DNA of 64,000 bases from Leisingera sp. JC1 (GTDB lineage Bacteria; Pseudomonadota; Alphaproteobacteria; Rhodobacterales; Rhodobacteraceae): positions 25,524 through 89,523 of the forward strand of contig NZ_LYUZ01000057.1 in assembly GCF_001679925.1 (NCBI RefSeq), read 5' to 3'. A program made the translations under genes and the position numbers. Positions 1-64,000 of the stretch are shown here, one piece after another. Position 1 is the first letter of the stretch. Each line of letters opens with the position of its first letter. The notes below the pieces were generated by a model, which saw only the letters and a program-made list of their open reading frames with translations, made no database searches and was not told the origin of the DNA.

Positions 1-249
1 GTAGTCGGCGTGGCCGGGGCAGTCGACGTGCGCATAGTGGCGCGCTTCGGTTTCATACTCGACGTGCGCGGTCGAGATGGTGATGCCGCGGGCTTTTTCT
101 TCCGGTGCGCCGTCGATCTGGTCGTAGGCTTTGAAGTCACCGAAGTATTTGGTGATAGCCGCGGTCAGAGTGGTCTTGCCGTGGTCAACGTGGCCAACGG
201 TGCCGATGTTGACGTGCGGTTTATTACGTTCAAACTTTTCCTTAGCCAT
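1..249 (-). CDS. tuf: Elongation factor Tu (N-terminal 83 residues, cut by window edge)
   Basis: EF-Tu is the GTPase that delivers aminoacyl-tRNA to the ribosome. The minus strand reads from an ATG at 249 off the left edge of the window. The translation begins [19 protein letters not shown]. It has the G1 loop GHVDHGKT at residues 19-26, the switch I element RGITIS, and DCPGHADY (G3) at the cut end. The rest of the gene lies outside the window. Upstream on the same strand is a lipoprotein gene, 125 bp away, so tuf probably has its own promoter in 250-374. Many alphaproteobacteria carry two tuf copies; this window cannot show whether that is so here. Confidence 0.97.
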
Positions 250-374
250 TGCTTAGGCGCCCTTTTGAAATGAGGGGTCGCTTGCCGACCCGGTTTCCTC
301 TGCGCCGGCGGATTATTTGGTTTGCCGGCAAAAATCAACCCGTTCCTGCTTGACAGGGGCGGTTTTCGCAAGGC

Positions 375-974
375 TCAGCCAGCCGGTTGCGTCTCTGCCG
401 CAGCCGCGCCTGCGCCGGCGCTGGATTCCGCCGCCGCGCGCGGAGCAAACCAGCCTTCCGCTTCATGCTGCTCGGCCATCCATTCCTCGACCTTGTCGGC
501 GATATTGATGGCGAGGCCCTGGATCTGCTCCTGCTTGGTGCGGGCATGGCCGGAGCCCAGCACCGCGCTTTCGCCGGTGGTGCTTTCGAAGATTTCCATC
601 TGGTGCTTCTTGGCGAGGAATTTCTCTTGCGCCACGTCATAGACAAAGACGTTCACCACCACCGCGCTCTTGGGGGAAAACAGCACCGGCACGCCGGGGG
701 GGGCCAGCATGAAACCTTCGAGCGTCACTGCGACGTCGTACTCCTGGGCGCCCTGGTAGCGGCGCAGGCGGGTGTTCAGCGCGTTTTCGATCGGCGCAGT
801 CCATTCGCTGTGGTCGGCGTTGCGCGACAGCGGCCATTGCAGCGCCTTCTCGGTATAGACGTGGGTCACGCGGGCCTGGAAGGCGCCCAGATCCTCCGGC
901 GCCTCGTTCAGCTGGGTTTCGCCGCAGGCGGTGAGCAGGGCCAGCGCAGCCAGCGCGGCAGAAATGCGGATCAT
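375..974 (-). CDS. Predicted outer-membrane lipoprotein of unknown function
   Basis: This is a 199-residue protein with a lipoprotein signal: a hydrophobic stretch followed by the lipobox LLTAC, lipidated Cys at 17. I chose the ATG at 974 because it places the signal peptide at the N-terminus. Longer starts in the same frame run back into the 3' end of parC. The mature part shows no catalytic motif I recognise and ends in a low-complexity Ala/Gly/Glu tail. It resembles the conserved hypothetical lipoproteins found beside parC in roseobacters (possibly the DUF6778 group, from memory). It lies 128 bp downstream of parC on the same strand. Function unknown. Confidence 0.8.
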   Translation of the reverse strand: MIRISAALAALALLTACGETQLNEAPEDLGAFQARVTHVYTEKALQWPLSRNADHSEWTAPIENALNTRLRRYQGAQEYDVAVTLEGFMLAPPGVPVLFSPKSAVVVNVFVYDVAQEKFLAKKHQMEIFESTTGESAVLGSGHARTKQEQIQGLAINIADKVEEWMAEQHEAEGWFAPRAAAESSAGAGAAAAETQPAG

Positions 975-1102
975 GGAAATCCCCCAAGAAAAGTCGGTCC
1001 CGCCCAGATAGCCGGGGGCGGCGGGCGGGGTAAAGACCCGGAAACAGCAACCCCCGCGCGGGTGGCGCGGGGGGCACAGGCAGGCGGCAGGTTTCTGCTG
1101 CC

Positions 1103-3451
<2,349 letters not shown>

Positions 3452-3685
3452 GAAATTGTGATACTGCCGCCGCCGGAATTGGTAAAGCGGGCGTGCGCGA
3501 AATTCGCACAGTGCAGCAGCGCGCCAACGGTTCGGGGGGAGAAGATAGCGGACTCTCCCCTGTTTCCCCGCCGTTAACTTGCCCTAGATAAAAGGGAACC
3601 AGGCAGCTGCGCCGTGCGTTTCCATTTCAAACCAATGCTATTTCGTGCAGCCGCCGTGTGTGGTGGTACTAGGGGGGACTGGGTT

Positions 3686-4384
3686 ATGTCGCGTTTTGTT
3701 TTAGTTTCTTTCGCTTTTCTGGGCTGGGGGTTCTACGAACTCAGCGGAGGTGCGGATTTCGAGCCGCGCAAGGAACGCTCTGACGCGCTGGAGATCGCCA
3801 AGGCAGCCTTTGCCGCGCCGGATGAGACCCGCCGAACCAGCCGCAGCAGCCGCGCCAGTGAGGATGCCAAGTCCCTGATCCGCAACGTGACTTTCCGCCC
3901 GGCCGCCAGCACGCAGGAGGCGGAACGGCCTGTGCGCCCTGCCGCCGATCCGCAACTGCGGTCGCGGGTGGCGCTGCGGCAGATCACCCAGGCCCGGCTG
4001 GCCATCGGCGACAGCACCAGTGTTTTTCCGGCGGTGGCAGACGAGGGTGCGCCTTTGCAGCTGGCATCGCTTGAAGGCGGTCTTGCCACACTTCAGCCGG
4101 CCTCTGCCGGGACTGATGTGCAAAACGATTCGCCGGAACCGGCGGGCGCAGCCCTGACAGAGCCGCAGCCTGCGCCGGAACAGGACATCCGCCAGATCAG
4201 GGCCTCCCGCGTGAACATGCGGCAGGGACCGGGCACCAATTATCCGGTGATCACCCGCCTGCTGGGCGGTGACGAAGTGATCGTGTTCGAGGACAGCGGC
4301 ACCGGCTGGCTGCACCTGCGCGCGCCCGGCAAGGGCAAGGTCGGCTGGATTGCCGCTTCCCTGGTGAGCAAGGAACGCCCATAA
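3686..4384 (+). CDS. SH3b-domain exported or membrane-anchored protein
   Basis: This 232-residue protein has an N-terminal hydrophobic segment (about residues 3-18, in MSRFVLVSFAFLGWGF) that could be a signal or anchor. A long Ala/Pro/Glu-rich linker follows. A bacterial SH3 domain fills about residues 165-232, with the typical SH3_3 pattern VNMRQGPGTNYPVI and a GWI segment near the end. SH3b domains usually bind cell-wall peptides, so an envelope role is likely but unproven. I prefer ATG 3686 to the upstream 3614 because AGGGGGG lies 9 bp before it and it exposes the hydrophobic segment. A TTG-started SDR gene follows 36 bp downstream. Confidence 0.85.
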   Translation: MSRFVLVSFAFLGWGFYELSGGADFEPRKERSDALEIAKAAFAAPDETRRTSRSSRASEDAKSLIRNVTFRPAASTQEAERPVRPAADPQLRSRVALRQITQARLAIGDSTSVFPAVADEGAPLQLASLEGGLATLQPASAGTDVQNDSPEPAGAALTEPQPAPEQDIRQIRASRVNMRQGPGTNYPVITRLLGGDEVIVFEDSGTGWLHLRAPGKGKVGWIAASLVSKERP

Positions 4385-4420
4385 CTGGTCCCGGAGAACT
4401 CCGGGCAGAAGGGCAATCTC

Positions 4421-5254
4421 TTGAAGAAAACGATTCTGATCACAGGCTGCTCCTCCGGGATCGGCCTGGATGCGGCCCGCGGCATGCGGGAGCGCGGCTG
4501 GCGGGTGTTTGCCTCCTGCCGGCAGCAGCGCGACTGCGACCGGATGCGGGCGGAAGGTTTCGAGAGCCCGCGGATTGACTACACCGACCCCGAAAGCATC
4601 ACCGCTGGCCTGGCAGAGGTCCTGGAGGCCACTGGCGGCACCCTGGATGCGCTGTTCAACAACGGCGCGCACGGGCTGCCCGGTGCAGTGGAGGATTTGC
4701 CGACCGAGGGCCTGCGCTCCATCTTCGAGGCCAACTTCTTTGGCTGGCATGAGCTGACCCGGCAGGTGATTCCGGTGATGCGCAGGCAGGGCCACGGGCG
4801 GATTGTGCAGAACTCCTCAATCCTGGGATTTGTGACCTTCCCCTGGCGCGGCGCCTATGTGGCCACGAAATATGCGCTGGAGGGGCTGACGGATACGCTG
4901 CGGGTGGAGCTGAAAGGCACCGGCATCCACATGGTGCTGATCGAGCCGGGGCCGGTCACGTCGAAGATCCGCGAGAAGTCGATCCCGCATTTCGAGCGCT
5001 TCATCGACTGGAAAGCCTCGCCGCTGCGCGACCTGTATGAATCGCGGCTGCTGAAGCGGCTGTATGAAGGCAGCAACGGTCCGGACCGGTTTGAGCTGCC
5101 AGCCTCTGCCGTCACTGCCAAGCTGGCGCATGCCTGCGAATCGCGGCGGCCGCATCCGCGCTATTACGTGACCACCCCCACCCATATCGCGGGGTTCCTG
5201 CGGCGCATCCTGCCGACCCGGGCAATTGACCGCATCCTTGTGAAGCTCGGATAG
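4421..5254 (+). CDS. Short-chain dehydrogenase/reductase (SDR family)
   Basis: This is an NAD(P)H-dependent oxidoreductase of the classical SDR fold, 277 residues. Visible motifs are the nucleotide-binding TGCSSGIG (8-15), the NNG triad (80-82), catalytic Ser133 within NSSILG, and the YVATK active site with Tyr146 and Lys150. The C-terminal extension ending near ILPTRAIDRILVKLG resembles 17-beta-hydroxysteroid or retinol dehydrogenase-like SDRs, but the substrate cannot be read from sequence. The start is TTG 4421, with AGAAGGG seven bases upstream. It precedes a small membrane protein and the cobalamin adenosyltransferase on the same strand. Confidence 0.9.
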   Translation: MKKTILITGCSSGIGLDAARGMRERGWRVFASCRQQRDCDRMRAEGFESPRIDYTDPESITAGLAEVLEATGGTLDALFNNGAHGLPGAVEDLPTEGLRSIFEANFFGWHELTRQVIPVMRRQGHGRIVQNSSILGFVTFPWRGAYVATKYALEGLTDTLRVELKGTGIHMVLIEPGPVTSKIREKSIPHFERFIDWKASPLRDLYESRLLKRLYEGSNGPDRFELPASAVTAKLAHACESRRPHPRYYVTTPTHIAGFLRRILPTRAIDRILVKLG

Positions 5255-5319
5255 GGTCGCCATCTGCACCTGCACAGGGTAGATGGAACCCAACGAATTG
5301 ATGCGCTTTGGGGGACAGG

Positions 5320-5523
5320 ATGAGCGATCCGCTGTATTATCTGGGACTGGCAGCTGTTGCCGCCGTGGTTGTGGCGCTGGTCATTGGCATCGGCGGCTTT
5401 GGCAAGGGCGGGGAGTTCAACCGCCGCAATGCAAACAAGATGATGCGGCTGCGCATCCTGTTTCAATTCATTGCAGTGGTGATCCTGCTGGCCTACGTCT
5501 ATCTGCGCAGCCAGGGAGGATAA
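5320..5523 (+). CDS. Small twin-transmembrane protein (HIG1-like)
   Basis: This is a 67-residue protein with two hydrophobic helices (about residues 5-25 and 48-63). They are joined by a short positively charged loop containing NRRNANK. The layout is that of alphaproteobacterial twin-transmembrane proteins related to the HIG1 domain, some of which associate with respiratory complexes. That link is family knowledge, not shown here. ATG 5320 is preceded by GGGGACAGG; the TTG at 5308 is in frame but less likely. The adenosyltransferase gene starts only 6 bp after the stop, so the two are probably co-transcribed. Confidence 0.8.
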   Translation: MSDPLYYLGLAAVAAVVVALVIGIGGFGKGGEFNRRNANKMMRLRILFQFIAVVILLAYVYLRSQGG

Positions 5524-5529
5524 TCGGCG

Positions 5530-6102
5530 ATGGTCGTTCTGAACAAGATTTACACCCGCACCGGCGACAAGGGCGAAACCGCGCTGGGGAACGGCGAGCG
5601 GGTGGCCAAGCATTCCGCGCGGGTCAATGCCTATGGCACCTCGGATGAACTGAACTCTTTTGTCGGCGTTGCGCGGCTGGAAGCCGACGGCGAGATGGAT
5701 GCGGCACTGGCGCGCATCCAGAATGACCTGTTCGACCTGGGTGCCGACCTGTGCCGGCCCGAGATGGAGAAGGACGCCGAGGCCGAATACCCGCCGCTGC
5801 GGGTTGCCGTGGCCCAGGTCGAGCGTCTGGAGGCCGAGATCGACGTCATGAACAAGGATCTGGAGGCGCTGCGCAGTTTCATCCTGCCGGGCGGATCCAA
5901 GCTGGCGGCGCATCTGCATGTCTGCCGCACCGTGGCGCGGCGGGCCGAACGGCTGGCCACCGACCTCAGCACCGCCGAGGACGTGAACCCGGCGGCAGTT
6001 AAATACCTGAACCGCCTTTCCGACTGGTTCTTTGTCGCTGCCCGCACCGCCAACAACGGCGGCAAGGACGACGTTCTGTGGGTGCCCGGCGCCAACCGCT
6101 GA
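5530..6102 (+). CDS. Cob(I)yrinic acid a,c-diamide adenosyltransferase (PduO type)
   Basis: This enzyme transfers the 5'-deoxyadenosyl group of ATP to cob(I)alamin, making the adenosylcobalamin used by methylmalonyl-CoA and ethylmalonyl-CoA mutases. The 190-residue length and motifs fit the PduO/MMAB family: IYTRTGDKGETALG (7-20) for ATP binding, RVNAYGTSDELN (31-42), CRTVARRAER (132-141) and NRLSDWFF (161-168). It sits just upstream of etfBA, a few kb from 3-hydroxybutyryl-CoA dehydrogenase and 15 kb from mcd. That context fits B12-dependent acyl-CoA metabolism. Confidence 0.93.
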   Translation: MVVLNKIYTRTGDKGETALGNGERVAKHSARVNAYGTSDELNSFVGVARLEADGEMDAALARIQNDLFDLGADLCRPEMEKDAEAEYPPLRVAVAQVERLEAEIDVMNKDLEALRSFILPGGSKLAAHLHVCRTVARRAERLATDLSTAEDVNPAAVKYLNRLSDWFFVAARTANNGGKDDVLWVPGANR

Positions 6103-6139
6103 GGCCGCCTGCCCCGGTTTATCCCGCTCTGATTCGCCC

Positions 6140-6173
6140 TTTGGCGCCGGATTTTTGCGAATCCGGCGCCAAA
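6140..6173. repeat. Perfect 14-bp stem-loop without T-tract
   Basis: TTTGGCGCCGGATT (6140-6153) pairs perfectly with AATCCGGCGCCAAA (6160-6173) around the loop TTTGCG. Neither strand has a run of T after the stem, so it is not a textbook intrinsic terminator. It could still separate the adenosyltransferase transcript from etfBA or be a dispersed palindrome. Confidence 0.6.
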
Positions 6174-6279
6174 CGCGTCATCTGCGGCAACAGCCCCCTG
6201 CCGTTGCGGCAGGCGGATTTCCCACCGGAAACATTCTTGCAAAAATGATGTTCCAAATGAGCAAACGCGACGTCGGCGT

Positions 6280-6287
6280 GCGCTAAC
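6280..6287 (+). promoter_or_regulatory. GCGCTAAC octamer upstream of etfB
   Basis: The octamer GCGCTAAC lies 119 bp before the etfB start codon. The same octamer occurs upstream of pckA (15705-15712) and, on the minus strand, upstream of atpI (59703-59710). It could be a half-site for a LacI-type regulator such as CceR. Here the left half is not palindromic, so this is the weakest of the three. Confidence 0.35.
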
Positions 6288-6398
6288 GTGACGATTTTGC
6301 CCTGTTGCAGGCGCACACCAGCCGGTATCAACGCTGCGAGAGCATAGAGGGGGAGTCGCCCTGGGGCGGCTTGCCGTTTGTTAAGGAGAGAACGCAAA

Positions 6399-7157
6399 AT
6401 GAAGGTACTCGTGCCTGTCAAACGCGTGATTGACTACAACGTGAAGGTCCGCGTCAAAGCGGACGGCAGCGGTGTCGATCTCGCCAACGTGAAAATGTCG
6501 ATGAACCCCTTCGACGAAATCGCTGTCGAAGAAGCCATCCGCCTGAAAGAAGCCGGCAAGGCTGATGAGGTGGTTGCGGTTTCGATCGGCGTCAAGCAGG
6601 CTCAGGAAACCCTGCGCACCGCCCTGGCGATGGGTGCGGACCGCGCCATCCTGGTGGTTGCTGCCGACGACGTGCACACCGACATCGAGCCGCTGGCCGT
6701 TGCGAAAATCCTGGCCAAAGTGGTCGAGGAAGAGCAGCCGGGCGTGGTGCTCTGCGGCAAGCAGGCGATCGACAACGACATGAACGCAACCGGCCAGATG
6801 CTGTCGGCGCTGCTGGGCTGGTCCCAGGGCACCTTTGCCTCTGAACTGGACATCGAAGGCGGCAACGCCAAGGTGACCCGTGAGGTTGACGGCGGCCTGC
6901 AGACCATTTCCGTGAAGATGCCCGCCATCATCACCGTGGACCTGCGCCTGAACGAGCCGCGCTATGCGTCGCTGCCGAACATCATGAAGGCGAAGAAGAA
7001 GCCGCTGGACGAGAAAACCGCCGCCGACTACGGCGTAGACGTCACGCCGCGCCTGGAAATCGTCAAGACCGAAGAGCCGCCGGCACGCGCCGCAGGCATC
7101 ATCGTCGGTTCGGTTGACGAGCTGGTTGAGAAACTCAAAGAAGCGGGGGCTGTGTAA
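6399..7157 (+). CDS. etfB: Electron transfer flavoprotein subunit beta
   Basis: EtfB is the AMP-binding subunit of the ETF heterodimer. ETF collects electrons from acyl-CoA dehydrogenases and passes them to ETF-ubiquinone oxidoreductase. The 252-residue protein starts [14 protein letters not shown] and carries the family stretch [17 protein letters not shown] near residues 38-54. ATG 6399 has AAGGAGAG eight bases upstream. Its stop overlaps the etfA start by one base (TAATG at 7155-7159), so the pair is translationally coupled. The mcd product encoded in this window is a likely electron donor. Confidence 0.97.
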
Positions 7158-8086
7158 TGGCTGTTCTTCTCCTTGCTGAAGTGACCGACGGCGCGCTGGC
7201 GCTGGACGCGACCGCAAAAGCCGTTGCCGCTGCCTCCAAGCTGGGCGACGTGACCGTTCTGGCCGCTGGCGCCTCTGCTGCTGCGGCTGGCGAAGAAGCT
7301 GCCAAGATCGCAGGCGTTGCCAAGGTTCTGGTTGCCGAGGACGCATCCCTGGGCCACCGCCTGGCGGAGCCGACCGCGGCGCTGATCGCAGGCCTGGCGT
7401 CCGACTATGAGCACATCGTTGCTCCGGCCACCACCGACGCCAAGAACGTTCTGCCGCGCGTTGCTGCGCTGCTGGACGTGATGGTGATCTCGGACGTGTC
7501 CGGCGTTGTCGACGGCAACACCTTCGAGCGCCCGATCTATGCCGGCAACGCGATCCAGACCGTGAAGTCCAACGACGCCAAGAAAGTCGTCTCCTTCCGC
7601 ACCGCGTCCTTCGACGCAGCTGGCGAAGGCGGCTCGGCATCGGTTGAGACCATCTCGGCTGCTGCAAACCCGGGCCTGTCCGAGTGGGTCGAAGACAAGG
7701 TTGCCGCAAGCGACCGTCCGGAACTCACTTCGGCCGGCATCGTTGTCTCCGGCGGCCGCGGCGTTGGCTCTGAGGAAGACTTCAAACTGATCGAAGGCCT
7801 GGCCGACAAACTGGGCGCCGCTGTTGGCGCGTCCCGCGCGGCTGTCGACTCGGGCTATGCCCCGAACGACTGGCAGGTGGGTCAGACCGGCAAGGTTGTA
7901 GCACCGGACCTGTATGTCGCTGTCGGCATCTCCGGCGCCATTCAGCACCTGGCCGGCATGAAGGACTCCAAGGTCATCGTGGCGATCAACAAGGACGAAG
8001 AAGCACCGATCTTCCAGGTTGCCGACTTTGGCCTGGTTGCCGACCTGTTCGAAGCCGTCCCGGCCCTGACCGAGAAACTGGGCTGA
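7157..8086 (+). CDS. etfA: Electron transfer flavoprotein subunit alpha
   Basis: EtfA is the FAD-binding subunit of ETF, 309 residues. The C-terminal FAD domain is clear: SGGRGVGS (198-205), [20 protein letters not shown] from residue 224, then [17 protein letters not shown] (248-264). The start codon shares a base with the etfB stop. A perfect intrinsic terminator follows 25 bp after the stop, so etfBA ends here. The next gene is on the opposite strand. Confidence 0.97.
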
Positions 8087-8111
8087 GCCCAGCCGGACAG
8101 CTGACCAATAG

Positions 8112-8139
8112 AAAGGCCCGCCATCTGGCGGGCCTTTTT
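8112..8139 (+). terminator. Intrinsic terminator after etfA
   Basis: An 11-bp stem, AAAGGCCCGCC (8112-8122) with GGCGGGCCTTT (8127-8137), closes the loop ATCT and is followed by T residues to 8139. It also lies beyond the end of the convergent minus-strand gene at 8183 and may serve both. Confidence 0.92.
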
Positions 8140-8182
8140 CCGTTCTGAGGGTGGTGACTGACTGGGCTGGGACCTTAGCCTC

Positions 8183-9004
8183 TCAGGCGCGCAGCAGCGG
8201 TTCCAGGTCGCAGGCCAGGGCTTCTGCGATTTTCATATGCTCCTTGGGGCCGATCATGTGCCGCGCGGCCGGCAGTTCCATCGGGCCGAATATCATGCCG
8301 GAGATGTCCTGCGCTGCGGCGGCGGAGGCGGCCTTGATTTCCAGGATGCCCTGCACCTTGGGGCGCAGCACCTCAGCCATGGCGCGGTCGACCAGCACTG
8401 GTTCCTCCGGGAAGCCTGCTTCGGCGTCGAGCGCATAGCGCAGCCACAACAGCAGGACGCGGCCGTCCAGTTCCTCCACCAGCCGGGTCATCCGGTCGAC
8501 CCAGCTGCGCTGCAGCTGTTCGCGCACCTGCTCAAACCGCTGGGCGGAGATATCGCGCAGGGAGCACAGCAGGTGCTTGTTGAAATGGAATTCGGTGAAG
8601 TCGATCTCGGGATACAGAGTCTTGAGCGCGGGCTGGGCTGCCAGGAACCGGTCGTTGCGGCGCGGATGCACGCGATAATAGGGATTGGAAATGTTCTGCG
8701 CGCCCAGCATCTGCACCACGGTCAACCGGGCGTTGCGGGCCACCCCGATCAGAGTGTCATCCTGCGCAAAACTGTCCAGGCCCGCATTCACGCTGCCCAG
8801 GTTGACGCAATCCATGCCCAGCCGGGCCTGCAGCGACGCCACAAACGGAAATTCAACGAATCGCCCATAGACTTCGGTTCCGCCCAGGAAGGCGACATAA
8901 GGATCCTCCAGAGACCTTTGCGGCCCCCGCACCAGCAGTCTGGATTGACCATATCTGACTGGTTCCCCCGCAAGCCCCCCTGGGCTTTTGAGTTCATAGC
9001 TCAT
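8183..9004 (-). CDS. DUF6473-type protein of unknown function
   Basis: This is a 273-residue protein. A characteristic N-terminal segment [11 protein letters not shown] is followed by [12 protein letters not shown] and [11 protein letters not shown]. The pattern of a Gly-rich strand, then Asn/Gly, then [12 protein letters not shown] and HPRRNDRFL matches the roseobacter family I know as DUF6473 (recalled, not searched). The GG-T-x-x-Y start and the second NLGSVN block suggest an SGNH-hydrolase-like fold without an obvious catalytic serine. I chose ATG 9004 over TTG 9016 because GGTGG lies about eight bases upstream. It is transcribed towards etfA and away from hbdA. Confidence 0.75.
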
Positions 9005-9158
9005 AAGTACCACCAATTTTTCACCCGAGACTCACCTTGGCGGGCAACCATTGCAATTTCCCTAAAGTGAGAATTTGCCTCAAATCCGGGTAAGCTGCCC
9101 TTGTGCCTGCCCGCACCCCGCCAGTATGGTTGCCGCAGCTATTTCAGGAGCCTGAGGC

Positions 9159-10034
9159 ATGGAAATTCAGAAGGTTGGAGTGATCGGCGCGGGTCAGATG
9201 GGCAACGGGATTGCCCATGTCATGGCGCTGGCCGGATACGAGGTCGTGCTGAATGACGTCAGCCAGCAGGCGCTGGACGGCGCGCTGAGCCTGATTCACA
9301 AGAACATGGAGCGCCAGGCCAGCAAGGGCAAGATTTCCGAAGCCGACGTGAAGGCGGCGCTTGCGCGCATCGTGCCCTCGCTGAAACTGGAAGACGTGGG
9401 CGCAACCGACCTGGTGATCGAGGCGGCGACCGAGCGGGAAACCGTGAAACAGGCCATTTTCGAAGACCTGCAGCCGCATCTGCAGCCGCATACGATCCTG
9501 ACCTCCAATACCTCCTCGATCTCGATCACCCGGCTGGCCAGCCGCACCGACCGCCCCGAGCGGTTCATGGGGTTTCATTTCATGAACCCGGTGCCGGTGA
9601 TGCAGCTGGTGGAGCTGATCCGCGGCATCGCCACCGACGAGCCGACCTTCAAGGCGTGCCAGGACGTGGTGGCGCGGCTGGGCAAGACCTCTGCCAGCGC
9701 AGAGGATTTCCCGGCCTTTATCGTCAACCGCATCCTGATGCCGATGATCAACGAGGCGGTCTATACGCTCTATGAGGGCGTGGGATCTGTGAAGTCGATC
9801 GACGAGTCGATGAAGCTGGGCGCCAACCATCCGATGGGGCCGCTGGAGCTGGCGGATTTCATCGGGCTGGACACCTGCCTGGCGATCATGAACGTGCTGC
9901 ACGACGGACTGGCGGACACCAAGTACCGCCCCTGCCCGCTGCTGACCAAATACGTCGAGGCCGGCTGGCTGGGCCGCAAGACCCAGCGCGGCTTCTATGA
10001 CTACCGCGGCGAAGTGCCGGTGCCGACCCGGTAA
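9159..10034 (+). CDS. hbdA: 3-Hydroxybutyryl-CoA dehydrogenase
   Basis: This NAD(P)-dependent dehydrogenase interconverts acetoacetyl-CoA and 3-hydroxybutyryl-CoA. The 291-residue protein starts MEIQKVGVIGAGQMG. The Rossmann loop GAGQMG is at 10-15, SNTSS at 116-120, and the catalytic His140-Glu152 pair lies in GFHFMNPVPVMQLVE. The single-domain length (about 290) is that of Hbd/PaaH-type enzymes rather than of a FadB fusion. With ETF, Mcd and the adenosyltransferase nearby, a role in acetyl-CoA/PHB carbon and the ethylmalonyl-CoA pathway is likely. A terminator follows. Confidence 0.94.
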   Translation: MEIQKVGVIGAGQMGNGIAHVMALAGYEVVLNDVSQQALDGALSLIHKNMERQASKGKISEADVKAALARIVPSLKLEDVGATDLVIEAATERETVKQAIFEDLQPHLQPHTILTSNTSSISITRLASRTDRPERFMGFHFMNPVPVMQLVELIRGIATDEPTFKACQDVVARLGKTSASAEDFPAFIVNRILMPMINEAVYTLYEGVGSVKSIDESMKLGANHPMGPLELADFIGLDTCLAIMNVLHDGLADTKYRPCPLLTKYVEAGWLGRKTQRGFYDYRGEVPVPTR

Positions 10035-10053
10035 GCAGGAAGCACGGAACAAG

Positions 10054-10077
10054 AAAGCGCCCCGCGGGGCGCTTTTT
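10054..10077 (+). terminator. Intrinsic terminator after hbdA
   Basis: The palindrome AAAGCGCCCCGCGGGGCGCTTT is followed by further T residues to 10077, 19 bp after the hbdA stop. It lies between convergent genes (the acyltransferase ends at 10105) and is probably bidirectional. Confidence 0.9.
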
Positions 10078-10104
10078 CGTTTCCAGCAGCGTGGTCAGGC
10101 GGCC

Positions 10105-11001
10105 TTAGCCCTGTTTGCCAAGGCTCAGCGTATGCTCGCGCAGCCAGGCCATAAAACCGCGCGGATCGGTGTGCAGCTGTTCCATCTGCTCATCGGTGAG
10201 CGGCTTGCCGACCACCGGCGCCTGCGGCTTGTTGCAAGAGCGGACGATTTCATGCAGCAGCAGGCCCTGGCGCAGGATCGGGGAGATCTGGCAGGCGATC
10301 TGGTACCAGCGCGAGTTCGAGCCGGGGTAAAAGATCGGTACTACCCGGGCACCGGAGCGGCGGATCAGCTGGGCGGTAAAGACGTTCCATTCGCGCTCAA
10401 CCGCGGGGCCGAACCAGCTGTCGGACGACATCACCACGCCAGAAGGGAACAGGGCCACGGCGCCGCCCTCCTTGAGGAAGGCCATGGTCTTGGCCCGCAT
10501 GTCGACCATCTTGCGCTGCGCTTCGGGATCGTGCGGGAAGGGCACCGGGATCATGAAGGAGGTTGCGGCTTCATCCAATCCAGTCAGCACCGAGCGGGTC
10601 AGGATGCGGTAATCGAGGCGGCGGCGGCCGATCAGGTCGGCAAAGATCATGCCGTCCACCATCCCGTGCGGGTGGTTGGCGACGATCACCACCGGGCCGT
10701 CTGCCGGAATGTTGTCGATCTGCGCCTGCGGGGTCTGCAGGTCGATGCCCATGGTGTTGAGCGCGCCGCGCCAGAACTTCTGACCGCGGTATTCGGCGTT
10801 GTTCTTCTCGAACTTGTTGACCATGCGCAGGATCGTCAGCTTGCCGGTCAGCCATTCGATGGTCTTGATCGCCAGCGAGGTCCAGCGGTCGTCAAAGGAG
10901 TTGGCATAGGTCAGCGTGCGGCGGTCATAAACCTCGCCCGTTGTCTGCTCAGCGGTGTCCGGCGCGATGCCGGTCTTCCTGTCTTGTGCGGTGTCCGCCA
11001 A
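10105..11001 (-). CDS. Lysophospholipid/glycerol-phosphate acyltransferase family protein
   Basis: This is a predicted membrane-associated acyltransferase of the PlsC/LPLAT superfamily, 298 residues. Motif I reads NHPHGMVDG, and the substrate motif EGGAVALFPSG is followed by VVPIFYPGSNSRWYQ, a pattern shared with the hemolysin-like/OlsA-type LPLAT subgroup. It may acylate phospholipid or ornithine-lipid precursors; the substrate is not decided by sequence. The frame stays open to 11124 but would then overlap ptsH. TTG 11001, with GGGAAGAAG upstream, leaves a 34-bp gap and is the better start. It is the last gene of the HPr-EIIA-rapZ-hprK run. Confidence 0.82.
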   Translation of the reverse strand: MADTAQDRKTGIAPDTAEQTTGEVYDRRTLTYANSFDDRWTSLAIKTIEWLTGKLTILRMVNKFEKNNAEYRGQKFWRGALNTMGIDLQTPQAQIDNIPADGPVVIVANHPHGMVDGMIFADLIGRRRLDYRILTRSVLTGLDEAATSFMIPVPFPHDPEAQRKMVDMRAKTMAFLKEGGAVALFPSGVVMSSDSWFGPAVEREWNVFTAQLIRRSGARVVPIFYPGSNSRWYQIACQISPILRQGLLLHEIVRSCNKPQAPVVGKPLTDEQMEQLHTDPRGFMAWLREHTLSLGKQG

Positions 11002-11035
11002 TTTGCTTCTTCCCGTTCCGCCGCCAGCGCGGGGC

Positions 11036-11305
11036 CTAGTAGCCCTCGCCGAACTTGTCGGCCACCAGAGCCTCCAGCGCATGCGCAAGCGCGTCAGCAT
11101 CGGGCCCCGAAGTCTCGACGTCAATAGTCGTTCCTTTCGAGGCTGCCAACATCAAAAGGCCCATAATACTGTCGCCGGAAGCCGACATTCCGTCCTTCAG
11201 CACCTCTGCCGTGGCGTCGAACGCTTCGACCACCTCCACCAGTTTGGCGGAGGCGCGGGCGTGCAGCCCTTTTTCATTGATGATTTTCAGCGTCTTCAGA
11301 GCCAT
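11036..11305 (-). CDS. ptsH: HPr phosphocarrier protein
   Basis: HPr accepts phosphate from enzyme I on a histidine and can be phosphorylated on a serine by HPr kinase. This 89-residue protein has His15 in GLHARAS and the regulatory Ser46 in GDSIMGLLML. The ATG at 11305 directly abuts the stop codon of the EIIA gene. With hprK 1.3 kb upstream, both phosphorylation routes seem possible. No sugar permease is present here, so the circuit is probably regulatory. Confidence 0.95.
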   Translation of the reverse strand: MALKTLKIINEKGLHARASAKLVEVVEAFDATAEVLKDGMSASGDSIMGLLMLAASKGTTIDVETSGPDADALAHALEALVADKFGEGY

Positions 11306-11713
11306 TTAATGTGCCTGCTCCCCGTCAGGGTTTACGTTCTGGGCGTTTATGTATTTACGCCCGGCCTCCATCGCCTGCCGTACCGCTTCGGCAACCGGAA
11401 GGTGGCGGGATTTTGCCAGTTTGATCAGCATCGGAAGGTTGGCGCCGTAAAGAATCCGGCGGTCCGCGGGCGCGCAGGCCTTGAGGCTGAGGTTGGAGGG
11501 CGAGCCGCCGAAGAGGTCGGTCACCACCACAACGCCGCCGCCGCTGTCCACCTTGTTGGCCGCCGCGCAGATCTCGTCCTGCTTGGCGGCGCGGTCATCC
11601 TCCGGGCCGATGGCGATGGCCATCAGGCTGGGCTGCGGACCCACAACGTGTTCCACCGCGGCAAGGTATTCCCTTGCCAGTCCGCCATGCGCTACGATCA
11701 CAATCCCGATCAA
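11306..11713 (-). CDS. PTS EIIA component, mannose/fructose type
   Basis: This is a 135-residue EIIA of the mannose family. The phosphoacceptor histidine is in IVAHGGLA near residue 9, and the conserved DLFGGSPSN block lies near residues 66-74. There is no EIIB or EIIC, as is typical of the alphaproteobacterial regulatory PTS. The start is TTG 11713, with GAGAGG five bases upstream. The gene lies 9 bp behind rapZ and touches ptsH, so this is one transcription unit. Confidence 0.92.
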   Translation of the reverse strand: MIGIVIVAHGGLAREYLAAVEHVVGPQPSLMAIAIGPEDDRAAKQDEICAAANKVDSGGGVVVVTDLFGGSPSNLSLKACAPADRRILYGANLPMLIKLAKSRHLPVAEAVRQAMEAGRKYINAQNVNPDGEQAH

Positions 11714-11722
11714 CCCGGCCTC

Positions 11723-12601
11723 TCACTTCTTTAGCTGGCCTTGCAGCTCGCGGTGTCTAATTGACACTTGCAGGCCGTCCTCTGCAAGGGCCTTGGCCAG
11801 GGTTTCGGCCATTGTGACCGACCGGTGCTGGCCGCCGGTGCAGCCGAAGGCGATGGAGAAATGCGATTTGCCCTCGTCCCGGTAGGCCGGCAGCAGCAGC
11901 CGGGTGAGGTCCAGCACCCGGTCAAAGAACGGCTGGAACCGGGTGTCGGCGCGGACATAATCCTGCACCGCCAGGTCCTGGCCGTTCAGCGCCCGCAGGC
12001 CGGGATCCCAGTAGGGATTGGCCAGGAAGCGGCAGTCGAACACCATGTCGATGCCATGCGGCATGCCGCGCTTGTAGGAGAAGCTTTGCACCGACAGCGC
12101 CAAGGTGCGGCCGCCCGGGGCAAACCAGCGCTCGATTTCGGCCTTCAGCTGGTGGACGTTCATGTCCGAGGTCTCAAGCAGGATGTCAGCCCGGTCGCGG
12201 ATCGGCGCCATCAGGTCCAATTCGCGGCGCACCCCCTCGCCCGGGGACTCCGCCGGTGCCAGCGGATGGCGGCGGCGGGTTTCAGAGTAGCGGCGCAGGA
12301 GCACGTCCGGCTGCGCATCGAGATAGAGCACGGTCAGCTCCAGCTCGCGGCGGCCCGACAGCATGTCGATCACGTCCAGCAGCGCGCGCGGCGAGAAGTC
12401 CCGGTTGCGGCTGTCCAGCCCAAGGGCCATAGGGCGCGGTGCGGCGGCGGCGTCGAACAGGCCCGGCAGCAGCCGCAGCGGCAGGTTGTCGATCGCCTCA
12501 AACCCGAGATCCTCCAGCACGTTGATCGCCGTGGTGCGTCCGGCGCCGGAGGGGCCGGTGACCAGTACCGCCGGGACCGCCTGTTGGTTCTGTTCAGGCA
12601 T
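11723..12601 (-). CDS. rapZ: RapZ-family nucleotide-binding protein (RNase adapter/YvcJ-like)
   Basis: This P-loop ATPase family member is 292 residues long. In E. coli, RapZ guides RNase E to the sRNA GlmZ; in alphaproteobacteria the role is less clear. The Walker A is GPSGAGRTT (16-24), with Arg where the classical motif has Lys. The C-terminal family signatures [13 protein letters not shown] and [10 protein letters not shown] are intact. It overlaps hprK by 8 bp (12594-12601), so translation is probably coupled. The neighbouring HPr/EIIA genes match the rapZ-npr neighbourhood known in proteobacteria. Confidence 0.93.
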
Positions 12602-13031
12602 CCGGGTCCAGCGCCCCGCATCTGAGGTATTGCATCAGCGCCGGGGCGAAATGGGCGCCATCCACCCGTTTCACGCGCGCCACCTCCTGCCCCAGAAGCC
12701 GGGTGGTATGGCGCACCGGCAGGCGTTCGGTTTCGGACTCGTCGAGATCCACCAGCGCCGTCACCGGCACCGGGCTGCGGATCTGCGCCTGCAGGAGCCC
12801 CATGTAGCGGGCCTCGATCAGCCCGCGGATCGGCTCCGGCGCGCTGGCGACAAGTTCCCCGTCCAGAAGCTGCACCAGCACCCGGTCGTCGGCGACCAGC
12901 TGGGCGCCAAAGGCCATCAGCTGCAGCGCCAGCGCGGATTTGCCCTGGCCGGAGGTGCCGGTGATCAAAAGCCCCCGCCCCTCCAGCGCGACGCAGGAGG
13001 CATGCAGGATGAGGCTTTGTGTTTCAGACAT
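12594..13031 (-). CDS. hprK: HPr kinase/phosphorylase, short alphaproteobacterial form
   Basis: HprK phosphorylates HPr on its regulatory serine. This is the compact form of 145 residues, lacking the N-terminal domain of Firmicutes HprK. The Walker A GTSGQGKS is at 25-32 and the acidic pair Asp48-Asp49 follows in LVADDRV. The gene lies between chvG and rapZ. The chvI-chvG-hprK-rapZ-EIIA-HPr order is well known in alphaproteobacteria and couples the PTS phosphorelay to two-component signalling. No strong ribosome-binding site precedes ATG 13031, so expression may depend on coupling to chvG, 14 bp upstream. Confidence 0.92.
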
Positions 13032-13045
13032 GGGCTAAACCGGCT

Positions 13046-14752
13046 TCAGACAGGCAAGCCTACCACAAATCGCGCGCCAAGCGGCTCAGAAGTGACATCA
13101 GCCTCGGTCGGGCGGATGTTTTCAGCCCAGATTACGCCACCGTGCGCCTCAACGATCTGTTTGGAGATCGCCAGGCCAAGGCCGGAGTTATTGCCGAAAT
13201 GCTCAACCGGGCGCTGCGAGTAGAAGCGTTTGAAGATCTTGGAAAGCGCCTGGTCGGGGATGCCGGGGCCGGTGTCCTCGACCACAATCAGCACCCGGTT
13301 GGCGCGGCGGCGCGCCCAGACGCGGATGGCGTCGCCTTCCTCGCAGAAGGAGATCGCGTTGGTGATCAGGTTGACAAAGACCTGCGCCAGACGCGCCTCC
13401 AGACCCTGCAGCAGCACCGGCTGGGCGGGCAGATCGGTGATGTAGTCGATGCCCTTGGCGCGGGCGTCCTCGCCCAGGTACTGATTGAGGTTGCCGAGCA
13501 TGGTCAGGAGGTCGAACTCTTCCTCTTCCTCCTTGACCAGTTCGGCATCCAGACGCGAAGCGTTGGAGATGTCGCTGACCAGCCGGTCAAGGCGGCGCAC
13601 GTCGTGTTCGATCACCTCCAGCAGCTTTTGCCGCTGGTCGTCGCGTTTGACCATGCGCAGGGTGCCAACCGCGGATTGCAGGCTGGCGAGCGGGTTCTTG
13701 ATCTCATGCGCCACATCCGCGGCGAACTGCTCGTTGCTGTCGATGCGGGAATAGAGCGCCTTGACCATGCCGCGCAGGGCCCGGCTGAGGCGGCCGATCT
13801 CATCAGGGCGGGCGGACAGGTCCGGGATACGGATCCGGCCCGGATTGGATTTGCGGCTGCCGCGGTCGCGGCCCAGTTCAGCAGCCTCTGCCAGGTCGGC
13901 CAGCGGGTTCGCGATGGTCGAGGCCAGCACCAGGCTGAGGCCGACAGAGACCAGGAGCGCCACGATGAACATTTGCAGCACCCGTTCCTGCTCGCTGCGC
14001 ACCAGCGCGTCCACCTCGCCGGTGGGCGAGGCCAGCGCGATCACCCCCACGGCGGTGCCGTTGTGCATGATCGGCGTGGCGGCGGAGATCACCCGGCTGC
14101 CGCTGGTGTCCACCACGGTTTCAACGCCAGTGCCGCCGTTCATCGCCCGGTCCACCAGCCCGCCGAGACGGTCCTCCAGCGCCGGGCCCGAAACCGCCGC
14201 CTGCTGCTCAGCCCCGCCGGCCAGCCCCCAGAGCCTGGACAGCGCATCGCTGATCAGGGTGCGGCGCTCGCCGCTGTCATTCAGAACGTTCAGCGCGTCG
14301 CTGCGGTCCACGCCCTTGATGCTGGAAATCAGATTGCCGGTGGTGTCGAAGACAAAGGCCTCGACCCCGCCGCGCAGGCTGAGGCGGGACAGCGTGTCTT
14401 CGGCCTGGATGCCGTCACCAGCGGCAAAGCTGACGGCGCCGGCGGCAGGCATCTCTGCCTCGAAAACGTCGGCGGCCAGCATCGCCTCGGACACCAGGGC
14501 GCCCGCACGCTGCTGTACCAGGCTGTGGCGCGTGGAGTTCAGGTACAGGATACCCGCAACCATGATGGTCAGCGCGATCAGGTTGAAGGTGATGATCCTG
14601 CGGGTCAGCGGCGAACCCTTGAGCGGCAGGAACCCCCGGCGGGCGCGCTTGACCTGCATCTCCCGCGTGACCGACTGGTCCGGGGTGACCCAGTCCTCGC
14701 CCAAGACCACATCGCCATCCTGCTGGCGTTGCATAACACTGGTATCGCGCAT
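13046..14752 (-). CDS. chvG: ChvG-type sensor histidine kinase
   Basis: This is a membrane histidine kinase that phosphorylates ChvI, 568 residues. Order of parts: a cytoplasmic head, TM1 about 53-73, a periplasmic sensing domain about 75-258, TM2 about 260-280, a HAMP-like linker, the phosphoacceptor His349 in DVAHEIKNPL, then the ATPase domain with an N box (NAISFCEEGD) and G box (GPGIPD). The ATG at 14752 has AGGGGAG eight bases upstream; GTG 14779 is possible but has no such site. ChvG homologues sense acid or envelope stress. It is followed at once by hprK. Confidence 0.93.
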   Translation of the reverse strand: MRDTSVMQRQQDGDVVLGEDWVTPDQSVTREMQVKRARRGFLPLKGSPLTRRIITFNLIALTIMVAGILYLNSTRHSLVQQRAGALVSEAMLAADVFEAEMPAAGAVSFAAGDGIQAEDTLSRLSLRGGVEAFVFDTTGNLISSIKGVDRSDALNVLNDSGERRTLISDALSRLWGLAGGAEQQAAVSGPALEDRLGGLVDRAMNGGTGVETVVDTSGSRVISAATPIMHNGTAVGVIALASPTGEVDALVRSEQERVLQMFIVALLVSVGLSLVLASTIANPLADLAEAAELGRDRGSRKSNPGRIRIPDLSARPDEIGRLSRALRGMVKALYSRIDSNEQFAADVAHEIKNPLASLQSAVGTLRMVKRDDQRQKLLEVIEHDVRRLDRLVSDISNASRLDAELVKEEEEEFDLLTMLGNLNQYLGEDARAKGIDYITDLPAQPVLLQGLEARLAQVFVNLITNAISFCEEGDAIRVWARRRANRVLIVVEDTGPGIPDQALSKIFKRFYSQRPVEHFGNNSGLGLAISKQIVEAHGGVIWAENIRPTEADVTSEPLGARFVVGLPV

Positions 14753-14802
14753 CCGCGCCACTCCCCTGGCCGGGGGCACTAGGCCCCGCTTAAATAGGCC
14801 GC

Positions 14803-15507
14803 TTATTCTTCGTTGTACCGGTAACCGATACCATAGAGGGTTTCGATCGCCGCGAAATCCGAATCCGCGCTGCGCATCTTCTTGCGCAGGCGCTTGATGT
14901 GGCTGTCGATGGTCCGGTCATCCACATAGACCTGATCATCATAGGCGACATCCATCAGCTGGTCGCGGCTTTTGACGAAGCCGGGCCGTTGGGCCAGTGC
15001 CTGCAGCAACAGGAATTCGGTCACCGTCAGCGACACATCCTTGCCCTTCCAGCTGACCGCATGGCGCAGCGGGTCCATCCGCAGGTTGCCGCGCTCCATC
15101 ACCTTGGCCTCCGGCGAAGCGGTGCCCTCGGCGTCGCTGCTGATCGCCTCCTGGCGGCGCAGCAGCGCCCGGATGCGTTCCACCAGCAGACGCTGCGAAA
15201 ACGGTTTCTTGACGTAATCGTCGGCGCCCATGCGCAGGCCAAGCACCTCGTCGATCTCATCATCCTTGGAGGTGAGAAAGATCACAGGCATCTGCGATTT
15301 CTGGCGCAGCCGCTGCAACAGGTCCATGCCATCCATGCGCGGCATCTTGATGTCCAGCACCGCCATGTCCGGCAGTTTTTTGTTGAAGGCGTCCAGTGCG
15401 GCCTGCCCGTCATTATATGTTTCGACCTCAAAGCCCTCAGCCTCAAGCGTCATGGAAACGGATGTCAGGATGTTCCTGTCATCGTCAACCAAAGCAATCT
15501 TCGACAT
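14803..15507 (-). CDS. chvI: ChvI-type response regulator (OmpR/PhoB family)
   Basis: This is a DNA-binding response regulator of 234 residues. The receiver domain has the acidic pair Asp8-Asp9, phosphoacceptor Asp52 in VLDIKMP, the Thr/Ser switch in FLTSKDDE, and Lys in VKKPFS. A winged-helix domain follows, with [14 protein letters not shown] as recognition region and the end GIGYRYNEE. It is the partner of ChvG, 50 bp downstream. Its promoter lies in the 341-bp gap shared with divergent pckA. Confidence 0.95.
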
Positions 15508-15848
15508 CGGAATTGCCCCTAATCTGCTCTGTTATGTTTTGTTTTTACCATGTTCATCGCCGTTCTGGTGCGCCGAATCAATCCCATTTGAAGAATCGGG
15601 ACGATCTTTGGACACAATTGGGGCAAAAATACCTTAGCGTTCGCTGAACAAGAGGGCACTTGCCGCGGTGCAGAACAATGGTTGCGCTAAACATCGCCTT
15701 GATGGCGCTAACTGGTTGAAACCGGCCTGTTCACCGCCCAAAACGCCATGTTAAGACCGCGCCACCGGCAGCGATGCCGTTTCTATTGCCCCACTGGCGC
15801 AGCCGCGCAGCCTGCGTGCCGCCCGCGCCGCCACAGGAGAAAAAACGC
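15508..15848. promoter_or_regulatory. Divergent control region between chvI and pckA
   Basis: This 341-bp gap has no gene. It holds an AT-rich stretch next to chvI (15520-15560), an imperfect repeat TTAGCG-TT-CGCTGAA at 15634-15648, two GCGCTAA direct repeats exactly 21 bp apart at 15684 and 15705, and the AGGAG site of pckA at 15835-15839. In-frame upstream starts for pckA (from 15774) are not supported by a ribosome-binding site. Confidence 0.6.
15684..15712 (+). promoter_or_regulatory. Two GCGCTAA(A/C) repeats upstream of pckA
   Basis: GCGCTAAA (15684-15691) and GCGCTAAC (15705-15712) are direct repeats spaced 21 bp, two helical turns, and lie 137-165 bp before the pckA start. In Rhodobacter sphaeroides the LacI-family regulator CceR is known to activate gluconeogenesis and ATP synthase genes. 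The reuse of this octamer upstream of atpI makes these candidate CceR-type sites. The assignment is inference. Confidence 0.45.
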
Positions 15849-17447
15849 ATGACATCTGGACGGGTTAACCCGCAATTCCGCCTCGAGGATCAGGGCATCG
15901 AGGGTCTGGGCAATGTCTATTACAACTTCATGGAGCCGGCGCTGATCGAAGCCGCGCTGAAGCGCGGCGAAGGCACGCTGGGCAATGGCGGCGCCTTCCT
16001 GGTCACCACCGGCAAATTCACCGGACGTTCGCCCAAGGATAAACATGTCGTGAAAACCGACAGCGTCCGCGACACCATCTGGTGGGACAACAACGCCGCG
16101 ATGAGCGCGGAAGGCTTTGACGCGCTCTATGCCGACATGCTGGAGCACATGAAGGGCAAGGACTACTACGTTCAGGACCTGGTGGGCGGTGCCGACCCGG
16201 CGCACGCGATCAACGTCCGCATGGTGACTGAACTGGCCTGGCACAACCTGTTCATCCGCACCATGCTGCGCCGTCCCGACCGTGAAGACCTGGATGATTT
16301 CACCGCCGACTTCACCGTCATCAACTGCCCCAGCTTCCAGGCCGACCCCAAGAAGCACGACTGCCGCTCCGAGACCATCATCGCGATGAACTTCGACAAG
16401 AAGATGATCCTGATCGGCGGCACCGAATACGCAGGCGAAAACAAGAAATCGGTGTTCACCCTGCTGAACTACCTGCTGCCGGAAAAAGGCATCATGCCGA
16501 TGCACTGCTCCGCCAACCACGCCAAGGGCAACCCGGTCGACACCGCTGTGTTCTTTGGCCTTTCGGGCACCGGCAAGACCACCCTGTCCGCCGACCCGGA
16601 CCGCGTCCTGATCGGTGATGACGAACACGGTTGGGCTGACAACGGCACCTTCAACTTCGAAGGCGGGTGCTATGCCAAGACCATCAACCTGAATGCCGAG
16701 GCAGAACCGGAAATCTACGCCACCACCTCCAAGTTTGGCACCGTGATCGAGAACATGGTGTTCGACCCGGAGACCAAGGAGCTGGATTTCAACGACGACA
16801 GCCTGACCGCCAACATGCGTTGCGCCTACCCGCTGCATTACATCTCCAATGCATCGGCCAGCGCCCGCGGCGGCCACCCGAAGAACATCATCATGCTGAC
16901 CTGCGATGCCTTCGGCGTGCTGCCTCCGATCGCACGGCTGACCCCGGCGCAGGCGATGTACCACTTCCTGTCCGGCTTCACCTCCAAGGTTGCTGGCACC
17001 GAGCGCGGTGTGACCGAGCCGGAGCCGACCTTCTCCACCTGCTTTGGCGCGCCGTTCATGCCGCGCCGCCCGGAGGTTTACGGCAACCTGCTGCGCGAGA
17101 AGATCGCCCAGCACGGCGCCACCTGCTGGCTGGTCAACACCGGCTGGACCGGCGGCGCCTATGGCACCGGCTCGCGGATGCCGATCAAGGCCACCCGCGC
17201 GCTGCTGACCGCGGCACTGGATGGCTCGCTGGCGGATGCGGAATTCCGCAAGGACGCGAACTTCGGCTTTGACGTGCCGGTCAACGTGCCGGGCGTGCCG
17301 GAACTGCTGCTGGATCCGCGCCGCACCTGGGACGACAAGTCGGCCTATGACGCGCAGGCGGCGAAGCTGGTGCAGATGTTCTCCGACAACTTCGAGCAGT
17401 ACCTGCCGTTCATCGACGAGGACGTGAAGGCCGCAGCCATCGGCTGA
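15849..17447 (+). CDS. pckA: Phosphoenolpyruvate carboxykinase (ATP)
   Basis: PckA converts oxaloacetate plus ATP to phosphoenolpyruvate, the entry step of gluconeogenesis. The 532-residue enzyme has the P-loop GLSGTGKT at 237-244, the oxaloacetate-binding region GRSPKDK (59-65) and the GGWTGGAYG-like segment ([12 protein letters not shown]) near residue 430. ATG 15849 has AGGAG nine bases upstream. pckA beside chvI/chvG is a classic alphaproteobacterial arrangement. A terminator follows 27 bp after the stop. Confidence 0.97.
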
Positions 17448-17473
17448 CACTTCGCAAATTCCTCTGAGTAAAG

Positions 17474-17501
17474 AAAACCCCGGCTTTCCGCCGGGGTTTT
17501 T
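17474..17501 (+). terminator. Intrinsic terminator after pckA
   Basis: AAAACCCCGGC (17474-17484) pairs with GCCGGGGTTTT (17490-17500) around the loop TTTCC, then a T run. It directly follows the pckA stop. Confidence 0.93.
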
Positions 17502-17622
17502 CATTTGGGGAAATAAAATTTCACAGAAACTTTTTCTTAACCCTTTCCCCCGCAAATCTTCCGCAATCACAGCTTTGCGGCTGTTTAATCCAGATTTGCG
17601 CCACACCCAGGGAGGGGCCAGA

Positions 17623-18306
17623 ATGGGCAACGAGGCTTTGACAGTCTTCAACAGCATTTTCAGTTCCGGCAGCGCCTTCGTCTACCGCTGTGCCAATGAC
17701 GAGAATTTCACGATGCAGTTCATGGCCGGGCAGGTCGAGAAGCTGTGCGGATGCCCGAAATCGGACATACTTGGAAACTCGAAAGTGTCATATGTCGGCT
17801 TGACCCATGCCGATGACATTGACCGTGTCTTTGCCGACGTGGACGCAGCCATCGAAGCCGGAGAGAACTGGGACGTTGCCTACCGGCTGCAGCGGCCTGA
17901 CGGCTCAGCCGCATAGGTCCGCGAGCGTGGCAACGCAGTCTACGACGACAGTGGCGAGATGGTATTTCTGGAAGGACTGGTGGTGGACGCCTCGGCCGAA
18001 GTCAGCCTGCGCAAGGAACTGGAAGTCACCCTGCAGAAGACCGAAGCAGACAACGCCGAAATCCTGAAACTGGCGGAGAACATCCTGCGGTCAGTGCAGA
18101 AGCTTTCGATCCTGGCGATAAACGCAGGGATCGAGGCAGCGCGGGCAGGCAAAGCCGGCCAGGGGTTTGCCTTTCTGGCACGTGAAATCAAAGCACTGGC
18201 GGACGAGAACAACGCCTGGGCAAACCGGATCACGGATCAGATGGCGGGCCGCGACAGCGCGGCCCGGGAAAAGATCATACGCCCGGAGGAAGGGGATCAG
18301 GCCTGA
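17623..18306 (+). pseudogene. PAS/chemotaxis-like sensor gene interrupted by an amber codon
   Basis: One frame runs from ATG 17623 (GGAGGG site at 17611) to TGA 18304-18306, broken only by TAG at 17914-17916. The first part (97 residues) is a PAS domain. After the stop the same frame resumes VRERGNAVYDDSGEMVFLEG, the usual end of a PAS fold. Family members normally have Trp just before VRERG, so a single TGG-to-TAG change explains the break. The rest contains ILAINAGIEAARAGKAGQGF, the hairpin tip of methyl-accepting chemotaxis receptors. The intact protein would have 227 residues, short for an MCP. It could be a true pseudogene, a read-through gene or a sequencing error. Its 3' end overlaps dgt by 10 bp. 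Confidence 0.8.
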
Positions 18307-19658
18307 AGGCTCCCGGAAACCATGTCCCGGACCTTGACTGCGTAGCGGTCGGTCATGCCGGAGACGAAATCGGCCAATGAATGCATTGCCGTATAGGCAT
18401 CCTCCACCCCGCGCAAATCCAGGTCCACGGCGCGGATCAGCTGGGCCCAGTGAGAATGCTCCTTGGCCAGAACCGCCTGATCCCAGCCGCAAGCGGCCAG
18501 ATCGGTGTAAAGCCCGTGGAAGTGGCCGAGGATGCGGTGCAGCACCTGGCGGCCCGCGACCTCCAGCTCTGTCTTGCGGCGGGCGGCAAAGATGCGTTCC
18601 ACCGACAGGCGCTGCAATTCGGCAAAGGCGGCCGCCTTGGAAGAAGCGCCGATCAGGTCGCCGTCGAACTCGCCGCTCATGATGGCGTCGTAATTGTCGA
18701 GGAATGCCTGCACCGCAGCGCTGGTGGCGGCCCCGATGGACAGGGCACGCAACAGGGCGACACGCTCGCCCAGCGGCATGGCGGCGTCTTCCTCGCGGTT
18801 GGGTTTGCCGGTGATGTCCTCCAGCACTGCGGCAACGTCGGCGCGGTCCAGATCGCCCACCGCGCCTGCGTCCTCGATATCCATGATGCGGTAGCAGATG
18901 TCGTCCGCGGCCTCGACCAGGAAGGCGAGCGGATGACGGCGGTACCAGCCTGCGTCCTCGCGGATCATGCCGGTGGCGGTGCAGATTTCATCGAGCAGCG
19001 CGGTGTCAGCGGCAAAGACGCCGAATTTCTTGAGGCCCGCGTAGGGCGCCGGGCCGTCGCCGCAAACGGCATCGCGCACCTGCCGGGTGCAGGGGTATTT
19101 CAGGAAGGCGCCCAGCGTCGCGTAGCTGAGCCGCATGCCGCCCTCGCGCCGGGCCATTTCCAGCCGCCCGGCGATGCGCAAGCCTTGGGCGTTGCCCTCG
19201 AAATGCGCGAATTCCGCCTGCCTGTCCGGGGGCACCTGTGCGGCCAAGCCTGCGCCTGCCTTGAACTGCGCAGCGAACCAGCCGCCGATGCTGTCCTCTC
19301 CGGAATGGCCGAAAGGTGGATTGCCAATGTCATGCAGCAGGCACGCGGATTGCACATGGCCGGCAATGCGCAAGACCTGATCCGGGGTGATGCGCCCGTC
19401 TTTCAGCAAAGCCTGGCCGACACTGGAGCCCAGCGAACGGCCGACGCTGCAGGTCTCCATGCTGTGGATCATCCGGTGATGCACATGATCATGGCTGTAG
19501 AGCGGGTGCACCTGGGTTTTCTGCGCCAGCCGCCGGAACGGCTCGGAGAACAGGATGCGGTCATAATCCTGCAGATAAGCCTCGCGCCCCGGGGCTTCGG
19601 GGAACTCCGGTCGGCACAGCCGTCCCGGGTTCAGCAGCCTGTTCCACTCCATCGCCAT
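18297..19658 (-). CDS. dgt: Deoxyguanosinetriphosphate triphosphohydrolase-like protein
   Basis: This HD-domain dNTPase splits dNTPs to deoxynucleoside and triphosphate, trimming the dNTP pool. The protein has 453 residues. Metal-binding positions are visible: His65 in HHRMIHSMET and the His109-Asp110 pair in CLLHDIGNPPFGH. The N-terminal DYDRILFSEPFRRLAQKTQV is a hallmark of the Dgt family. ATG 19658 has AAGGAGC a few bases upstream. It converges with and overlaps the PAS pseudogene. Confidence 0.93.
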   Translation of the reverse strand: MAMEWNRLLNPGRLCRPEFPEAPGREAYLQDYDRILFSEPFRRLAQKTQVHPLYSHDHVHHRMIHSMETCSVGRSLGSSVGQALLKDGRITPDQVLRIAGHVQSACLLHDIGNPPFGHSGEDSIGGWFAAQFKAGAGLAAQVPPDRQAEFAHFEGNAQGLRIAGRLEMARREGGMRLSYATLGAFLKYPCTRQVRDAVCGDGPAPYAGLKKFGVFAADTALLDEICTATGMIREDAGWYRRHPLAFLVEAADDICYRIMDIEDAGAVGDLDRADVAAVLEDITGKPNREEDAAMPLGERVALLRALSIGAATSAAVQAFLDNYDAIMSGEFDGDLIGASSKAAAFAELQRLSVERIFAARRKTELEVAGRQVLHRILGHFHGLYTDLAACGWDQAVLAKEHSHWAQLIRAVDLDLRGVEDAYTAMHSLADFVSGMTDRYAVKVRDMVSGSLQA

Positions 19659-19721
19659 GTGCCTGCTCCTTTGCCTGTTTGAGAGCGGTTAAACGGGAGG
19701 CCGCAGGGAAATGCAAACGCT

Positions 19722-20618
19722 TCAGCGCGGCGCGATCCCGGCGGGCTCCAGCTTGTGCTCGGGCTCCACGTGAATCACAGGCTGCACGTCCGGGATCGCG
19801 GTGCGCAGGGCGGCCTCAACCCGGTCGCAGATGTCATGGGCGGCGCGCACGGTCATGGCGCCGTCAACCACCATGTGGAACTCGACAAACAGCGCGCGGC
19901 CGGCGCGGCGGGTTTTGAGACCGTGGACCTGCATAGCTCCGGCGGCCGAGGTGTGAATGATCTCCTCAATCCGGGCGCGCTCTTCCACCGGGGCAGCGGT
20001 GTCCATCAGGCCGTTCACGGACGCGGCGATCACCAGCCAGCCTTCGCGCAGGATGTTGACGCCGACCAGCAAAGCCAGAAGCGGGTCGAGCACCGCCCAG
20101 CTGGTGGCAAGTGCCAGAACCAGCCCGGCCAGAACACCCGCAGAGGTCCAGACGTCGCTCATCAGGTGGCGCCCGCCAGCCGACAGCGCCGGGGACTTGA
20201 GCCGTGTGCCCGCGCGCAGCAGCACCCGCGCCCAGGCAAGGTTCACCAGCATCGCCAGCGCGTTCACCACCATACCGGCAATCCCCCAGGCGGGATCGCT
20301 AGCACGGGTCAGCGCGCTTATGGCTTCGTGCAGGATCACCAAGGCGGCGATGACGATCAGGATGCCCTCGATCACCGCCGAGAAATATTCGGCCTTGTGG
20401 TGGCCGTAGGGGTGACCCGCATCCGGCGGCCGCTGTGCATAACGCACCGCGAACCATGCCATTATTGCGCCGCCGATGTTCACAAGCGATTCCAGCGCGT
20501 CCGAAAGGAGCGCAACGGAGCCGGTCATCCGCCAGGCAGCCACCTTCAGCGCCATAACCGCCAGAGCGACCAGGATAGAGCCGGTTGCCAGTTGTTCCGC
20601 GTTGAGCCGTTGATGCAT
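19722..20618 (-). CDS. Cation diffusion facilitator (CDF) family transporter
   Basis: This is a proton-coupled divalent metal exporter (Zn, Fe, Mn, Co or Cd) of the inner membrane, 298 residues with about six helices. Metal-site signatures: DALES beginning at Asp40 in TM2 with Asn47, the loop HPYGHHK at 69-75, and H151-x3-D155 in TM5. The cytoplasmic C-terminal domain ends with a His-containing segment (VIHVEPEH). The DALES variant of the TM2 site argues for something other than the canonical Zn tetrad HxxxD/DxxxD, but the cargo cannot be named. It lies 20 bp from the TauE gene on the same strand. Confidence 0.88.
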   Translation of the reverse strand: MHQRLNAEQLATGSILVALAVMALKVAAWRMTGSVALLSDALESLVNIGGAIMAWFAVRYAQRPPDAGHPYGHHKAEYFSAVIEGILIVIAALVILHEAISALTRASDPAWGIAGMVVNALAMLVNLAWARVLLRAGTRLKSPALSAGGRHLMSDVWTSAGVLAGLVLALATSWAVLDPLLALLVGVNILREGWLVIAASVNGLMDTAAPVEERARIEEIIHTSAAGAMQVHGLKTRRAGRALFVEFHMVVDGAMTVRAAHDICDRVEAALRTAIPDVQPVIHVEPEHKLEPAGIAPR

Positions 20619-20638
20619 GACGCCCCCCTGCCCCCGCG

Positions 20639-21406
20639 CTACATCAGCAAGCCGCGGCGCAGCAGGTTCAGGCCTGCGATCAGCAGCACCACCAGCGTCG
20701 CACGGCGGAACAGCACCTGGTCGATCCGGTCATGCAACTGGCCGCCAATCCACATGCCCGCCACTGCCGGCACTATCAGCGCCAGCGAAAAGGGCGCAGT
20801 CTCGACCCGGATCACGCCGGACCCGATGTGGGCTACCAGAAGCGCCACCGCACCAAGACCGTAGATCACCCCTTGCACCCGGATCTGCTCTGTCTTCTCA
20901 GTGTTCAGGGCCGTCAGATAGGCTACGGTTGGCGGGCCCCAGACACCGGAAACACCACCAATCAGACCAGCAATGCCCCCCACCATCGCCTCGCTGCGGC
21001 GGGAAGGATTGGCTATGGTGAATGTCTTGCCCATCAGCTGGATGCAGGCAAAGACTGTGACCGGCAGGCCAATGACCAAGAGCAGCGCCTGCTGCGGCAG
21101 CAGCCGCACGGACTGGGCGCTGAGCAGCAGGCAGATAAGGCCGATCAGCAGGAACACGCGGAATTTCCGGATCGAGGCCAGAGCCGCCGCAGGCCCCTGC
21201 CGCAGCGCCTGCATGCCGTTTGTCACCAGTGTGGGCAGGATCAGCCCGGCCAGCGCCAGGTCCGGCGCCAGGAACATGCTGAGGCCGGAGATGAAGATCA
21301 TTGGCATGGCAAAGCCCACCAGGCCTTTGACCGTGCCCGCCAGCAGCGCGATGCCAAAGGCCGCTGCCAGTTCAGCCGGGGAAAGAAGCGAAAACAATGC
21401 GGTCAT
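20639..21406 (-). CDS. TauE/SafE-family membrane permease
   Basis: This 255-residue polytopic protein has about eight hydrophobic helices. It belongs to the TauE/SafE/YfcA group, which exports or imports sulfonates, sulfite and related anions. The two-fold repeat is visible: the first half has GTVKGLVGFAMP, the second GGIAGLIGGVSGVWGPP. The substrate is unknown. It is probably co-transcribed with the downstream CDF gene. Confidence 0.87.
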   Translation of the reverse strand: MTALFSLLSPAELAAAFGIALLAGTVKGLVGFAMPMIFISGLSMFLAPDLALAGLILPTLVTNGMQALRQGPAAALASIRKFRVFLLIGLICLLLSAQSVRLLPQQALLLVIGLPVTVFACIQLMGKTFTIANPSRRSEAMVGGIAGLIGGVSGVWGPPTVAYLTALNTEKTEQIRVQGVIYGLGAVALLVAHIGSGVIRVETAPFSLALIVPAVAGMWIGGQLHDRIDQVLFRRATLVVLLIAGLNLLRRGLLM

Positions 21407-21551
21407 CCCTCCGCTCTATCACATCCGCAGCGTGCTGCACGGGCAAAATCAACACGCAAGATTTGATCCAAATGACGCACCCATGAGTATTTTTGTTGCG
21501 CTGCACCTGCGAAATGATTTACCACCGGGCGACCGAAGAAGGATCTGATTC

Positions 21552-23237
21552 ATGGCCCACGACGGACAGGACTTGCATATGAAACCGACTCTCATTCCCG
21601 ACCTGCTGGCGCTGACCGGCGCAGCGCTGGAACCGCTGGACCAGCTGCTTAAGGCCGCACGCGCCTCCGTCAAGGACATGGTGAGCAGCGACGGCCGTGT
21701 CTCCGGCAAGCTGATCGAGGAAAACCAGGTGGCGGCGCACGGGCTGTCCTGGCTTGCCACTTATGTTTACTCGCTGCGGCAGATGCAGAAGTGGGCGGAG
21801 AAGCTGCAGGCTGAGGGCAAGTTCGGCGAGATGGAGCAGCTGCTGCACCAGATCGGCTTTGGCGAATACCTGTGGCAGGTCTACGGCGGCATCCAGATGA
21901 ACCAGGGCGAAATCATCCGCCTGCAGGATCTGGGCCTGAGCCAGGACGCCCAGCGTGCGCTGATGGTGCCTGCGGTGATGACGCTGTGCGAGCAGGGCAA
22001 CAGCCAGGCCGCGCGCTCCCGTCTGGTGGAGCTGATGGAGGAACAGGCCGGTTCCACCATGTTCGGCGCCTCCGGCCTAGAGGAAGAGCTGGAAATGATC
22101 CGCGACCAGTTCCGCCGCTACGCGGTGGAGAAGGTCGAGCCGAATGCCCATGAGTGGCACCTGAAGGACGAGCTGATCCCGATGGAGGTGATCGAGGAAC
22201 TGGCCGAGATGGGCGTCTTCGGGCTGACCATCCCCGAGGAATACGGCGGGTTCGGCTTGTCCAAGGCCTCGATGGTGGTGGTGTCCGAAGAACTGTCGCG
22301 CGGCTATATCGGGGTTGGCTCGCTGGGCACCCGCTCGGAAATCGCGGCTGAGCTGATCCTCTGCGGCGGCACCGATGAACAGAAGGCCAACTGGCTGCCG
22401 AAACTGGCCAGCGCCGAAATCCTGCCGACTGCCGTGTTCACCGAGCCAAATACCGGCTCCGACCTTGGCTCCCTGCGCACCCGCGCGGTGAAGGACGAGA
22501 ACGGCGATTACAAGATCACCGGCAACAAGACCTGGATCACCCACGCTGCCCGCACCCATGTGATGACGCTGCTGGCGCGCACTGATCCGAACACCACCGA
22601 CCACCGCGGGTTGTCGATGTTCCTGGCGGAGAAGACACCGGGCACCGACGAGGCCCCCTTCCCCACCCCCGGCATGACCGGCGGCGAGATCGAGGTGCTG
22701 GGCTACCGCGGCATGAAGGAATACGAGCTGGGCTTCGACAATTTCCACGTGAAGCAGGAAAATCTGCTGGGCGGCGAGGAGAACAAAGGCTTCAAGCAGC
22801 TGATGGAGACCTTTGAATCGGCCCGCATTCAGACCGCGGCCCGCGCCATCGGCGTGGCGCAGTCGGCGCTGGACATCGCCATGCAATACGCCCAGGAGCG
22901 CAAACAGTTCGGCAAGTCGCTGATCAACTTCCCGCGCGTGTCCGGCAAGCTGGCGATGATGGCGGTGGAGATCATGATCGCCCGCCAGCTGACCTATTTC
23001 TCAGCCTGGGAAAAGGACCACGGCCACCGCTGCGACCTGGAGGCCGGCATGGCCAAGCTCTTGGGCGCACGGGTTGCTTGGGCGGCGGCCGACAATGGGC
23101 TGCAGATTCACGGCGGCAACGGCTTTGCGATGGAATACAAGATCTCCCGCGTGCTGTGCGACGCCCGCATCCTCAACATCTTTGAAGGCGCTGCCGAAAT
23201 CCAGGCGCAGGTGATCGCCCGCCGTCTGCTGGGCTGA
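21552..23237 (+). CDS. mcd: (2S)-Methylsuccinyl-CoA dehydrogenase (long acyl-CoA dehydrogenase)
   Basis: Mcd oxidises methylsuccinyl-CoA to mesaconyl-C1-CoA in the ethylmalonyl-CoA pathway and passes electrons to ETF. The 561-residue protein has an N-terminal extension of about 170 residues before the normal acyl-CoA dehydrogenase fold, as known for Mcd. The core shows TEPNTGSDLGSLRT and TGNKTWITHA for FAD binding, ERKQFGK, and the C-terminal IFEGAAEIQ. ATG 21552 has GAAGGA eight bases upstream; ATG 21579 is an alternative. A general long-chain acyl-CoA dehydrogenase cannot be excluded, but the extension and context favour Mcd. Confidence 0.88.
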   Translation: MAHDGQDLHMKPTLIPDLLALTGAALEPLDQLLKAARASVKDMVSSDGRVSGKLIEENQVAAHGLSWLATYVYSLRQMQKWAEKLQAEGKFGEMEQLLHQIGFGEYLWQVYGGIQMNQGEIIRLQDLGLSQDAQRALMVPAVMTLCEQGNSQAARSRLVELMEEQAGSTMFGASGLEEELEMIRDQFRRYAVEKVEPNAHEWHLKDELIPMEVIEELAEMGVFGLTIPEEYGGFGLSKASMVVVSEELSRGYIGVGSLGTRSEIAAELILCGGTDEQKANWLPKLASAEILPTAVFTEPNTGSDLGSLRTRAVKDENGDYKITGNKTWITHAARTHVMTLLARTDPNTTDHRGLSMFLAEKTPGTDEAPFPTPGMTGGEIEVLGYRGMKEYELGFDNFHVKQENLLGGEENKGFKQLMETFESARIQTAARAIGVAQSALDIAMQYAQERKQFGKSLINFPRVSGKLAMMAVEIMIARQLTYFSAWEKDHGHRCDLEAGMAKLLGARVAWAAADNGLQIHGGNGFAMEYKISRVLCDARILNIFEGAAEIQAQVIARRLLG

Positions 23238-23277
23238 CTGCCGCCAGAGACCACCGCAGGGGAGCAATCCCCTTCTT

Positions 23278-23303
23278 GCCCGGCGTTCGCGCCGGGCTTT
23301 TTT
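23278..23303 (+). terminator. Intrinsic terminator after mcd
   Basis: GCCCGGCG (23278-23285) pairs with CGCCGGGC (23290-23297) around a TTCG tetraloop, followed by six T. It lies 40 bp after the mcd stop. Confidence 0.93.
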
Positions 23304-23357
23304 CTGGCCGGAACCGCGTTTCCTGCGCCCTGCCTGCAACCGTTGCGCAGAATAAGT

Positions 23358-23372
23358 CTGTTTCCGAAACAG
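23358..23372. promoter_or_regulatory. CTGTTTC-C-GAAACAG palindrome upstream of the SGNH lipoprotein
   Basis: A 7-bp inverted repeat around a single C lies 39-54 bp before the next start codon, in an AT-richer promoter-like stretch. It could be an operator; I do not recognise the regulator. Confidence 0.35.
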
Positions 23373-23411
23373 GTTATTAGATCCTTAACGAATCGTGGTT
23401 AAAAATGGCGC

Positions 23412-24095
23412 ATGTCTCTCCTTCGCTGCCTCCTTCTGCCCTTTCTGTTTCTGCTGTCCGCCTGCGGCGATACGGTGCAGCTGGACCATCCGTCGCGCAT
23501 TCTGGCGATGGGGGATTCCCTTCTCGCCTGGCACAGCCTGGCGGGCAAATCCATTTCGGACACGGTGTCGCGGGAGTTGCAGGAACCGGTGGTGGACCGT
23601 TCGGTCTCTGCCGCGCGGATCCTTTACAAGCTGCCTATTTCCGGCGCCGCGGGCATGAACATCGGCAAACAGTATACACCTGGCGAGTGGGACTGGGTGA
23701 TTGTAAACGGCGGCGGCAACGACCTGTGGCTCGGCTGCGGCTGCTTTGCCTGCGACCGCAAGATGGACAAGCTGATCTCGGCTGACGGGCTTGATGGGGC
23801 GATCCCCTCAATGCTGACAAAGCTGCGCGCAACCGGCGCCAAGGTGATCTACGTCGGCTATCTGCGCAGCCCCGGGGTGGGGTCATTGATCGAGCATTGC
23901 CGGGACGAAGGCAACGAACTGGAAGCCCGCATCACCCGTCTCGCGGCGCAAGACGAAGGTATCTTCTTTTTGTCGAACAAGGACATGGTTCCCTACGGCG
24001 ACCGCTCCTACCACGCAGCTGACATGATCCACCCGTCAATCAAAGCCAGCGGCGAGATCGGCCGCAAGATTGCAGAGATCATCCGGGAGAATTGA
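23412..24095 (+). CDS. SGNH/GDSL-family hydrolase lipoprotein
   Basis: This is a secreted esterase- or deacetylase-like enzyme of 227 residues. The lipobox LLSAC puts a lipidated Cys at 18. The SGNH blocks are complete: GDS with nucleophile Ser36, Gly in the NGGGND block with Asn103, and the D-x-x-H pair Asp204-His207 in DMIHPS. There are several extra cysteines (CGCFAC near residue 109), possibly disulfides. The substrate is unknown. A further lipoprotein gene follows 155 bp downstream. Confidence 0.88.
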   Translation: MSLLRCLLLPFLFLLSACGDTVQLDHPSRILAMGDSLLAWHSLAGKSISDTVSRELQEPVVDRSVSAARILYKLPISGAAGMNIGKQYTPGEWDWVIVNGGGNDLWLGCGCFACDRKMDKLISADGLDGAIPSMLTKLRATGAKVIYVGYLRSPGVGSLIEHCRDEGNELEARITRLAAQDEGIFFLSNKDMVPYGDRSYHAADMIHPSIKASGEIGRKIAEIIREN

Positions 24096-24105
24096 GGGAT
24101 GCACA

Positions 24106-24126
24106 GCGCCGTGCGCAGCACGGCGC
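24106..24126. repeat. Stem-loop in the gap after the SGNH gene
   Basis: GCGCCGTG (24106-24113) pairs with CACGGCGC (24119-24126) around CGCAG. More short palindromes follow (GCATC-TGC-GATGC near 24147). No T run follows, so it is not a clear terminator; it may be a dispersed repeat. Confidence 0.45.
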
Positions 24127-24250
24127 CGGGCCCAACGGGCGCAAGGCATCTGCGATGCCGCAGCGGCGGACGGGAGCGCATGCGGCTGCCCCTTGCGCTT
24201 AACACGGCTGCCTTTCAAAGTGGCTGGCGAAACTGCTGCCGGAGGACTTC

Positions 24251-24643
24251 ATGCTGCGTGCTGTTCTAATCAGTTCCCTGCTGCTGCCAAGCGCATGCGC
24301 AGGCGACGAAACCCTGTCGGCCTATGGCGCCGCAGGCACCGAATGGCTGCTGCAAAGCATTGACGGCGACACCTTTGCCGCCGATGCCACCCTGACCTTT
24401 CCGGAACCGGGCAAGATTGCCGGGCGGGCGCCTTGCAATAGCTTTAGCGGCAGCCAGACCGCGCCTTATCCCTGGTTTGAAACCGGACCGCTGGCGGTGA
24501 CCCGCATGGCCTGCCCGGAGCTGGAGGCGGAGGATGCCTTCCTGAACGCCTTGCAGGGAATGACGCTGTCAGAGGTAACCGGCGATGTGCTGATCCTCAG
24601 CAATGAGGCGGGGCGCGAAATGCTGTTTAAAGCCGGCGGCTGA
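24251..24643 (+). CDS. META (HslJ-like) domain lipoprotein
   Basis: This is a 130-residue lipoprotein: the lipobox LLPSAC gives a lipidated Cys at 16. The mature part follows the META/HslJ pattern. [11 protein letters not shown] opens the domain, then PCNSFSG, and [16 protein letters not shown]. In E. coli HslJ is linked to heat and novobiocin tolerance; the role here is unknown. Its 3' end overlaps the convergent recO by 17 bp. Confidence 0.85.
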
Positions 24644-25352
24644 GCAGATCCAGCAACCGGGCCCGCGCCTCTGGCGGCGGGTGATTGCCCAGCGACGGGG
24701 CCAGATGCGCCTCCAGGAAATGCCCGGTCGTGCGCAGGGCCTGAACGATTTCAGCGTCCCCTGCATCGCCCAGGCCCAGCATCACCGGCGGCAGCGGCAG
24801 CAACCGGTCCGCCCACTCCCCTGCGCCTTCACGTGAAACAGCCCGGCCGGTTTTCGGTGAGACATAGGCCAGTCCGAAACGGCTGCCGGTCACCGCACAA
24901 ATCGAGAGATCCAGCCCAAAGCCCATCTCCTCCAGAAGCGCCAGTTCCCAGCGCAAATACGCGAGCGGCCAGAGGTCTTCGTTGCCCAGCAGATCCAGCA
25001 GCTGTTCGCTGCGGGTATAGAGACCGGCGTGCGGTTCGCGCTCCGGCAGGCAGAAGGACAACAGCGCGGTGACTGTGTTCAACCCTGCCAGCGCCAGCCG
25101 GCCGGAGAGCGCCGCAGCGGCGCGGCTGCGCAGGGGTTCGGCGTGATAGCTGCCCAAATGGTCCTCGAGCCGCGCCCGCCAAGTCACATCCAGCTGCGCG
25201 CCGGGCTGCAGGATCGGGGCCATCCGGCGGCCGGCGCCGCCGCGCACCACACCCGCGTGGCGCCCGTGTTCTTCGGTGAAAACGTCGATGATGGCCGAGC
25301 TTTCACCGTGACGGCGCACCGAAAGCAATATGCCGTGATCACGCCACTCCAA
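24627..25352 (-). CDS. recO: DNA repair protein RecO
   Basis: RecO works with RecR (and RecF) to load RecA on SSB-coated gaps. The 241-residue protein begins [19 protein letters not shown] (TTG read as Met), an OB-fold start typical of the family. The central [22 protein letters not shown] is the RecO signature. TTG 25352 has AGGGAGG seven bases upstream, which decides against the longer frame to 25412. The gene is the end of the lepB-rnc-era-DUF1491-recO run. Confidence 0.93.
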
Positions 25353-25421
25353 AGCCGGGCCTCCCTGTCCTGCGGTCCGCCCTACCAGAGCGCATTGCCG
25401 GATGGGCTGCAAGCGGCGGGG

Positions 25422-25751
25422 TCATTCCAGGCCGGGTTCGTCCAGCAGGTGGCGGCCCTGCCGGTCCTCGACCTCAATCACCCAGAGATCGGGGTCGAAT
25501 TGGCGCTGGCGGCGGATAGAGGCATCGACGTCCGCCTCCGCCCCTTCGGCCAGTGCATCCCATTTGCGGTCGCCGCTCATCAGGTCATAGGTGCGGTGAA
25601 AGGCGCGGGCCTGACCGTCCAGCGTGTTGAGCTTGACCAGAACCGCGCCGGCGGTGTCGTCGCCGTGGGAGGTTATGAAAGCCGGGATGTCCTGGAACCG
25701 CAGGCGGGCCAGGTAGGCGTCGACCCAGAAGCGGGCGGTGAGGCGGGTCAT
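25422..25751 (-). CDS. DUF1491 family protein
   Basis: This is a 109-residue cytoplasmic protein of unknown function, beginning MTRLTARFWVDAYLARL. It is conserved between era and recO in Rhodobacterales. The FWVDAYLARL start and the DLWVIEVEDR segment near the end are what I recognise as DUF1491. No catalytic motif is visible. The spacing to recO (69 bp) suggests co-transcription. Confidence 0.85.
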   Translation of the reverse strand: MTRLTARFWVDAYLARLRFQDIPAFITSHGDDTAGAVLVKLNTLDGQARAFHRTYDLMSGDRKWDALAEGAEADVDASIRRQRQFDPDLWVIEVEDRQGRHLLDEPGLE

Positions 25752-25788
25752 GCCGTGCCTCTGCCAGCGTCAGCACGCAAGGGGGCTG

Positions 25789-25825
25789 CGGGAGCCTCCG
25801 GCGGGAGTATTTCCGCAAAGGTGAA
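25789..25825. repeat. Candidate Rhodobacteraceae dispersed intergenic element
   Basis: The stretch around GGAGCCTCCGGCGGGAGTATTT (25791-25812), followed by CCGCAAAGGTGAA, resembles a short element I recall as frequent between genes in roseobacter genomes. It carries a small hairpin (CTCC/GGAG). Only one copy is visible in this window. Confidence 0.4.
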
Positions 25826-25840
25826 AATCACGGGCCGTCC

Positions 25841-26746
25841 TCAGTTACCGTCTTTGAAATCGAGGCCCATTTCGGAATAACGCTCTGCTTCTTCCAGCCA
25901 GTTCGGGCGCACCTTCACCTGCAGGAACAGATGCACCTTGCGGCCCAGGAATTCCTCCAGCTCGGCGCGGGCGGCCTGGGAGACGGACTTGATGGTCTCG
26001 CCGCGCTTGCCCAGCACGATGCCCTTGTGGCCGTCGCGGACCACATAGATCATCTGGTCGACGCGGGCAGAGCCGTCCTTGCGCTCTTCCCATTTCTCGG
26101 TCTCGACGGTCAGCTGGTAGGGCAGCTCCTGGTGCAGGCGCAGGGTCAGCTTCTCGCGGGTCATTTCCGCCGCGATCATCCGCATCGGCAGGTCGGCGAT
26201 CTGGTCCTCTGGGTAGAGCCAGGGGCTTTCCGGCAGCTTGCCCGCCAGCCACTGGCGCAGGTCATCGACGCCATGGCCGCGCTCTGCCGAGATCATGAAG
26301 GTTTCGGCGAATGTGTAGCGGCTGTTCAGCTCCTGGGTGAGACCCAGCAGTTTTTCGGCGGGTACCTTATCGATCTTGTTGATCGCCAGCGCCACGGTGC
26401 GGCCCTCGCCGATTTCCGCAAGGCCTTCGAGGATGGTTTCAACGCCTTCGGTGATGCCCCGGTGGGCCTCGACCATCAGCACGACGACATCGGCGTCCGC
26501 AGCTCCGCCCCAGGCGGCGGCGACCATGGCGCGATCCAGGCGGCGGCGCGGCTTGAACAGGCCGGGCGTGTCGACGAACACCAGCTGCGCGTCACCCTCC
26601 ATCGCCACGCCGCGGATGCGGGCGCGGGTGGTTTGCACCTTGTGGGTCACAATCGAGACCTTGGCCCCGACCATGCGGTTCAGAAGGGTGGATTTGCCCG
26701 CGTTGGGCTCTCCGATCAGGGCAACGAATCCGGCGCGTGTGGTCAT
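25841..26746 (-). CDS. era: GTPase Era
   Basis: Era is an essential GTPase that binds the 3' end of 16S rRNA and helps assemble the 30S subunit. This protein has 301 residues. The G1 loop GEPNAGKST is near residues 12-20, G3 is DTPGLF, G4 is NKID, and the C-terminal KH domain carries GKRGETIKSVSQAARAELE. It normally follows rnc directly, but here a plus-strand multicopper oxidase gene sits between them. Era therefore needs a promoter in 26747-26936. Confidence 0.97.
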   Translation of the reverse strand: MTTRAGFVALIGEPNAGKSTLLNRMVGAKVSIVTHKVQTTRARIRGVAMEGDAQLVFVDTPGLFKPRRRLDRAMVAAAWGGAADADVVVLMVEAHRGITEGVETILEGLAEIGEGRTVALAINKIDKVPAEKLLGLTQELNSRYTFAETFMISAERGHGVDDLRQWLAGKLPESPWLYPEDQIADLPMRMIAAEMTREKLTLRLHQELPYQLTVETEKWEERKDGSARVDQMIYVVRDGHKGIVLGKRGETIKSVSQAARAELEEFLGRKVHLFLQVKVRPNWLEEAERYSEMGLDFKDGN

Positions 26747-26936
26747 CTAAACTGGTCCTGTTTGCAGATCAGTGCCTCTACAGGAATTTACCCACAGGGG
26801 CCAGAGGCGTTTTCATTGGGTTGCAGCCAGCTTGCCCTATGTCAAAGACCTGTGGCAAATCCCGTGAAAGAACCACCGCGCCGAGCCATTCTGACAGCCA
26901 GGCCTTTCTTTGAGAGCACTACAGGAGGCCTGCCTG

Positions 26937-28319
26937 ATGAACCGCCGTGATTTTCTGCTGGGAACTGCTGCATCCGCTGGAGCGCTTGGCGCAGTCAGCT
27001 GGGGTTTGGCGGGTACTGGCGGGGCGCAGCGGCTGACCATCCAGCCTGCCAGTTTTGCTTTCCGTGAAACACCGACCGAGGGGCTGGTGAGCCTGTCGCC
27101 GGATGCGCCGCCGCCTGTGCTGTTTGGCGCCCAGGGCAAGCCCATGCATCTGCGGGTGGAGAATGGCACCGAAGACTACACCGCGATGCACTGGCACGGG
27201 CTGCGGATTGCCAATGCGATGGACGGGGTGCCCTACCTGACCCAGATGCCGATCGCAGGCGGCGAGAGCTTTGATTATAAATTTACGCCGCCAGACGCGG
27301 GCACCTATTGGTACCACCCGCATTGCATGACCATGGCGCAGATGGCGCATGGACTGACCGGGGTGATGGTGATCCGGGAGGCGGAGGATCCCGGTTTTGA
27401 CGGTGATCAGGTGATCAACCTGCGGGATTTCCGGCTGGATGATGCGGGCGCGTTCCTGCCCTATTACACTGCGCGCGGTGCGGCCCGCGGCGGGACGCAC
27501 GGCAATGTGCTGACTGCAAACTGGCTGCAGTCGCCAGTCTATGATCATCCGGCGGGCGGGCTGGTACGGCTGCGGGTGGTAAACTCCGACACCACCCGGA
27601 TTTACAAGCTGCACCTTAACACGGATCAGGCGCGGATCATTGCCTGGGACGGGCATCCGGTGGAGGTTGAACTGCCCCTGCCCTCAGCAAAGGAGCCGTT
27701 GCTGGTTGGCCCCGGCCAGCGGGTGGATTTCGCGGTGCGGATGCCTTCGGGCGAGGGGCAGACGGCGGATCTGCTGGCAGAGCTGCCGGGCCAGCCCACG
27801 CGCACCATGGCGCGCCTGCGGTCTGCCGGGACAAATCTGAGCCGTGATCTGCGGGAGCTGAAACCGCTGCCTGCCAATCCGGTTGCCCGGCCTGATCTGG
27901 CAAACGCGGAGGTGCATGACTTTGTTTTTGGCTGGACGCCGGAGGGCGGGCCGCCAAATGATGGCTATTGCGGCTCCATGGGCTACAGTTTCTGGTCGAT
28001 CAACCGCACACCCTGGGCCGGGGATGCGGCCAAAGGCACCGGTCCGCTGGCCGTGCTGGAGCGTGGCAAGAGCTATGTTCTGCGGCTCAGGAATGAATCG
28101 CCGAACCTGCATCCGATCCATCTGCATGGGCTGGCGTTTGTGCCTATCCGCTCCAACCTGCGCAAACTGCCGCCGCTGGTGACGGACACGCTGCTGCTGT
28201 TGAAGGACGAAGTGGCCGAGATTGCCCTGGTCGCCGACAATCCCGGCGACTGGGCGTTCCATTGCCATGTGATCGAGCACCAGAAAACCGGGCTGGCCGG
28301 ATACATCCGGGTGGTCTGA
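26937..28319 (+). CDS. Multicopper oxidase, Tat-exported
   Basis: This is a laccase/CueO/SufI-type oxidase of 460 residues. A Tat signal is clear (RRDF then a hydrophobic stretch). Copper ligands: HWHG (85-88), YWYHPH for the trinuclear site, HPIHLHG (392-398), and the type-1 motif H442-C443-H444-x3-H448-x4-L453. The axial position is Leu, not Met, a feature of higher-potential blue copper centres. Together these predict an active periplasmic enzyme, perhaps for Cu(I), Mn(II) or phenols. ATG 26937 has GGAGG eight bases upstream. It interrupts the minus-strand rnc-era order, and its stop lies 3 bp from the rnc stop. Confidence 0.9.
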   Translation: MNRRDFLLGTAASAGALGAVSWGLAGTGGAQRLTIQPASFAFRETPTEGLVSLSPDAPPPVLFGAQGKPMHLRVENGTEDYTAMHWHGLRIANAMDGVPYLTQMPIAGGESFDYKFTPPDAGTYWYHPHCMTMAQMAHGLTGVMVIREAEDPGFDGDQVINLRDFRLDDAGAFLPYYTARGAARGGTHGNVLTANWLQSPVYDHPAGGLVRLRVVNSDTTRIYKLHLNTDQARIIAWDGHPVEVELPLPSAKEPLLVGPGQRVDFAVRMPSGEGQTADLLAELPGQPTRTMARLRSAGTNLSRDLRELKPLPANPVARPDLANAEVHDFVFGWTPEGGPPNDGYCGSMGYSFWSINRTPWAGDAAKGTGPLAVLERGKSYVLRLRNESPNLHPIHLHGLAFVPIRSNLRKLPPLVTDTLLLLKDEVAEIALVADNPGDWAFHCHVIEHQKTGLAGYIRVV

Positions 28320-28322
28320 GAC

Positions 28323-29000
28323 CTAGCTGAGCTGTTCCAGCAGCGCCTTGGCCGCAGCCTGTTCGGCCTGCCGTTTGGAGCCTGCAGTGGCCTGCGCCTC
28401 AGTCCCGTCCTGCAGCCGCACTGCGATGGTGAAGACCGGCGCGTGGTCGGGGCCGCTGCGGGAGACCTCCACATAGGTTGGAACTTTCTGGCCGCGGGCC
28501 TGCGCCCATTCCTGCAGCGAGGTCTTGGCGTCGCGCGCGTCGGTTTCGACCTGGTGGATGCGGCTGCCCCAGAGGCGCAGGATCACCTCCGCCGCCGCAT
28601 CAAAGCCCGCGTCCTTGTAAACCGCGGCAATCACCGCCTCCATGGCGTCGCCCAGAAGCGCCTGCTTGCGGCGGCCGCCCGACATCATCTCGGAGCGGCC
28701 CAGCTTCAGCACCGCGCCGAGGTCGATCTCCTTGGCAACATCTGCGCAGGCTTCCTTGCGCACCAGCGCGTTGAAGCGCGGCGCCAACTGGCCCTCGGTG
28801 GCGGTCTTGTCATGCTCCAGAAGCGCTGTAGCCATCACCAGCCCCAGCACCCGGTCGCCCAGGAACTCAAGCCGCTGGTTGTCCTTGCGGGTGGAGGAGG
28901 AGACGGAGGCATGAGTCACGGCGCGCTGCAGCAGGTCAGGGCGGGCAAACTTGTGCCCGATCCGCTCCTCGAACGCGCGCAGTTCCTTGGACAGTTTCAC
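28323..29000 (-). CDS. rnc: Ribonuclease III
   Basis: RNase III cleaves double-stranded RNA in rRNA and mRNA processing. The 225-residue protein has the signature [12 protein letters not shown] with its acidic metal ligands, the second site [12 protein letters not shown], and a C-terminal dsRNA-binding domain ending in [16 protein letters not shown]. It starts at GTG 29000, overlapping the lepB stop by 4 bp (GTGA), so translation is coupled. Confidence 0.97.
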
Positions 29001-29833
29001 TGGATCCCCTTGAAGAAACGGTCGCTGCGCCAGGTCCAGAAGTAGAGCATCGAGCGCCCGGCGGAGGAGAACATGATCCGGTCGGCGCGGCCGATCAGGT
29101 TTTCAAACGGCACGAAACCAACCCCGCCTGCGGATTGCGGCAGCCGGCTGTCCGAGGAGTTGTCGCGGTTGTCGCCCATGAAGAAGTAATGGCCTTCGGG
29201 CACTTGATAGACGCTGGTGTGGTCGACGCCCTGGTTGGTGATGTTGAGCACGGTGTGCTCATTGCCGCCGGGCAGGGTTTCGATCTGGCGAGACTTTTTG
29301 CAGATGGCGCCCTGGCCCACTGGCGCGTTCTCGCAGCGCGGCATCGAGCCTTGCGGGCCCTGACGCTCCATCACTTCCTCGAAATCGCCGGCATCCTGCA
29401 GCTTCACCGCTTCGCCGTTGATGAACAGCACACCGTTCTTCATCTGGATCTTGTCGCCCGGCAGGCCGATCAGACGTTTGATGAAGTCATTGCCGTTGAC
29501 CGGATGGCGGAACACCACCACGTCGCCGCGCTCCGGCTCGCCGCCGATCAGGCGGGTGTTGTCGCCGTCGAGAAAGCCGCAGATGTTCTTGGCGTCGATG
29601 TTCACCCCGATCGCGGGCATGCGGATGCTGGGGCAGGACGCGTAGGAATAGCCGTAGGCCATCTTGTTCACGAACAGGAAATCCCCGATCAGCAGGGTTT
29701 CCTTCATCGATCCCGACGGAATCCAGAAGGGCTGGAAAAACAGGGTGCGGAAGACACCGGCGATCAGCAGTGCGTAGACAATGGTCTTGATCGTCTCGAT
29801 GATCGAACTGCCGGTCTTTGCTTTGGCCGTCAT
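28997..29833 (-). CDS. lepB: Signal peptidase I
   Basis: LepB removes signal peptides on the outer face of the inner membrane. This protein has 278 residues. One N-terminal transmembrane helix (about 13-33) is followed by the nucleophile Ser42 in [10 protein letters not shown] and the general base Lys119 in [11 protein letters not shown]; the [11 protein letters not shown] box is also intact. ATG 29833, with GGAGAG upstream, was preferred over the longer frame to 29890. Between acpS and rnc, the order is the normal one for the class. Confidence 0.96.
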
Positions 29834-29891
29834 CAGGCTCTCCGGATTGGAAACAGGGTCCGGGGCTACATGCGGGCCTGAGGGGGGCAAG

Positions 29892-30323
29892 TCAAGTTCC
29901 GGCGGGCGATTCCGCCGGGTTCGCGGGGATCGGGCGTGCTTCGATCAGCACAAAGGCCTGCGCCCAGGGGTGATCATCGGTCAATGTCACGTGAATCACT
30001 GCCTCATGACCGGGCGGGGTCATCTGCTGCAGACGTTCGGCGGCCCAGCCGGTCACATGCATCACCGGCTGGCCGGTGCGCAGGTTGCTGACCGCCATGT
30101 CCTTCCAGGCGATGCCCATGCGCAGGCCGGTCCCGAGCGCCTTGGAACAGGCCTCCTTGGCGGCCCAGCGCTTGGCGTAGGTGCCGGCCACGTCGCGGCG
30201 GCGCTCCGCCTTGCGTTGCTCGATCTCGGTGAAAACACGGTTTCGGAAACGGTCGCCGAAGCGGTCCAAGGTGCGCTGGATGCGCTCGATATTGGCGAGG
30301 TCGGTTCCGATGCCCAGGATCAT
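29892..30323 (-). CDS. acpS: Holo-[acyl-carrier-protein] synthase
   Basis: AcpS transfers 4'-phosphopantetheine from CoA to acyl carrier protein. The 143-residue protein begins [15 protein letters not shown] with Asp8. The second metal ligand Glu57 is in [16 protein letters not shown]. The start ATG at 30323 overlaps the stop of the upstream membrane gene (ATGA, 30320-30323). It precedes lepB in the conserved order. Confidence 0.95.
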
Positions 30324-30739
30324 TCTTCCAGCCGCTTCAAACCCAGTTTGATGCCATGGCCCAGGAACAACCGGTTGACCATCAGGATTACGGCCAGCAG
30401 CAGCAGGAAGATCCCCGCGAGGAAGGCAAACGGAATTGTCTGCCGTGCCTCTGTCACCATCGGGCTGTTCCAGTAAATCGGCAGCTGGATAATGGTCAGC
30501 AGTGCCACAACCGCGGTCATCGCCGCCGCGCAGACCCAGGCATCCCTGCCCGGCAGCGGCGCGCGGGTGGCTTGGGCGATGCGCATGCCCTCTACGACCG
30601 ACGCCACCATCGGCGGCAGCACTGTTGCCAGTCCGGCCGGCATGCCGATACCGAATTGCGCCAGCAAAAGACCTGCCAGAAGCATCGCAACGGAGGCCCC
30701 CATCCACCAAAGACCGTAACGGATCAGATTGACTTGCAT
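30320..30739 (-). CDS. Small integral membrane protein (ABZJ_00895-like)
   Basis: This is a 139-residue protein with four predicted transmembrane helices. The pattern and length resemble the ABZJ_00895 family of uncharacterised membrane proteins; this is recalled, not searched. There are no catalytic motifs. It is coupled to acpS by a 4-bp overlap and lies 5 bp from the end of pdxJ, so it belongs to the pdxJ-acpS-lepB operon. Base composition is as in its neighbours. Confidence 0.75.
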
Positions 30740-30744
30740 CGCTG

Positions 30745-31491
30745 CTACCCCCGTGCCGCGTCCATCAGGCGGCGCATTTCCTGCACCGCCGGAGTCAGAC
30801 CGCGGAAGATTGCCTCGCCGATCAGGAAGTGGCCGATGTTCAGCTCCTTCACCTCCGGGAAGGCGGCAACCGGCTGCACGGTGTCATAGGTCAGGCCGTG
30901 ACCGGCATGCACCTCCAGCCCCAGCGAATGGGCATAGGCGGACATCTCGCGCAGCGCCTCCAGCTCGCGGTCGCGGTCCTCGAACCGGCCCTCAGCGTGA
31001 TAGTCGCAATAGGCCCCGGTGTGCAGTTCGATCACTTCAGCGCCGATGCGGTGGGCGGCCTCGATTTGTTTCCTGTCAGCAGCGATGAAAATCGACACGC
31101 GGCAGCCGGCATCCCGCAACGGGGCGATGAAATGGGCCAAACGGTTTTCCTCGCGCGCCACTTCCAGCCCGCCCTCGGTGGTGCGTTCCTCGCGCTTTTC
31201 AGGGACGATGCAGACCGCGTGCGGCTTGTGGCGCAGGGCAATCTTCTGCATTTCCTCCGTCGCCGCCATCTCAAAATTCAGCGGCACCGTCAGTGCCTCC
31301 ATCAACGCGTCAATGTCCGTGTCCGTAATATGGCGGCGGTCCTCGCGCAGGTGTGCTGTGATCCCGTCAGCGCCCGCCTCTTCGGCAAGTTTGGCGGCGC
31401 GGACCGGGTCCGGATAGGCACCGCCGCGGGCGTTGCGCACGGTGGCCACATGGTCGATGTTCACGCCCAGGCGCAGCTGATTGTCTGTCAT
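30745..31491 (-). CDS. pdxJ: Pyridoxine 5'-phosphate synthase
   Basis: PdxJ condenses 1-deoxyxylulose 5-phosphate with 3-amino-2-oxopropyl phosphate, the ring-closing step of DXP-dependent vitamin B6 synthesis. The 248-residue TIM-barrel protein has [16 protein letters not shown] near its start, HLREDRRHI, and the C-terminal [12 protein letters not shown]. The enzyme's product serves the several PLP enzymes in this window. Confidence 0.96.
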
Positions 31492-31597
31492 GAGAGGTCT
31501 CTCATCCGTCTGAAGTCAAAGCCTTGGCCCCGAGACTAGACAGACACCAGGCAAGAGCAAGCCTGCAAGCGATAATGGTACAATCCGGAAACTGGCC

Positions 31598-32239
31598 TTA
31601 AGGACCAGTATCAACCTCGGCGCGTTTCTTGATCGCCTCGAACTTGGCCTTGATCTTGGCCCTGCGGCGCTGCTGGTAGACCCGGATCACCGGCAGGCTG
31701 AGCAAGTAGCAGACCGTGGCAGAGATAACGCCGGGAATGACGCCGCCGATCATGTAGGGATAAAACACCTCGTCATAGAACAGGTGCAGACCCTGCCAGT
31801 CGGCAGGACGGTCCATGAACAGCGCGATCAGATTGTCCTTCAGATCTCCGCCGGCGGCCAAGAATTTGCCGACCAGGGATTTGTCGACCTCCTGATCGAA
31901 TTCGGTCCCCAACAGCCAGTGCCCGGTCTGCAGCGAGGCGACCCCGATCGGCACATAGGTCAGCGGGTTGCCGAAGAAAGTGGCGCTGAGCGAGGCCAGG
32001 ATATTGCCGTTCATCAGCCGGGCTATGAATGCTGCAACAAAGAAATGCAGCCCGTAGAAGGGTGTGAAGGTCGTGAAAACGCCCGCCCAGATGCCGCGGG
32101 CGATACGTTCCGGCGAATCGGGAAGGCGCCGGACCCGGTGCTTTACATACAGGAACGCCCTGCCCCAGCCGCCGCGCGGCCAGAGGAAATCCGCCAGCGC
32201 CCGGAGGGGCGGACGTCTGTCCCGGCGCCTGAATACCAA
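31598..32239 (-). CDS. DUF2062 domain membrane protein
   Basis: This 213-residue protein has the DUF2062 pattern. The basic N-terminus leads to GIWAGVFTTFTPFYGLHFF, then FFGNPLTYVPI, with three or so hydrophobic helices and a basic C-terminal tail. The function is unknown; the family is common in proteobacteria, often near rel/pdxJ in alphaproteobacteria. The gene stands between rel and pdxJ on the same strand. Confidence 0.88.
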   Translation of the reverse strand: MVFRRRDRRPPLRALADFLWPRGGWGRAFLYVKHRVRRLPDSPERIARGIWAGVFTTFTPFYGLHFFVAAFIARLMNGNILASLSATFFGNPLTYVPIGVASLQTGHWLLGTEFDQEVDKSLVGKFLAAGGDLKDNLIALFMDRPADWQGLHLFYDEVFYPYMIGGVIPGVISATVCYLLSLPVIRVYQQRRRAKIKAKFEAIKKRAEVDTGP

Positions 32240-32282
32240 AGCTGTGCGTCCTTCCCAGTTCCCGGCTCAGAGTTTCAGCGGC

Positions 32283-34418
32283 TTACCCCGGAAAATGGCG
32301 CTCTTCCGGCTTTTCCCGGAACCGCGCCACCGCGGCAACATCGCTTTCCGCCTCAAGCGTCAGCATCAGCGAGTGCAGCTGTTCCACATCCCGCAGCTCC
32401 ACATTGATCATGAGCCGGTAAAAGTCTGGTTTCCTGTCTACAAATTCCAGGTCCGAGATATTGGCCTTTTTCTCGCCGATCAATGTGCAAATGCGTCCCA
32501 GCACGCCGGCGTCGTTGCCGATGGTCAGCTCCAGCGTGGTGCCATAGGCGGCCGGGTGGGTGCCGCTGTGCCACTGCACGTCCATCCAGCGCTCCGGCTG
32601 GTCCTCGAACTCGCCCAGCCTGTCGCAATCGGCGGCATGCACCACCACCCCGCGGCCGCGGTAGGTGATGCCGATGATCCGCTCGCCCGGCAGCGGCTGG
32701 CAGCAGGCCGCGCGTTCGAAGCTCTGGCCTGGCTCCAGACCGATCACAGCGCGTCGCGGGGAAATCTCGTCGCCGTCGCCGGTGGTAGTCAGCTCCGGAT
32801 AGACCGACTGCACCACGTCATGGGCCGTGATCTCTGCCGCGCCCAGCCGCGCCAGCAGTTCATCCACGCCGCTGGCGCGTAATGCGCGGGCCGCTGTTTC
32901 CAGTGCCTTATCGGTTGCCTTCTTGCCAACGTGCTCAAACGCCGAGCGCGCCAGCTCATGGCCCAGCTTGACGAAGCGCGCACGGTCCGCTTCGCGCAAG
33001 GACCGGCGGATCGCGGTGCGGGCCTTACCGGTGGTGGCAATCTCCAGCCAGCTGACCTGCGGGGTCTGGCCCTCGGCGGTGATCACGTCTACCGACTGGC
33101 CGTTGCGCAGACGCGTCCACAAGGGCACCCGGATACCGTCCACCTTGGCACCGACGCAGGAGCCGCCGATACGGGTGTGGATGGCGTAGGCAAAGTCGAT
33201 CGGCGTGGCGCCCTTGGGCAGCTTGATCACATCGCCCTTGGGGGTGAAGCAGAACACCTGGTCCGAATACATCTCGAGCTTCACAGCTTCGAGGAATTCG
33301 TCGTGGTCGTCCTCTGCGTCGAATTGTTCGGTCAGCGAGGCGATCCATTTTGCCGGGTCAACAGCAAAGGGGTTTTCGGTGCGCACGCCGTCCCGGTAGG
33401 ACCAATGCGCCGCAACCCCGGTTTCGGCCACATCGTGCATCTGGCGGGTGCGGATCTGCACCTCCACCCGCTTGCCGTCGCGGCCGGAAACAGTGGTGTG
33501 GATGGAACGGTAGCCGTTGGACTTCGGCTGGCTGATATAATCCTTGAACCGGCCCGGCACCGCCCGCCAGCGCTGGTGAATGGCACCCAGCGCGCGGTAG
33601 GCGTCTTCTTCGGACATGGTAATCACCCGGAAGCCGTAGATGTCGGACAGCCGCGAAAAGCCCTGGTCCTTGGCCTGCATCTTGCGCCAGATCGAATAGG
33701 GTTTCTTGGCACGGCCGAAGACCTCCGCCTCGATCCCGGCCTTTTCCAGCTCCAGCCGCATGTCGCCGGTGATCCGGTGGATCACGTCGCCGGTTTCCCG
33801 CTGCAGGGTCACAAAGCGGCGGATGATCGACTGGCGGCCTTCCGGGTTCAGCACGCGGAAGGCCAGATCCTCCAGTTCCTCGCGCATCCATTGCATACCC
33901 ATGCGGCCCGCCAGCGGCGCATAGATATCCATCGTTTCGCGGGCTTTCTGGGCCTGCTTCTCCGGGCGCATCGCCTTGATGGTGCGCATGTTGTGCAGCC
34001 GGTCGGCGAGCTTGACAAGGATCACCCGCAGGTCCTTGGACATCGCCATGAACAGCTTGCGGAAGTTCTCCGCCTGTTTGGTCTCACGGCTGGAGAGCTG
34101 CAGGTTGGTCAGTTTGGTGACGCCATCGACCAGCATCGCCACCTCTTCGCCGAAACGGCGGGAGACTTCTTCGTAGTTGGCTTTGGTGTCTTCGATGGTG
34201 TCGTGCAGCAGCGCGGTTATAATGGTCGCATCATCCAGGCGCTGTTCGGTCAGGATGGCGGCCACCGCCACCGGATGCGTGAAATAGGGCTCGCCCGAGT
34301 GGCGGAACTGCCCTTCATGCATCTGCTCGCCAAACGCAAAGGCGTCCGCGATCCTGTCCGCATTTGTCTTTGGATTGTAGTTGCGGACCAGAGCAATCAG
34401 GTCTTCAGGGGAAATCAT
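32283..34418 (-). CDS. rel: Bifunctional (p)ppGpp synthetase/hydrolase (Rel/SpoT, RSH)
   Basis: This is the single long RSH enzyme that makes and degrades (p)ppGpp in the stringent response. The protein has 711 residues. The N-terminal HD hydrolase domain is intact (Arg40, His48, His72-Asp73 in LLHDTIEDT), so hydrolase activity is expected. The synthetase domain has YGFRVI and SNGYRSIHTTV. TGS (VFCFTPKGDVIKLPKGATPIDFAY), helical and C-terminal ACT domains follow. It lies 37 bp from rpoZ, a widespread arrangement. Confidence 0.96.
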   Translation of the reverse strand: MISPEDLIALVRNYNPKTNADRIADAFAFGEQMHEGQFRHSGEPYFTHPVAVAAILTEQRLDDATIITALLHDTIEDTKANYEEVSRRFGEEVAMLVDGVTKLTNLQLSSRETKQAENFRKLFMAMSKDLRVILVKLADRLHNMRTIKAMRPEKQAQKARETMDIYAPLAGRMGMQWMREELEDLAFRVLNPEGRQSIIRRFVTLQRETGDVIHRITGDMRLELEKAGIEAEVFGRAKKPYSIWRKMQAKDQGFSRLSDIYGFRVITMSEEDAYRALGAIHQRWRAVPGRFKDYISQPKSNGYRSIHTTVSGRDGKRVEVQIRTRQMHDVAETGVAAHWSYRDGVRTENPFAVDPAKWIASLTEQFDAEDDHDEFLEAVKLEMYSDQVFCFTPKGDVIKLPKGATPIDFAYAIHTRIGGSCVGAKVDGIRVPLWTRLRNGQSVDVITAEGQTPQVSWLEIATTGKARTAIRRSLREADRARFVKLGHELARSAFEHVGKKATDKALETAARALRASGVDELLARLGAAEITAHDVVQSVYPELTTTGDGDEISPRRAVIGLEPGQSFERAACCQPLPGERIIGITYRGRGVVVHAADCDRLGEFEDQPERWMDVQWHSGTHPAAYGTTLELTIGNDAGVLGRICTLIGEKKANISDLEFVDRKPDFYRLMINVELRDVEQLHSLMLTLEAESDVAAVARFREKPEERHFPG

Positions 34419-34455
34419 GTCCGGTCCGCAGCCTCAAAATAGTCAGACGCGCGCC

Positions 34456-34809
34456 TCAGCCCTGGCCCTGGGCCTCCATCAGCGCACGCAGCAGTTTCTC
34501 TTCCGACATGTCGTCGTCAGCCGGCTTGTCGTTGTCCGCGCCCATCAGCAGAGCCATGGAATCTTCTTCCGGCTCGTCAACCTCGATCTGGGTCTGATTG
34601 CTCTCGATCAGGCGCTCGCGCAGCTCATCGGCGCTCTGGGTCTCGTCAGCGATTTCACGCAGGGACACAACCGGGTTCTTGTCGTTGTCGCGCTCGACAG
34701 TGATCGGGGCACCGGCCGAGATTTCGCGGGCACGGTGCGCAGCCAGCATCACCAGCTCAAAGCGGTTGGGCACTTTATCTACGCAATCTTCAACCGTCAC
34801 GCGGGCCAT
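34456..34809 (-). CDS. rpoZ: RNA polymerase omega subunit
   Basis: Omega aids assembly of RNA polymerase and binds ppGpp at its interface. The 117-residue protein begins [19 protein letters not shown], the family signature. The C-terminal part is strongly acidic, as in other Rhodobacterales. The rpoZ-rel pairing fits the stringent response. Confidence 0.96.
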
Positions 34810-34902
34810 CAGCGACTCTCCATATCATTCCTGGTCCAGAAGGCAGACATCTACGCCCATATCTTTCTCTTGACAAGGGCGGAAAACACCGCATTGCGCG
34901 GC

Positions 34903-35472
34903 TCAGAGCGGCGTCACCTCCGCCACGTCCTGCGGCGGCAGCTCCGTCAGCATCTCAACCACGGTTTTATGCAGCACCGGATGGCGCCAGCGGGGCGCGA
35001 TGTCGGCCAGCGGCACCAGCACAAAGGCGCGGTCCTGAATGCGCGGATGCGGCAGGATCAGCTGCCCTGGCGCCTCTTGCATCTGGCTCTCCAAGGGCAG
35101 TCCCTGCCAGCGGGCATATCCCGCCGCGTCAGGCAGCACCGCGCCGTCGAAGTCCACCAGGTCAAGATCCAGCGTCCGCATGCCCCAGCGCTGCTCCCGC
35201 ACCCGTGCAAACTGCTCCTCCACCTGATGGAGCCGCTCCAGAAGCCCGCCGGCGGACAGCGTGGTGTCCACCGCCACCGCAGCATTCACGTATTCCGGCC
35301 CGGCACCTGCCGGGAAGCAGGGTGTCTGAAAGAACCGGGAGACGCTGCGCAGGGAAACCTCCTGCGACTGCAGCGCGCGGACAGCCTTTGCCAGGGTGAT
35401 CTGAGGCGCATCAGCGTCAGCGGGCAGGTTGCCGCCCAACGCAATCAGCGCCGTTTTACGGATTTCGGCCAT
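34903..35472 (-). CDS. folK: 2-Amino-4-hydroxy-6-hydroxymethyldihydropteridine pyrophosphokinase
   Basis: HPPK transfers pyrophosphate from ATP to the pterin precursor of folate. This protein has 189 residues. ALGGNLP (11-17) and the signature RWGMRTLDLDL (95-105) are clear, and PHPRIQDRAFVLVPLADIAP near residue 140 completes the fold. It is divergent from the NYN gene and precedes rpoZ on the same strand. Confidence 0.95.
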   Translation of the reverse strand: MAEIRKTALIALGGNLPADADAPQITLAKAVRALQSQEVSLRSVSRFFQTPCFPAGAGPEYVNAAVAVDTTLSAGGLLERLHQVEEQFARVREQRWGMRTLDLDLVDFDGAVLPDAAGYARWQGLPLESQMQEAPGQLILPHPRIQDRAFVLVPLADIAPRWRHPVLHKTVVEMLTELPPQDVAEVTPL

Positions 35473-35609
35473 CTTTGACCCTATTCAAACGGACAGATTA
35501 CTTGCGGCAAATGACAAATAACTTACATTAAGTCTACCCGTTTCGCCGTTTTCAAAATCACACTCACGGAACCCCCGGCCGAGACGGTTATACCGGAAGG
35601 AAAATTTTG
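35473..35609. promoter_or_regulatory. Divergent promoter region folK / NYN gene
   Basis: This 137-bp AT-richer gap holds a possible plus-strand promoter: TTGCGG (35502-35507), 16 bp, TACATT (35524-35529). The NYN gene's GGAAGG site is at 35595-35600. The promoter is a weak match. Confidence 0.3.
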
Positions 35610-36179
35610 ATGTTTTACAAGGACGAACGGCTCGCGCTGTTCATAGACGGGTCAAACCTGTACGCCGCCGCCAAGGCACTCGGGTTTGACATCGACTACA
35701 AGCTTCTGCGGCAGGAATTCATGCGCCGCGGCAAGCTTCTGCGGGCCTTTTATTACACTGCCCTGCTGGAGAATGACGAGTATTCACCGATCCGGCCGCT
35801 TGTCGACTGGCTGCACTACAACGGCTTTACCATGGTCACCAAACCGGCCAAGGAATACACCGACAGCATGGGACGGCGCAAAGTCAAAGGCAATATGGAC
35901 ATCGAATTGACGGTCGATGCCATGGAGCTGGCGCCGCGGGTCGACCACATCGTGCTGTTCTCGGGCGATGGGGACTTCCGCCCGCTGATTGCCAGCCTGC
36001 AGCGCCAGGGCGTGCGCGTTTCGGTGGTGTCGACCATCCGCAGCCAGCCGCCGATGATCTCTGACGACCTGCGCCGCCAGGCCGACAATTTCATTGAGCT
36101 GGAAGAACTGCGCGACGTGATCGGCCGCCCGCCGCGCGAGCAAAGCGAACCGCGTTCCGCAACAGCCGCACACGGCTGA
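35610..36179 (+). CDS. NYN/LabA-like (DUF88) PIN-fold protein
   Basis: This is a predicted metal-dependent ribonuclease of the NYN branch of PIN domains, 189 residues. Acidic residues of the active site are in place: Asp13 in FIDGSNLY, Asp97 in KGNMDIELTVDAM, and Asp120/Asp122 in SGDGDFRPL. The C-terminal 20 residues are low complexity. ATG 35610 is preferred over TTG 35607, with GGAAGG nine bases upstream. It is common in alphaproteobacteria next to folK/rpoZ. The RNA target is unknown. Confidence 0.9.
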   Translation: MFYKDERLALFIDGSNLYAAAKALGFDIDYKLLRQEFMRRGKLLRAFYYTALLENDEYSPIRPLVDWLHYNGFTMVTKPAKEYTDSMGRRKVKGNMDIELTVDAMELAPRVDHIVLFSGDGDFRPLIASLQRQGVRVSVVSTIRSQPPMISDDLRRQADNFIELEELRDVIGRPPREQSEPRSATAAHG

Positions 36180-36244
36180 GCCCGGACCGCCGGAATACAG
36201 ACCGGAACAGGCATCAGATGGGGTGGCGCCTGTTCCGGAGCAGC

Positions 36245-36706
36245 TCAGTTGTGCGCGTGTCCCTGGCTGTTGATCTGGTTGTGGCGCGCGACAACCTCCG
36301 CAGGCCAGCGGCTTTTGACATAGGCGAGAACCTGGCGCATTTCCGCGTCGCTCAGCACGCTGCCAAAACCCTCCATACGGCTTTTGTAGCCACCGCCGGC
36401 AATTGCCTCCACACCTTCCCTGACGACCTCCAGCAACTGCTCATCCGGGTGATGCCACGCGTGGCCGCTCCCATCCAAAGGCGGCGCGGGCAGATACCCC
36501 TCGCTGTCGCGCATCTGCCAGTCCGGCTCTCCTTGCAGGTCGCCGCCGTGGCAGCTGGCGCAGTTGTCTGCGTACAGCACCCCGCCCGCTTCAACCTGCT
36601 CAGGCTTGTCATATGGCAGGATGCCCGCGGCCTGGGCCGCGGCGGGCACGACCCCGCCCCCCGTCGCCGCCGCCAGCAAAGCCGCAACCTTCGTGAATGC
36701 CCGCAT
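36245..36706 (-). CDS. Periplasmic mono-haem c-type cytochrome
   Basis: This is an exported protein of 153 residues with a signal peptide of about 26 residues. The haem site is C49-A-S-C52-H53, and Met111 in KSRMEGFG is the likely sixth ligand, so class I cytochrome c is expected. It is a single-gene unit convergent with the NYN gene. The electron partner is not indicated by context. Confidence 0.9.
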   Translation of the reverse strand: MRAFTKVAALLAAATGGGVVPAAAQAAGILPYDKPEQVEAGGVLYADNCASCHGGDLQGEPDWQMRDSEGYLPAPPLDGSGHAWHHPDEQLLEVVREGVEAIAGGGYKSRMEGFGSVLSDAEMRQVLAYVKSRWPAEVVARHNQINSQGHAHN

Positions 36707-36849
36707 CAGTTCTGCCTCCTGTCCTGGTGTGCCGTGAAGCTATCTGCCGCCTTCCGGCGCTGGAAGCACCAGTCACATCTGTGTGAAGTTTCCGCGGCAC
36801 TGGACGTTGCGACCCGAAGCGCTTACCTCTGGCGCCCAAGGAGACGCCA

Positions 36850-37800
36850 ATGACCAAGCCAGCCCTGACCCTCTACCTTGCCGCGCCGCGCGGCTTCTGC
36901 GCCGGCGTGGATCGCGCCATCAAGATTGTCGAGATGGCAATCGGCAAATGGGGCGCACCGGTCTACGTCCGCCATGAGATCGTGCATAATAAATTCGTGG
37001 TCGACAGCTTGCGCGAGAAAGGCGCGGTGTTTGTCGAGGAGCTGGACGAATGCCCCGATGACCGGCCGGTGATCTTCTCCGCCCACGGCGTGCCGAAATC
37101 GGTGCCCGCTGCCGCTGAGGCGCGCGAGATGATCTATGTGGACGCCACCTGCCCGCTGGTATCCAAAGTGCATATCGAGGCCCAGCGCCACGCCGAGGCC
37201 GGGCTGCAGATGATCATGATCGGCCACAAGGGCCACCCGGAGACCATCGGCACCATGGGCCAGCTGCCCGAGGGCGAAGTGCTGCTGGTTGAGACCGCCG
37301 CAGATGTGGCGACGGTTGACGTGCGTGATCCGGACCGGCTGGCCTATGTCACCCAGACCACCTTGTCGGTGGATGACACCAGGGGCATCGTTGCGGCGCT
37401 GGAAGAACGCTTCCCCAACATCATCGGCCCGCACAAGGAAGACATCTGCTATGCCACCACCAACCGTCAGGAGGCGGTGAAATCAGTGGCACCCAAAGCA
37501 GACGCCCTCCTTGTGGTTGGCGCGCCGAACTCCTCGAACTCCCGCCGCCTTGTCGAAGTCGGGGCCAAGAACGGCTGCGATTACGCCCAACTGGTGCAGC
37601 GTGCCGAGAACATCGACTGGCGCGCGCTCGAAGGCATCCGCTCGGTTGCCATCACCGCCGGCGCTTCGGCCCCCGAACTGCTGGTCAACGAGGTGATCGA
37701 CGCTTTCCGGGAGCGCTACGAGGTGACCGTGGAAGTCGTGGAGACCGCAGTGGAAACAGTGGAATTCAAGGTGCCTCGTGTCTTGCGGCAGCCTGCGTGA
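36850..37800 (+). CDS. ispH: 4-Hydroxy-3-methylbut-2-enyl diphosphate reductase
   Basis: IspH is the last enzyme of the MEP isoprenoid route, giving IPP and DMAPP from HMBPP. The 316-residue protein has the three cluster cysteines Cys17 (PRGFCAGV), Cys101 ([11 protein letters not shown]) and Cys200 ([12 protein letters not shown]). The family residues HEIVHN and SAHGV are present. It is followed by a LysE gene and a methyltransferase on the same strand. Confidence 0.97.
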
Positions 37801-37902
37801 GCGCACAGACCAGAGTGCATACTAAGTGACAGAAATTACACCCGCTTCGGGCGAACCGTGGTACGCCTAAGGTCCCGGGCATTATTTCTGGAGCCATAAT
37901 TG

Positions 37903-38517
37903 ATGATCACGCTGCACTTTCTGATTACCGCCTTTGTCGTCGTCCTCGCCCCCGGCACGGGTGTCATCTACACGCTGGCGCTTGGTCTCGGCCAAGGCTG
38001 GCGCGCTTCCATCTGGGCCGCAATCGGCTGCACCTTTGGCATCCTTCCGCATCTGGCCGCGGCCACGCTGGGGCTGGCGGCCGTGCTGCACAGCTCTGTC
38101 CTGCTGTTCCAGATCGTCAAAGCCGCAGGCGTGGCCTATCTCCTGTACCTCGCCTGGCAGGCGCTGCGCAGCGGCGGCGCACTGGCCGTGTCCTCGAAAC
38201 GCACCAGCCAGCCCGGCTGGAAAATCGCCTGGCGCGGGGCGCTGATCAACATCCTGAACCCCAAGCTGTCGGTGTTCTTCCTGGCCTTGCTGCCCCCGTT
38301 CCTGAGCGGCAATCCCGCCAGCGCCACGCTGGAGATGTCGGTTCTCGGGCTGGTGTTCATGGTGATGACCTTTGCCATCTTCGTTCTCTACGGGTTGTTT
38401 GCCGCCCAGGCCCGCACCTACCTCTTGAACAGCGAGCGGGTGCTGAAGTGGCTGAACCGCGGCTTTGCAACCGTGTTTGCGGGCCTTGCCGCCCGGCTGG
38501 CCATGGAACGCGCCTGA
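37903..38517 (+). CDS. LysE/RhtB-family amino-acid exporter
   Basis: This is an inner-membrane exporter of 204 residues with about six helices. It begins LHFLITAFVVVLAPGTGVIYTL, the LysE/RhtB start with the APGTG turn, and carries INILNPKLSVFFLALLPPF in the middle. The usual substrates are homoserine, threonine or other amino acids; which one is not readable here. ATG 37903, directly after an in-frame TTG, has TGGAG about ten bases upstream. Confidence 0.88.
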   Translation: MITLHFLITAFVVVLAPGTGVIYTLALGLGQGWRASIWAAIGCTFGILPHLAAATLGLAAVLHSSVLLFQIVKAAGVAYLLYLAWQALRSGGALAVSSKRTSQPGWKIAWRGALINILNPKLSVFFLALLPPFLSGNPASATLEMSVLGLVFMVMTFAIFVLYGLFAAQARTYLLNSERVLKWLNRGFATVFAGLAARLAMERA

Positions 38518-38538
38518 CCCTGCCCGGGAGATGCCCAG

Positions 38539-39138
38539 ATGAGTGATGACAGAACCATCAGCGTCTACGACGACCGCACCGCGGAATACGCCGAACTGTT
38601 CACCGGCAGAACGGATCCGGGGGAGGAGGCTGATTTCCAGGCCTTCTCCGCACGCCTGCCCGAAGGCGGCACGGTGCTGGACCTCGGCTGCGGCCCCGGC
38701 CATTGGGCCGCACGGTTCCGCAATGCAGGCTTTCGTGTGGCCGCGCTTGATGCTTCGCCGGAAATGGCTGAGGAGGCCCGCAAGGCCTATGGGATTGAAG
38801 TCATTACCGCGGGTTTTTACGCCTTGGACGCCGAGGCGGTATTTGACGGCATCTGGGCCTATTTCAGCCTGCTGCATGTGCCGCGGGAGGAACTTTCCGT
38901 TCACCTGACCGCCGTCCGCCGGGCGCTGACCGAAGGCGGCACGCTATGCCTGGCAATGAAACTGGGCGAGAGCGAAGGCCGCGACGAGCTGGGCAGGTTC
39001 TATGCGTACTACAGCGAGGACGAGCTGCGCGAAAAACTCGAAGCCGTCGGCTTCACCCTGCTCGGCGCCCGCCGCGGGACAGGCAAAGGACTGGCTGGCA
39101 CTGCCCAGGAGTTCGTAGTACTGACGGCGCATGCCTGA
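38539..39138 (+). CDS. Class I SAM-dependent methyltransferase
   Basis: This is a 199-residue Rossmann-fold methyltransferase. SAM-binding motif I is [12 protein letters not shown], motif II ends in ALDASPEM, and motif IV lies in [13 protein letters not shown]. The target is unknown. The stop overlaps rnhA by 8 bp (39131-39138), so the two are coupled. The start has an upstream GGGAGATG. Confidence 0.9.
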
Positions 39139-39595
39139 ATTATTTGCTTATACCGACGGCGCCTGCTCTGGAAATCCCGGCCCCGGCGGCTGGGGCGTTC
39201 TGCTGCGCGCCATGGATGATGACACCATCGTCAAAGAAAAAGAACTGAGCGGCGGTGAGGGGGAGACCACCAACAACCGGATGGAACTTCTGGCCGCGAT
39301 CAACGCGCTGGAGAGCCTGGCACGGCCGTCCACCATCACCGTGGTGACCGACTCGACCTATGTGAAGAACGGCGTCACCGGCTGGATTTTCGGCTGGAAG
39401 AAGAACGGCTGGAAGACATCGAACAAGAAGCCGGTGAAAAACGTCGAGCTGTGGCAGCGCCTGGACGAAGCGCAGGCCCGCCACAAGGTGACCTGGGAAT
39501 GGGTCAAGGGCCACGCAGGCCACCCGGAGAACGAGCGCGCGGATGAACTCGCACGTGCAGGCATGGCGCCCTTCAAAAAGAAGAAAAGCGCCTGA
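39131..39595 (+). CDS. rnhA: Ribonuclease HI
   Basis: RNase HI degrades RNA in RNA-DNA hybrids. The 154-residue protein has all four carboxylates: Asp9 (YTDGAC), Glu52 (NNRMEL), Asp74 (VTDSTYV) and Asp138 (ENERADELA), plus the catalytic-loop histidine in KGHAGH. The C-terminus is Lys-rich (KKKKSA). It is coupled to the methyltransferase gene upstream. Confidence 0.97.
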
Positions 39596-39611
39596 TGCGC
39601 AGGGTTGCCGT

Positions 39612-40235
39612 ATGACATTTCTGGCGCTGCTGGACTATGCCTCGGTGCTGGTCTTTGCCCTCTCCGGCGCGCTGGTCGCCAGCCGGGCGCAGCTGGATAT
39701 CGTCGGCTTTGCCTTTGTCGCCTGCCTGACCGCGCTTGGCGGCGGCACCCTGCGCGACCTGCTTTTGGACCGCAACCCGGTGTTCTGGATCGGCAACCCC
39801 AATTACATCCTGCTGGCCGCGCTTGCCGCAGTTGCAGTGTTCTTTTCCGCGCACCTGTTGGAAAGCCGCCTGCGCTGGATTGTTTGGCTGGACAGTTTTG
39901 CCCTGGCGGTTGCGGTGTCTGCCGGCACCGGTGCTGCGATATCTCTGAACAGCCCGCCGGTGATCGTCGTGCTGATGGGCATGGCCACCGGCACCATGGG
40001 CGGCCTGATGCGCGATGTGGTCTGCAACGAGGTGCCGCTGGTTCTGAAACAGGGCGAGCTTTACATCACCTGCGCCATGGCAGGCGCCATCACCGCCGTT
40101 GCGGCCATCTGGCTGGGGTTTGAGCTGAAGTTCGCGCTGCTGGCCTGCGCCGGGGTCTGCTGGGTGCTGCGGGCAGGCTCCATCCTGTTCGGCTGGCACC
40201 TGCCGGTTTACAAAAGCCGCCCGCCGCGCAGCTAG
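39612..40235 (+). CDS. Trimeric intracellular cation channel family protein (UPF0126)
   Basis: This is a 207-residue membrane protein with seven helices. The two-fold repeat is seen as GGGTLRDLLLD and GGLMRDVVCNE, each with the Gly-rich turn and the RD pair of the TRIC/UPF0126 family. Bacterial members form potassium-permeable trimers. The role here is unknown. The ORF follows rnhA by 16 bp. Confidence 0.9.
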   Translation: MTFLALLDYASVLVFALSGALVASRAQLDIVGFAFVACLTALGGGTLRDLLLDRNPVFWIGNPNYILLAALAAVAVFFSAHLLESRLRWIVWLDSFALAVAVSAGTGAAISLNSPPVIVVLMGMATGTMGGLMRDVVCNEVPLVLKQGELYITCAMAGAITAVAAIWLGFELKFALLACAGVCWVLRAGSILFGWHLPVYKSRPPRS

Positions 40236-40244
40236 GCGGTGCTG

Positions 40245-40481
40245 CTAGCGCTGGACGTATTTCTGCCAGAGCCAGATCAGCACCAGGGCGCCCAGCACCG
40301 CGCCTACGAAACCGGCCATGAAGCCCATCACCGCCAGCAGCGCACGCAGCACCATTCCGCCCACCAGCGCCCCGGCCATGCCGATGCAAACCGTGGTGAT
40401 GATATCCGTTTCGAGTTTCATCAGCCGGGTTGCCAGGAAACCAGCCGCAGCACCGATAATGATCAGGGCAATGATGGGCAT
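40245..40481 (-). CDS. GlsB/YeaQ/YmgE-family small membrane protein
   Basis: This is a 78-residue protein with about three hydrophobic helices and a Gly-rich pattern (IGAAAGFLATRLM, GMAGALVGGMVLR). This is the transglycosylase-associated GlsB/YeaQ/YmgE type, often stress-induced. The enzymatic name is misleading: no catalytic residues. It lies 12 bp after the fmt stop on the same strand. Confidence 0.85.
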   Translation of the reverse strand: MPIIALIIIGAAAGFLATRLMKLETDIITTVCIGMAGALVGGMVLRALLAVMGFMAGFVGAVLGALVLIWLWQKYVQR

Positions 40482-40493
40482 CAGACCCTCCGG

Positions 40494-41399
40494 TTACAGG
40501 CGGCTGCCCTTGGGAACCGGGAAGCCGCGCAGGAATACATCGGGATCCTGCGCGCTTTTGCCTGCCCGTTGCAAGCGCAACAGCTGCACCGCGCCCTCAC
40601 CGCACGCCACGGTCAGGCTGCCGTCCAGCACCTCCCCGGGCGCGCCCTGCCCCTCCGCCAGCCGTGACGCCAGCAGCTTGACCCGCTGGCCTTCGATCTC
40701 GCACCAGGCGCCAGGGAAGGGCGACAGCCCGCGGATCTTGCGGTCCACCTCCGCCGCCGGACACGTCCAGTCGATCTGCGCCTCTGCCTTGTCGATCTTT
40801 TCGGCATAAATGACACCATCTTCCGGCTGCACTTCCGGTGTCAGCTCCGGCAGGCAGCTCAAGGCTTCGGTGATCAGCGCTGCACCCATTTCTGACAGCC
40901 GGTCATGCAGCTGGGCTGTGGTTTCTTCCGTGCCGATGGCAGTAGCCTCGCGCAACAGCACCGGGCCCGTGTCCAGCCCCGTCTCCATCTGCATGATACA
41001 GACGCCAGTTTCCGCGTCGCCCGCCATGATCGCGCGGTGAATCGGCGCCGCACCGCGCCAGCGCGGCAACAGGCTCGCGTGGATGTTGAGGCAGCCATGC
41101 GCGGGTGCGTCCAGCACCGCCTGCGGCAGGATCAGGCCATAGGCCACGACCACCGCTACATCTGCGTTCAACGCGGCAAAGGCCTCCTGCTCCTCCGGGC
41201 CCTTCAGCGAGACCGGGTGGCGCACTTCCAGCCCCAGGGCCGCGGCGCGGGCGTGGACGGGTGTCGGCCTGTCCTTCTTGCCGCGGCCAGCAGGCCGGGG
41301 AGGCTGGCAGTAGACGGCAGCAATCTCGTGCCCGGCCTCCACCAGCGCGTCCAGCACCGGCACCGAGAAGTCAGGCGTTCCCATGAAGGTAATGCGCAT
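40494..41399 (-). CDS. fmt: Methionyl-tRNA formyltransferase
   Basis: Fmt formylates initiator Met-tRNA. The 301-residue enzyme begins [17 protein letters not shown]. It has the formyl-THF-binding site [21 protein letters not shown] with Asn-x-His-x-Ser-LLP and the tRNA-binding C-terminal domain. ATG 41399 has GGAGG six to seven bases upstream. Two peptide deformylase-like genes lie upstream on the same strand, matching the fmt-def link. Confidence 0.97.
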
Positions 41400-41410
41400 C
41401 AATGCCTCCG

Positions 41411-41432
41411 TAGGGTGGGCAATCTGCCCACC
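41411..41432. repeat. TAGGGTGGGCAATCTGCCCACC hairpin upstream of fmt
   Basis: GGTGGGCA (41414-41421) pairs with TGCCCACC (41425-41432) around ATC. Short hairpins with TAGGGTGGGC are a frequent dispersed palindrome in many bacteria. It lies in the short gap between fmt and the deformylase paralogue. Confidence 0.5.
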
Positions 41433-41511
41433 ATTCCCTGCCCCGGTTGCCGTGCAGCCTGCTGCCAGGGCGCGAACCGGACCGCAAGCGATCCGGGAAT
41501 AATATTCAGCC

Positions 41512-42009
41512 TCAGCCGTTCAGCTTCTTCGCCTTGCGGATCAGCATGTCGCGTTTCACCTTGCTGAGGCGGTCGAAATACATCCTGCCGTTCAGGTGGT
41601 CGATCTGGTGCTGGACTGAGGTCGCCTCGATGCCGACGAAATCCTTGCGGTCCACCGTGCCCTGCTCGTTGATGAAGCGGACCGTGACGGCACGCGGGCG
41701 TTTGATCTTGGCGGAAACGCCAGGCAGGTTCGGGCTGGCCTCGTCATGCTCGCGCAGCTCGACCGAGGCATGCAGGATCTCCGGGTTTGCCAGCTTCACC
41801 GCACGGCCGCGTTCGGTGGAGCCGTCCACCACCGCCAGCCGCAGCATCACGCCGATCTGGTTGGCGGCCAGGCCCACGCCGGGCATCGCCTCCATGGTGT
41901 CGACCATGTCGTTCCAGATTTCGCGGATCTCGTCGGTGATCTCTGTCACCTCATCAGCCTTGGTGCGCAGGCGCTTGTCGGGCCAGGGCAGGCAGGTGCG
42001 GACGGTCAT
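41512..42009 (-). CDS. Peptide deformylase-like protein, active site degenerate
   Basis: This is a 165-residue paralogue of the neighbouring deformylase. Motif 1 is well kept ([10 protein letters not shown], 44-53), but motif 2, normally EGCLS, reads EASPN with Ser92 at the metal-binding Cys position. Motif 3, normally HExxH, reads H134-Q-I-D-H138, so the catalytic Glu is Gln. These changes predict loss of the normal metal-dependent deformylase activity. The fold and the HLNG end are kept, so it may be a pseudoenzyme, for instance a partner of Def or a ribosome-exit binder. It lies between def and fmt. Confidence 0.85.
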
Positions 42010-42022
42010 GTCTGGTAATCCC

Positions 42023-42541
42023 TCAGGCGCGGGCGCGTTCGCGCTTCAGCTTCTGCATCTTGCGGGTGATCATCTGGCGCTTCAGCGGCTTCAGGTAATC
42101 GATGAACAGCTTGCCGTTCAGGTGGTCGATCTCATGCTGCACACAGGTCGCCCACAGCCCGTCAAAGGTCTCGGCTCTCGCATTGCCGTCGCGGTCCATC
42201 CATTCGACCTCCACCACCTTGGGGCGGGTCACCTCGGCATATTGATCCGGGATCGACAAGCAGCCTTCCTCATAAACATTGGTCTCGTCCGAAGAAGAAA
42301 TGATCTGAGGGTTGAACATCACCAGGGGGCGCGGCTCGCCGTCCTCTTCCTTGACGCAATCCAGCACGATCAGCCGCTGCAGGATACCGATCTGCGGCGC
42401 TGCCAGGCCGATGCCGGGCGCGGCGTACATGGTTTCCAGCATGTCATCCGCCAGCACGCGCAAGTCATCGCTCAGGTCCGGCACGGGCGCGCAAACCTTT
42501 TTCAGGCGGGGATCGGGATGGATCAGGATCGGTCGTTTCAT
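42023..42541 (-). CDS. def: Peptide deformylase
   Basis: Def removes the formyl group from nascent proteins. This protein has 172 residues with an intact active site: GIGLAAPQIG (43-52), EGCLS with Cys94, and the HExxH motif His136-Glu137-x2-His140. The metal would be Fe(II). I start at ATG 42541 (MKRPILIHPDPRL). ATGs at 42550 and 42562 are in frame, and no clear ribosome-binding site decides. The gene is 13 bp from the degenerate paralogue. Confidence 0.94.
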   Translation of the reverse strand: MKRPILIHPDPRLKKVCAPVPDLSDDLRVLADDMLETMYAAPGIGLAAPQIGILQRLIVLDCVKEEDGEPRPLVMFNPQIISSSDETNVYEEGCLSIPDQYAEVTRPKVVEVEWMDRDGNARAETFDGLWATCVQHEIDHLNGKLFIDYLKPLKRQMITRKMQKLKRERARA

Positions 42542-42640
42542 GTGCTTCATGTATGCGATCAGCCGCCCCATCGCAACGCCCCCCTTGCGCGTGCCGCCGC
42601 AACAGTTAGCTTCGCAGGCAATGATACGGGAGTTCACCAC

Positions 42641-43813
42641 ATGAATTTTGACAAACCCACCGACCGCCGCGGCACCCACAGCTCAAAATGGGACAAGATG
42701 GAGCAGCTGTTCGGCGTCTCCCCCGAGGACGGTCTGGCAATGTGGACGGCGGACTCCGACTATGAAACCGCACCCTGCGTGATCGAGGCCGTCAAAAAGG
42801 CCGCGGAGCATGGCGTGTTCGGCTATTCCTGGCAGCATCCCGAGTATCTGCAAGCGGTGCAATGGTGGATGAAGAACCGCCACAGCTGGGAGATTGAGAC
42901 CGATTGGATCCTGACATCCCAAGGTCTCGGCAACGCCATTGCGCTCTGCCTCGATGTCTGGAGCCAGCCCGGCGACGGTGTGGTGATCTTCTCGCCCGTC
43001 TACCATGAGTTTGCCCACAAGGTGAACAAATCAGGCCGCAAGGTGACCGAATGCCCGCTGGCACGGGACGGCGACACCTACAATCTGGACCTGGACGATG
43101 CGCAATCACGTCTGAACGGCACAGAGAAACTGCTGCTGTGGTGCTCCCCCCAGAACCCTTCGGGCCGGGTCTGGACGCCGGAGGAGCTGCGGGCAGTGGC
43201 GGAATTTGCCAAGCGCAACGGACTGGTCCTGGTCTCGGACGAAATCCACCACGATCTGGTCTACCCGGGCAGCACCTTTGTGCCGATGGACGTGGCCGCG
43301 CCCGAGGCGCGCGCTTGGACCGTGACCCTGACCGCGCCCTCCAAGACCTTCAACATCGCAGGCCAGCGCACCGGCAACATGATCATCCCCGATCCGGACC
43401 TGCGCGCGGCAATGCGGCACAAGCAGAACACGCTGGATTATGACCCCAGTGCCCTCGGCGTCGCGATGATCACCGCCGCCTATTCACCCGAAGGCGCCGA
43501 GTGGGTCGATGCCCAGATCGCGCATCTGGAGGGCAACCGGAAACTGTTCGACGAGACTGTGAACGCGCTGCCCGGTCTGAAGTCGCTGCCGCTGGCATCC
43601 ACTTACCTGGCCTGGGTCGATTTCTCCGGCACCGGCATGAGCCGCGAGGAATTCATCAAGCGGCTGCGTGAAGACGCCAGGATCGCCACCTCGCCCGGTG
43701 ACGGTTTCGGCACCGGCGGCGAATTCATGGAGCGTTTCAACCTGGCGACCCAGCGGTCGCGGGTGGAGGAAGCCTGCCGCCGTCTGACCGCAGCCTTCTC
43801 GGACCTGCAATAA
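42641..43813 (+). CDS. MalY/PatB-family PLP-dependent C-S lyase (cystathionine beta-lyase type)
   Basis: This is a fold-type I PLP enzyme of 390 residues. The PLP-binding lysine is in APSKTFNIAGQR. The family features WCSPQNPSGRVW and SDEIHHDLVYPG are clear. The PatB/MalY group cleaves cystathionine or other C-S bonds. The usual LPMWVADMDF start reads LAMWTADSDYE, a divergence worth noting. It is divergent from def and sits 2 bp from the L,D-transpeptidase gene. Confidence 0.9.
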   Translation: MNFDKPTDRRGTHSSKWDKMEQLFGVSPEDGLAMWTADSDYETAPCVIEAVKKAAEHGVFGYSWQHPEYLQAVQWWMKNRHSWEIETDWILTSQGLGNAIALCLDVWSQPGDGVVIFSPVYHEFAHKVNKSGRKVTECPLARDGDTYNLDLDDAQSRLNGTEKLLLWCSPQNPSGRVWTPEELRAVAEFAKRNGLVLVSDEIHHDLVYPGSTFVPMDVAAPEARAWTVTLTAPSKTFNIAGQRTGNMIIPDPDLRAAMRHKQNTLDYDPSALGVAMITAAYSPEGAEWVDAQIAHLEGNRKLFDETVNALPGLKSLPLASTYLAWVDFSGTGMSREEFIKRLREDARIATSPGDGFGTGGEFMERFNLATQRSRVEEACRRLTAAFSDLQ

Positions 43814-43815
43814 GC

Positions 43816-44346
43816 ATGAAGCGCCTGCTGCGCCTCCTTGCGCTGGTTGTTCTGACCGGCGCCTCCTGGATGGCCTGGCAAGCCTTTGCCCCGCGTCCTG
43901 CGCCGCCGCCGCAATCCGCGGCGGTGGACCGGATAGACCGCATCCTGATCGAGAAATCCGCCCGCCGCCTGACTGCCAGCCGGAATGGCGAGACAGTGCT
44001 GGAGTTCCCTATCGCGCTTGGCTTTACCCCCGACGGCGACAAACAGCAGGAGGGCGACGGCAAAACGCCGGAGGGTGTCTTCCGCATCGACCGGCGCAAT
44101 CCGGACAGCGCCTATCACCTATCCCTCGGGATCGACTATCCGCAGCCCGAGGACCGCATCCGCGCGCGAGCCGCAGGTGTCAGCCCGGGCGGCGATATCT
44201 TCATCCACGGGCAGCCGAATGCGGTGGGCAATCTTGTCACCCTGCCCGGCGACTGGACCGCCGGATGCATCGCTGTCAGCAACGAACAGATGGAAACGCT
44301 CTGGCGCCTGGCAGAGATCGGAACCGAGGTTGAAATCCGCCCCTGA
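43816..44346 (+). CDS. L,D-transpeptidase (YkuD family)
   Basis: This is an envelope enzyme of 176 residues with an N-terminal signal/anchor (about 6-23). The YkuD catalytic motif is intact: His131 in FIHGQP and the nucleophile Cys151 in TAGCIAVSN. Such enzymes make 3-3 crosslinks in peptidoglycan or attach proteins to it. It starts 2 bp after the C-S lyase stop, so they are co-transcribed despite unrelated functions. Confidence 0.92.
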   Translation: MKRLLRLLALVVLTGASWMAWQAFAPRPAPPPQSAAVDRIDRILIEKSARRLTASRNGETVLEFPIALGFTPDGDKQQEGDGKTPEGVFRIDRRNPDSAYHLSLGIDYPQPEDRIRARAAGVSPGGDIFIHGQPNAVGNLVTLPGDWTAGCIAVSNEQMETLWRLAEIGTEVEIRP

Positions 44347-44355
44347 CCCCGCGGC

Positions 44356-44724
44356 TCAGATCTTGCCCTGCGACTGGTCGAAGGGGATGAGCCCCGCAGG
44401 CCCGTCCGGCGACTTGTAGAAATCCACCGGCGCCTTGTCGGCGGCAGGGGTGGAGCGCTTGAACTCATAGCGCATCTCGCCGCCCTCTTCCTCGCCAGCC
44501 ACGATCAGGCATTGCGAGACATGGCGGGCGCCATCATAGATATCGACCAGCCCGCGCAGCATCGGCGCAGTCTCCGCCTCAACCGAGAACCCTGTCTTCC
44601 ACAGCCGCAGCACCGGATAGAGCTCATTGTCCGCCATCACCCGCAAACGGCTCTTGCGCCGCATCCCCTGCAGGCGGGCGGTGTCCAGCGCTTCCTGCAC
44701 GGCTTTGGGTACGTAGGTGTTCAT
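44356..44724 (-). CDS. Conserved hypothetical protein
   Basis: This is a 122-residue soluble protein, basic at the N-terminus (ARLQGMRRKSRLRVM), then a mixed alpha/beta pattern. There are no motifs I recognise; no signal peptide or membrane segment. Composition and codon use resemble the neighbours, so it is likely a real roseobacter gene. It is convergent with the transpeptidase gene, 9 bp apart. Confidence 0.7.
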   Translation of the reverse strand: MNTYVPKAVQEALDTARLQGMRRKSRLRVMADNELYPVLRLWKTGFSVEAETAPMLRGLVDIYDGARHVSQCLIVAGEEEGGEMRYEFKRSTPAADKAPVDFYKSPDGPAGLIPFDQSQGKI

Positions 44725-44938
44725 GGCAGCGGCCTTCCAGATGCTTGGGTTTACACGGGTCCTTCTTTCAACGGTGCGTCACAAATATATAAAATCAAGT
44801 GAACATTTTCGAAAATTTGACGGCCGCGCAATTTTGTTGCTCCTGTGCAGGGGTGCAGAAGGCCTGCGCGCTGGCTTGCATAGGCGCACGCCCCTTGCCC
44901 GCATATGTTTGCCAAGCAAAGCAGCAGGAGCAGACGCG
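44725..44938. promoter_or_regulatory. AT-rich divergent region upstream of the glutathionyl-hydroquinone reductase gene
   Basis: This 214-bp gap has an unusually AT-rich middle (44779-44835) with TATATAAAA and the palindrome TTTTCGAAAA. It probably carries both divergent promoters. No clear -35/-10 pair was assigned. Confidence 0.4.
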
Positions 44939-45913
44939 ATGGGCCTTTTGATCGACGGGAAATGGCACGACCAGTGGTATGATACCAAATCCACCGGCGG
45001 CGCCTTCAAGCGCAGCGAATCGCAGTTCCGCAACTGGGTCACTGCCGACGGCAGCGCAGGCCCGTCGGGCAAGGGCGGCTTCGCGGCCGAAAGCGGGCGC
45101 TATCACCTTTATGTCTCGCTGGCCTGCCCCTGGGCCCACCGCACCTTGATCTTCCGCCAGCTGAAGGGGCTGGCAGAGCATATTTCTGTCTCCGTCGTGC
45201 ATCCCGACATGCTGGGGGAAGGCTGGACCTTTGAAACTGACGAACATGGCGCCACCGGCGATGATCTGTTCGGCAGTTCGCACATGCATAAGGTCTATAC
45301 ACGTGCCGATGCGGAATATACCGGCCGGGTGACGGTGCCGGTGCTGTGGGACAAGGCGCAGAGCACCATCGTCTCCAACGAAAGCGCCGAGATCATCCGC
45401 ATGTTCAATTCGGCCTTTGACGGGATCACCGGCAACAGCGATGACTATTGGCCGGAAGAGCTGCGCGAGCCGATTGAGGCCGTGAACGCCCGCGTCTACA
45501 GCACCATCAACAATGGCGTTTACAAATGCGGGTTCGCAACCTCGCAGCAGGCCTATGATGAGGCTGTCGCACCGCTTTTCGAGAGCCTGGGCTGGCTGGA
45601 AGACCTGCTGTCGCAGCACCGTTACCTGCTTGGCCAGCGCATCACCGAGGCCGACTGGCGGCTGTTCACAACGCTGCTGCGTTTCGATCCGGTCTACCAC
45701 ACACACTTCAAGTGCAACCGCAAACGGCTGATGGATTACCCGAACCTCTGGGCCTACACCCGCGAGCTGTACCAGTGGCCGGGGGTGGCCGGGACCGTTG
45801 GCATGCAGCACATCGTGCGCCACTATTATTACAGCCATGACACCATCAATCCGCACCGGATCATCCCCGCCAACCCTGAGATCAACTGGCAGGAACCGCA
45901 CGGGCGCGGCTGA
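44939..45913 (+). CDS. Glutathionyl-hydroquinone reductase (Xi-class GST, YqjG type)
   Basis: This 324-residue enzyme reduces S-glutathionyl-hydroquinones and protects against quinones. It has the Xi-class signature: the catalytic Cys63 in SLACPWAHRTL, the long central loop, and the C-terminal helical domain with YHTHFKCN. ATG 44939 was chosen over the open frame to 44717 on the basis of homologous N-termini and a preceding GCAGGAG. Confidence 0.93.
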   Translation: MGLLIDGKWHDQWYDTKSTGGAFKRSESQFRNWVTADGSAGPSGKGGFAAESGRYHLYVSLACPWAHRTLIFRQLKGLAEHISVSVVHPDMLGEGWTFETDEHGATGDDLFGSSHMHKVYTRADAEYTGRVTVPVLWDKAQSTIVSNESAEIIRMFNSAFDGITGNSDDYWPEELREPIEAVNARVYSTINNGVYKCGFATSQQAYDEAVAPLFESLGWLEDLLSQHRYLLGQRITEADWRLFTTLLRFDPVYHTHFKCNRKRLMDYPNLWAYTRELYQWPGVAGTVGMQHIVRHYYYSHDTINPHRIIPANPEINWQEPHGRG

Positions 45914-45945
45914 CTCACGCGTTTGCGTTTGCCCCGCTGTAAATA

Positions 45946-46030
45946 GGGAGTTCACGCCCCGCGCAGCATAGGTTAATACGCGCAGTGTCTCAGATGGCAG
46001 CCGGCAGTGGCCGGTGTGAACTCTCACCGG
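45946..46030 (+). promoter_or_regulatory. Structured leader of cobC with long-range helix and competing hairpin
   Basis: GGGAGTTCACGCC (45946-45958) can pair with GGTGTGAACTCTC (46013-46025), a 13-bp helix with two G-U pairs. A competing hairpin, CCGGTG (46011-46016) with CACCGG (46025-46030), shares bases with it and lies just before the cobC start. An internal CGCG repeat pair is also possible. The arrangement suggests a switching leader or a pair of protein-binding inverted repeats. No B12 box of the classical cobalamin riboswitch is visible. Confidence 0.45.
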
Positions 46031-46041
46031 TGGCGACCGCG

Positions 46042-47004
46042 ATGCATGACCTCTCTCACGACCCCGCAACACAGCCCCGCGACCATGGCGGCAACCTGAG
46101 CGCAGCCATCGCCGAATTCGGCGGCAGCCGCGACGGCTGGATCGACCTGTCCACCGGCATCAACCCGCACCCCTACCCGCTGCCCCAGTTCAGTGCCGGC
46201 GATTGGGGGGCGCTGCCGGATGCGGATGCGCTGGCCGGTCTGGAGCAGGCCGCCCGCAGCTTCTGGAACATCCCAGAGGAAACCGCTGTTTTGGCGGCCC
46301 CCGGCGCATCTGCGCTGATTGCTGCGCTGCCCGCACTTGCCGAGCCGCGCTGGGTGCAGATCACCAAGCCCACCTACAACGAACACGCCGCCGCCTTTGA
46401 GGCCCGCGGCTGGATTGTCCGGGTGCATGGGCCTGCCGAGGCCAAGGTGGCGGTGCATCCCAACAACCCGGATGGCCGCATGTGGCGCGAGGACGAGCTT
46501 ACCGCACCGCTGACGATCATCGACGAAAGCTTCTGCGATGTGTGCCCGGGCGAAAGCCTGATCCGCATGGCCGCCCGCCCCGGCGTGATCGTGCTGAAGA
46601 GCTTTGGCAAATTCTGGGGCCTGGCCGGTATGCGGCTGGGCTTTGCCATCGGCGACCCCAAGCTGATCGCGCAGCTGGCCACTTGGCAGGGTCCCTGGGC
46701 GGTCTCCGGCCCGGCGCTGCGCACCGGTGCGCAGGCCTTGCAGGACCACACCTGGGCCGAGGCGACCCGCACCCGGCTGCGGCAGGACGCAGCCCGGCTG
46801 GACGAACTGGTGCTCGCCAATGGGGCCAGCCTGGCCGGCGGCACCGATCTGTTCCGGCTTTACAACGTGGATGATGCTGCTGCCTGGCAGCAAAAGCTGG
46901 CCCGCGCCCATATCTGGAGCCGCATCTTCCCCTATTCCAAGACTTTCCTGCGCCTTGGGCTGCCGCCAGCGGACGGCTGGGACCGGTTGGAGGCCGCGCT
47001 GTGA
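46042..47004 (+). CDS. cobC: L-Threonine-O-3-phosphate decarboxylase (CobC)
   Basis: This PLP enzyme decarboxylates threonine phosphate to (R)-1-amino-2-propanol phosphate for the cobalamin nucleotide loop. The 320-residue protein has the PLP lysine in [12 protein letters not shown] and the family start [15 protein letters not shown]. It is aminotransferase-like and lies beside cobD, which fixes the pathway. I start at ATG 46042; GTG 45985 or ATG 45994 would extend it into the structured leader. Confidence 0.92.
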
Positions 47005-47912
47005 GCACCGCAGGCATGCTTGCCCTTGCCCTGCTGCTGGACGCCGTCTTTGGCGAGCCGAAATGGCTGTGGTCGCGCGTACCTCACCCAGCGGTGCTGA
47101 TGGGCAGGATGGTCGGTTTCCTCGACCGCCAGCTCAACACCGGCCCCAGCCGCCGCGCCAAAGGCGTGCTGGCGGCAGCGGCCCTGGTTCTGACAGGCTT
47201 TTTAGCGGGCAAGCTGCTGGCCCTGCCCGGGACACTGATCGAAATTCTGGTGGCGGCCGCCCTGATCGCCCAGCGGTCCCTGACCGAACATGTTGCCGCG
47301 GTTGCCAAGGGCCTGCTCAGCAGCCTGGAGGAGGGCCGCCAGGCCGTGGCAATGATCGTCAGCCGCGACACCGGCGCGATGACCGCACCGCAGGCCGCGC
47401 GCTCCGCCATCGAAAGCGGTGCGGAGAACCTGTCGGACGGCGTCATTGCGCCTGCCTTCTGGTTTCTGATCGCCGGGCTGCCGGGGCTGATCATCTACAA
47501 GATGATCAACACCGCCGACAGCATGATTGGCTACCGCAACGAGCGTTACGCAGACTTCGGCTGGGCCTCTGCCCGGCTGGATGATCTGCTGAACCTGATC
47601 CCGGCCCGGCTGACCGGATTGCTGATCGCCGCCGCCGGCGGCCAGTTGCGCCACTGGCGCGCCATTGCCGGGGATGCGCGCAAGCACCGCTCGCCCAACG
47701 CGGGCTGGCCCGAGGCTGCAATGGCCCGGGCGCTCGACACCTCGCTGGCAGGCCCACGCTCCTATGATGGCGAAATGCGCGATTTCGCCTGGGTGCACGC
47801 CAAGGGCACCAAGAGCGCCAGCGCCGAAACCATCACCCGTTCCGTTGCGCTCCTTTGGCAAACCTGGGCGCTTGCGCTGGCCCTGGCGGTTGCCATTGCC
47901 GTGGTTTTCTAG
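47001..47912 (+). CDS. cobD: Adenosylcobinamide-phosphate synthase (CbiB/CobD)
   Basis: This 303-residue membrane protein joins adenosylcobyric acid to the aminopropanol (phosphate) made via CobC. The CbiB features are visible: [25 protein letters not shown] at the start, the loop [19 protein letters not shown], and [12 protein letters not shown] 47001 overlaps the cobC stop by 4 bp (GTGA), so translation is coupled. No other corrin-ring genes are in the window. Confidence 0.94.
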
Positions 47913-47958
47913 CACATAAGACCCTGTGGGAGCGGTAAGACCAAGGAGCGCCAGAACC

Positions 47959-49128
47959 ATGCGCCTATTGCCCTTTGTCCTCGCAGCGGCCCTGCTGCCT
48001 GCTGCAGCGTCGGCCCAGTGCGGCGGCGGTTTTCAGAATTTCGTGAAACTGATGAAGGAAGAGGCTGTTCAGGCCGGCTATGACACCGCGACGGTCAATG
48101 CCTTCTTTGCCGGCACCCGCCAGGACACCCGCGTGCTCAAGGCCGACCGCGGCCAGGGTGTGTTCCAGAAACCCTTTATCGATTTTTCCCGCCGCCTGAT
48201 CTCGCAGAACCGGCTGAAAACCGGCCGCCAGATGGCACAGAAACACGACGCCACCTTCCAGCGGATCGAAAGCACCTATGGTATCGACCGCGGCGTTCTG
48301 CTGGCCTTCTGGGCGTTTGAGACCGACTACGGCGGCTATCAGGGCGATTTCAACACCCGCGACGCGCTGATCACCTTGGCCCATGATTGCCGCCGCCCGG
48401 AACTGTTCCGCCCGCAGGTGTTTGCCGCGCTGGAGCTGTTCAAACAGGGCAACTTCGACCCGAAACGCACAACCGGAGCCTGGGCCGGTGAGATCGGCAT
48501 GGTGCAGATGCTGCCCGGCGACATCCTGCAGCATGGCGTCGATGCTGATGGTGACGGCAAGGTCAGCCTGAAGTCCTCGGCTCCTGATGCGCTGATGTCC
48601 GGCGCGCGGATGCTGTCGCAACTGGGATGGCAACCGGGCCAGCCCTGGCTGCAGGAAGTCACAATCCCTGAAGACCTGGACCTGTCCCTCAGCGGCACCG
48701 CCCAGAAGAAATCCGTGGCGCAGTGGCGCAAGCTAGGCGTTTCCGCCCGTGACGGAAAACTGCCGGACCCTGCGATGCGCGCCTCGCTGCTGCTGCCGCA
48801 AGGTCACAAGGGGCCCGCCTTCCTCGCCTATCCAAACTTCGATGTCTATTTCGAGTGGAACCAGAGCTTCACCTATGTGCTGACCGCCGCCTATTTTGCC
48901 AACCGGCTGCAGGGCGCTGACGTCTACGCAGCAGGCAAGCCCGATGGCGGACTGACAGGCACCCAGATGAAGCAGCTGCAGCAGAAACTGCAGGCCCGCG
49001 GCCACAACGTGGGTGACATCGACGGAATCCTTGGCGCCCGCACCCGGGTCGCGGTCCAGAAAGAACAGCAGCGTCTCGGCCTGCCCGCCGACGCCTGGCC
49101 CACGCCGACGCTGCTGAAAAAGCTCTAA
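47959..49128 (+). CDS. Lytic murein transglycosylase (MltB/SLT_2 type) with peptidoglycan-binding domain
   Basis: This 389-residue periplasmic enzyme cleaves peptidoglycan with 1,6-anhydro product formation. It has a signal peptide of about 19 residues, catalytic Glu121 in FWAFETDYGG, and the MltB motif GEIGMVQMLPGD. A C-terminal peptidoglycan-binding helix bundle (about 330-389) is visible. ATG 47959 has AAGGAG ten bases upstream. Confidence 0.93.
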   Translation: MRLLPFVLAAALLPAAASAQCGGGFQNFVKLMKEEAVQAGYDTATVNAFFAGTRQDTRVLKADRGQGVFQKPFIDFSRRLISQNRLKTGRQMAQKHDATFQRIESTYGIDRGVLLAFWAFETDYGGYQGDFNTRDALITLAHDCRRPELFRPQVFAALELFKQGNFDPKRTTGAWAGEIGMVQMLPGDILQHGVDADGDGKVSLKSSAPDALMSGARMLSQLGWQPGQPWLQEVTIPEDLDLSLSGTAQKKSVAQWRKLGVSARDGKLPDPAMRASLLLPQGHKGPAFLAYPNFDVYFEWNQSFTYVLTAAYFANRLQGADVYAAGKPDGGLTGTQMKQLQQKLQARGHNVGDIDGILGARTRVAVQKEQQRLGLPADAWPTPTLLKKL

Positions 49129-49129
49129 T

Positions 49130-49486
49130 CTAACGCACGGGGAACCGTTCGCCCTGCCGGGTAATCAGGATGACCCGGCCGCTGTTGCGCACATAGAGAT
49201 CGCAGCGGCTGAAGCCATTGGTGAAGTCCACGCAGATACTGCCATCACCGGCAATCCGGTAAGTGCCCCAAGCGGTGCCGCCGCCATTTTCAGCGGAATA
49301 AGTATAGGCATAGGCCCCGCCGCTGCTGTATTGCGACTCGCCGCCGTCGAAAAACCGGAACGACTGGCCCGGCAGAGCCTCCAGCTCCGCCTGCGCGAAA
49401 GGCGTGTCGCCGGGACGCAGCTGCCAGCTGTCAGCCACCGCGCTGCCTGCCGTCAGGCAAAGGAAAAGGGGCATGATCCAATTCAT
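49130..49486 (-). CDS. Secreted hypothetical protein
   Basis: This is a 118-residue protein with a signal peptide of about 18 residues (MNWIMPLFLCLTAGSAVA). The mature part is Tyr- and Gly-rich with two Cys (ICVDF, RCDLY) that could form one disulfide. No domain I recognise. It is convergent with the transglycosylase gene, 1 bp apart. Confidence 0.75.
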   Translation of the reverse strand: MNWIMPLFLCLTAGSAVADSWQLRPGDTPFAQAELEALPGQSFRFFDGGESQYSSGGAYAYTYSAENGGGTAWGTYRIAGDGSICVDFTNGFSRCDLYVRNSGRVILITRQGERFPVR

Positions 49487-49545
49487 GCCCCCACCCTAAC
49501 GATTGATCTTGCAGCCGGTTGTCACGATGCGGTGACAACCGGGCC

Positions 49546-50016
49546 TCAGTTCCAGTCGATGAACTCTTCGAAGTCCTGCATCGCGCGGTTCCAGATTCCG
49601 ATCGTGCGGGCGAAATCATCCGCACTCATACCATTATCGCCCAGGAACACATCCATCTCAAGGCGAGCATCTCCGTCATCGTCGATGTACCCTCGTGAGA
49701 ACCGGTTTTCCGCGTTCCACTGATTGATCTTTGCCAGCCTGACACTTCCTTTGGTCGAGTATCCTGAGTAAAACTCCACAACTTCACAATCTGAATTGTT
49801 AGTGCAGCCATAATAAAGGATGGTGAAATTGTTGCCGTAGTAGTCAACTTTCAGGAGAGGATCACCCACGCTGTCAATGGTCACTTCGACCTCGGCACCT
49901 TCGTCCTTGAAGAAATTGGCGACGCTCTCGCCGGTCTTTGCCACCACATTGTCAGCCATCGCGGCTGCCGGGGACATCAGAACCGCAGCAGCGGTAATTG
50001 CTTTCAGCATATTCAT
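49546..50016 (-). CDS. YbjN-domain secreted protein
   Basis: This is a 156-residue protein with a signal peptide of about 21 residues. The YbjN/chaperone-like fold is suggested by the initial DEGAEVEVTIDSVGDP, the alternating aromatic strands with two cysteines (YYGCTNNSDCEVV), and the terminal helix RTIGIWNRAMQDF. YbjN proteins act as sensory or chaperone-like factors; the target here is unknown. The gene is somewhat less GC-rich than its neighbours. Confidence 0.8.
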   Translation of the reverse strand: MNMLKAITAAAVLMSPAAAMADNVVAKTGESVANFFKDEGAEVEVTIDSVGDPLLKVDYYGNNFTILYYGCTNNSDCEVVEFYSGYSTKGSVRLAKINQWNAENRFSRGYIDDDGDARLEMDVFLGDNGMSADDFARTIGIWNRAMQDFEEFIDWN

Positions 50017-50081
50017 TTGTCACTCCAAAAATCTTCGTCTTTGCAAACAGGCGCCGACGCAAATCCCCTCTGCGCGAGCAC

Positions 50082-53000
50082 TCAGGCCACCATCGCCTCT
50101 GCCTTCTTGAGGTCAACCGAAACGAGCTGGCTGACACCTTTTTCCTGCATGGTGACGCCGAAAAGCCGATCCATCCGTGCCATCGTCACCGCATGGTGGG
50201 TGATGATGAGGAAGCGGGTATCGGTCTGGCGGCACATCTCGTCCAGCAGATCGCAGAAGCGGGTCACGTTGGCGTCATCCAGCGGCGCGTCGACCTCGTC
50301 CAGCACACAGATCGGCGCCGGGTTCGACAGGAACACCGCAAAAATCAGTGCCATCGCGGTCAGCGTCTGCTCACCGCCGGAGAGCAGCGACAGGGTCGAC
50401 AGCTTCTTGCCCGGCGGCTGGCACATGATCTCAAGCCCCGCATCCAGCGGGTCGTCGCTTTCGACCATCACCAGGTTGGCCTCGCCACCGCCGAACAGAT
50501 GGGTGAACAGCATGGCAAAGCTGTTGTTCACCTGTTCGAACGCGGTCAGCAGCCGCTCGCGGCCCTCGCGGTTGAGGCTGGAAATCCCGTCGCGCAGGGT
50601 TTTCACCGCGCCTTCCAGGTCCAGTTTCTCGGCGACCAGCGTGTCGTGTTCGTCCTGGACGCCGCGGGCGTCTTCCTCGGCGCGCAGGTTGACCGCCCCC
50701 AAAGCATCGCGCTGGCGCTTATAGCGGTCCACATCGTGCTCCAGATCATCCGAGGCCGGCATTTCATCCGGCGACACGCCCAGTTTCTCCAGCAGCGCCT
50801 GCGGGGTGATCTGCTGCGCCTCGATGATCCGGCCCGCGGCCTGCGTGACGGCTTCCTTGGCCGCATCGCTGCGCGCCTCGGAACGCGCCCGCGCTTCGCG
50901 TGCTTCCGACGCCAGCCGCTCGCATTCGCGCTCCTTATGGACCGCCTCGCGCAATTCAGCCTCAGCTGCAATCAGTGCCTCGGTGGCTGCGGATTTACGC
51001 GCCTCCGCCTCGGAAATCGCCTCGTTCAGCTCTTCGCGTCTCTCGGCGATTTCCGCCGGAACCGCATTGGCTTCCTCCAGCTCCTCCTGCGAGGCTTCGC
51101 GGCGCTCCGCCAGCTCCTCGATCCGCGCCTCGGCGCTTTCCAGGCGGTGGCGCCAGCCGGACAGCTCCTTGGTCACCTCCTGCCCGCGCTTGGTGCGGGC
51201 CTCGCCCTCGCGGCGCAGCTCGTCATGGCTGGAACGATGGGTCAGCATGGTGATCCGCGCCGCCTCAACCGACTGCTTGATATCCTCAACCGCGGTGCGG
51301 GCCTGGTCCAGATCGCCAAGTTCCCCCAGCGCCTTTTCGGCTTCTTTCAGCTGCAGGCTGGCGTTCAGCGCGTCTTCTTCATGGCGCGACACCGCAATGC
51401 CAAGGGTTTCCAGCTTGCCCTCTGCCAGGTTGCGGTCGGCCTCGGCCCGGCTGAGCGCACGGGCCGCATCGGCCACCCGCTGATCCGCCACCCGGCGGGC
51501 CTGGCGGGCGTTCTGGTCGGCCAGCGTCACCTCTTCCAGCTTGCGCAGAAGCGTCTCATGCGCAGCCCTGGCACCATCAGCCTTGGCGCTGACCCGCTCC
51601 ATCTCCTGCTTCAGCGCTTCCAGCTTGTTCAGCTGTTCCAGCCGCAAGGCTGCTGCACTGGGCGCGTCCTCGGCCCAGGCGCGGTAGCCGTCCCAGCGCC
51701 ACAGGTCGCCTTCCAGCGTCACCAGCCGCTGTCCGGGCTGCAGCTGCGCCTGCAGACCCGCTGCTGCATCGCCATCCACCAGGCCGATCTGCGCCACCCG
51801 GCGCGACAGGGCATCGGGACCGGAAACAAACAGCGCCAAGGGCTGCACGCCCTCCGGCAGCGCCGCATCGCGGTCATAGCCCGGCAGGGACAGCCAGCCG
51901 GTCGGCCCGTCGGCATCCGCCAGCGGCGCGCGCAGATCATCAGCCAGCGCAGCACCCAGCGCCTTCTCATAGCCCGGCGAAACGGTCAGTTCGTCCAGAA
52001 CCTGACCGCCCTCGGCGGTGTCGCGCTCCACCAGCTTGGCCAGTGCGGTCACTTCAGCGCGCAGCGCCCCCAGCTCGCCCTCAGCCTCAGAGCGCTGCGA
52101 GCGTGCCTCAGCCTCGCGGGCTTGGGTCTCAGTGCGCGCCTCATCCGCCGCTTCCAGTGCTTCCTCTGCCATCTCCGAGGCTTCCCGCGCCTCTTCTTCA
52201 GCCGAGACAGCCGCCTCAAACTTCTCTGCCGCCAGCTCCAGCGCCTCCTGCGCCTCGCCTTGGGCAGCGCGGGCTTTCTCCGCCTCGCCCTCGGAACGGC
52301 CCAAAGCGCGCTGGCAGTCCTCGACCGCGCGCCGCGCCGACTGGTGGCGGGCTGCCAGACGGGCCACGTCCTCGGTCACCTGCGCCAGATGGTCCTCGCG
52401 CGCCTGCAGAATCGAGCCCGCATCGCGCGCCAGCTCCGCGGCCTCCGCCAGTTTTCCATCATAGCCGTCGCCGGCCTTGGACAGCTCGCGCTGCTCCCAT
52501 TCCAGCCGTTCGATGGTTTCGCCCGCGTCCTTGTTCAAGCCGGTCTCACGCTCAATATCGTTGCCCAGCTGCACGATCCGGCTGCTGAGCCGTTCGATAG
52601 TCTGGCGCGCCTGCGCCTCCTGATCACCCAGCGAGTCGCGCTGCACCACCAGCCGCTGCAGGATGGCTGCCGCAATGGCCTCTTCCTCGCGCAGGGGGGG
52701 CAGTTTTCCCTCAAACGTGCCGCGCTGGGTGGCAGCGGCACGCACCAGCGCCTCCGCCTTGGCGGCCTGCTCAACCCGCACCCGCAGCTCATCCTCTGAG
52801 GCCAGCCGCGCCTCATCCGCCTCGCGCCAACGGCGGTACAGCAGCATGCCCTCGGCCAGCCGCAGCTTCTCGCCGATCTCGCGGTAGCGCTGCGCCTGCC
52901 GTGCCTGCTTGGCCAGCTGCGCCAGCTGCGCCGCCAGCTGCTCGATCACGTCATCGACGCGCAGCAGATTGGCCTCGGTGTTCTTCAGCTTCAGCTCCGC

Positions 53001-53537
53001 CTCGTGACGGCGCTGATAGAGACCGGAGATCCCCGCAGCCTCTTCCAGAATGCGGCGGCGCGCCTTGGGCTTCGCGTTGATCAGCTCGGCAATCTGTCCC
53101 TGCCGCACCAGAGCCGGCGAGTGCGCACCGGTAGACGCATCGGCAAACAGCATCTGCACATCGCGCGCCCGCACGTCCTTGCCGTTGGACTTATAGGCGC
53201 TGCCCACATCGCGGGTGATCCGGCGCACAATCTCCAACCCGTCGGCATCGTTGAAGCCCGAAGGCGCCAGCCGCTCGGAGTTGTCGATGTTCAGGCTCAC
53301 CTCGGCAAAGTTGCGCGCGGGCCGCGACGAGGTGCCGGCAAAGATCACATCCTCCATGCCGCCGCCGCGCATCGCCTTGGCGCGGGTTTCCCCCATCACC
53401 CAGCGCAATGCCTCAAGAAGATTGGATTTGCCGCAACCGTTTGGCCCCACAACCCCTGTCAGCCCATCGGCAATGACCAGTTCGGTAGGATCAACAAAGC
53501 TTTTGAAGCCGTTCAGCCTGAGCTTGGAAAACCGCAA
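50082..53537 (-). CDS. smc: Chromosome segregation protein SMC
   Basis: SMC is the ATPase of bacterial condensin, which organises the chromosome with ScpA and ScpB. The 1151-residue protein has Walker A GPNGCGKS at 31-38, long coiled coils on each side, a hinge near residues 510-640, the signature LSGGEQ from 1052, and Walker B VLDEVDAPLDD at 1078-1088. Length and motif order are normal. scpA/scpB are not in the window. Confidence 0.97.
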   Translation of the reverse strand: MRFSKLRLNGFKSFVDPTELVIADGLTGVVGPNGCGKSNLLEALRWVMGETRAKAMRGGGMEDVIFAGTSSRPARNFAEVSLNIDNSERLAPSGFNDADGLEIVRRITRDVGSAYKSNGKDVRARDVQMLFADASTGAHSPALVRQGQIAELINAKPKARRRILEEAAGISGLYQRRHEAELKLKNTEANLLRVDDVIEQLAAQLAQLAKQARQAQRYREIGEKLRLAEGMLLYRRWREADEARLASEDELRVRVEQAAKAEALVRAAATQRGTFEGKLPPLREEEAIAAAILQRLVVQRDSLGDQEAQARQTIERLSSRIVQLGNDIERETGLNKDAGETIERLEWEQRELSKAGDGYDGKLAEAAELARDAGSILQAREDHLAQVTEDVARLAARHQSARRAVEDCQRALGRSEGEAEKARAAQGEAQEALELAAEKFEAAVSAEEEAREASEMAEEALEAADEARTETQAREAEARSQRSEAEGELGALRAEVTALAKLVERDTAEGGQVLDELTVSPGYEKALGAALADDLRAPLADADGPTGWLSLPGYDRDAALPEGVQPLALFVSGPDALSRRVAQIGLVDGDAAAGLQAQLQPGQRLVTLEGDLWRWDGYRAWAEDAPSAAALRLEQLNKLEALKQEMERVSAKADGARAAHETLLRKLEEVTLADQNARQARRVADQRVADAARALSRAEADRNLAEGKLETLGIAVSRHEEDALNASLQLKEAEKALGELGDLDQARTAVEDIKQSVEAARITMLTHRSSHDELRREGEARTKRGQEVTKELSGWRHRLESAEARIEELAERREASQEELEEANAVPAEIAERREELNEAISEAEARKSAATEALIAAEAELREAVHKERECERLASEAREARARSEARSDAAKEAVTQAAGRIIEAQQITPQALLEKLGVSPDEMPASDDLEHDVDRYKRQRDALGAVNLRAEEDARGVQDEHDTLVAEKLDLEGAVKTLRDGISSLNREGRERLLTAFEQVNNSFAMLFTHLFGGGEANLVMVESDDPLDAGLEIMCQPPGKKLSTLSLLSGGEQTLTAMALIFAVFLSNPAPICVLDEVDAPLDDANVTRFCDLLDEMCRQTDTRFLIITHHAVTMARMDRLFGVTMQEKGVSQLVSVDLKKAEAMVA

Positions 53538-53702
53538 AGCTGCCCCTTCGTGATTCCGTATCGAGAAAGTTCAGCGGTTCCTACCCGTTGAGTCAACGCT
53601 CCGCACCCCCAAATCGGGGTGAATTCTGCTCAAAACACACCATATCTTGTGGATAACCCGCAGGACCCGGCGGTGTTTTGCCAAGCCAGGGGAGTTTAGG
53701 CG

Positions 53703-54911
53703 TCAGGCTGACCGCAACAACCGCCCCAGCCGGGCAATGCCTTCCTCGATGGCTGTATGGTTGGAATTGGAGAAACTCAACCGGATCGTGTTCTGGCCGC
53801 TGCCGTCGGCAAAAAACGCCTGACCGGGGACAAAGGCTACCCGTTCCGTCTCCAGCGAACGCGCCAGCAAGTCTGCCCCGCTCATGCCAGCCGGCAGGGT
53901 CACCCAGATGAACATCCCGCCCTCGGGCCGGGTCCACTCCACGCCCTCCGGCATATGTTCCGCCATGGCCGCCAGCATCACGTCGCGGCGGCGCTGATAA
54001 ACCGCGCGCAGCTGCTCAACATGTGCGTCGAAACAGGTCTCGGCCACGCCATGCACAGCCATCTGGTTGATCGACGAGGTATGCAGGTCCGCCGCCTGTT
54101 TCAGCAGCACCATCTGTGCAATCACCGGCTTGGCCGCCACTGCCCAGCCGATCCGCACCCCCGGCGCCAGCGTCTTGCTGAAGGTGCCGCAATAGATCGT
54201 CCGGCAATCCTCGATCGAGCCCTTCTGTTCAATCTCCAGCGCCAGCACCGGCAGCACCGGCGCCCCGTCATAGCGCAGCGACTGATAGGCCGCGTCCTCG
54301 ATGACCGCACAGTCCAGCGTGCCCGCGATGTCCAACAGCCGCAACCGTCCGGCACGGTCCAGCGTTTCCCCGGTCGGGTTGGCGAAGTCCGGCGACAGAT
54401 AGGCGAATTTCACTGCACTCCCCGCCGCTGCCGCGCCCTCGGCATAGCTTTCCGCAGTGCGGTTCCCGTTCAGCGACAGCCGGTCATAGCGCGGCTCATA
54501 AGCGTTGAAGGCCGCCAGCGCCCCCAGGTAGGTCGGCCAGCCGACCAGCGCTGTATCGCCCGGCGACAGGAACAGCTTGCCCAAGTAATCCAGTGCCTGC
54601 TGCGAACCAGAGGTGATCAGCACGTTCTCAGGCTCACAGGAAATGCCGATCTTCGCCATCTCCGCCACGATCCACTGGCGCAGCGGCAGGTAGCCCTCGC
54701 TGACGGAATACTGCAGCGCCTGCGCCTGCCGGTCCGGTGCCAGCGCGGTCTTGAAGGCTTCGGCGAACTCATCCGCCGGAAACAACGCCGGATCGGGGAT
54801 ACCGCCGGCAAAGGAGATGATATCCGGCTGGTCCAGCAGTTTCAGAAGCTCGCGGATTTCCGACGCCTTCATCCGGCTGTTGCGGGTGGCAAATATCTGG
54901 TCCAGCTGCAT
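53703..54911 (-). CDS. PLP-dependent aminotransferase (class I/II, 2-aminoadipate/KAT-like)
   Basis: This is a fold-type I aminotransferase of 402 residues. FAGGIPDPALFP near residue 35 and the PLP lysine in CGTFSKTLAPGVRIG are typical of the LysN/KAT-II group. Substrates could be aminoadipate, branched or aromatic amino acids. ATG 54911 has AGGGGAG upstream. It is divergent from the FCD regulator and shares the control region with two GTCA-N7-TGAC sites, so it is a likely target of that regulator. Confidence 0.88.
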   Translation of the reverse strand: MQLDQIFATRNSRMKASEIRELLKLLDQPDIISFAGGIPDPALFPADEFAEAFKTALAPDRQAQALQYSVSEGYLPLRQWIVAEMAKIGISCEPENVLITSGSQQALDYLGKLFLSPGDTALVGWPTYLGALAAFNAYEPRYDRLSLNGNRTAESYAEGAAAAGSAVKFAYLSPDFANPTGETLDRAGRLRLLDIAGTLDCAVIEDAAYQSLRYDGAPVLPVLALEIEQKGSIEDCRTIYCGTFSKTLAPGVRIGWAVAAKPVIAQMVLLKQAADLHTSSINQMAVHGVAETCFDAHVEQLRAVYQRRRDVMLAAMAEHMPEGVEWTRPEGGMFIWVTLPAGMSGADLLARSLETERVAFVPGQAFFADGSGQNTIRLSFSNSNHTAIEEGIARLGRLLRSA

Positions 54912-54963
54912 GGCTCTCCCCTCGCTCAACAACTAGGGCCACGGTAGGCGGCGCCAAATTAAA

Positions 54964-54978
54964 GTCAATAATACTGAC
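54964..54978. promoter_or_regulatory. Operator candidate 1: GTCA-N7-TGAC
   Basis: GTCA (54964-54967), ATAATAC, TGAC (54975-54978). It lies 53-67 bp before the aminotransferase start and has the same design and spacer length as the second site 70 bp away. FCD/GntR dimers bind such inverted repeats, though usually with shorter spacers. Confidence 0.6.
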
Positions 54979-55033
54979 CTATTGTTACAGCCTTCGTGAT
55001 GCGCTCCGCTCTTGCGGCCATCCGCCCCGCGTG

Positions 55034-55048
55034 GTCATATAAATTGAC
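55034..55048. promoter_or_regulatory. Operator candidate 2: GTCA-N7-TGAC (within TGGTCA-N7-TGACCA)
   Basis: GTCA (55034-55037), TATAAAT, TGAC (55045-55048), extended to a 6-bp repeat TGGTCA/TGACCA. It ends 20 bp before the regulator start. It overlaps a possible -10 element (CATATA, 55036-55041, with TTGCGG 17 bp upstream), so binding would repress the regulator gene. Confidence 0.6.
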
Positions 55049-55068
55049 CAATCCGCCAGAGCGACCAG

Positions 55069-55839
55069 ATGCCCTTCCAGAAAGTCCAGCCAGAAAAACT
55101 CTCCGCCTCCGTCGTCAAGCAGATCGAGCAGCTGATCCTGCGCGGCATTCTTTCGCCCGGCGAACGGCTGCCAGCCGAACGGGAACTGGCCGAAAGGCTC
55201 GGCGTCTCCCGCCCATCCTTGCGCGACGCCATCGGCGAGCTGCAGCAACGCGGCCTGCTGGCCTCCAAGGCCGGTTCCGGCGTGTTTGTCGCCGATGTCC
55301 TAGGGTCCGCTTTCTCGCCTGCCCTGATCCAGCTGTTCGCCACCCATGACGAGGCGGTGTTCGACTACCTCAACTTCCGCCGAGACATGGAGGGGCTGGC
55401 CGCCGAGCGCGCTGCCCGCTTCGGGTCAGACTATGACCTGCAGGTGATCCAGGCGATCTTTGACAAGATGAAAGCAGCCGGCAATCCCGCCGTGTCCGAG
55501 GAAGCGGCCAAGCTCGATGCCCAGTTCCACTCCGCCATTATGGACGCCAGCCACAACGTCATCATGCTGCACATGATGCGTTCGATGTTCGATCTGCTAC
55601 GCGAAGGTGTTTTCTACAACCGCCGCATCATGTTCCAGCAGCACACCACCTATGAGGCGCTCCTGGAACAGCACCGCGCCATCAACGCCGCCCTGCAGGC
55701 CCGCGACCCGCAAGCCGCCCGCACCGCGGTCGAGGCGCATCTGGACTATGTGAAACAGGCCCTCACCGACCACCAGCGCGCCGAACGCAACGCCGAAGTG
55801 GCAAAGCAACGGCTGGAGCATGAGACCGGGAAGGGGTGA
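55069..55839 (+). CDS. GntR-family regulator, FadR/FCD subfamily
   Basis: This 256-residue repressor has an N-terminal winged helix-turn-helix (about 1-75; ERLPAERELAERLGVSRPSLRDAI) and a C-terminal FCD ligand domain. FCD metal-binding residues are visible (Asp/His in LDAQFHSAI, His in EQHRAI and EAHLD). PdhR/LldR-like regulators of this type respond to small carboxylates. It probably controls itself and the divergent aminotransferase through the two GTCA-N7-TGAC sites. An AT-rich orphan gene follows 4 bp after the stop and may be in its operon. Confidence 0.92.
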   Translation: MPFQKVQPEKLSASVVKQIEQLILRGILSPGERLPAERELAERLGVSRPSLRDAIGELQQRGLLASKAGSGVFVADVLGSAFSPALIQLFATHDEAVFDYLNFRRDMEGLAAERAARFGSDYDLQVIQAIFDKMKAAGNPAVSEEAAKLDAQFHSAIMDASHNVIMLHMMRSMFDLLREGVFYNRRIMFQQHTTYEALLEQHRAINAALQARDPQAARTAVEAHLDYVKQALTDHQRAERNAEVAKQRLEHETGKG

Positions 55840-55843
55840 AGGA

Positions 55844-56779
55844 ATGCGTCAACCAAAGCCAGACCAAATTATTGAATGGAAGCAAAGACGCGGACCGCAA
55901 TCAGGTCCAGCATTTGACATACTTGCAAACTTGCGAGAGCTCAAAGGAGTCTGGAAAGCATCTCCTTCCGAACATCTGGCAGAATTTATACCCATGCGGA
56001 TTGCCACATACATCGAGGTCTACGTAAGAGACATTGTTCGAGAGCTAGTCGACGTTGGAGACCCTTACACTGAAGCTGGAGGAAAACTGGTAAAAAGCGC
56101 CAAGCTGGACCTTGTTTTTGCTGCTCACCTAGCGGGCAAAAAATTATCACTTGGCGACTTTGTCGCCCACTCCATTTCTATAAATGGCATTGATGCAGTT
56201 GTTTCCAGCTTGTCAGGGTTGATTGAGGGTTTTGTTCCTAAGCTGAAAAACTCCCATGAGCTTTGGGCCGAAGAAGCCAACACTTGGCCCCACCCTCCAA
56301 TAATCGAAGACTACGACAGAACGATTGGCACTCTTTCAGAGATGTTTGAAATTCGACATGTACTAACACATGAGCTGCCCAAGGAATCTGTGGTCGAGCA
56401 TTTAGACCTAGATTGGCTATGTGAAGCAGCTTGTAAGTTTGTCGACGCATGCGACTGGGTAGTGGTTTCCGAACTACACTCTTCCCTGCCGCGCACTCAA
56501 ACTACGATGAACGTAAACGCAGCTGAACAACTCAATTCAACACTTGAAAGATTGACATCGACCGCAAATGAATTGGAAGGACTATCGGGCCTCAACCAAC
56601 AAGATGTTGCCGACGTTCAGGAGAAGTGGAAAGAGTTTGCAGAGGCGGAGGCCTCGCTGGTTGCTTCTCGGGTAGAAGGCGGTTCCATGTACTCAATGGT
56701 ATGGTCGTCAGCAAAGGAAAGATTAGCTGAAGATCGGATCTTACAATTGCAGCGTCTAAAAGCTAGCTGGATGGACTAG
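55844..56779 (+). CDS. Orphan protein: HEPN-like domain fused to an LprI/DUF1311-like domain
   Basis: This 311-residue protein is unlike its neighbours in composition: lines I counted are 45-50% GC. Residues about 20-215 are helical and contain R171-H-V-L-T-H176, an R-x4-H motif within FEIRHVLTHELPK, as in HEPN ribonuclease domains. Residues about 235-306 follow the LprI (DUF1311) pattern: a KWKEFAEAEA helix, then EGGS, then ERLAEDR, but both conserved cysteines are Ala. There is no signal peptide, so it is probably cytoplasmic, whereas true LprI proteins are secreted. ATG 55844 has AAGGGG seven bases upstream. It could be a toxin-like or defence nuclease without a visible antitoxin; function unproven. 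Confidence 0.75.
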   Translation: MRQPKPDQIIEWKQRRGPQSGPAFDILANLRELKGVWKASPSEHLAEFIPMRIATYIEVYVRDIVRELVDVGDPYTEAGGKLVKSAKLDLVFAAHLAGKKLSLGDFVAHSISINGIDAVVSSLSGLIEGFVPKLKNSHELWAEEANTWPHPPIIEDYDRTIGTLSEMFEIRHVLTHELPKESVVEHLDLDWLCEAACKFVDACDWVVVSELHSSLPRTQTTMNVNAAEQLNSTLERLTSTANELEGLSGLNQQDVADVQEKWKEFAEAEASLVASRVEGGSMYSMVWSSAKERLAEDRILQLQRLKASWMD

Positions 56780-56813
56780 AGTGGGCAGCCCCCACCATTA
56801 GAAGGAAGCCAGA

Positions 56814-56848
56814 AACAAAAAACCCGGCCACTCGGACCGGGTTCTTTT
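56814..56848. terminator. Bidirectional terminator between the HEPN-like gene and atpF
   Basis: AACCCGG (56821-56827) pairs with CCGGGTT (56837-56843). T residues follow on the plus strand and a run of A precedes it, giving T residues on the minus strand. It can end both the plus-strand orphan gene and the minus-strand atp operon. Confidence 0.88.
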
Positions 56849-56871
56849 AATTTGTCTGTATCAGCCAGCGC

Positions 56872-57429
56872 TTAGTGCAGCTTGGCATCCACATCCGCGA
56901 TGGCGGCGTCGATCAGCTTGTTGGCCTCGGTCGCGGTCATCTGCTTGGAGATCACCTGATCCGCGGCAGCAACAGCGATGGAGATTGCCTGGTCGCGCAC
57001 TTCCTTCACAGCCGAAGCTTCTGCCGAGGCAATCTGATCCTCAGCAGCCGCCAGACGGCGGGCGATGGAGGTTTCCAGGTCCGCTTTCGCCTGCTCGGCT
57101 GCACGGGCAGCTTCGTCACGGGCGGCAGCCACGATCTGGTCGGCCTGGGCCTGAACTTCCTGCTGCTTGCGCTCATAAGACGCCAGAACGGTCTGGGCCT
57201 CTTCACGCAGGGCGCGGGCTTCGTCCAGTTCCTTCTGGATGCCTTCGGCGCGGTTGTCGAGCTGGCCAGCCAGCAGCGACGGCACCTTGGCAAACAGCAG
57301 AATGCCGATGAACAGCAGGAATGCCAGCGCAACAACCAGGTTGGTGTTGGACAGGTCCATGCCGCCGCCGGCAGCAAATGCAGGCGAAGCCGCGCCAAGG
57401 GTCAGGGCAAGAGCGAGAATGTTGCGCAT
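56872..57429 (-). CDS. atpF: ATP synthase F0 subunit b
   Basis: Subunit b is part of the peripheral stalk linking F0 to F1. The 185-residue protein has an N-terminal hydrophobic leader (possibly a cleaved signal, AFAAGGG), one transmembrane helix at about 31-50, then a long charged helix rich in Ala, Glu and Gln. ATG 57429 with AAGGA upstream was chosen over the open frame to 57501. It is the last gene of the F0 operon. Confidence 0.93.
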   Translation of the reverse strand: MRNILALALTLGAASPAFAAGGGMDLSNTNLVVALAFLLFIGILLFAKVPSLLAGQLDNRAEGIQKELDEARALREEAQTVLASYERKQQEVQAQADQIVAAARDEAARAAEQAKADLETSIARRLAAAEDQIASAEASAVKEVRDQAISIAVAAADQVISKQMTATEANKLIDAAIADVDAKLH

Positions 57430-57433
57430 GTCC

Positions 57434-57961
57434 TTATCCTTTCGTCCGCTCGGCAACTGCCTTGGCAATTGCGTCTTTGTCTGCCGAACCACCCAGAGCA
57501 ACGACCAGCGCTTCTGCGGTATCGGTGGCCACGGCCTTCACGCTTTCCAGCGCGCCTGCCTTGATTTCGGCGATAGCCTTTTCGGATTCGGCAGCCTTGG
57601 CAGCGATCTGCTCGTCTGCTTTGGCGATGGCCTCATCCAGCCCGGCCTGAATTTCTGCGCGGGTCTCGGCAGCAATGCGCTGCGTTTCCGCACGGGCATC
57701 CGCCAGAGCTTTGTTATATGCGTTTTCGGCCTCGACAGCCTTGGCTTTCAGGTCTTCAGCCGCGGCGAGGTCGTTGGTGATGGTCCCCTGACGCTCGGCC
57801 AGCACCGCAGCAATGCGGGGCAGCGCGACGCGCGACAGGATGAGGTAGATCACGACCAGGGCGACCACGAGCCAGAAGATCTGGTTCCCGAAGGTCGAGA
57901 AGTCCAGCTGCGGCATTGCGGAACCGCCGCCGTGTGCTGCCTCTTGCGTATTTGATGCCAT
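57434..57961 (-). CDS. atpF': ATP synthase F0 subunit b' (second stalk subunit)
   Basis: This 175-residue protein is the partner of b in the two-gene stalk of alphaproteobacteria and cyanobacteria. It has a soluble N-terminus, one transmembrane helix (about 28-48; [19 protein letters not shown]) and a long Ala/Glu/Lys coiled coil. It is 4 bp from atpF, so translation is probably coupled. Confidence 0.93.
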
Positions 57962-58044
57962 GTCGTCCTCCCAGGAACTTGCCGTTACACCGGGCAGCGC
58001 AGGATCTGCACTGCCCGGCCGTAAGGAAATAGGTTCCTAAGGTC

Positions 58045-58281
58045 TTAGACGGCGAACATCAGCAGCAGAGCGACCAGGAACGAGAAGATGCCCAGTGCTT
58101 CTGCAAACGCGATGCCGATGAACAGGGTTGCGGTCTGGCCGGCAGCTGCCGACGGGTTACGCAGAGCGCCTGCCAGGAAGTTGCCAGCCACGTGGCCCAC
58201 ACCGATTGCGGCTGCGCCGGAACCGATTGCTGCCAGGCCTGCGCCGACGAACTGACCGAGTTGTGCGATATCGCCTTCCAT
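58045..58281 (-). CDS. atpE: ATP synthase F0 subunit c
   Basis: Subunit c forms the proton-driven rotor ring. The 78-residue hairpin has two hydrophobic helices joined by the polar loop ALRNPSA, with the proton-carrying Glu61 in [10 protein letters not shown]. The Gly-rich first helix is typical. It has its own good ribosome-binding site and wide gaps on both sides (88 and 83 bp), which fits the need for many copies. Confidence 0.97.
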
Positions 58282-58369
58282 GATTTCTCTCCTTACGATG
58301 GAATGTGGTGATTTCTAGGGTGGGCGGGGCCGCTCAGGGCGCCGCCCGGTAAGCTTTCAGATCCTGGCC

Positions 58370-59170
58370 TTAGTGGCTCGGGTGCAGTGCGTCCTTCAGG
58401 TACACGCAGGTCAGGATGGTGAACACGTAGGCCTGAATGAAGGCCACCAGAACTTCGAGTGCGTAAACCGCGGTGATGGCAAAGATCGGCAGGAAGCTGA
58501 ACATGCCCAGTGCTGCGGCAAAGCCTGCAAACACTTTCAGAACCGCGTGGCCGGCCATCACGTTACCGGCAAGACGGATGGAGTGGCTGACGGGGCGCAC
58601 GAAGTAGGAAATCAGTTCGATGATGGCCAGGATCGGGCGGAGCGCCAGCGGCGCGCTCGACACCCAGAACAGGCCCAGGAAGCCAACGCCGTTCTTGACG
58701 AAGCCAACCACGGTCACGGTCACGAACACCAGCGCCGCCAGAACCGCGGTGACCGCAATGTGCGAGGTGGTGGTGAAGGAGCCGGGGATCAGGCCCAGGA
58801 AGTTGGCCATCACGATGAACATGAACAGGGTCATGATGTAGGGGAAGAACTTGACGCCGTCCTTGCCGGCCACGTCCTCAACCATCTTGTAGATGAAGCC
58901 ATAGGCCAGTTCCGCAACCGACTGTGCGCGGCCCGGCACGATGGCGCGGCGCGAGGAGCCCAGAACCAGCAGCGCGAACACGGCGGCAACGGCCAGTGCC
59001 ATCCACAGGGTCACGTTGGTCGGGGTGTACCAGGAGATGTGATCGCCGAACAGCGCGCTCACCTGGAACTGATCCATCGGGTGGATCGCCAGCTTTGCTT
59101 CCGCCGGAGCGAAAATCAGACCCGACACAACTACCAGTGCCAGAGCTGCGAAAAAGAAAATTTTGCCCAT
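58370..59170 (-). CDS. atpB: ATP synthase F0 subunit a
   Basis: Subunit a forms the proton half-channels and contacts the c ring. The 266-residue protein has five to six helices and the essential Arg in [12 protein letters not shown]. The N-terminus, [21 protein letters not shown] followed by [15 protein letters not shown], is signal-like ahead of the usual IHPMDQF start. ATG 59170 is supported by AGGAG about ten bases upstream. Confidence 0.95.
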
Positions 59171-59210
59171 CGGTCCGCTTCTCCTGTCGCCGGTCGCCGA
59201 TCCCGTCGGA

Positions 59211-59555
59211 TCAATCCCGGTCTTGCGCATTTTTGTCGGCCTCTTCGGCCAGTTTCTCTTTCTGGATCTCCTGCGCGGTGCGAAGCATCGTCTTCACCCC
59301 AGCCGCCAGGCCCAGCATTATGAACAGCACCATGAAGATGGGCAGGGTTCCAAACAGATGGTCCAGCCCGTATCCGATGCCAAAGCCGATCCCGAGACCG
59401 GCCACCAATTCGATCACCATCCGCCAGGCCTGGTTGGCCAGGGAATAATGCTCATCCGCACGCGGCTTGGGCTCCTGGGCCTTACGCGCCGCCGCCAATT
59501 TCTCCTCCAGCTGCGCCATGCGCTGCTTTTGGTCGTCATCGGTCACGGGCGCCAT
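59211..59555 (-). CDS. atpI: ATP synthase accessory protein AtpI
   Basis: AtpI helps assemble the c ring. The 114-residue protein has a charged N-terminal coil ([11 protein letters not shown]) and two helices with the GxGxGxGxG-like [14 protein letters not shown], as in the family. I use ATG 59555; the upstream GAGG is very close, so the start is not certain. It opens the operon atpI-atpB-atpE-atpF'-atpF. The F1 genes are not in the window, the normal split in this group. Confidence 0.88.
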
Positions 59556-59702
59556 CCTCACGCGAATTTCTAGTGAGGGTGCTAAGGCCAAGGGGGCTAG
59601 GAGTCAATTACAAGGATTGAAGATTCAAAATATGACCATCCCATTGTTTAGGCGCGATATTTTGCCAGGCATCACACGCCGCGCCGCTCTGCCGCAGGTG
59701 CC

Positions 59703-59710
59703 GTTAGCGC
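59703..59710 (-). promoter_or_regulatory. GCGCTAAC octamer upstream of atpI
   Basis: On the minus strand TTTGGCGCTAACGG lies 148 bp before atpI. Its core GCGCTAAC is the same as at pckA and etfB, and TTGGCGCTAA is nearly symmetric around GCGC. CceR is known to activate the F1F0 genes in R. sphaeroides, so this is a candidate CceR-type site. Confidence 0.45.
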
Positions 59711-59750
59711 CAAACTGCGCCGGAATCCATATTCAACCAAAAGGTTGATT

Positions 59751-60647
59751 TTAGCCGGCGGGCGGTTTCGGCAGCCGCCAGCGCACAATCCGCCCGTCAA
59801 TCAGCAGCAGCCCTGCCAAGATCGCCGCCATGCCCCACAGGTGCTCTGCCAGCAGCGTCTCACCCAGAATGTAAGTGCCCAGAAACAGCGCCGACACCGG
59901 CGCAATCAGCGTCGGCATGGTGATGTTGGTCGGCCCCACCTTGGGCAGCACCCAGTAGAACGCGATGAAGGCCACCGAGGTCAGCACAAAGCCGATCACC
60001 AGCAGCGAGGCCCAGGTCTCCGCCTTTGTGATTACCGGCAGCCCCTCGCTCCACAGCGCCAGCGGCGCAATCGCCGCAGTCGACCCGGTCAGTGCGATCG
60101 CCACCAGCACCACCGGCTCCATATCCCGGAAGCTGCGCGCGATATTGACAGAGAAGGCATAGCACAGCGGCGCGCACAATGTGATCAGCACCGCCCAGGC
60201 TTCCGAGGACTGGCCGCCCTCCAGAATTGGCAGTGATAGCAGCACGATCCCGAGGAACCCGCAGATCACCCCCAGCGATTTCAGCACCGTCGCGCGCTCG
60301 CCGCCGGGCCAGAAATGCGACACCACCACCGCCAACGCAGGTGTGGTGGCATTGACGATCCCCGCCACGCCGCTGGCGATGTGCTGCTGGCCCAGCGCGT
60401 AAAAGGCAAAGGGCCCGGCATAGCTCAGCGCGCCGAAGCCGAACAGCGCCAGCCAGCGCCGCGCATCGGCCGGCACGGTCTTCCGCGCTGCCAGAACATA
60501 GATCCAGCAGCCCAGCGCGCCAAAACCCACACGGCCCATGGAAACCGACAGCGGCCCCAGCTCGCGCAGCAGGATGGCGTTGAACATGAACGACATGCCC
60601 CAGCCGATGCCAAGAATGAAAATCACCGCCCAATAGCGCAACGCCAT
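59751..60647 (-). CDS. DMT/EamA-family permease
   Basis: This 298-residue inner-membrane protein has about ten helices in the two-repeat EamA layout. The first repeat starts GIGWGMSFMFNAILLRE. The second repeat ends APVSALFLGTYILGETL, a common EamA signature. It probably exports a small metabolite or amino acid. It is divergent from the ArsR gene. Confidence 0.88.
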   Translation of the reverse strand: MALRYWAVIFILGIGWGMSFMFNAILLRELGPLSVSMGRVGFGALGCWIYVLAARKTVPADARRWLALFGFGALSYAGPFAFYALGQQHIASGVAGIVNATTPALAVVVSHFWPGGERATVLKSLGVICGFLGIVLLSLPILEGGQSSEAWAVLITLCAPLCYAFSVNIARSFRDMEPVVLVAIALTGSTAAIAPLALWSEGLPVITKAETWASLLVIGFVLTSVAFIAFYWVLPKVGPTNITMPTLIAPVSALFLGTYILGETLLAEHLWGMAAILAGLLLIDGRIVRWRLPKPPAG

Positions 60648-60737
60648 GCCAACTGCCCCCTCGAAATGCCTTGCACCGATCCATCGCAGTTTTTGCAGGA
60701 TTGTCGACCCGGTTCTTGACCTTTAGGAGTATCAGGC

Positions 60738-61082
60738 ATGAGCGAAACCCTCGACACCGTCTTTGCGGCCCTGGCCGACCCCACCCGCCGGGCGATCCTG
60801 ACTATGCTGCTGGAGGACGATATGGCGGTCACTGACGTGGCAGAGCCGTTCGAGATGTCGCTGGCGGCCATTTCCAAGCACCTGACCATCCTCACCCGCG
60901 CCGGCCTCATCGCGCAGGAAAAGCGCGGCCGGGTCAAATGGTGCAAGCTGCAGCCCGACGCGATGCGGACTGCCTCTGTCTGGATGCAGGGCTTCGGCCA
61001 GTTCGAGCCGGTGAACCTGGATGCCTTTGAGCGTTTCCTGGAGGCAGAGCACCTGTCAGAGGACAGCCAGACCGGCAGTTAG
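60738..61082 (+). CDS. ArsR-family HTH regulator (non-metal type)
   Basis: This is a 114-residue winged-helix repressor. It starts LDTVFAALADPTRRAIL, and the recognition helix is SLAAISKHLTILTRAGLI. The metal-binding CVC motif of ArsR/SmtB is absent (AVTDVAEPFEM is in its place), so it is of the SdpR-like metal-independent type. Such genes usually precede an SRPBCC/AHSA1 gene; none is here. AGGAG lies eight bases before ATG 60738. Confidence 0.9.
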   Translation: MSETLDTVFAALADPTRRAILTMLLEDDMAVTDVAEPFEMSLAAISKHLTILTRAGLIAQEKRGRVKWCKLQPDAMRTASVWMQGFGQFEPVNLDAFERFLEAEHLSEDSQTGS

Positions 61083-61094
61083 GACCACCACCCC

Positions 61095-61505
61095 CTAACG
61101 GACGACAAACACCGAAATTTCGGAATGCAGCACCAGATGGCTGGCGTGGGACGAGAACACATAGTCCAGAATTCCGGGCATATGCGTCGCGATCACGATC
61201 AGGTCCACCTCCAGCTCCTTAGCCGTCCGGGCCAGGATGGAGTCCATCTCCGACCCCACATCCACGGAATGCACAGGCAGCCCCTCGACTCTTGCGCCGC
61301 TGCTTTCGGCCATCTTGCTCGCCAGTGCTGCCAGCTCATCGCCGGACGGCCCCAGCGTGTGCGCGCCTTCAATCTGCTCGCCCGTCACATGGACCAGCGT
61401 CACGCGCGAGCCATGGTTGGCGGCAAAATCCGCGGCCACGTTCAAGGCCTTCTTGACCGCCGGGGGCATGTGCAGGTCAACGGGCACCATGATATGATTG
61501 AACAT
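61095..61505 (-). CDS. UspA-family universal stress protein
   Basis: This 136-residue alpha/beta protein starts MFNHIMVPVDLHMPP and has IVIATHMPGILDYVFSSHASHLVLHS at the end. The Gly-rich ATP loop (G-x2-G-x9-GS) of ATP-binding Usp proteins is broken here (PGILDYVFSSHAS), so this one may not bind ATP like MJ0577. It is convergent with the ArsR gene. Confidence 0.88.
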   Translation of the reverse strand: MFNHIMVPVDLHMPPAVKKALNVAADFAANHGSRVTLVHVTGEQIEGAHTLGPSGDELAALASKMAESSGARVEGLPVHSVDVGSEMDSILARTAKELEVDLIVIATHMPGILDYVFSSHASHLVLHSEISVFVVR

Positions 61506-61601
61506 CTTTACCTCCTTTTCCTGACGCGTCCCTCAAGACCAGCATACAGGAAAACGAGGGGCGTGCGTTGACCTGCCGCAAGCGCGCCCGGCAGGCTGCG
61601 C

Positions 61602-62498
61602 TCAGGCACGCACCGGCTTGGCGTCACCCTCCAGCAGCATCACCAGCGCGGCAACCGACATCACCACCCCGATCAGCACCATCCCCGGCGGCGCGCCGCG
61701 GCCCAGCGCGATCTCCCAAAGGATCACCCAGCTAGGGGTCAGATAGGTGTATGCCATCACCTTGGCAGAGGGCAGCCGCAGGGTGGCGTACTGCAGCAGC
61801 ACAAACGTGGCCGCACTGGCAAAGATGGCCAGATAGAACAGACCGATCCAAACGATCGGGGGCAGCTGCATCCAATCGGTCGCCAGAATGTCCTGCCAGC
61901 CAAATGCCGCCAGCAGCGCACCGCCCGCCAGCAGCATCCCGAAAGTGAAGACCACCGCAGGCTCCCCGCGGTTCAGCTTGCGCACCATCGGCGTGTATAT
62001 GGCGTGCAGCACGCAGCCCCAGAAATAGATGATCTCGCCCTGGCCGATCTGAAATGCCGCCAGCGCTCCTAGGTCGCCGCGCACGATCACCCAGACCGCG
62101 CCCGCGGCCCCGATCGACAGCGCCAGCGCCATCCAGCGGGTGGTCACCTGCCGCAGCAGCAGCCAGCCAAAGCCCGCGCTCATCACCGGCACCAGCGTGA
62201 ATACCGCCGCGGCGCTGACCGGCGCCGCGGTCTGCAGCCCGTAAAACATCAGCACGAAATAGCCGCCGAACAGTCCGCCCAGCACTGCGAAACGCCAGGG
62301 CGCCTGGAAATGCACCCGCCGCATCCCGGTTGTCGCCAAAGCCGCCACGCCGATCACCACCGCGGCAATGCCGAACCGCGCCGCATTCAGCGCCGCAGGC
62401 GCAATCTCATTTGCCACCATCACGCCCAGCGAGAACGAGCCCGCTACCAGCGCCGAAAAAAGCAGCATCGCCAGATGCCCGTGCAGAGCCTCGCTCAC
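61602..62498 (-). CDS. DMT/EamA-family permease
   Basis: This 298-residue membrane protein has about ten helices and two EamA repeats (PVMSAGFGWLLLRQ, AYTYLTPSWVILWE). It starts at GTG 62498, overlapping the LysR stop by 4 bp (GTGA), so it is coupled to the regulator. The longer frame to 62603 would run inside lysR. The substrate is unknown. Confidence 0.88.
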   Translation of the reverse strand: MSEALHGHLAMLLFSALVAGSFSLGVMVANEIAPAALNAARFGIAAVVIGVAALATTGMRRVHFQAPWRFAVLGGLFGGYFVLMFYGLQTAAPVSAAAVFTLVPVMSAGFGWLLLRQVTTRWMALALSIGAAGAVWVIVRGDLGALAAFQIGQGEIIYFWGCVLHAIYTPMVRKLNRGEPAVVFTFGMLLAGGALLAAFGWQDILATDWMQLPPIVWIGLFYLAIFASAATFVLLQYATLRLPSAKVMAYTYLTPSWVILWEIALGRGAPPGMVLIGVVMSVAALVMLLEGDAKPVRA

Positions 62499-63373
62499 AG
62501 CTGCCACTCTTTCGCTTGCTCCTTGAGGAACTTCAAAAACGCCTGCACCTTTGTCGTGCGGTGCAAATCCACGTGGGTCACCAGCCACAGTGTGCCCGAC
62601 CATTCTTCCTGCGGCGCCATCATCTCCACCAGGTTCGGGTTCTGCCGCGCCTCCCAGGCCGCCATAAAGCCGATGCCCGCGCCGCTGTGCACCGCGTTCT
62701 GCATAGTGAACCCGTTGGAGCAGCGGAACGAGATCGCCTCAGCCGGCGCATTGGCCCGCAGCCAGCGCGAAAACGGGGCGCGGCTGTTTTCATCGTCATT
62801 GCCGATGAAGCGGTGATTAGCCATGTCCTCGACGCCCTGCAGCACACCGTATTTTTCGGCATAGGCCTTGGAGGCATAAAGACCCACCTGCTGCTTGATG
62901 AAGGGCTGTACCACATTGTCCGGCTGATCCGGCGCATTGCCTGCCCGCACCGCCACATGCGCCTCGCCGTATTCCAGCCGGAACAGCCGGTCGCCGGTCA
63001 GATAGCGGATGATCAGCCCCGGGTGCATGTCCTGGAACTCCTTCAGCGCCGGCACCAGCATCGGCGCAAAAGACGCCAGCGAAGTCACCACCAGCTCGCC
63101 GGAGACATCATCACCCTGCCCCTTCAGCCGGCCGACCAGCTGGCTGAACTGGTCATCTGTCGCCTGCGCCACCCGCAGCAGGTCCTGCCCGGCCTCCGTC
63201 GGTGTGTAGCCGCGGGCATGGCGCTGGAACAGCTTCACCCCCAGCCGGGCCTCGATGGCGTCGATATGGCGGATCACCGTGGCATGGTGCACGCCCAGCA
63301 CTTCGGCAGCACCGCTGACCGTGCCCATCCGGGCGACCTGATAGGCGGTGCGAACCTCATCCCAATTGTCCAT
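62495..63373 (-). CDS. LysR-family transcriptional regulator
   Basis: This 292-residue regulator has an N-terminal HTH (about 8-65; GTVSGAAEVLGVHHATVIRHI) and a periplasmic-binding-like effector domain. ATG 63373 has AAGGAGG seven bases upstream. It is divergent from azoR, so azoR is a probable target, and it is translationally coupled to an EamA exporter. A palindromic site lies in the shared gap. Confidence 0.92.
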   Translation of the reverse strand: MDNWDEVRTAYQVARMGTVSGAAEVLGVHHATVIRHIDAIEARLGVKLFQRHARGYTPTEAGQDLLRVAQATDDQFSQLVGRLKGQGDDVSGELVVTSLASFAPMLVPALKEFQDMHPGLIIRYLTGDRLFRLEYGEAHVAVRAGNAPDQPDNVVQPFIKQQVGLYASKAYAEKYGVLQGVEDMANHRFIGNDDENSRAPFSRWLRANAPAEAISFRCSNGFTMQNAVHSGAGIGFMAAWEARQNPNLVEMMAPQEEWSGTLWLVTHVDLHRTTKVQAFLKFLKEQAKEWQL

Positions 63374-63400
63374 GGCGGCCTCCTTGCCAATCCGCGCGAC

Positions 63401-63416
63401 ATGCGCACATGCGCAC
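63401..63416. repeat. Tandem ATGCGCAC repeat
   Basis: ATGCGCAC occurs twice head-to-tail in the lysR leader (63401-63408 and 63409-63416). It may be a chance repeat or part of the control region. Confidence 0.5.
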
Positions 63417-63438
63417 ACTCGGTGTTACTTTTGCAGCG

Positions 63439-63450
63439 TTGCGTTCGCAA
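63439..63450. promoter_or_regulatory. Palindrome TTGCG-TT-CGCAA between lysR and azoR
   Basis: The sequence fits the LysR T-N11-A rule (T63439 to A63451) and is flanked by further TTGCA/TGCAA halves (63431, 63452). It lies 47-59 bp before azoR, the usual place for a LysR recognition site. Confidence 0.55.
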
Positions 63451-63497
63451 ATGCAATAACCCAAATCTCTACCAGCAACAAGCACAGGAACACCAAA

Positions 63498-64000
63498 ATG
63501 ACCCGCACCGTTCTGCACCTCGACTCCTCCGCCCGCACCGAAGGCTCGGTGACCCGGGACCTCTCCGCACAGATCGTCAGCCGCCTTGGCGCGGACACTG
63601 TGATCCGCCGCGACCTCGCCGCGCCGCTGCCACTGCTGGACGGCGCCTGGATCGGGGCCAACTTCACTCCGGCCGACCAGCGCAGCGAGGAAGACAAACA
63701 GCTGCTCGCCCTCTCCGACGCTTTGGTGGAGGAGCTGAAACAGGCCGACACCATCGTGATCGGCGCGCCGATCTACAACTTCTCGGTGCCCTCCACCCTC
63801 AAGGCGTGGATTGACCTGGTGGCCCGCGTCGGCGTCACCTTCCGGTATGAGGAAACCGGCCCCATCGGCCTGCTGGAAGGCAAGCGCGCCATTGTCGCGG
63901 TGGCCTCCGGCGGCACCCAGGCCGGGTCCGACATCGACTTTGCCACCACCTACCTGCGCCATGTGCTGGGTTTCATCGGCATCACCAATGTCCAGATCGT
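63498..64000 (+). CDS. azoR: FMN-dependent NADH-azoreductase (AzoR-like, cut by window edge)
   Basis: This is a flavodoxin-fold quinone/azo reductase; 167 codons are present and the C-terminus is outside. It starts TRTVLHLDSSARTEGS with the FMN phosphate-binding SSAR, and has APIYNFSVPSTLKAWID and VGVTFRY in the order of AzoR. AGGAA lies upstream of ATG 63498. It is divergent from the LysR gene. Confidence 0.9.
   Translation, partial: MTRTVLHLDSSARTEGSVTRDLSAQIVSRLGADTVIRRDLAAPLPLLDGAWIGANFTPADQRSEEDKQLLALSDALVEELKQADTIVIGAPIYNFSVPSTLKAWIDLVARVGVTFRYEETGPIGLLEGKRAIVAVASGGTQAGSDIDFATTYLRHVLGFIGITNVQI

Follow-up and report, generated by a model that had tools for sequence, protein, structure and literature searches.

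HEPN proteins are well established as agents of abortive infection, and HEPN nucleases often target tRNA; for most HEPN RNases we know of no signal that activates them. The accessible part of a 2013 survey presents HEPN RNases as a major effector class of bacterial immunity and gives the motifs of the superfamily as Rx4-6H, with a polar residue (N, D or H) following the R, and Ex3[KR]; the same text describes the RiboL-PSP-HEPN proteins (PF18735) as fused to L-PSP and as distantly related to AbiF/AbiD (PMC3710099). The AbiF/AbiD proteins (Abi_2) are HEPN abortive-infection proteins, some of them residing in prophages according to the available portion of PMC12373285, and RemN, for which the reference is a Salmonella prophage paper, is listed in the consulted excerpt of PMC12409363 among the HEPN nucleases whose cuts fall in tRNA anticodon loops. 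The Gifsy-1 prophage of Salmonella carries HepS, an HEPN protein for which the PDB title of 9oik names a complex with the lambda J tail tip. Our literature search, which covered essentially the open literature with most subscription literature outside it, returned no paper joining HEPN with DUF1311 or LprI, and none for RiboL-PSP combined with HEPN or for HepS combined with HEPN and prophage. What appears to be new here, set against the HEPN abortive-infection proteins already known, is a HEPN domain fused to a cysteine-less LprI-like domain.

The fusion is encoded in the window, i.e., the whole 64-kb stretch of Leisingera sp. JC1 DNA that was analyzed, by a single gene with the following features:

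55844 to 56779, plus strand: gene of the HEPN-LprI-like protein (P0001), 311 amino acids; relatives align from the same ATG
55901 to 56479, plus strand: HEPN domain, residues ~20–212 (domain model with pTM 0.79, structure list, weak PF18735 match at E 0.22)
56015 to 56029, plus strand: E58-x3-R62, second HEPN motif Ex3[KR] (member alignment; motif as given in the accessible part of PMC3710099)
56354 to 56371, plus strand: R171-H172-x3-H176, predicted RNase active site (conservation among members)
56489 to 56770, plus strand: cysteine-less LprI/DUF1311-like domain, residues 216–309 (PF07007, 3gi7_A, Cys columns lost)

On re-checking, the 311-residue frame, its coordinates and strand, and the residues named in an earlier sequence-only reading of this DNA were all correct. 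The ATG lies 4 bases past the stop codon of fadR and is immediately preceded by AAGGA; a promoter scan of the locus found 0 promoters versus 0.8 expected. The gene had been described as AT-rich, which the composition bears out: its GC content is 47.5% versus 63.4% for the whole window, the minimum among 631 sliding windows of 936 bases across the 64 kb falls on it, and its GC3 is 44.6% versus 80.9% in fadR. It is a single gene acquired from outside.

To assess conservation, we aligned P0001 with 15 relatives at 20% to 47% identity; L032 and the interrupted copies in G604 and G669 were left out of this 16-member count and read as fragments only. Of 311 positions only 8 are invariant, R171, H176, and E58 being three of them; for R171 and H176 we take this to exceed chance. 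The residue after R171 is H in 15 of the 16 members and N in the remaining one, E58 is present in 16/16, and position 62 is K or R in 15/16 (H in L033), so that Rx4-6H, the polar next residue, and Ex3[KR] are all found, in agreement with the original assignment to HEPN. No homolog lacking both R and H came to light: all 16 intact members keep the pair, and the motif-bearing pieces of the 3 broken relatives (G669, G604, and L032) also retain it. R171-x4-H176 had been placed in a helical region, and in our model of the HEPN domain (residues 1–216, built from eight sequences) both residues indeed lie within helix 157–176.

A structure search with the domain model returned HEPN-type proteins in the top 16 rows (HepT-type, HepS, and Csm6; Z 8.4 to 6.7), counting 1wwp, which we take to be of HEPN type although its title names no family. 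HepT-type chains scored Z 8.4 to 6.9, and the first unrelated row, at Z 6.3, was tied with weaker HEPN rows; values of 7 to 8 are within the tool's caution range, where a common helical arrangement is possible. Because Z-scores of such size are by themselves unconvincing for a helical bundle, the sequence motifs add weight to the HEPN call. Foldseek gave E-values above 0.5 throughout for the HEPN-LprI models, the BFVD fold search returned nothing at E ≤ 0.001 (its highest-probability row, at 0.44, was a phage HEPN protein), and PDB sequence searches yielded no HEPN match. The only Pfam HEPN family matched was PF18735, which was found in 7 of 14 members at E ≤ 1 (best 3.9e-6); its gathering score of 28.4 bits was reached by none of P0001 (11.9 bits, E 0.22), L010 (22.7 bits), and L063 (27.6 bits, E 3.3e-6). 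By motif and predicted fold, the N-terminal part is thus assigned to HEPN but, since P0001 matches PF18735 only at E 0.22, outside that family.

Each of the described HEPN systems differs from the present protein in some respect. Structurally, the HEPN domain comes closest to HepT-MntA (HEPN-MNT; 6m6u_H, Z 8.4 over 117 residues), but no nucleotidyltransferase gene adjoins the HEPN-LprI gene (by reading), and P0001 has an extra C-terminal domain. HepS resembles the HEPN model in fold (9oij_A, Z 6.9 over 126 residues), but its chains in the structures comprise 191 to 197 residues and therefore leave no room for an LprI-like domain, and it showed no sequence match to the HEPN-part profile at E ≤ 10. 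Going by the PDB titles, it may nevertheless serve by analogy as a precedent for a prophage-encoded HEPN protein that pairs with a protein of a phage. The fusion partner of RiboL-PSP-HEPN is L-PSP, whereas here it is an LprI-like domain. Abi_2 was matched neither by P0001 at E ≤ 10 nor by any of 14 members at E ≤ 1. None of the PADLOC (2023) models matched P0001 at E ≤ 10, and across the 14 members only three models appeared, at E 0.0018 to 0.0038 and in 1 or 2 members each (RTasHEPN in 2/14, best E 0.0031).

The C-terminal part had been likened to the DUF1311/LprI pattern over about 70 residues; the pattern stands, and its length is closer to 90 residues. PF07007 (LprI) matches residues 218–302 of P0001 with E 9.6e-7 (29.6 bits versus a cut-off of 22) and 13 of 14 members at E ≤ 1; L059 and L063, the most distant HEPN members, gave no Pfam LprI match at E 0.01. 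In the full-length model (pLDDT 76.5, pTM 0.60), residues 216–309 superimpose on the solved DUF1311 protein 3gi7_A as the top row of the structure list, with Z 12.4 over 94 residues. Because a designed repeat protein comes second, with Z 10.2, Z alone is insufficient, and the LprI call is carried by the Pfam match. The best PDB sequence match of this part was 6ar7 (E 0.0036).

While P0001 shares profile and fold with the LprI/DUF1311 proteins (PF07007, including 3gi7, ScwA, and LprI of Mycobacterium tuberculosis), it differs from them in its cysteines. When 14 fused proteins, including P0001, were aligned with 31 unique LprI-part-only proteins from 38 loci, the columns of N225, A270, and A290 held Cys in 28 of the 31 versus 0 of the 14. 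The claim that both disulfide cysteines are replaced by Ala is thus confirmed for A270 and A290, and a third Cys column, that of N225, has been lost too. Most LprI-part-only proteins open with a signal-like stretch (by reading); the 3 without these cysteines (L005, L006, and L007) each start with a short hydrophobic helix. P0001 itself has no hydrophobic N-terminus, its best 19-residue Kyte–Doolittle mean in the first 60 residues being 0.31, and the reported lack of a signal peptide accordingly holds as judged by hydropathy alone. The LprI-like module of P0001 has lost the cysteines of its secreted relatives, and its sequence carries no sign of export.

The properties of the 2 domains bear on one alternative account, in which the HEPN domain has no catalytic activity and the LprI-like part makes the protein an inhibitor or decoy, one conceivable target being phage lysis enzymes. 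The LprI family was named after a lysozyme inhibitor, and neither W262 nor G280 of the LprI-like part varies in any of the 16 members, as this account would have it, but the active-site residues of the HEPN domain are conserved as strongly as anything in the protein. Moreover, in the accessible part of PMC7933661, the LprI domain of ScwA gave no protection from lysozyme, on account of which we do not read the name as a function, and the authors of that paper credit the MliC part of M. tuberculosis LprI instead. We regard an idle HEPN domain as very improbable.

The gene occupies the space between 2 flanking genes, with a hairpin on the atp side:

55069 to 55839, plus strand: GntR/FadR-type regulator gene (fadR; name by reading), left flank; close copy in 21/21 same-genus genomes searched
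56821 to 56842: terminator-like hairpin on the atp side, kept
56872 to 57501, minus strand: atp gene for an ATP synthase b-type subunit (by reading), right flank and neighbor of the insertion

An atp gene stands beside a fadR-type gene in 20 of 21 genus genomes, and the HEPN-LprI gene is present only at its own locus among 24 loci from 21 same-genus genomes, the other 20 genomes (23 loci) being without it. In the window genome, the fadR–atp gap measures 1032 bases (55840–56871) and corresponds to the HEPN-LprI gene. Across 19 same-genus relatives (loci L038–L045 and L047–L058; L055 had no atp match in the fetched stretch), the gap is 63 to 143 bases in 4 and 418 to 3047 bases in 15, with differing contents; filled gaps have a GC content of 47% to 60% and hold different genes in different species. 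The window copy lies outside any prophage among housekeeping genes, with fadR 4 bases upstream and the atp genes 92 bases downstream on the other strand, so that no antitoxin is visible, as had been observed from the letters; neither a recombinase nor a partner gene (see below) was seen at the site. The HEPN-LprI gene was gained alone at a variable fadR–atp cargo site.

Relatives are few and scattered. Among 390 genomes of the order, 4 have a full-length copy, one of them being the genome of the window itself, and 3 more genomes match in the LprI part only. At the level of the class (385 genomes), 6 match, namely the own genome, G765 with an intact copy, G604 and G669 with broken copies, and G704 and G442 with the C-terminal part; in the phylum (398 genomes), 10 match, and the HEPN part is present in three (own, G1079, and G669). 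With the 14-member profile, matches in the phylum rose to as many as 74 of 398, nearly all in the LprI part only. Partial matches in G442 and G1098 were set aside, and L008, the sole match among genome contigs, was dropped as a chance match of ~20 residues. Plasmids carrying relatives numbered 4 among 72,556 records, phage records with relatives 0 among 50,697 in three queries with the HEPN-LprI family, and distinct viral contigs with relatives 8 in two scans.

All 8 viral contigs have a nearby virion gene or tyrosine integrase confirmed by Pfam, a phage location that is partly given by construction because these copies come from a viral collection. The gene lies between the large terminase and portal genes in L059 and, as an interrupted copy, in L032; between terminase and capsid genes in L034; ~0.9 kb past the portal gene in L033; ~3.4 kb ahead of the terminase gene in L063; ~1.9 kb ahead of a tail tube gene in L029; and ~1 kb from a tyrosine integrase gene in L030 and L031. 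These positions are those of cargo genes. The G1079 copy has a serine recombinase gene ~4 kb away. The interrupted copies (G604, G669, and L032), in which single-base assembly errors are possible, fit a dispensable cargo gene.

Several relatives have defense-type genes in their vicinity. PADLOC identified a retron-type reverse transcriptase 0.9 kb away in L031 (RT_VI, E 1.3e-59), a type I restriction subunit 1 kb away in L010 (E 1.2e-167), and a caspase 3.2 kb away in L034 (E 1.1e-16), and on the Paracoccus plasmid L009 an annotated RnlA–RnlB pair is located ~5 kb from the gene, with no PADLOC match for RnlA. These results come from 10 proteins hand-picked by eye from 5 loci, with no background rate; 6 of the 10, including the annotated RnlA and the partner described below, matched nothing at E 0.001, and a seventh reached only E 4e-4. 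On the 17.5-kb viral contig L034 (2457–4465), which carries the caspase, Pfam also finds a DUF4231/SLATT gene, and a gene of the same element looks SLOG-like by reading.

Context of this kind argues for a toxin or defense function of the HEPN-LprI protein, and since its relatives reside in prophages and plasmids, an anti-virus gene is most likely. Alternatively, the gene may have been picked up by chance and encode a regulator of the RNA-binding or housekeeping kind, with the HEPN site retained for some RNA processing that has nothing to do with phages. The window copy, directly after fadR and beside the atp genes with no recognized defense gene adjoining, would suit such a role, as would the chromosomal copies in G113, G765, and (broken) G669, which stand solitary among ordinary genes (by reading). 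The rare and patchy distribution of the gene, its viral, plasmid, and island copies, and the interrupted copies all speak against it, and we consider a housekeeping role unlikely.

A second gene recurs next to cysteine-less LprI genes. It belongs to a family of ~200 codons for which Pfam offers nothing convincing (1 of 4 reached E 0.015 at best), and its members, together with genes that combine a cysteine-less LprI module with a short hydrophobic N-terminal helix (helix-LprI), were located as follows:

L103, 9294 to 9893, plus strand: partner gene
L003, 2470 to 3069, minus strand: partner gene
L004, 775 to 1449, plus strand: partner gene
L009, 8983 to 9576, minus strand: partner gene
L112, L113, and L114: further partner genes
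L103, 9896 to 10492: helix-LprI gene
L104, 9466 to 10104: helix-LprI gene
L105, 8110 to 8859: helix-LprI gene

The partner stands tail to tail with the HEPN-LprI gene in G255, whose HEPN-LprI protein is identical to that on viral contig L031, in G296, and in L009, the last sense codons being 41 to 52 bases apart; in G064 it stands tail to tail with a helix-LprI gene, at a distance of 3 bases. Cysteine-less LprI genes are carried by 7 of 390 order genomes (4 HEPN, 3 helix) and the partner by 6, and in 3 of these 6 the two adjoin. For an overlap of this size, the hypergeometric chance is 7e-5, a value that ignores relatedness and overstates the link, because the profile used for the partner came from those loci in which the gene had been noticed. 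In the 3 other carriers, no LprI module was found at E ≤ 1e-12 within the 14.9 to 16.5 kb fetched around the partner. Beyond these genomes, the partner occurs in 2 of 72,556 plasmid records, the second covering 41%, and on 1 viral contig (that of L031). It was not found in the window's genome, nor in G113 with the same query that matched in G255 and G296; it is therefore linked but not required. By reading, the surroundings of the partner include a serine recombinase fragment in G057 and a replication-type gene in G244.

The partner is central to the further alternative that P0001 is the toxin of a toxin–antitoxin or addiction pair that stabilizes mobile elements, its antitoxin being either the convergent gene or an RNA as in AbiF. 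The tail-to-tail arrangements and the shared genomes are what such a pair would predict, and the AbiF protein of a Clostridioides difficile prophage is held in check by an RNA, as stated in the portion of PMC12373285 that was available. However, a convergent order is unusual for an antitoxin, and the partner as an obligate antitoxin was rejected, given its absence from the window's own genome and G113 and the half of its carriers that have no LprI module nearby. As for an RNA, and unlike the case of AbiF, we found no Rfam match at the locus or its relatives and no shared upstream DNA among the 16 members (blastn, E 0.01), a comparison in which an undescribed RNA could be missed. An addiction pair therefore seems to us improbable.

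The helix-LprI proteins L005, L006, and L007 are, judging by their lost cysteines, probably not exported; the 19-residue means of their hydrophobic helices are 1.72 in L005 and 1.27 in L006, and the helix of L007 was recognized by reading. The L007 sequence in the hydropathy calculation and the L105 query in a Pfam search began downstream of the N-terminus and were not used to judge it. No plasmid or phage record matched the helix-LprI protein, and the single viral-contig match (L108), which aligns over 40 residues on a contig whose genes were assessed by reading, was judged to be due to chance. In a tree of 47 LprI modules, a branch (95/96) separates the 28 cysteine-bearing rows from the HEPN and helix rows, which are intermixed with weak inner support and long branches. 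In L104, the helix-LprI gene has a serine recombinase gene (Pfam) at a distance of ~85 bases, and two genes in its vicinity resemble, by reading, an MBL-fold protein and a large partner. Similar-looking membrane proteins are encoded next to the helix-LprI gene in L105 (7165–7995) and next to the partner gene in L113 (313–1215), again by reading.

Taken together, we consider it probable, though by no means firmly so, that the HEPN-LprI gene is a single-gene abortive-infection system against phages, an HEPN RNase controlled by the LprI-like part. By extension from the HEPN family, the HEPN part would dimerize and cut RNA without a metal. In the uninfected cell, the RNase would be kept quiet, probably intramolecularly by the LprI-like domain, which we propose as the restraint because neither an antitoxin gene nor a conserved flanking RNA was found; that this domain restrains or senses is a guess from the architecture. 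Upon infection, the LprI-like domain would meet a phage product or a change caused by the phage, the HEPN site would open, translation would stop, and the phage would fail to spread. The gene moves as cargo of prophages, plasmids, and islands, and reached this genome alone at the fadR–atp site.

A wider and rather doubtful extension is that the cysteine-less LprI-like domain is an interchangeable sensor in an undescribed modular defense family, coupled to either an HEPN RNase or a short, possibly membrane-acting helix (G064, G178, and G316) and accompanied in a subset by the convergent accessory gene. On this view, the domain would descend from secreted LprI proteins with an affinity for cell-wall enzymes and would now act inside the cell as a cytoplasmic lookout for a protein of the phage, perhaps one of its lysis enzymes or virion components. 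The overstated co-occurrence figure and the absence of the helix type from plasmid and phage records lower its probability.

It is this modular reading, in which 2 N-terminal parts and a partner family come together, that most deserves to be followed. The candidate switch of the HEPN RNase is well delimited: it spans ~90 residues, has a relative of solved structure, and occurs behind 2 different N-terminal parts, so that swap and deletion tests are direct. The locus adds a candidate single-gene defense system, along with a partner family that as yet has no name, to what PADLOC (2023) models, and it would give a cytoplasmic role to a domain family of disputed function.
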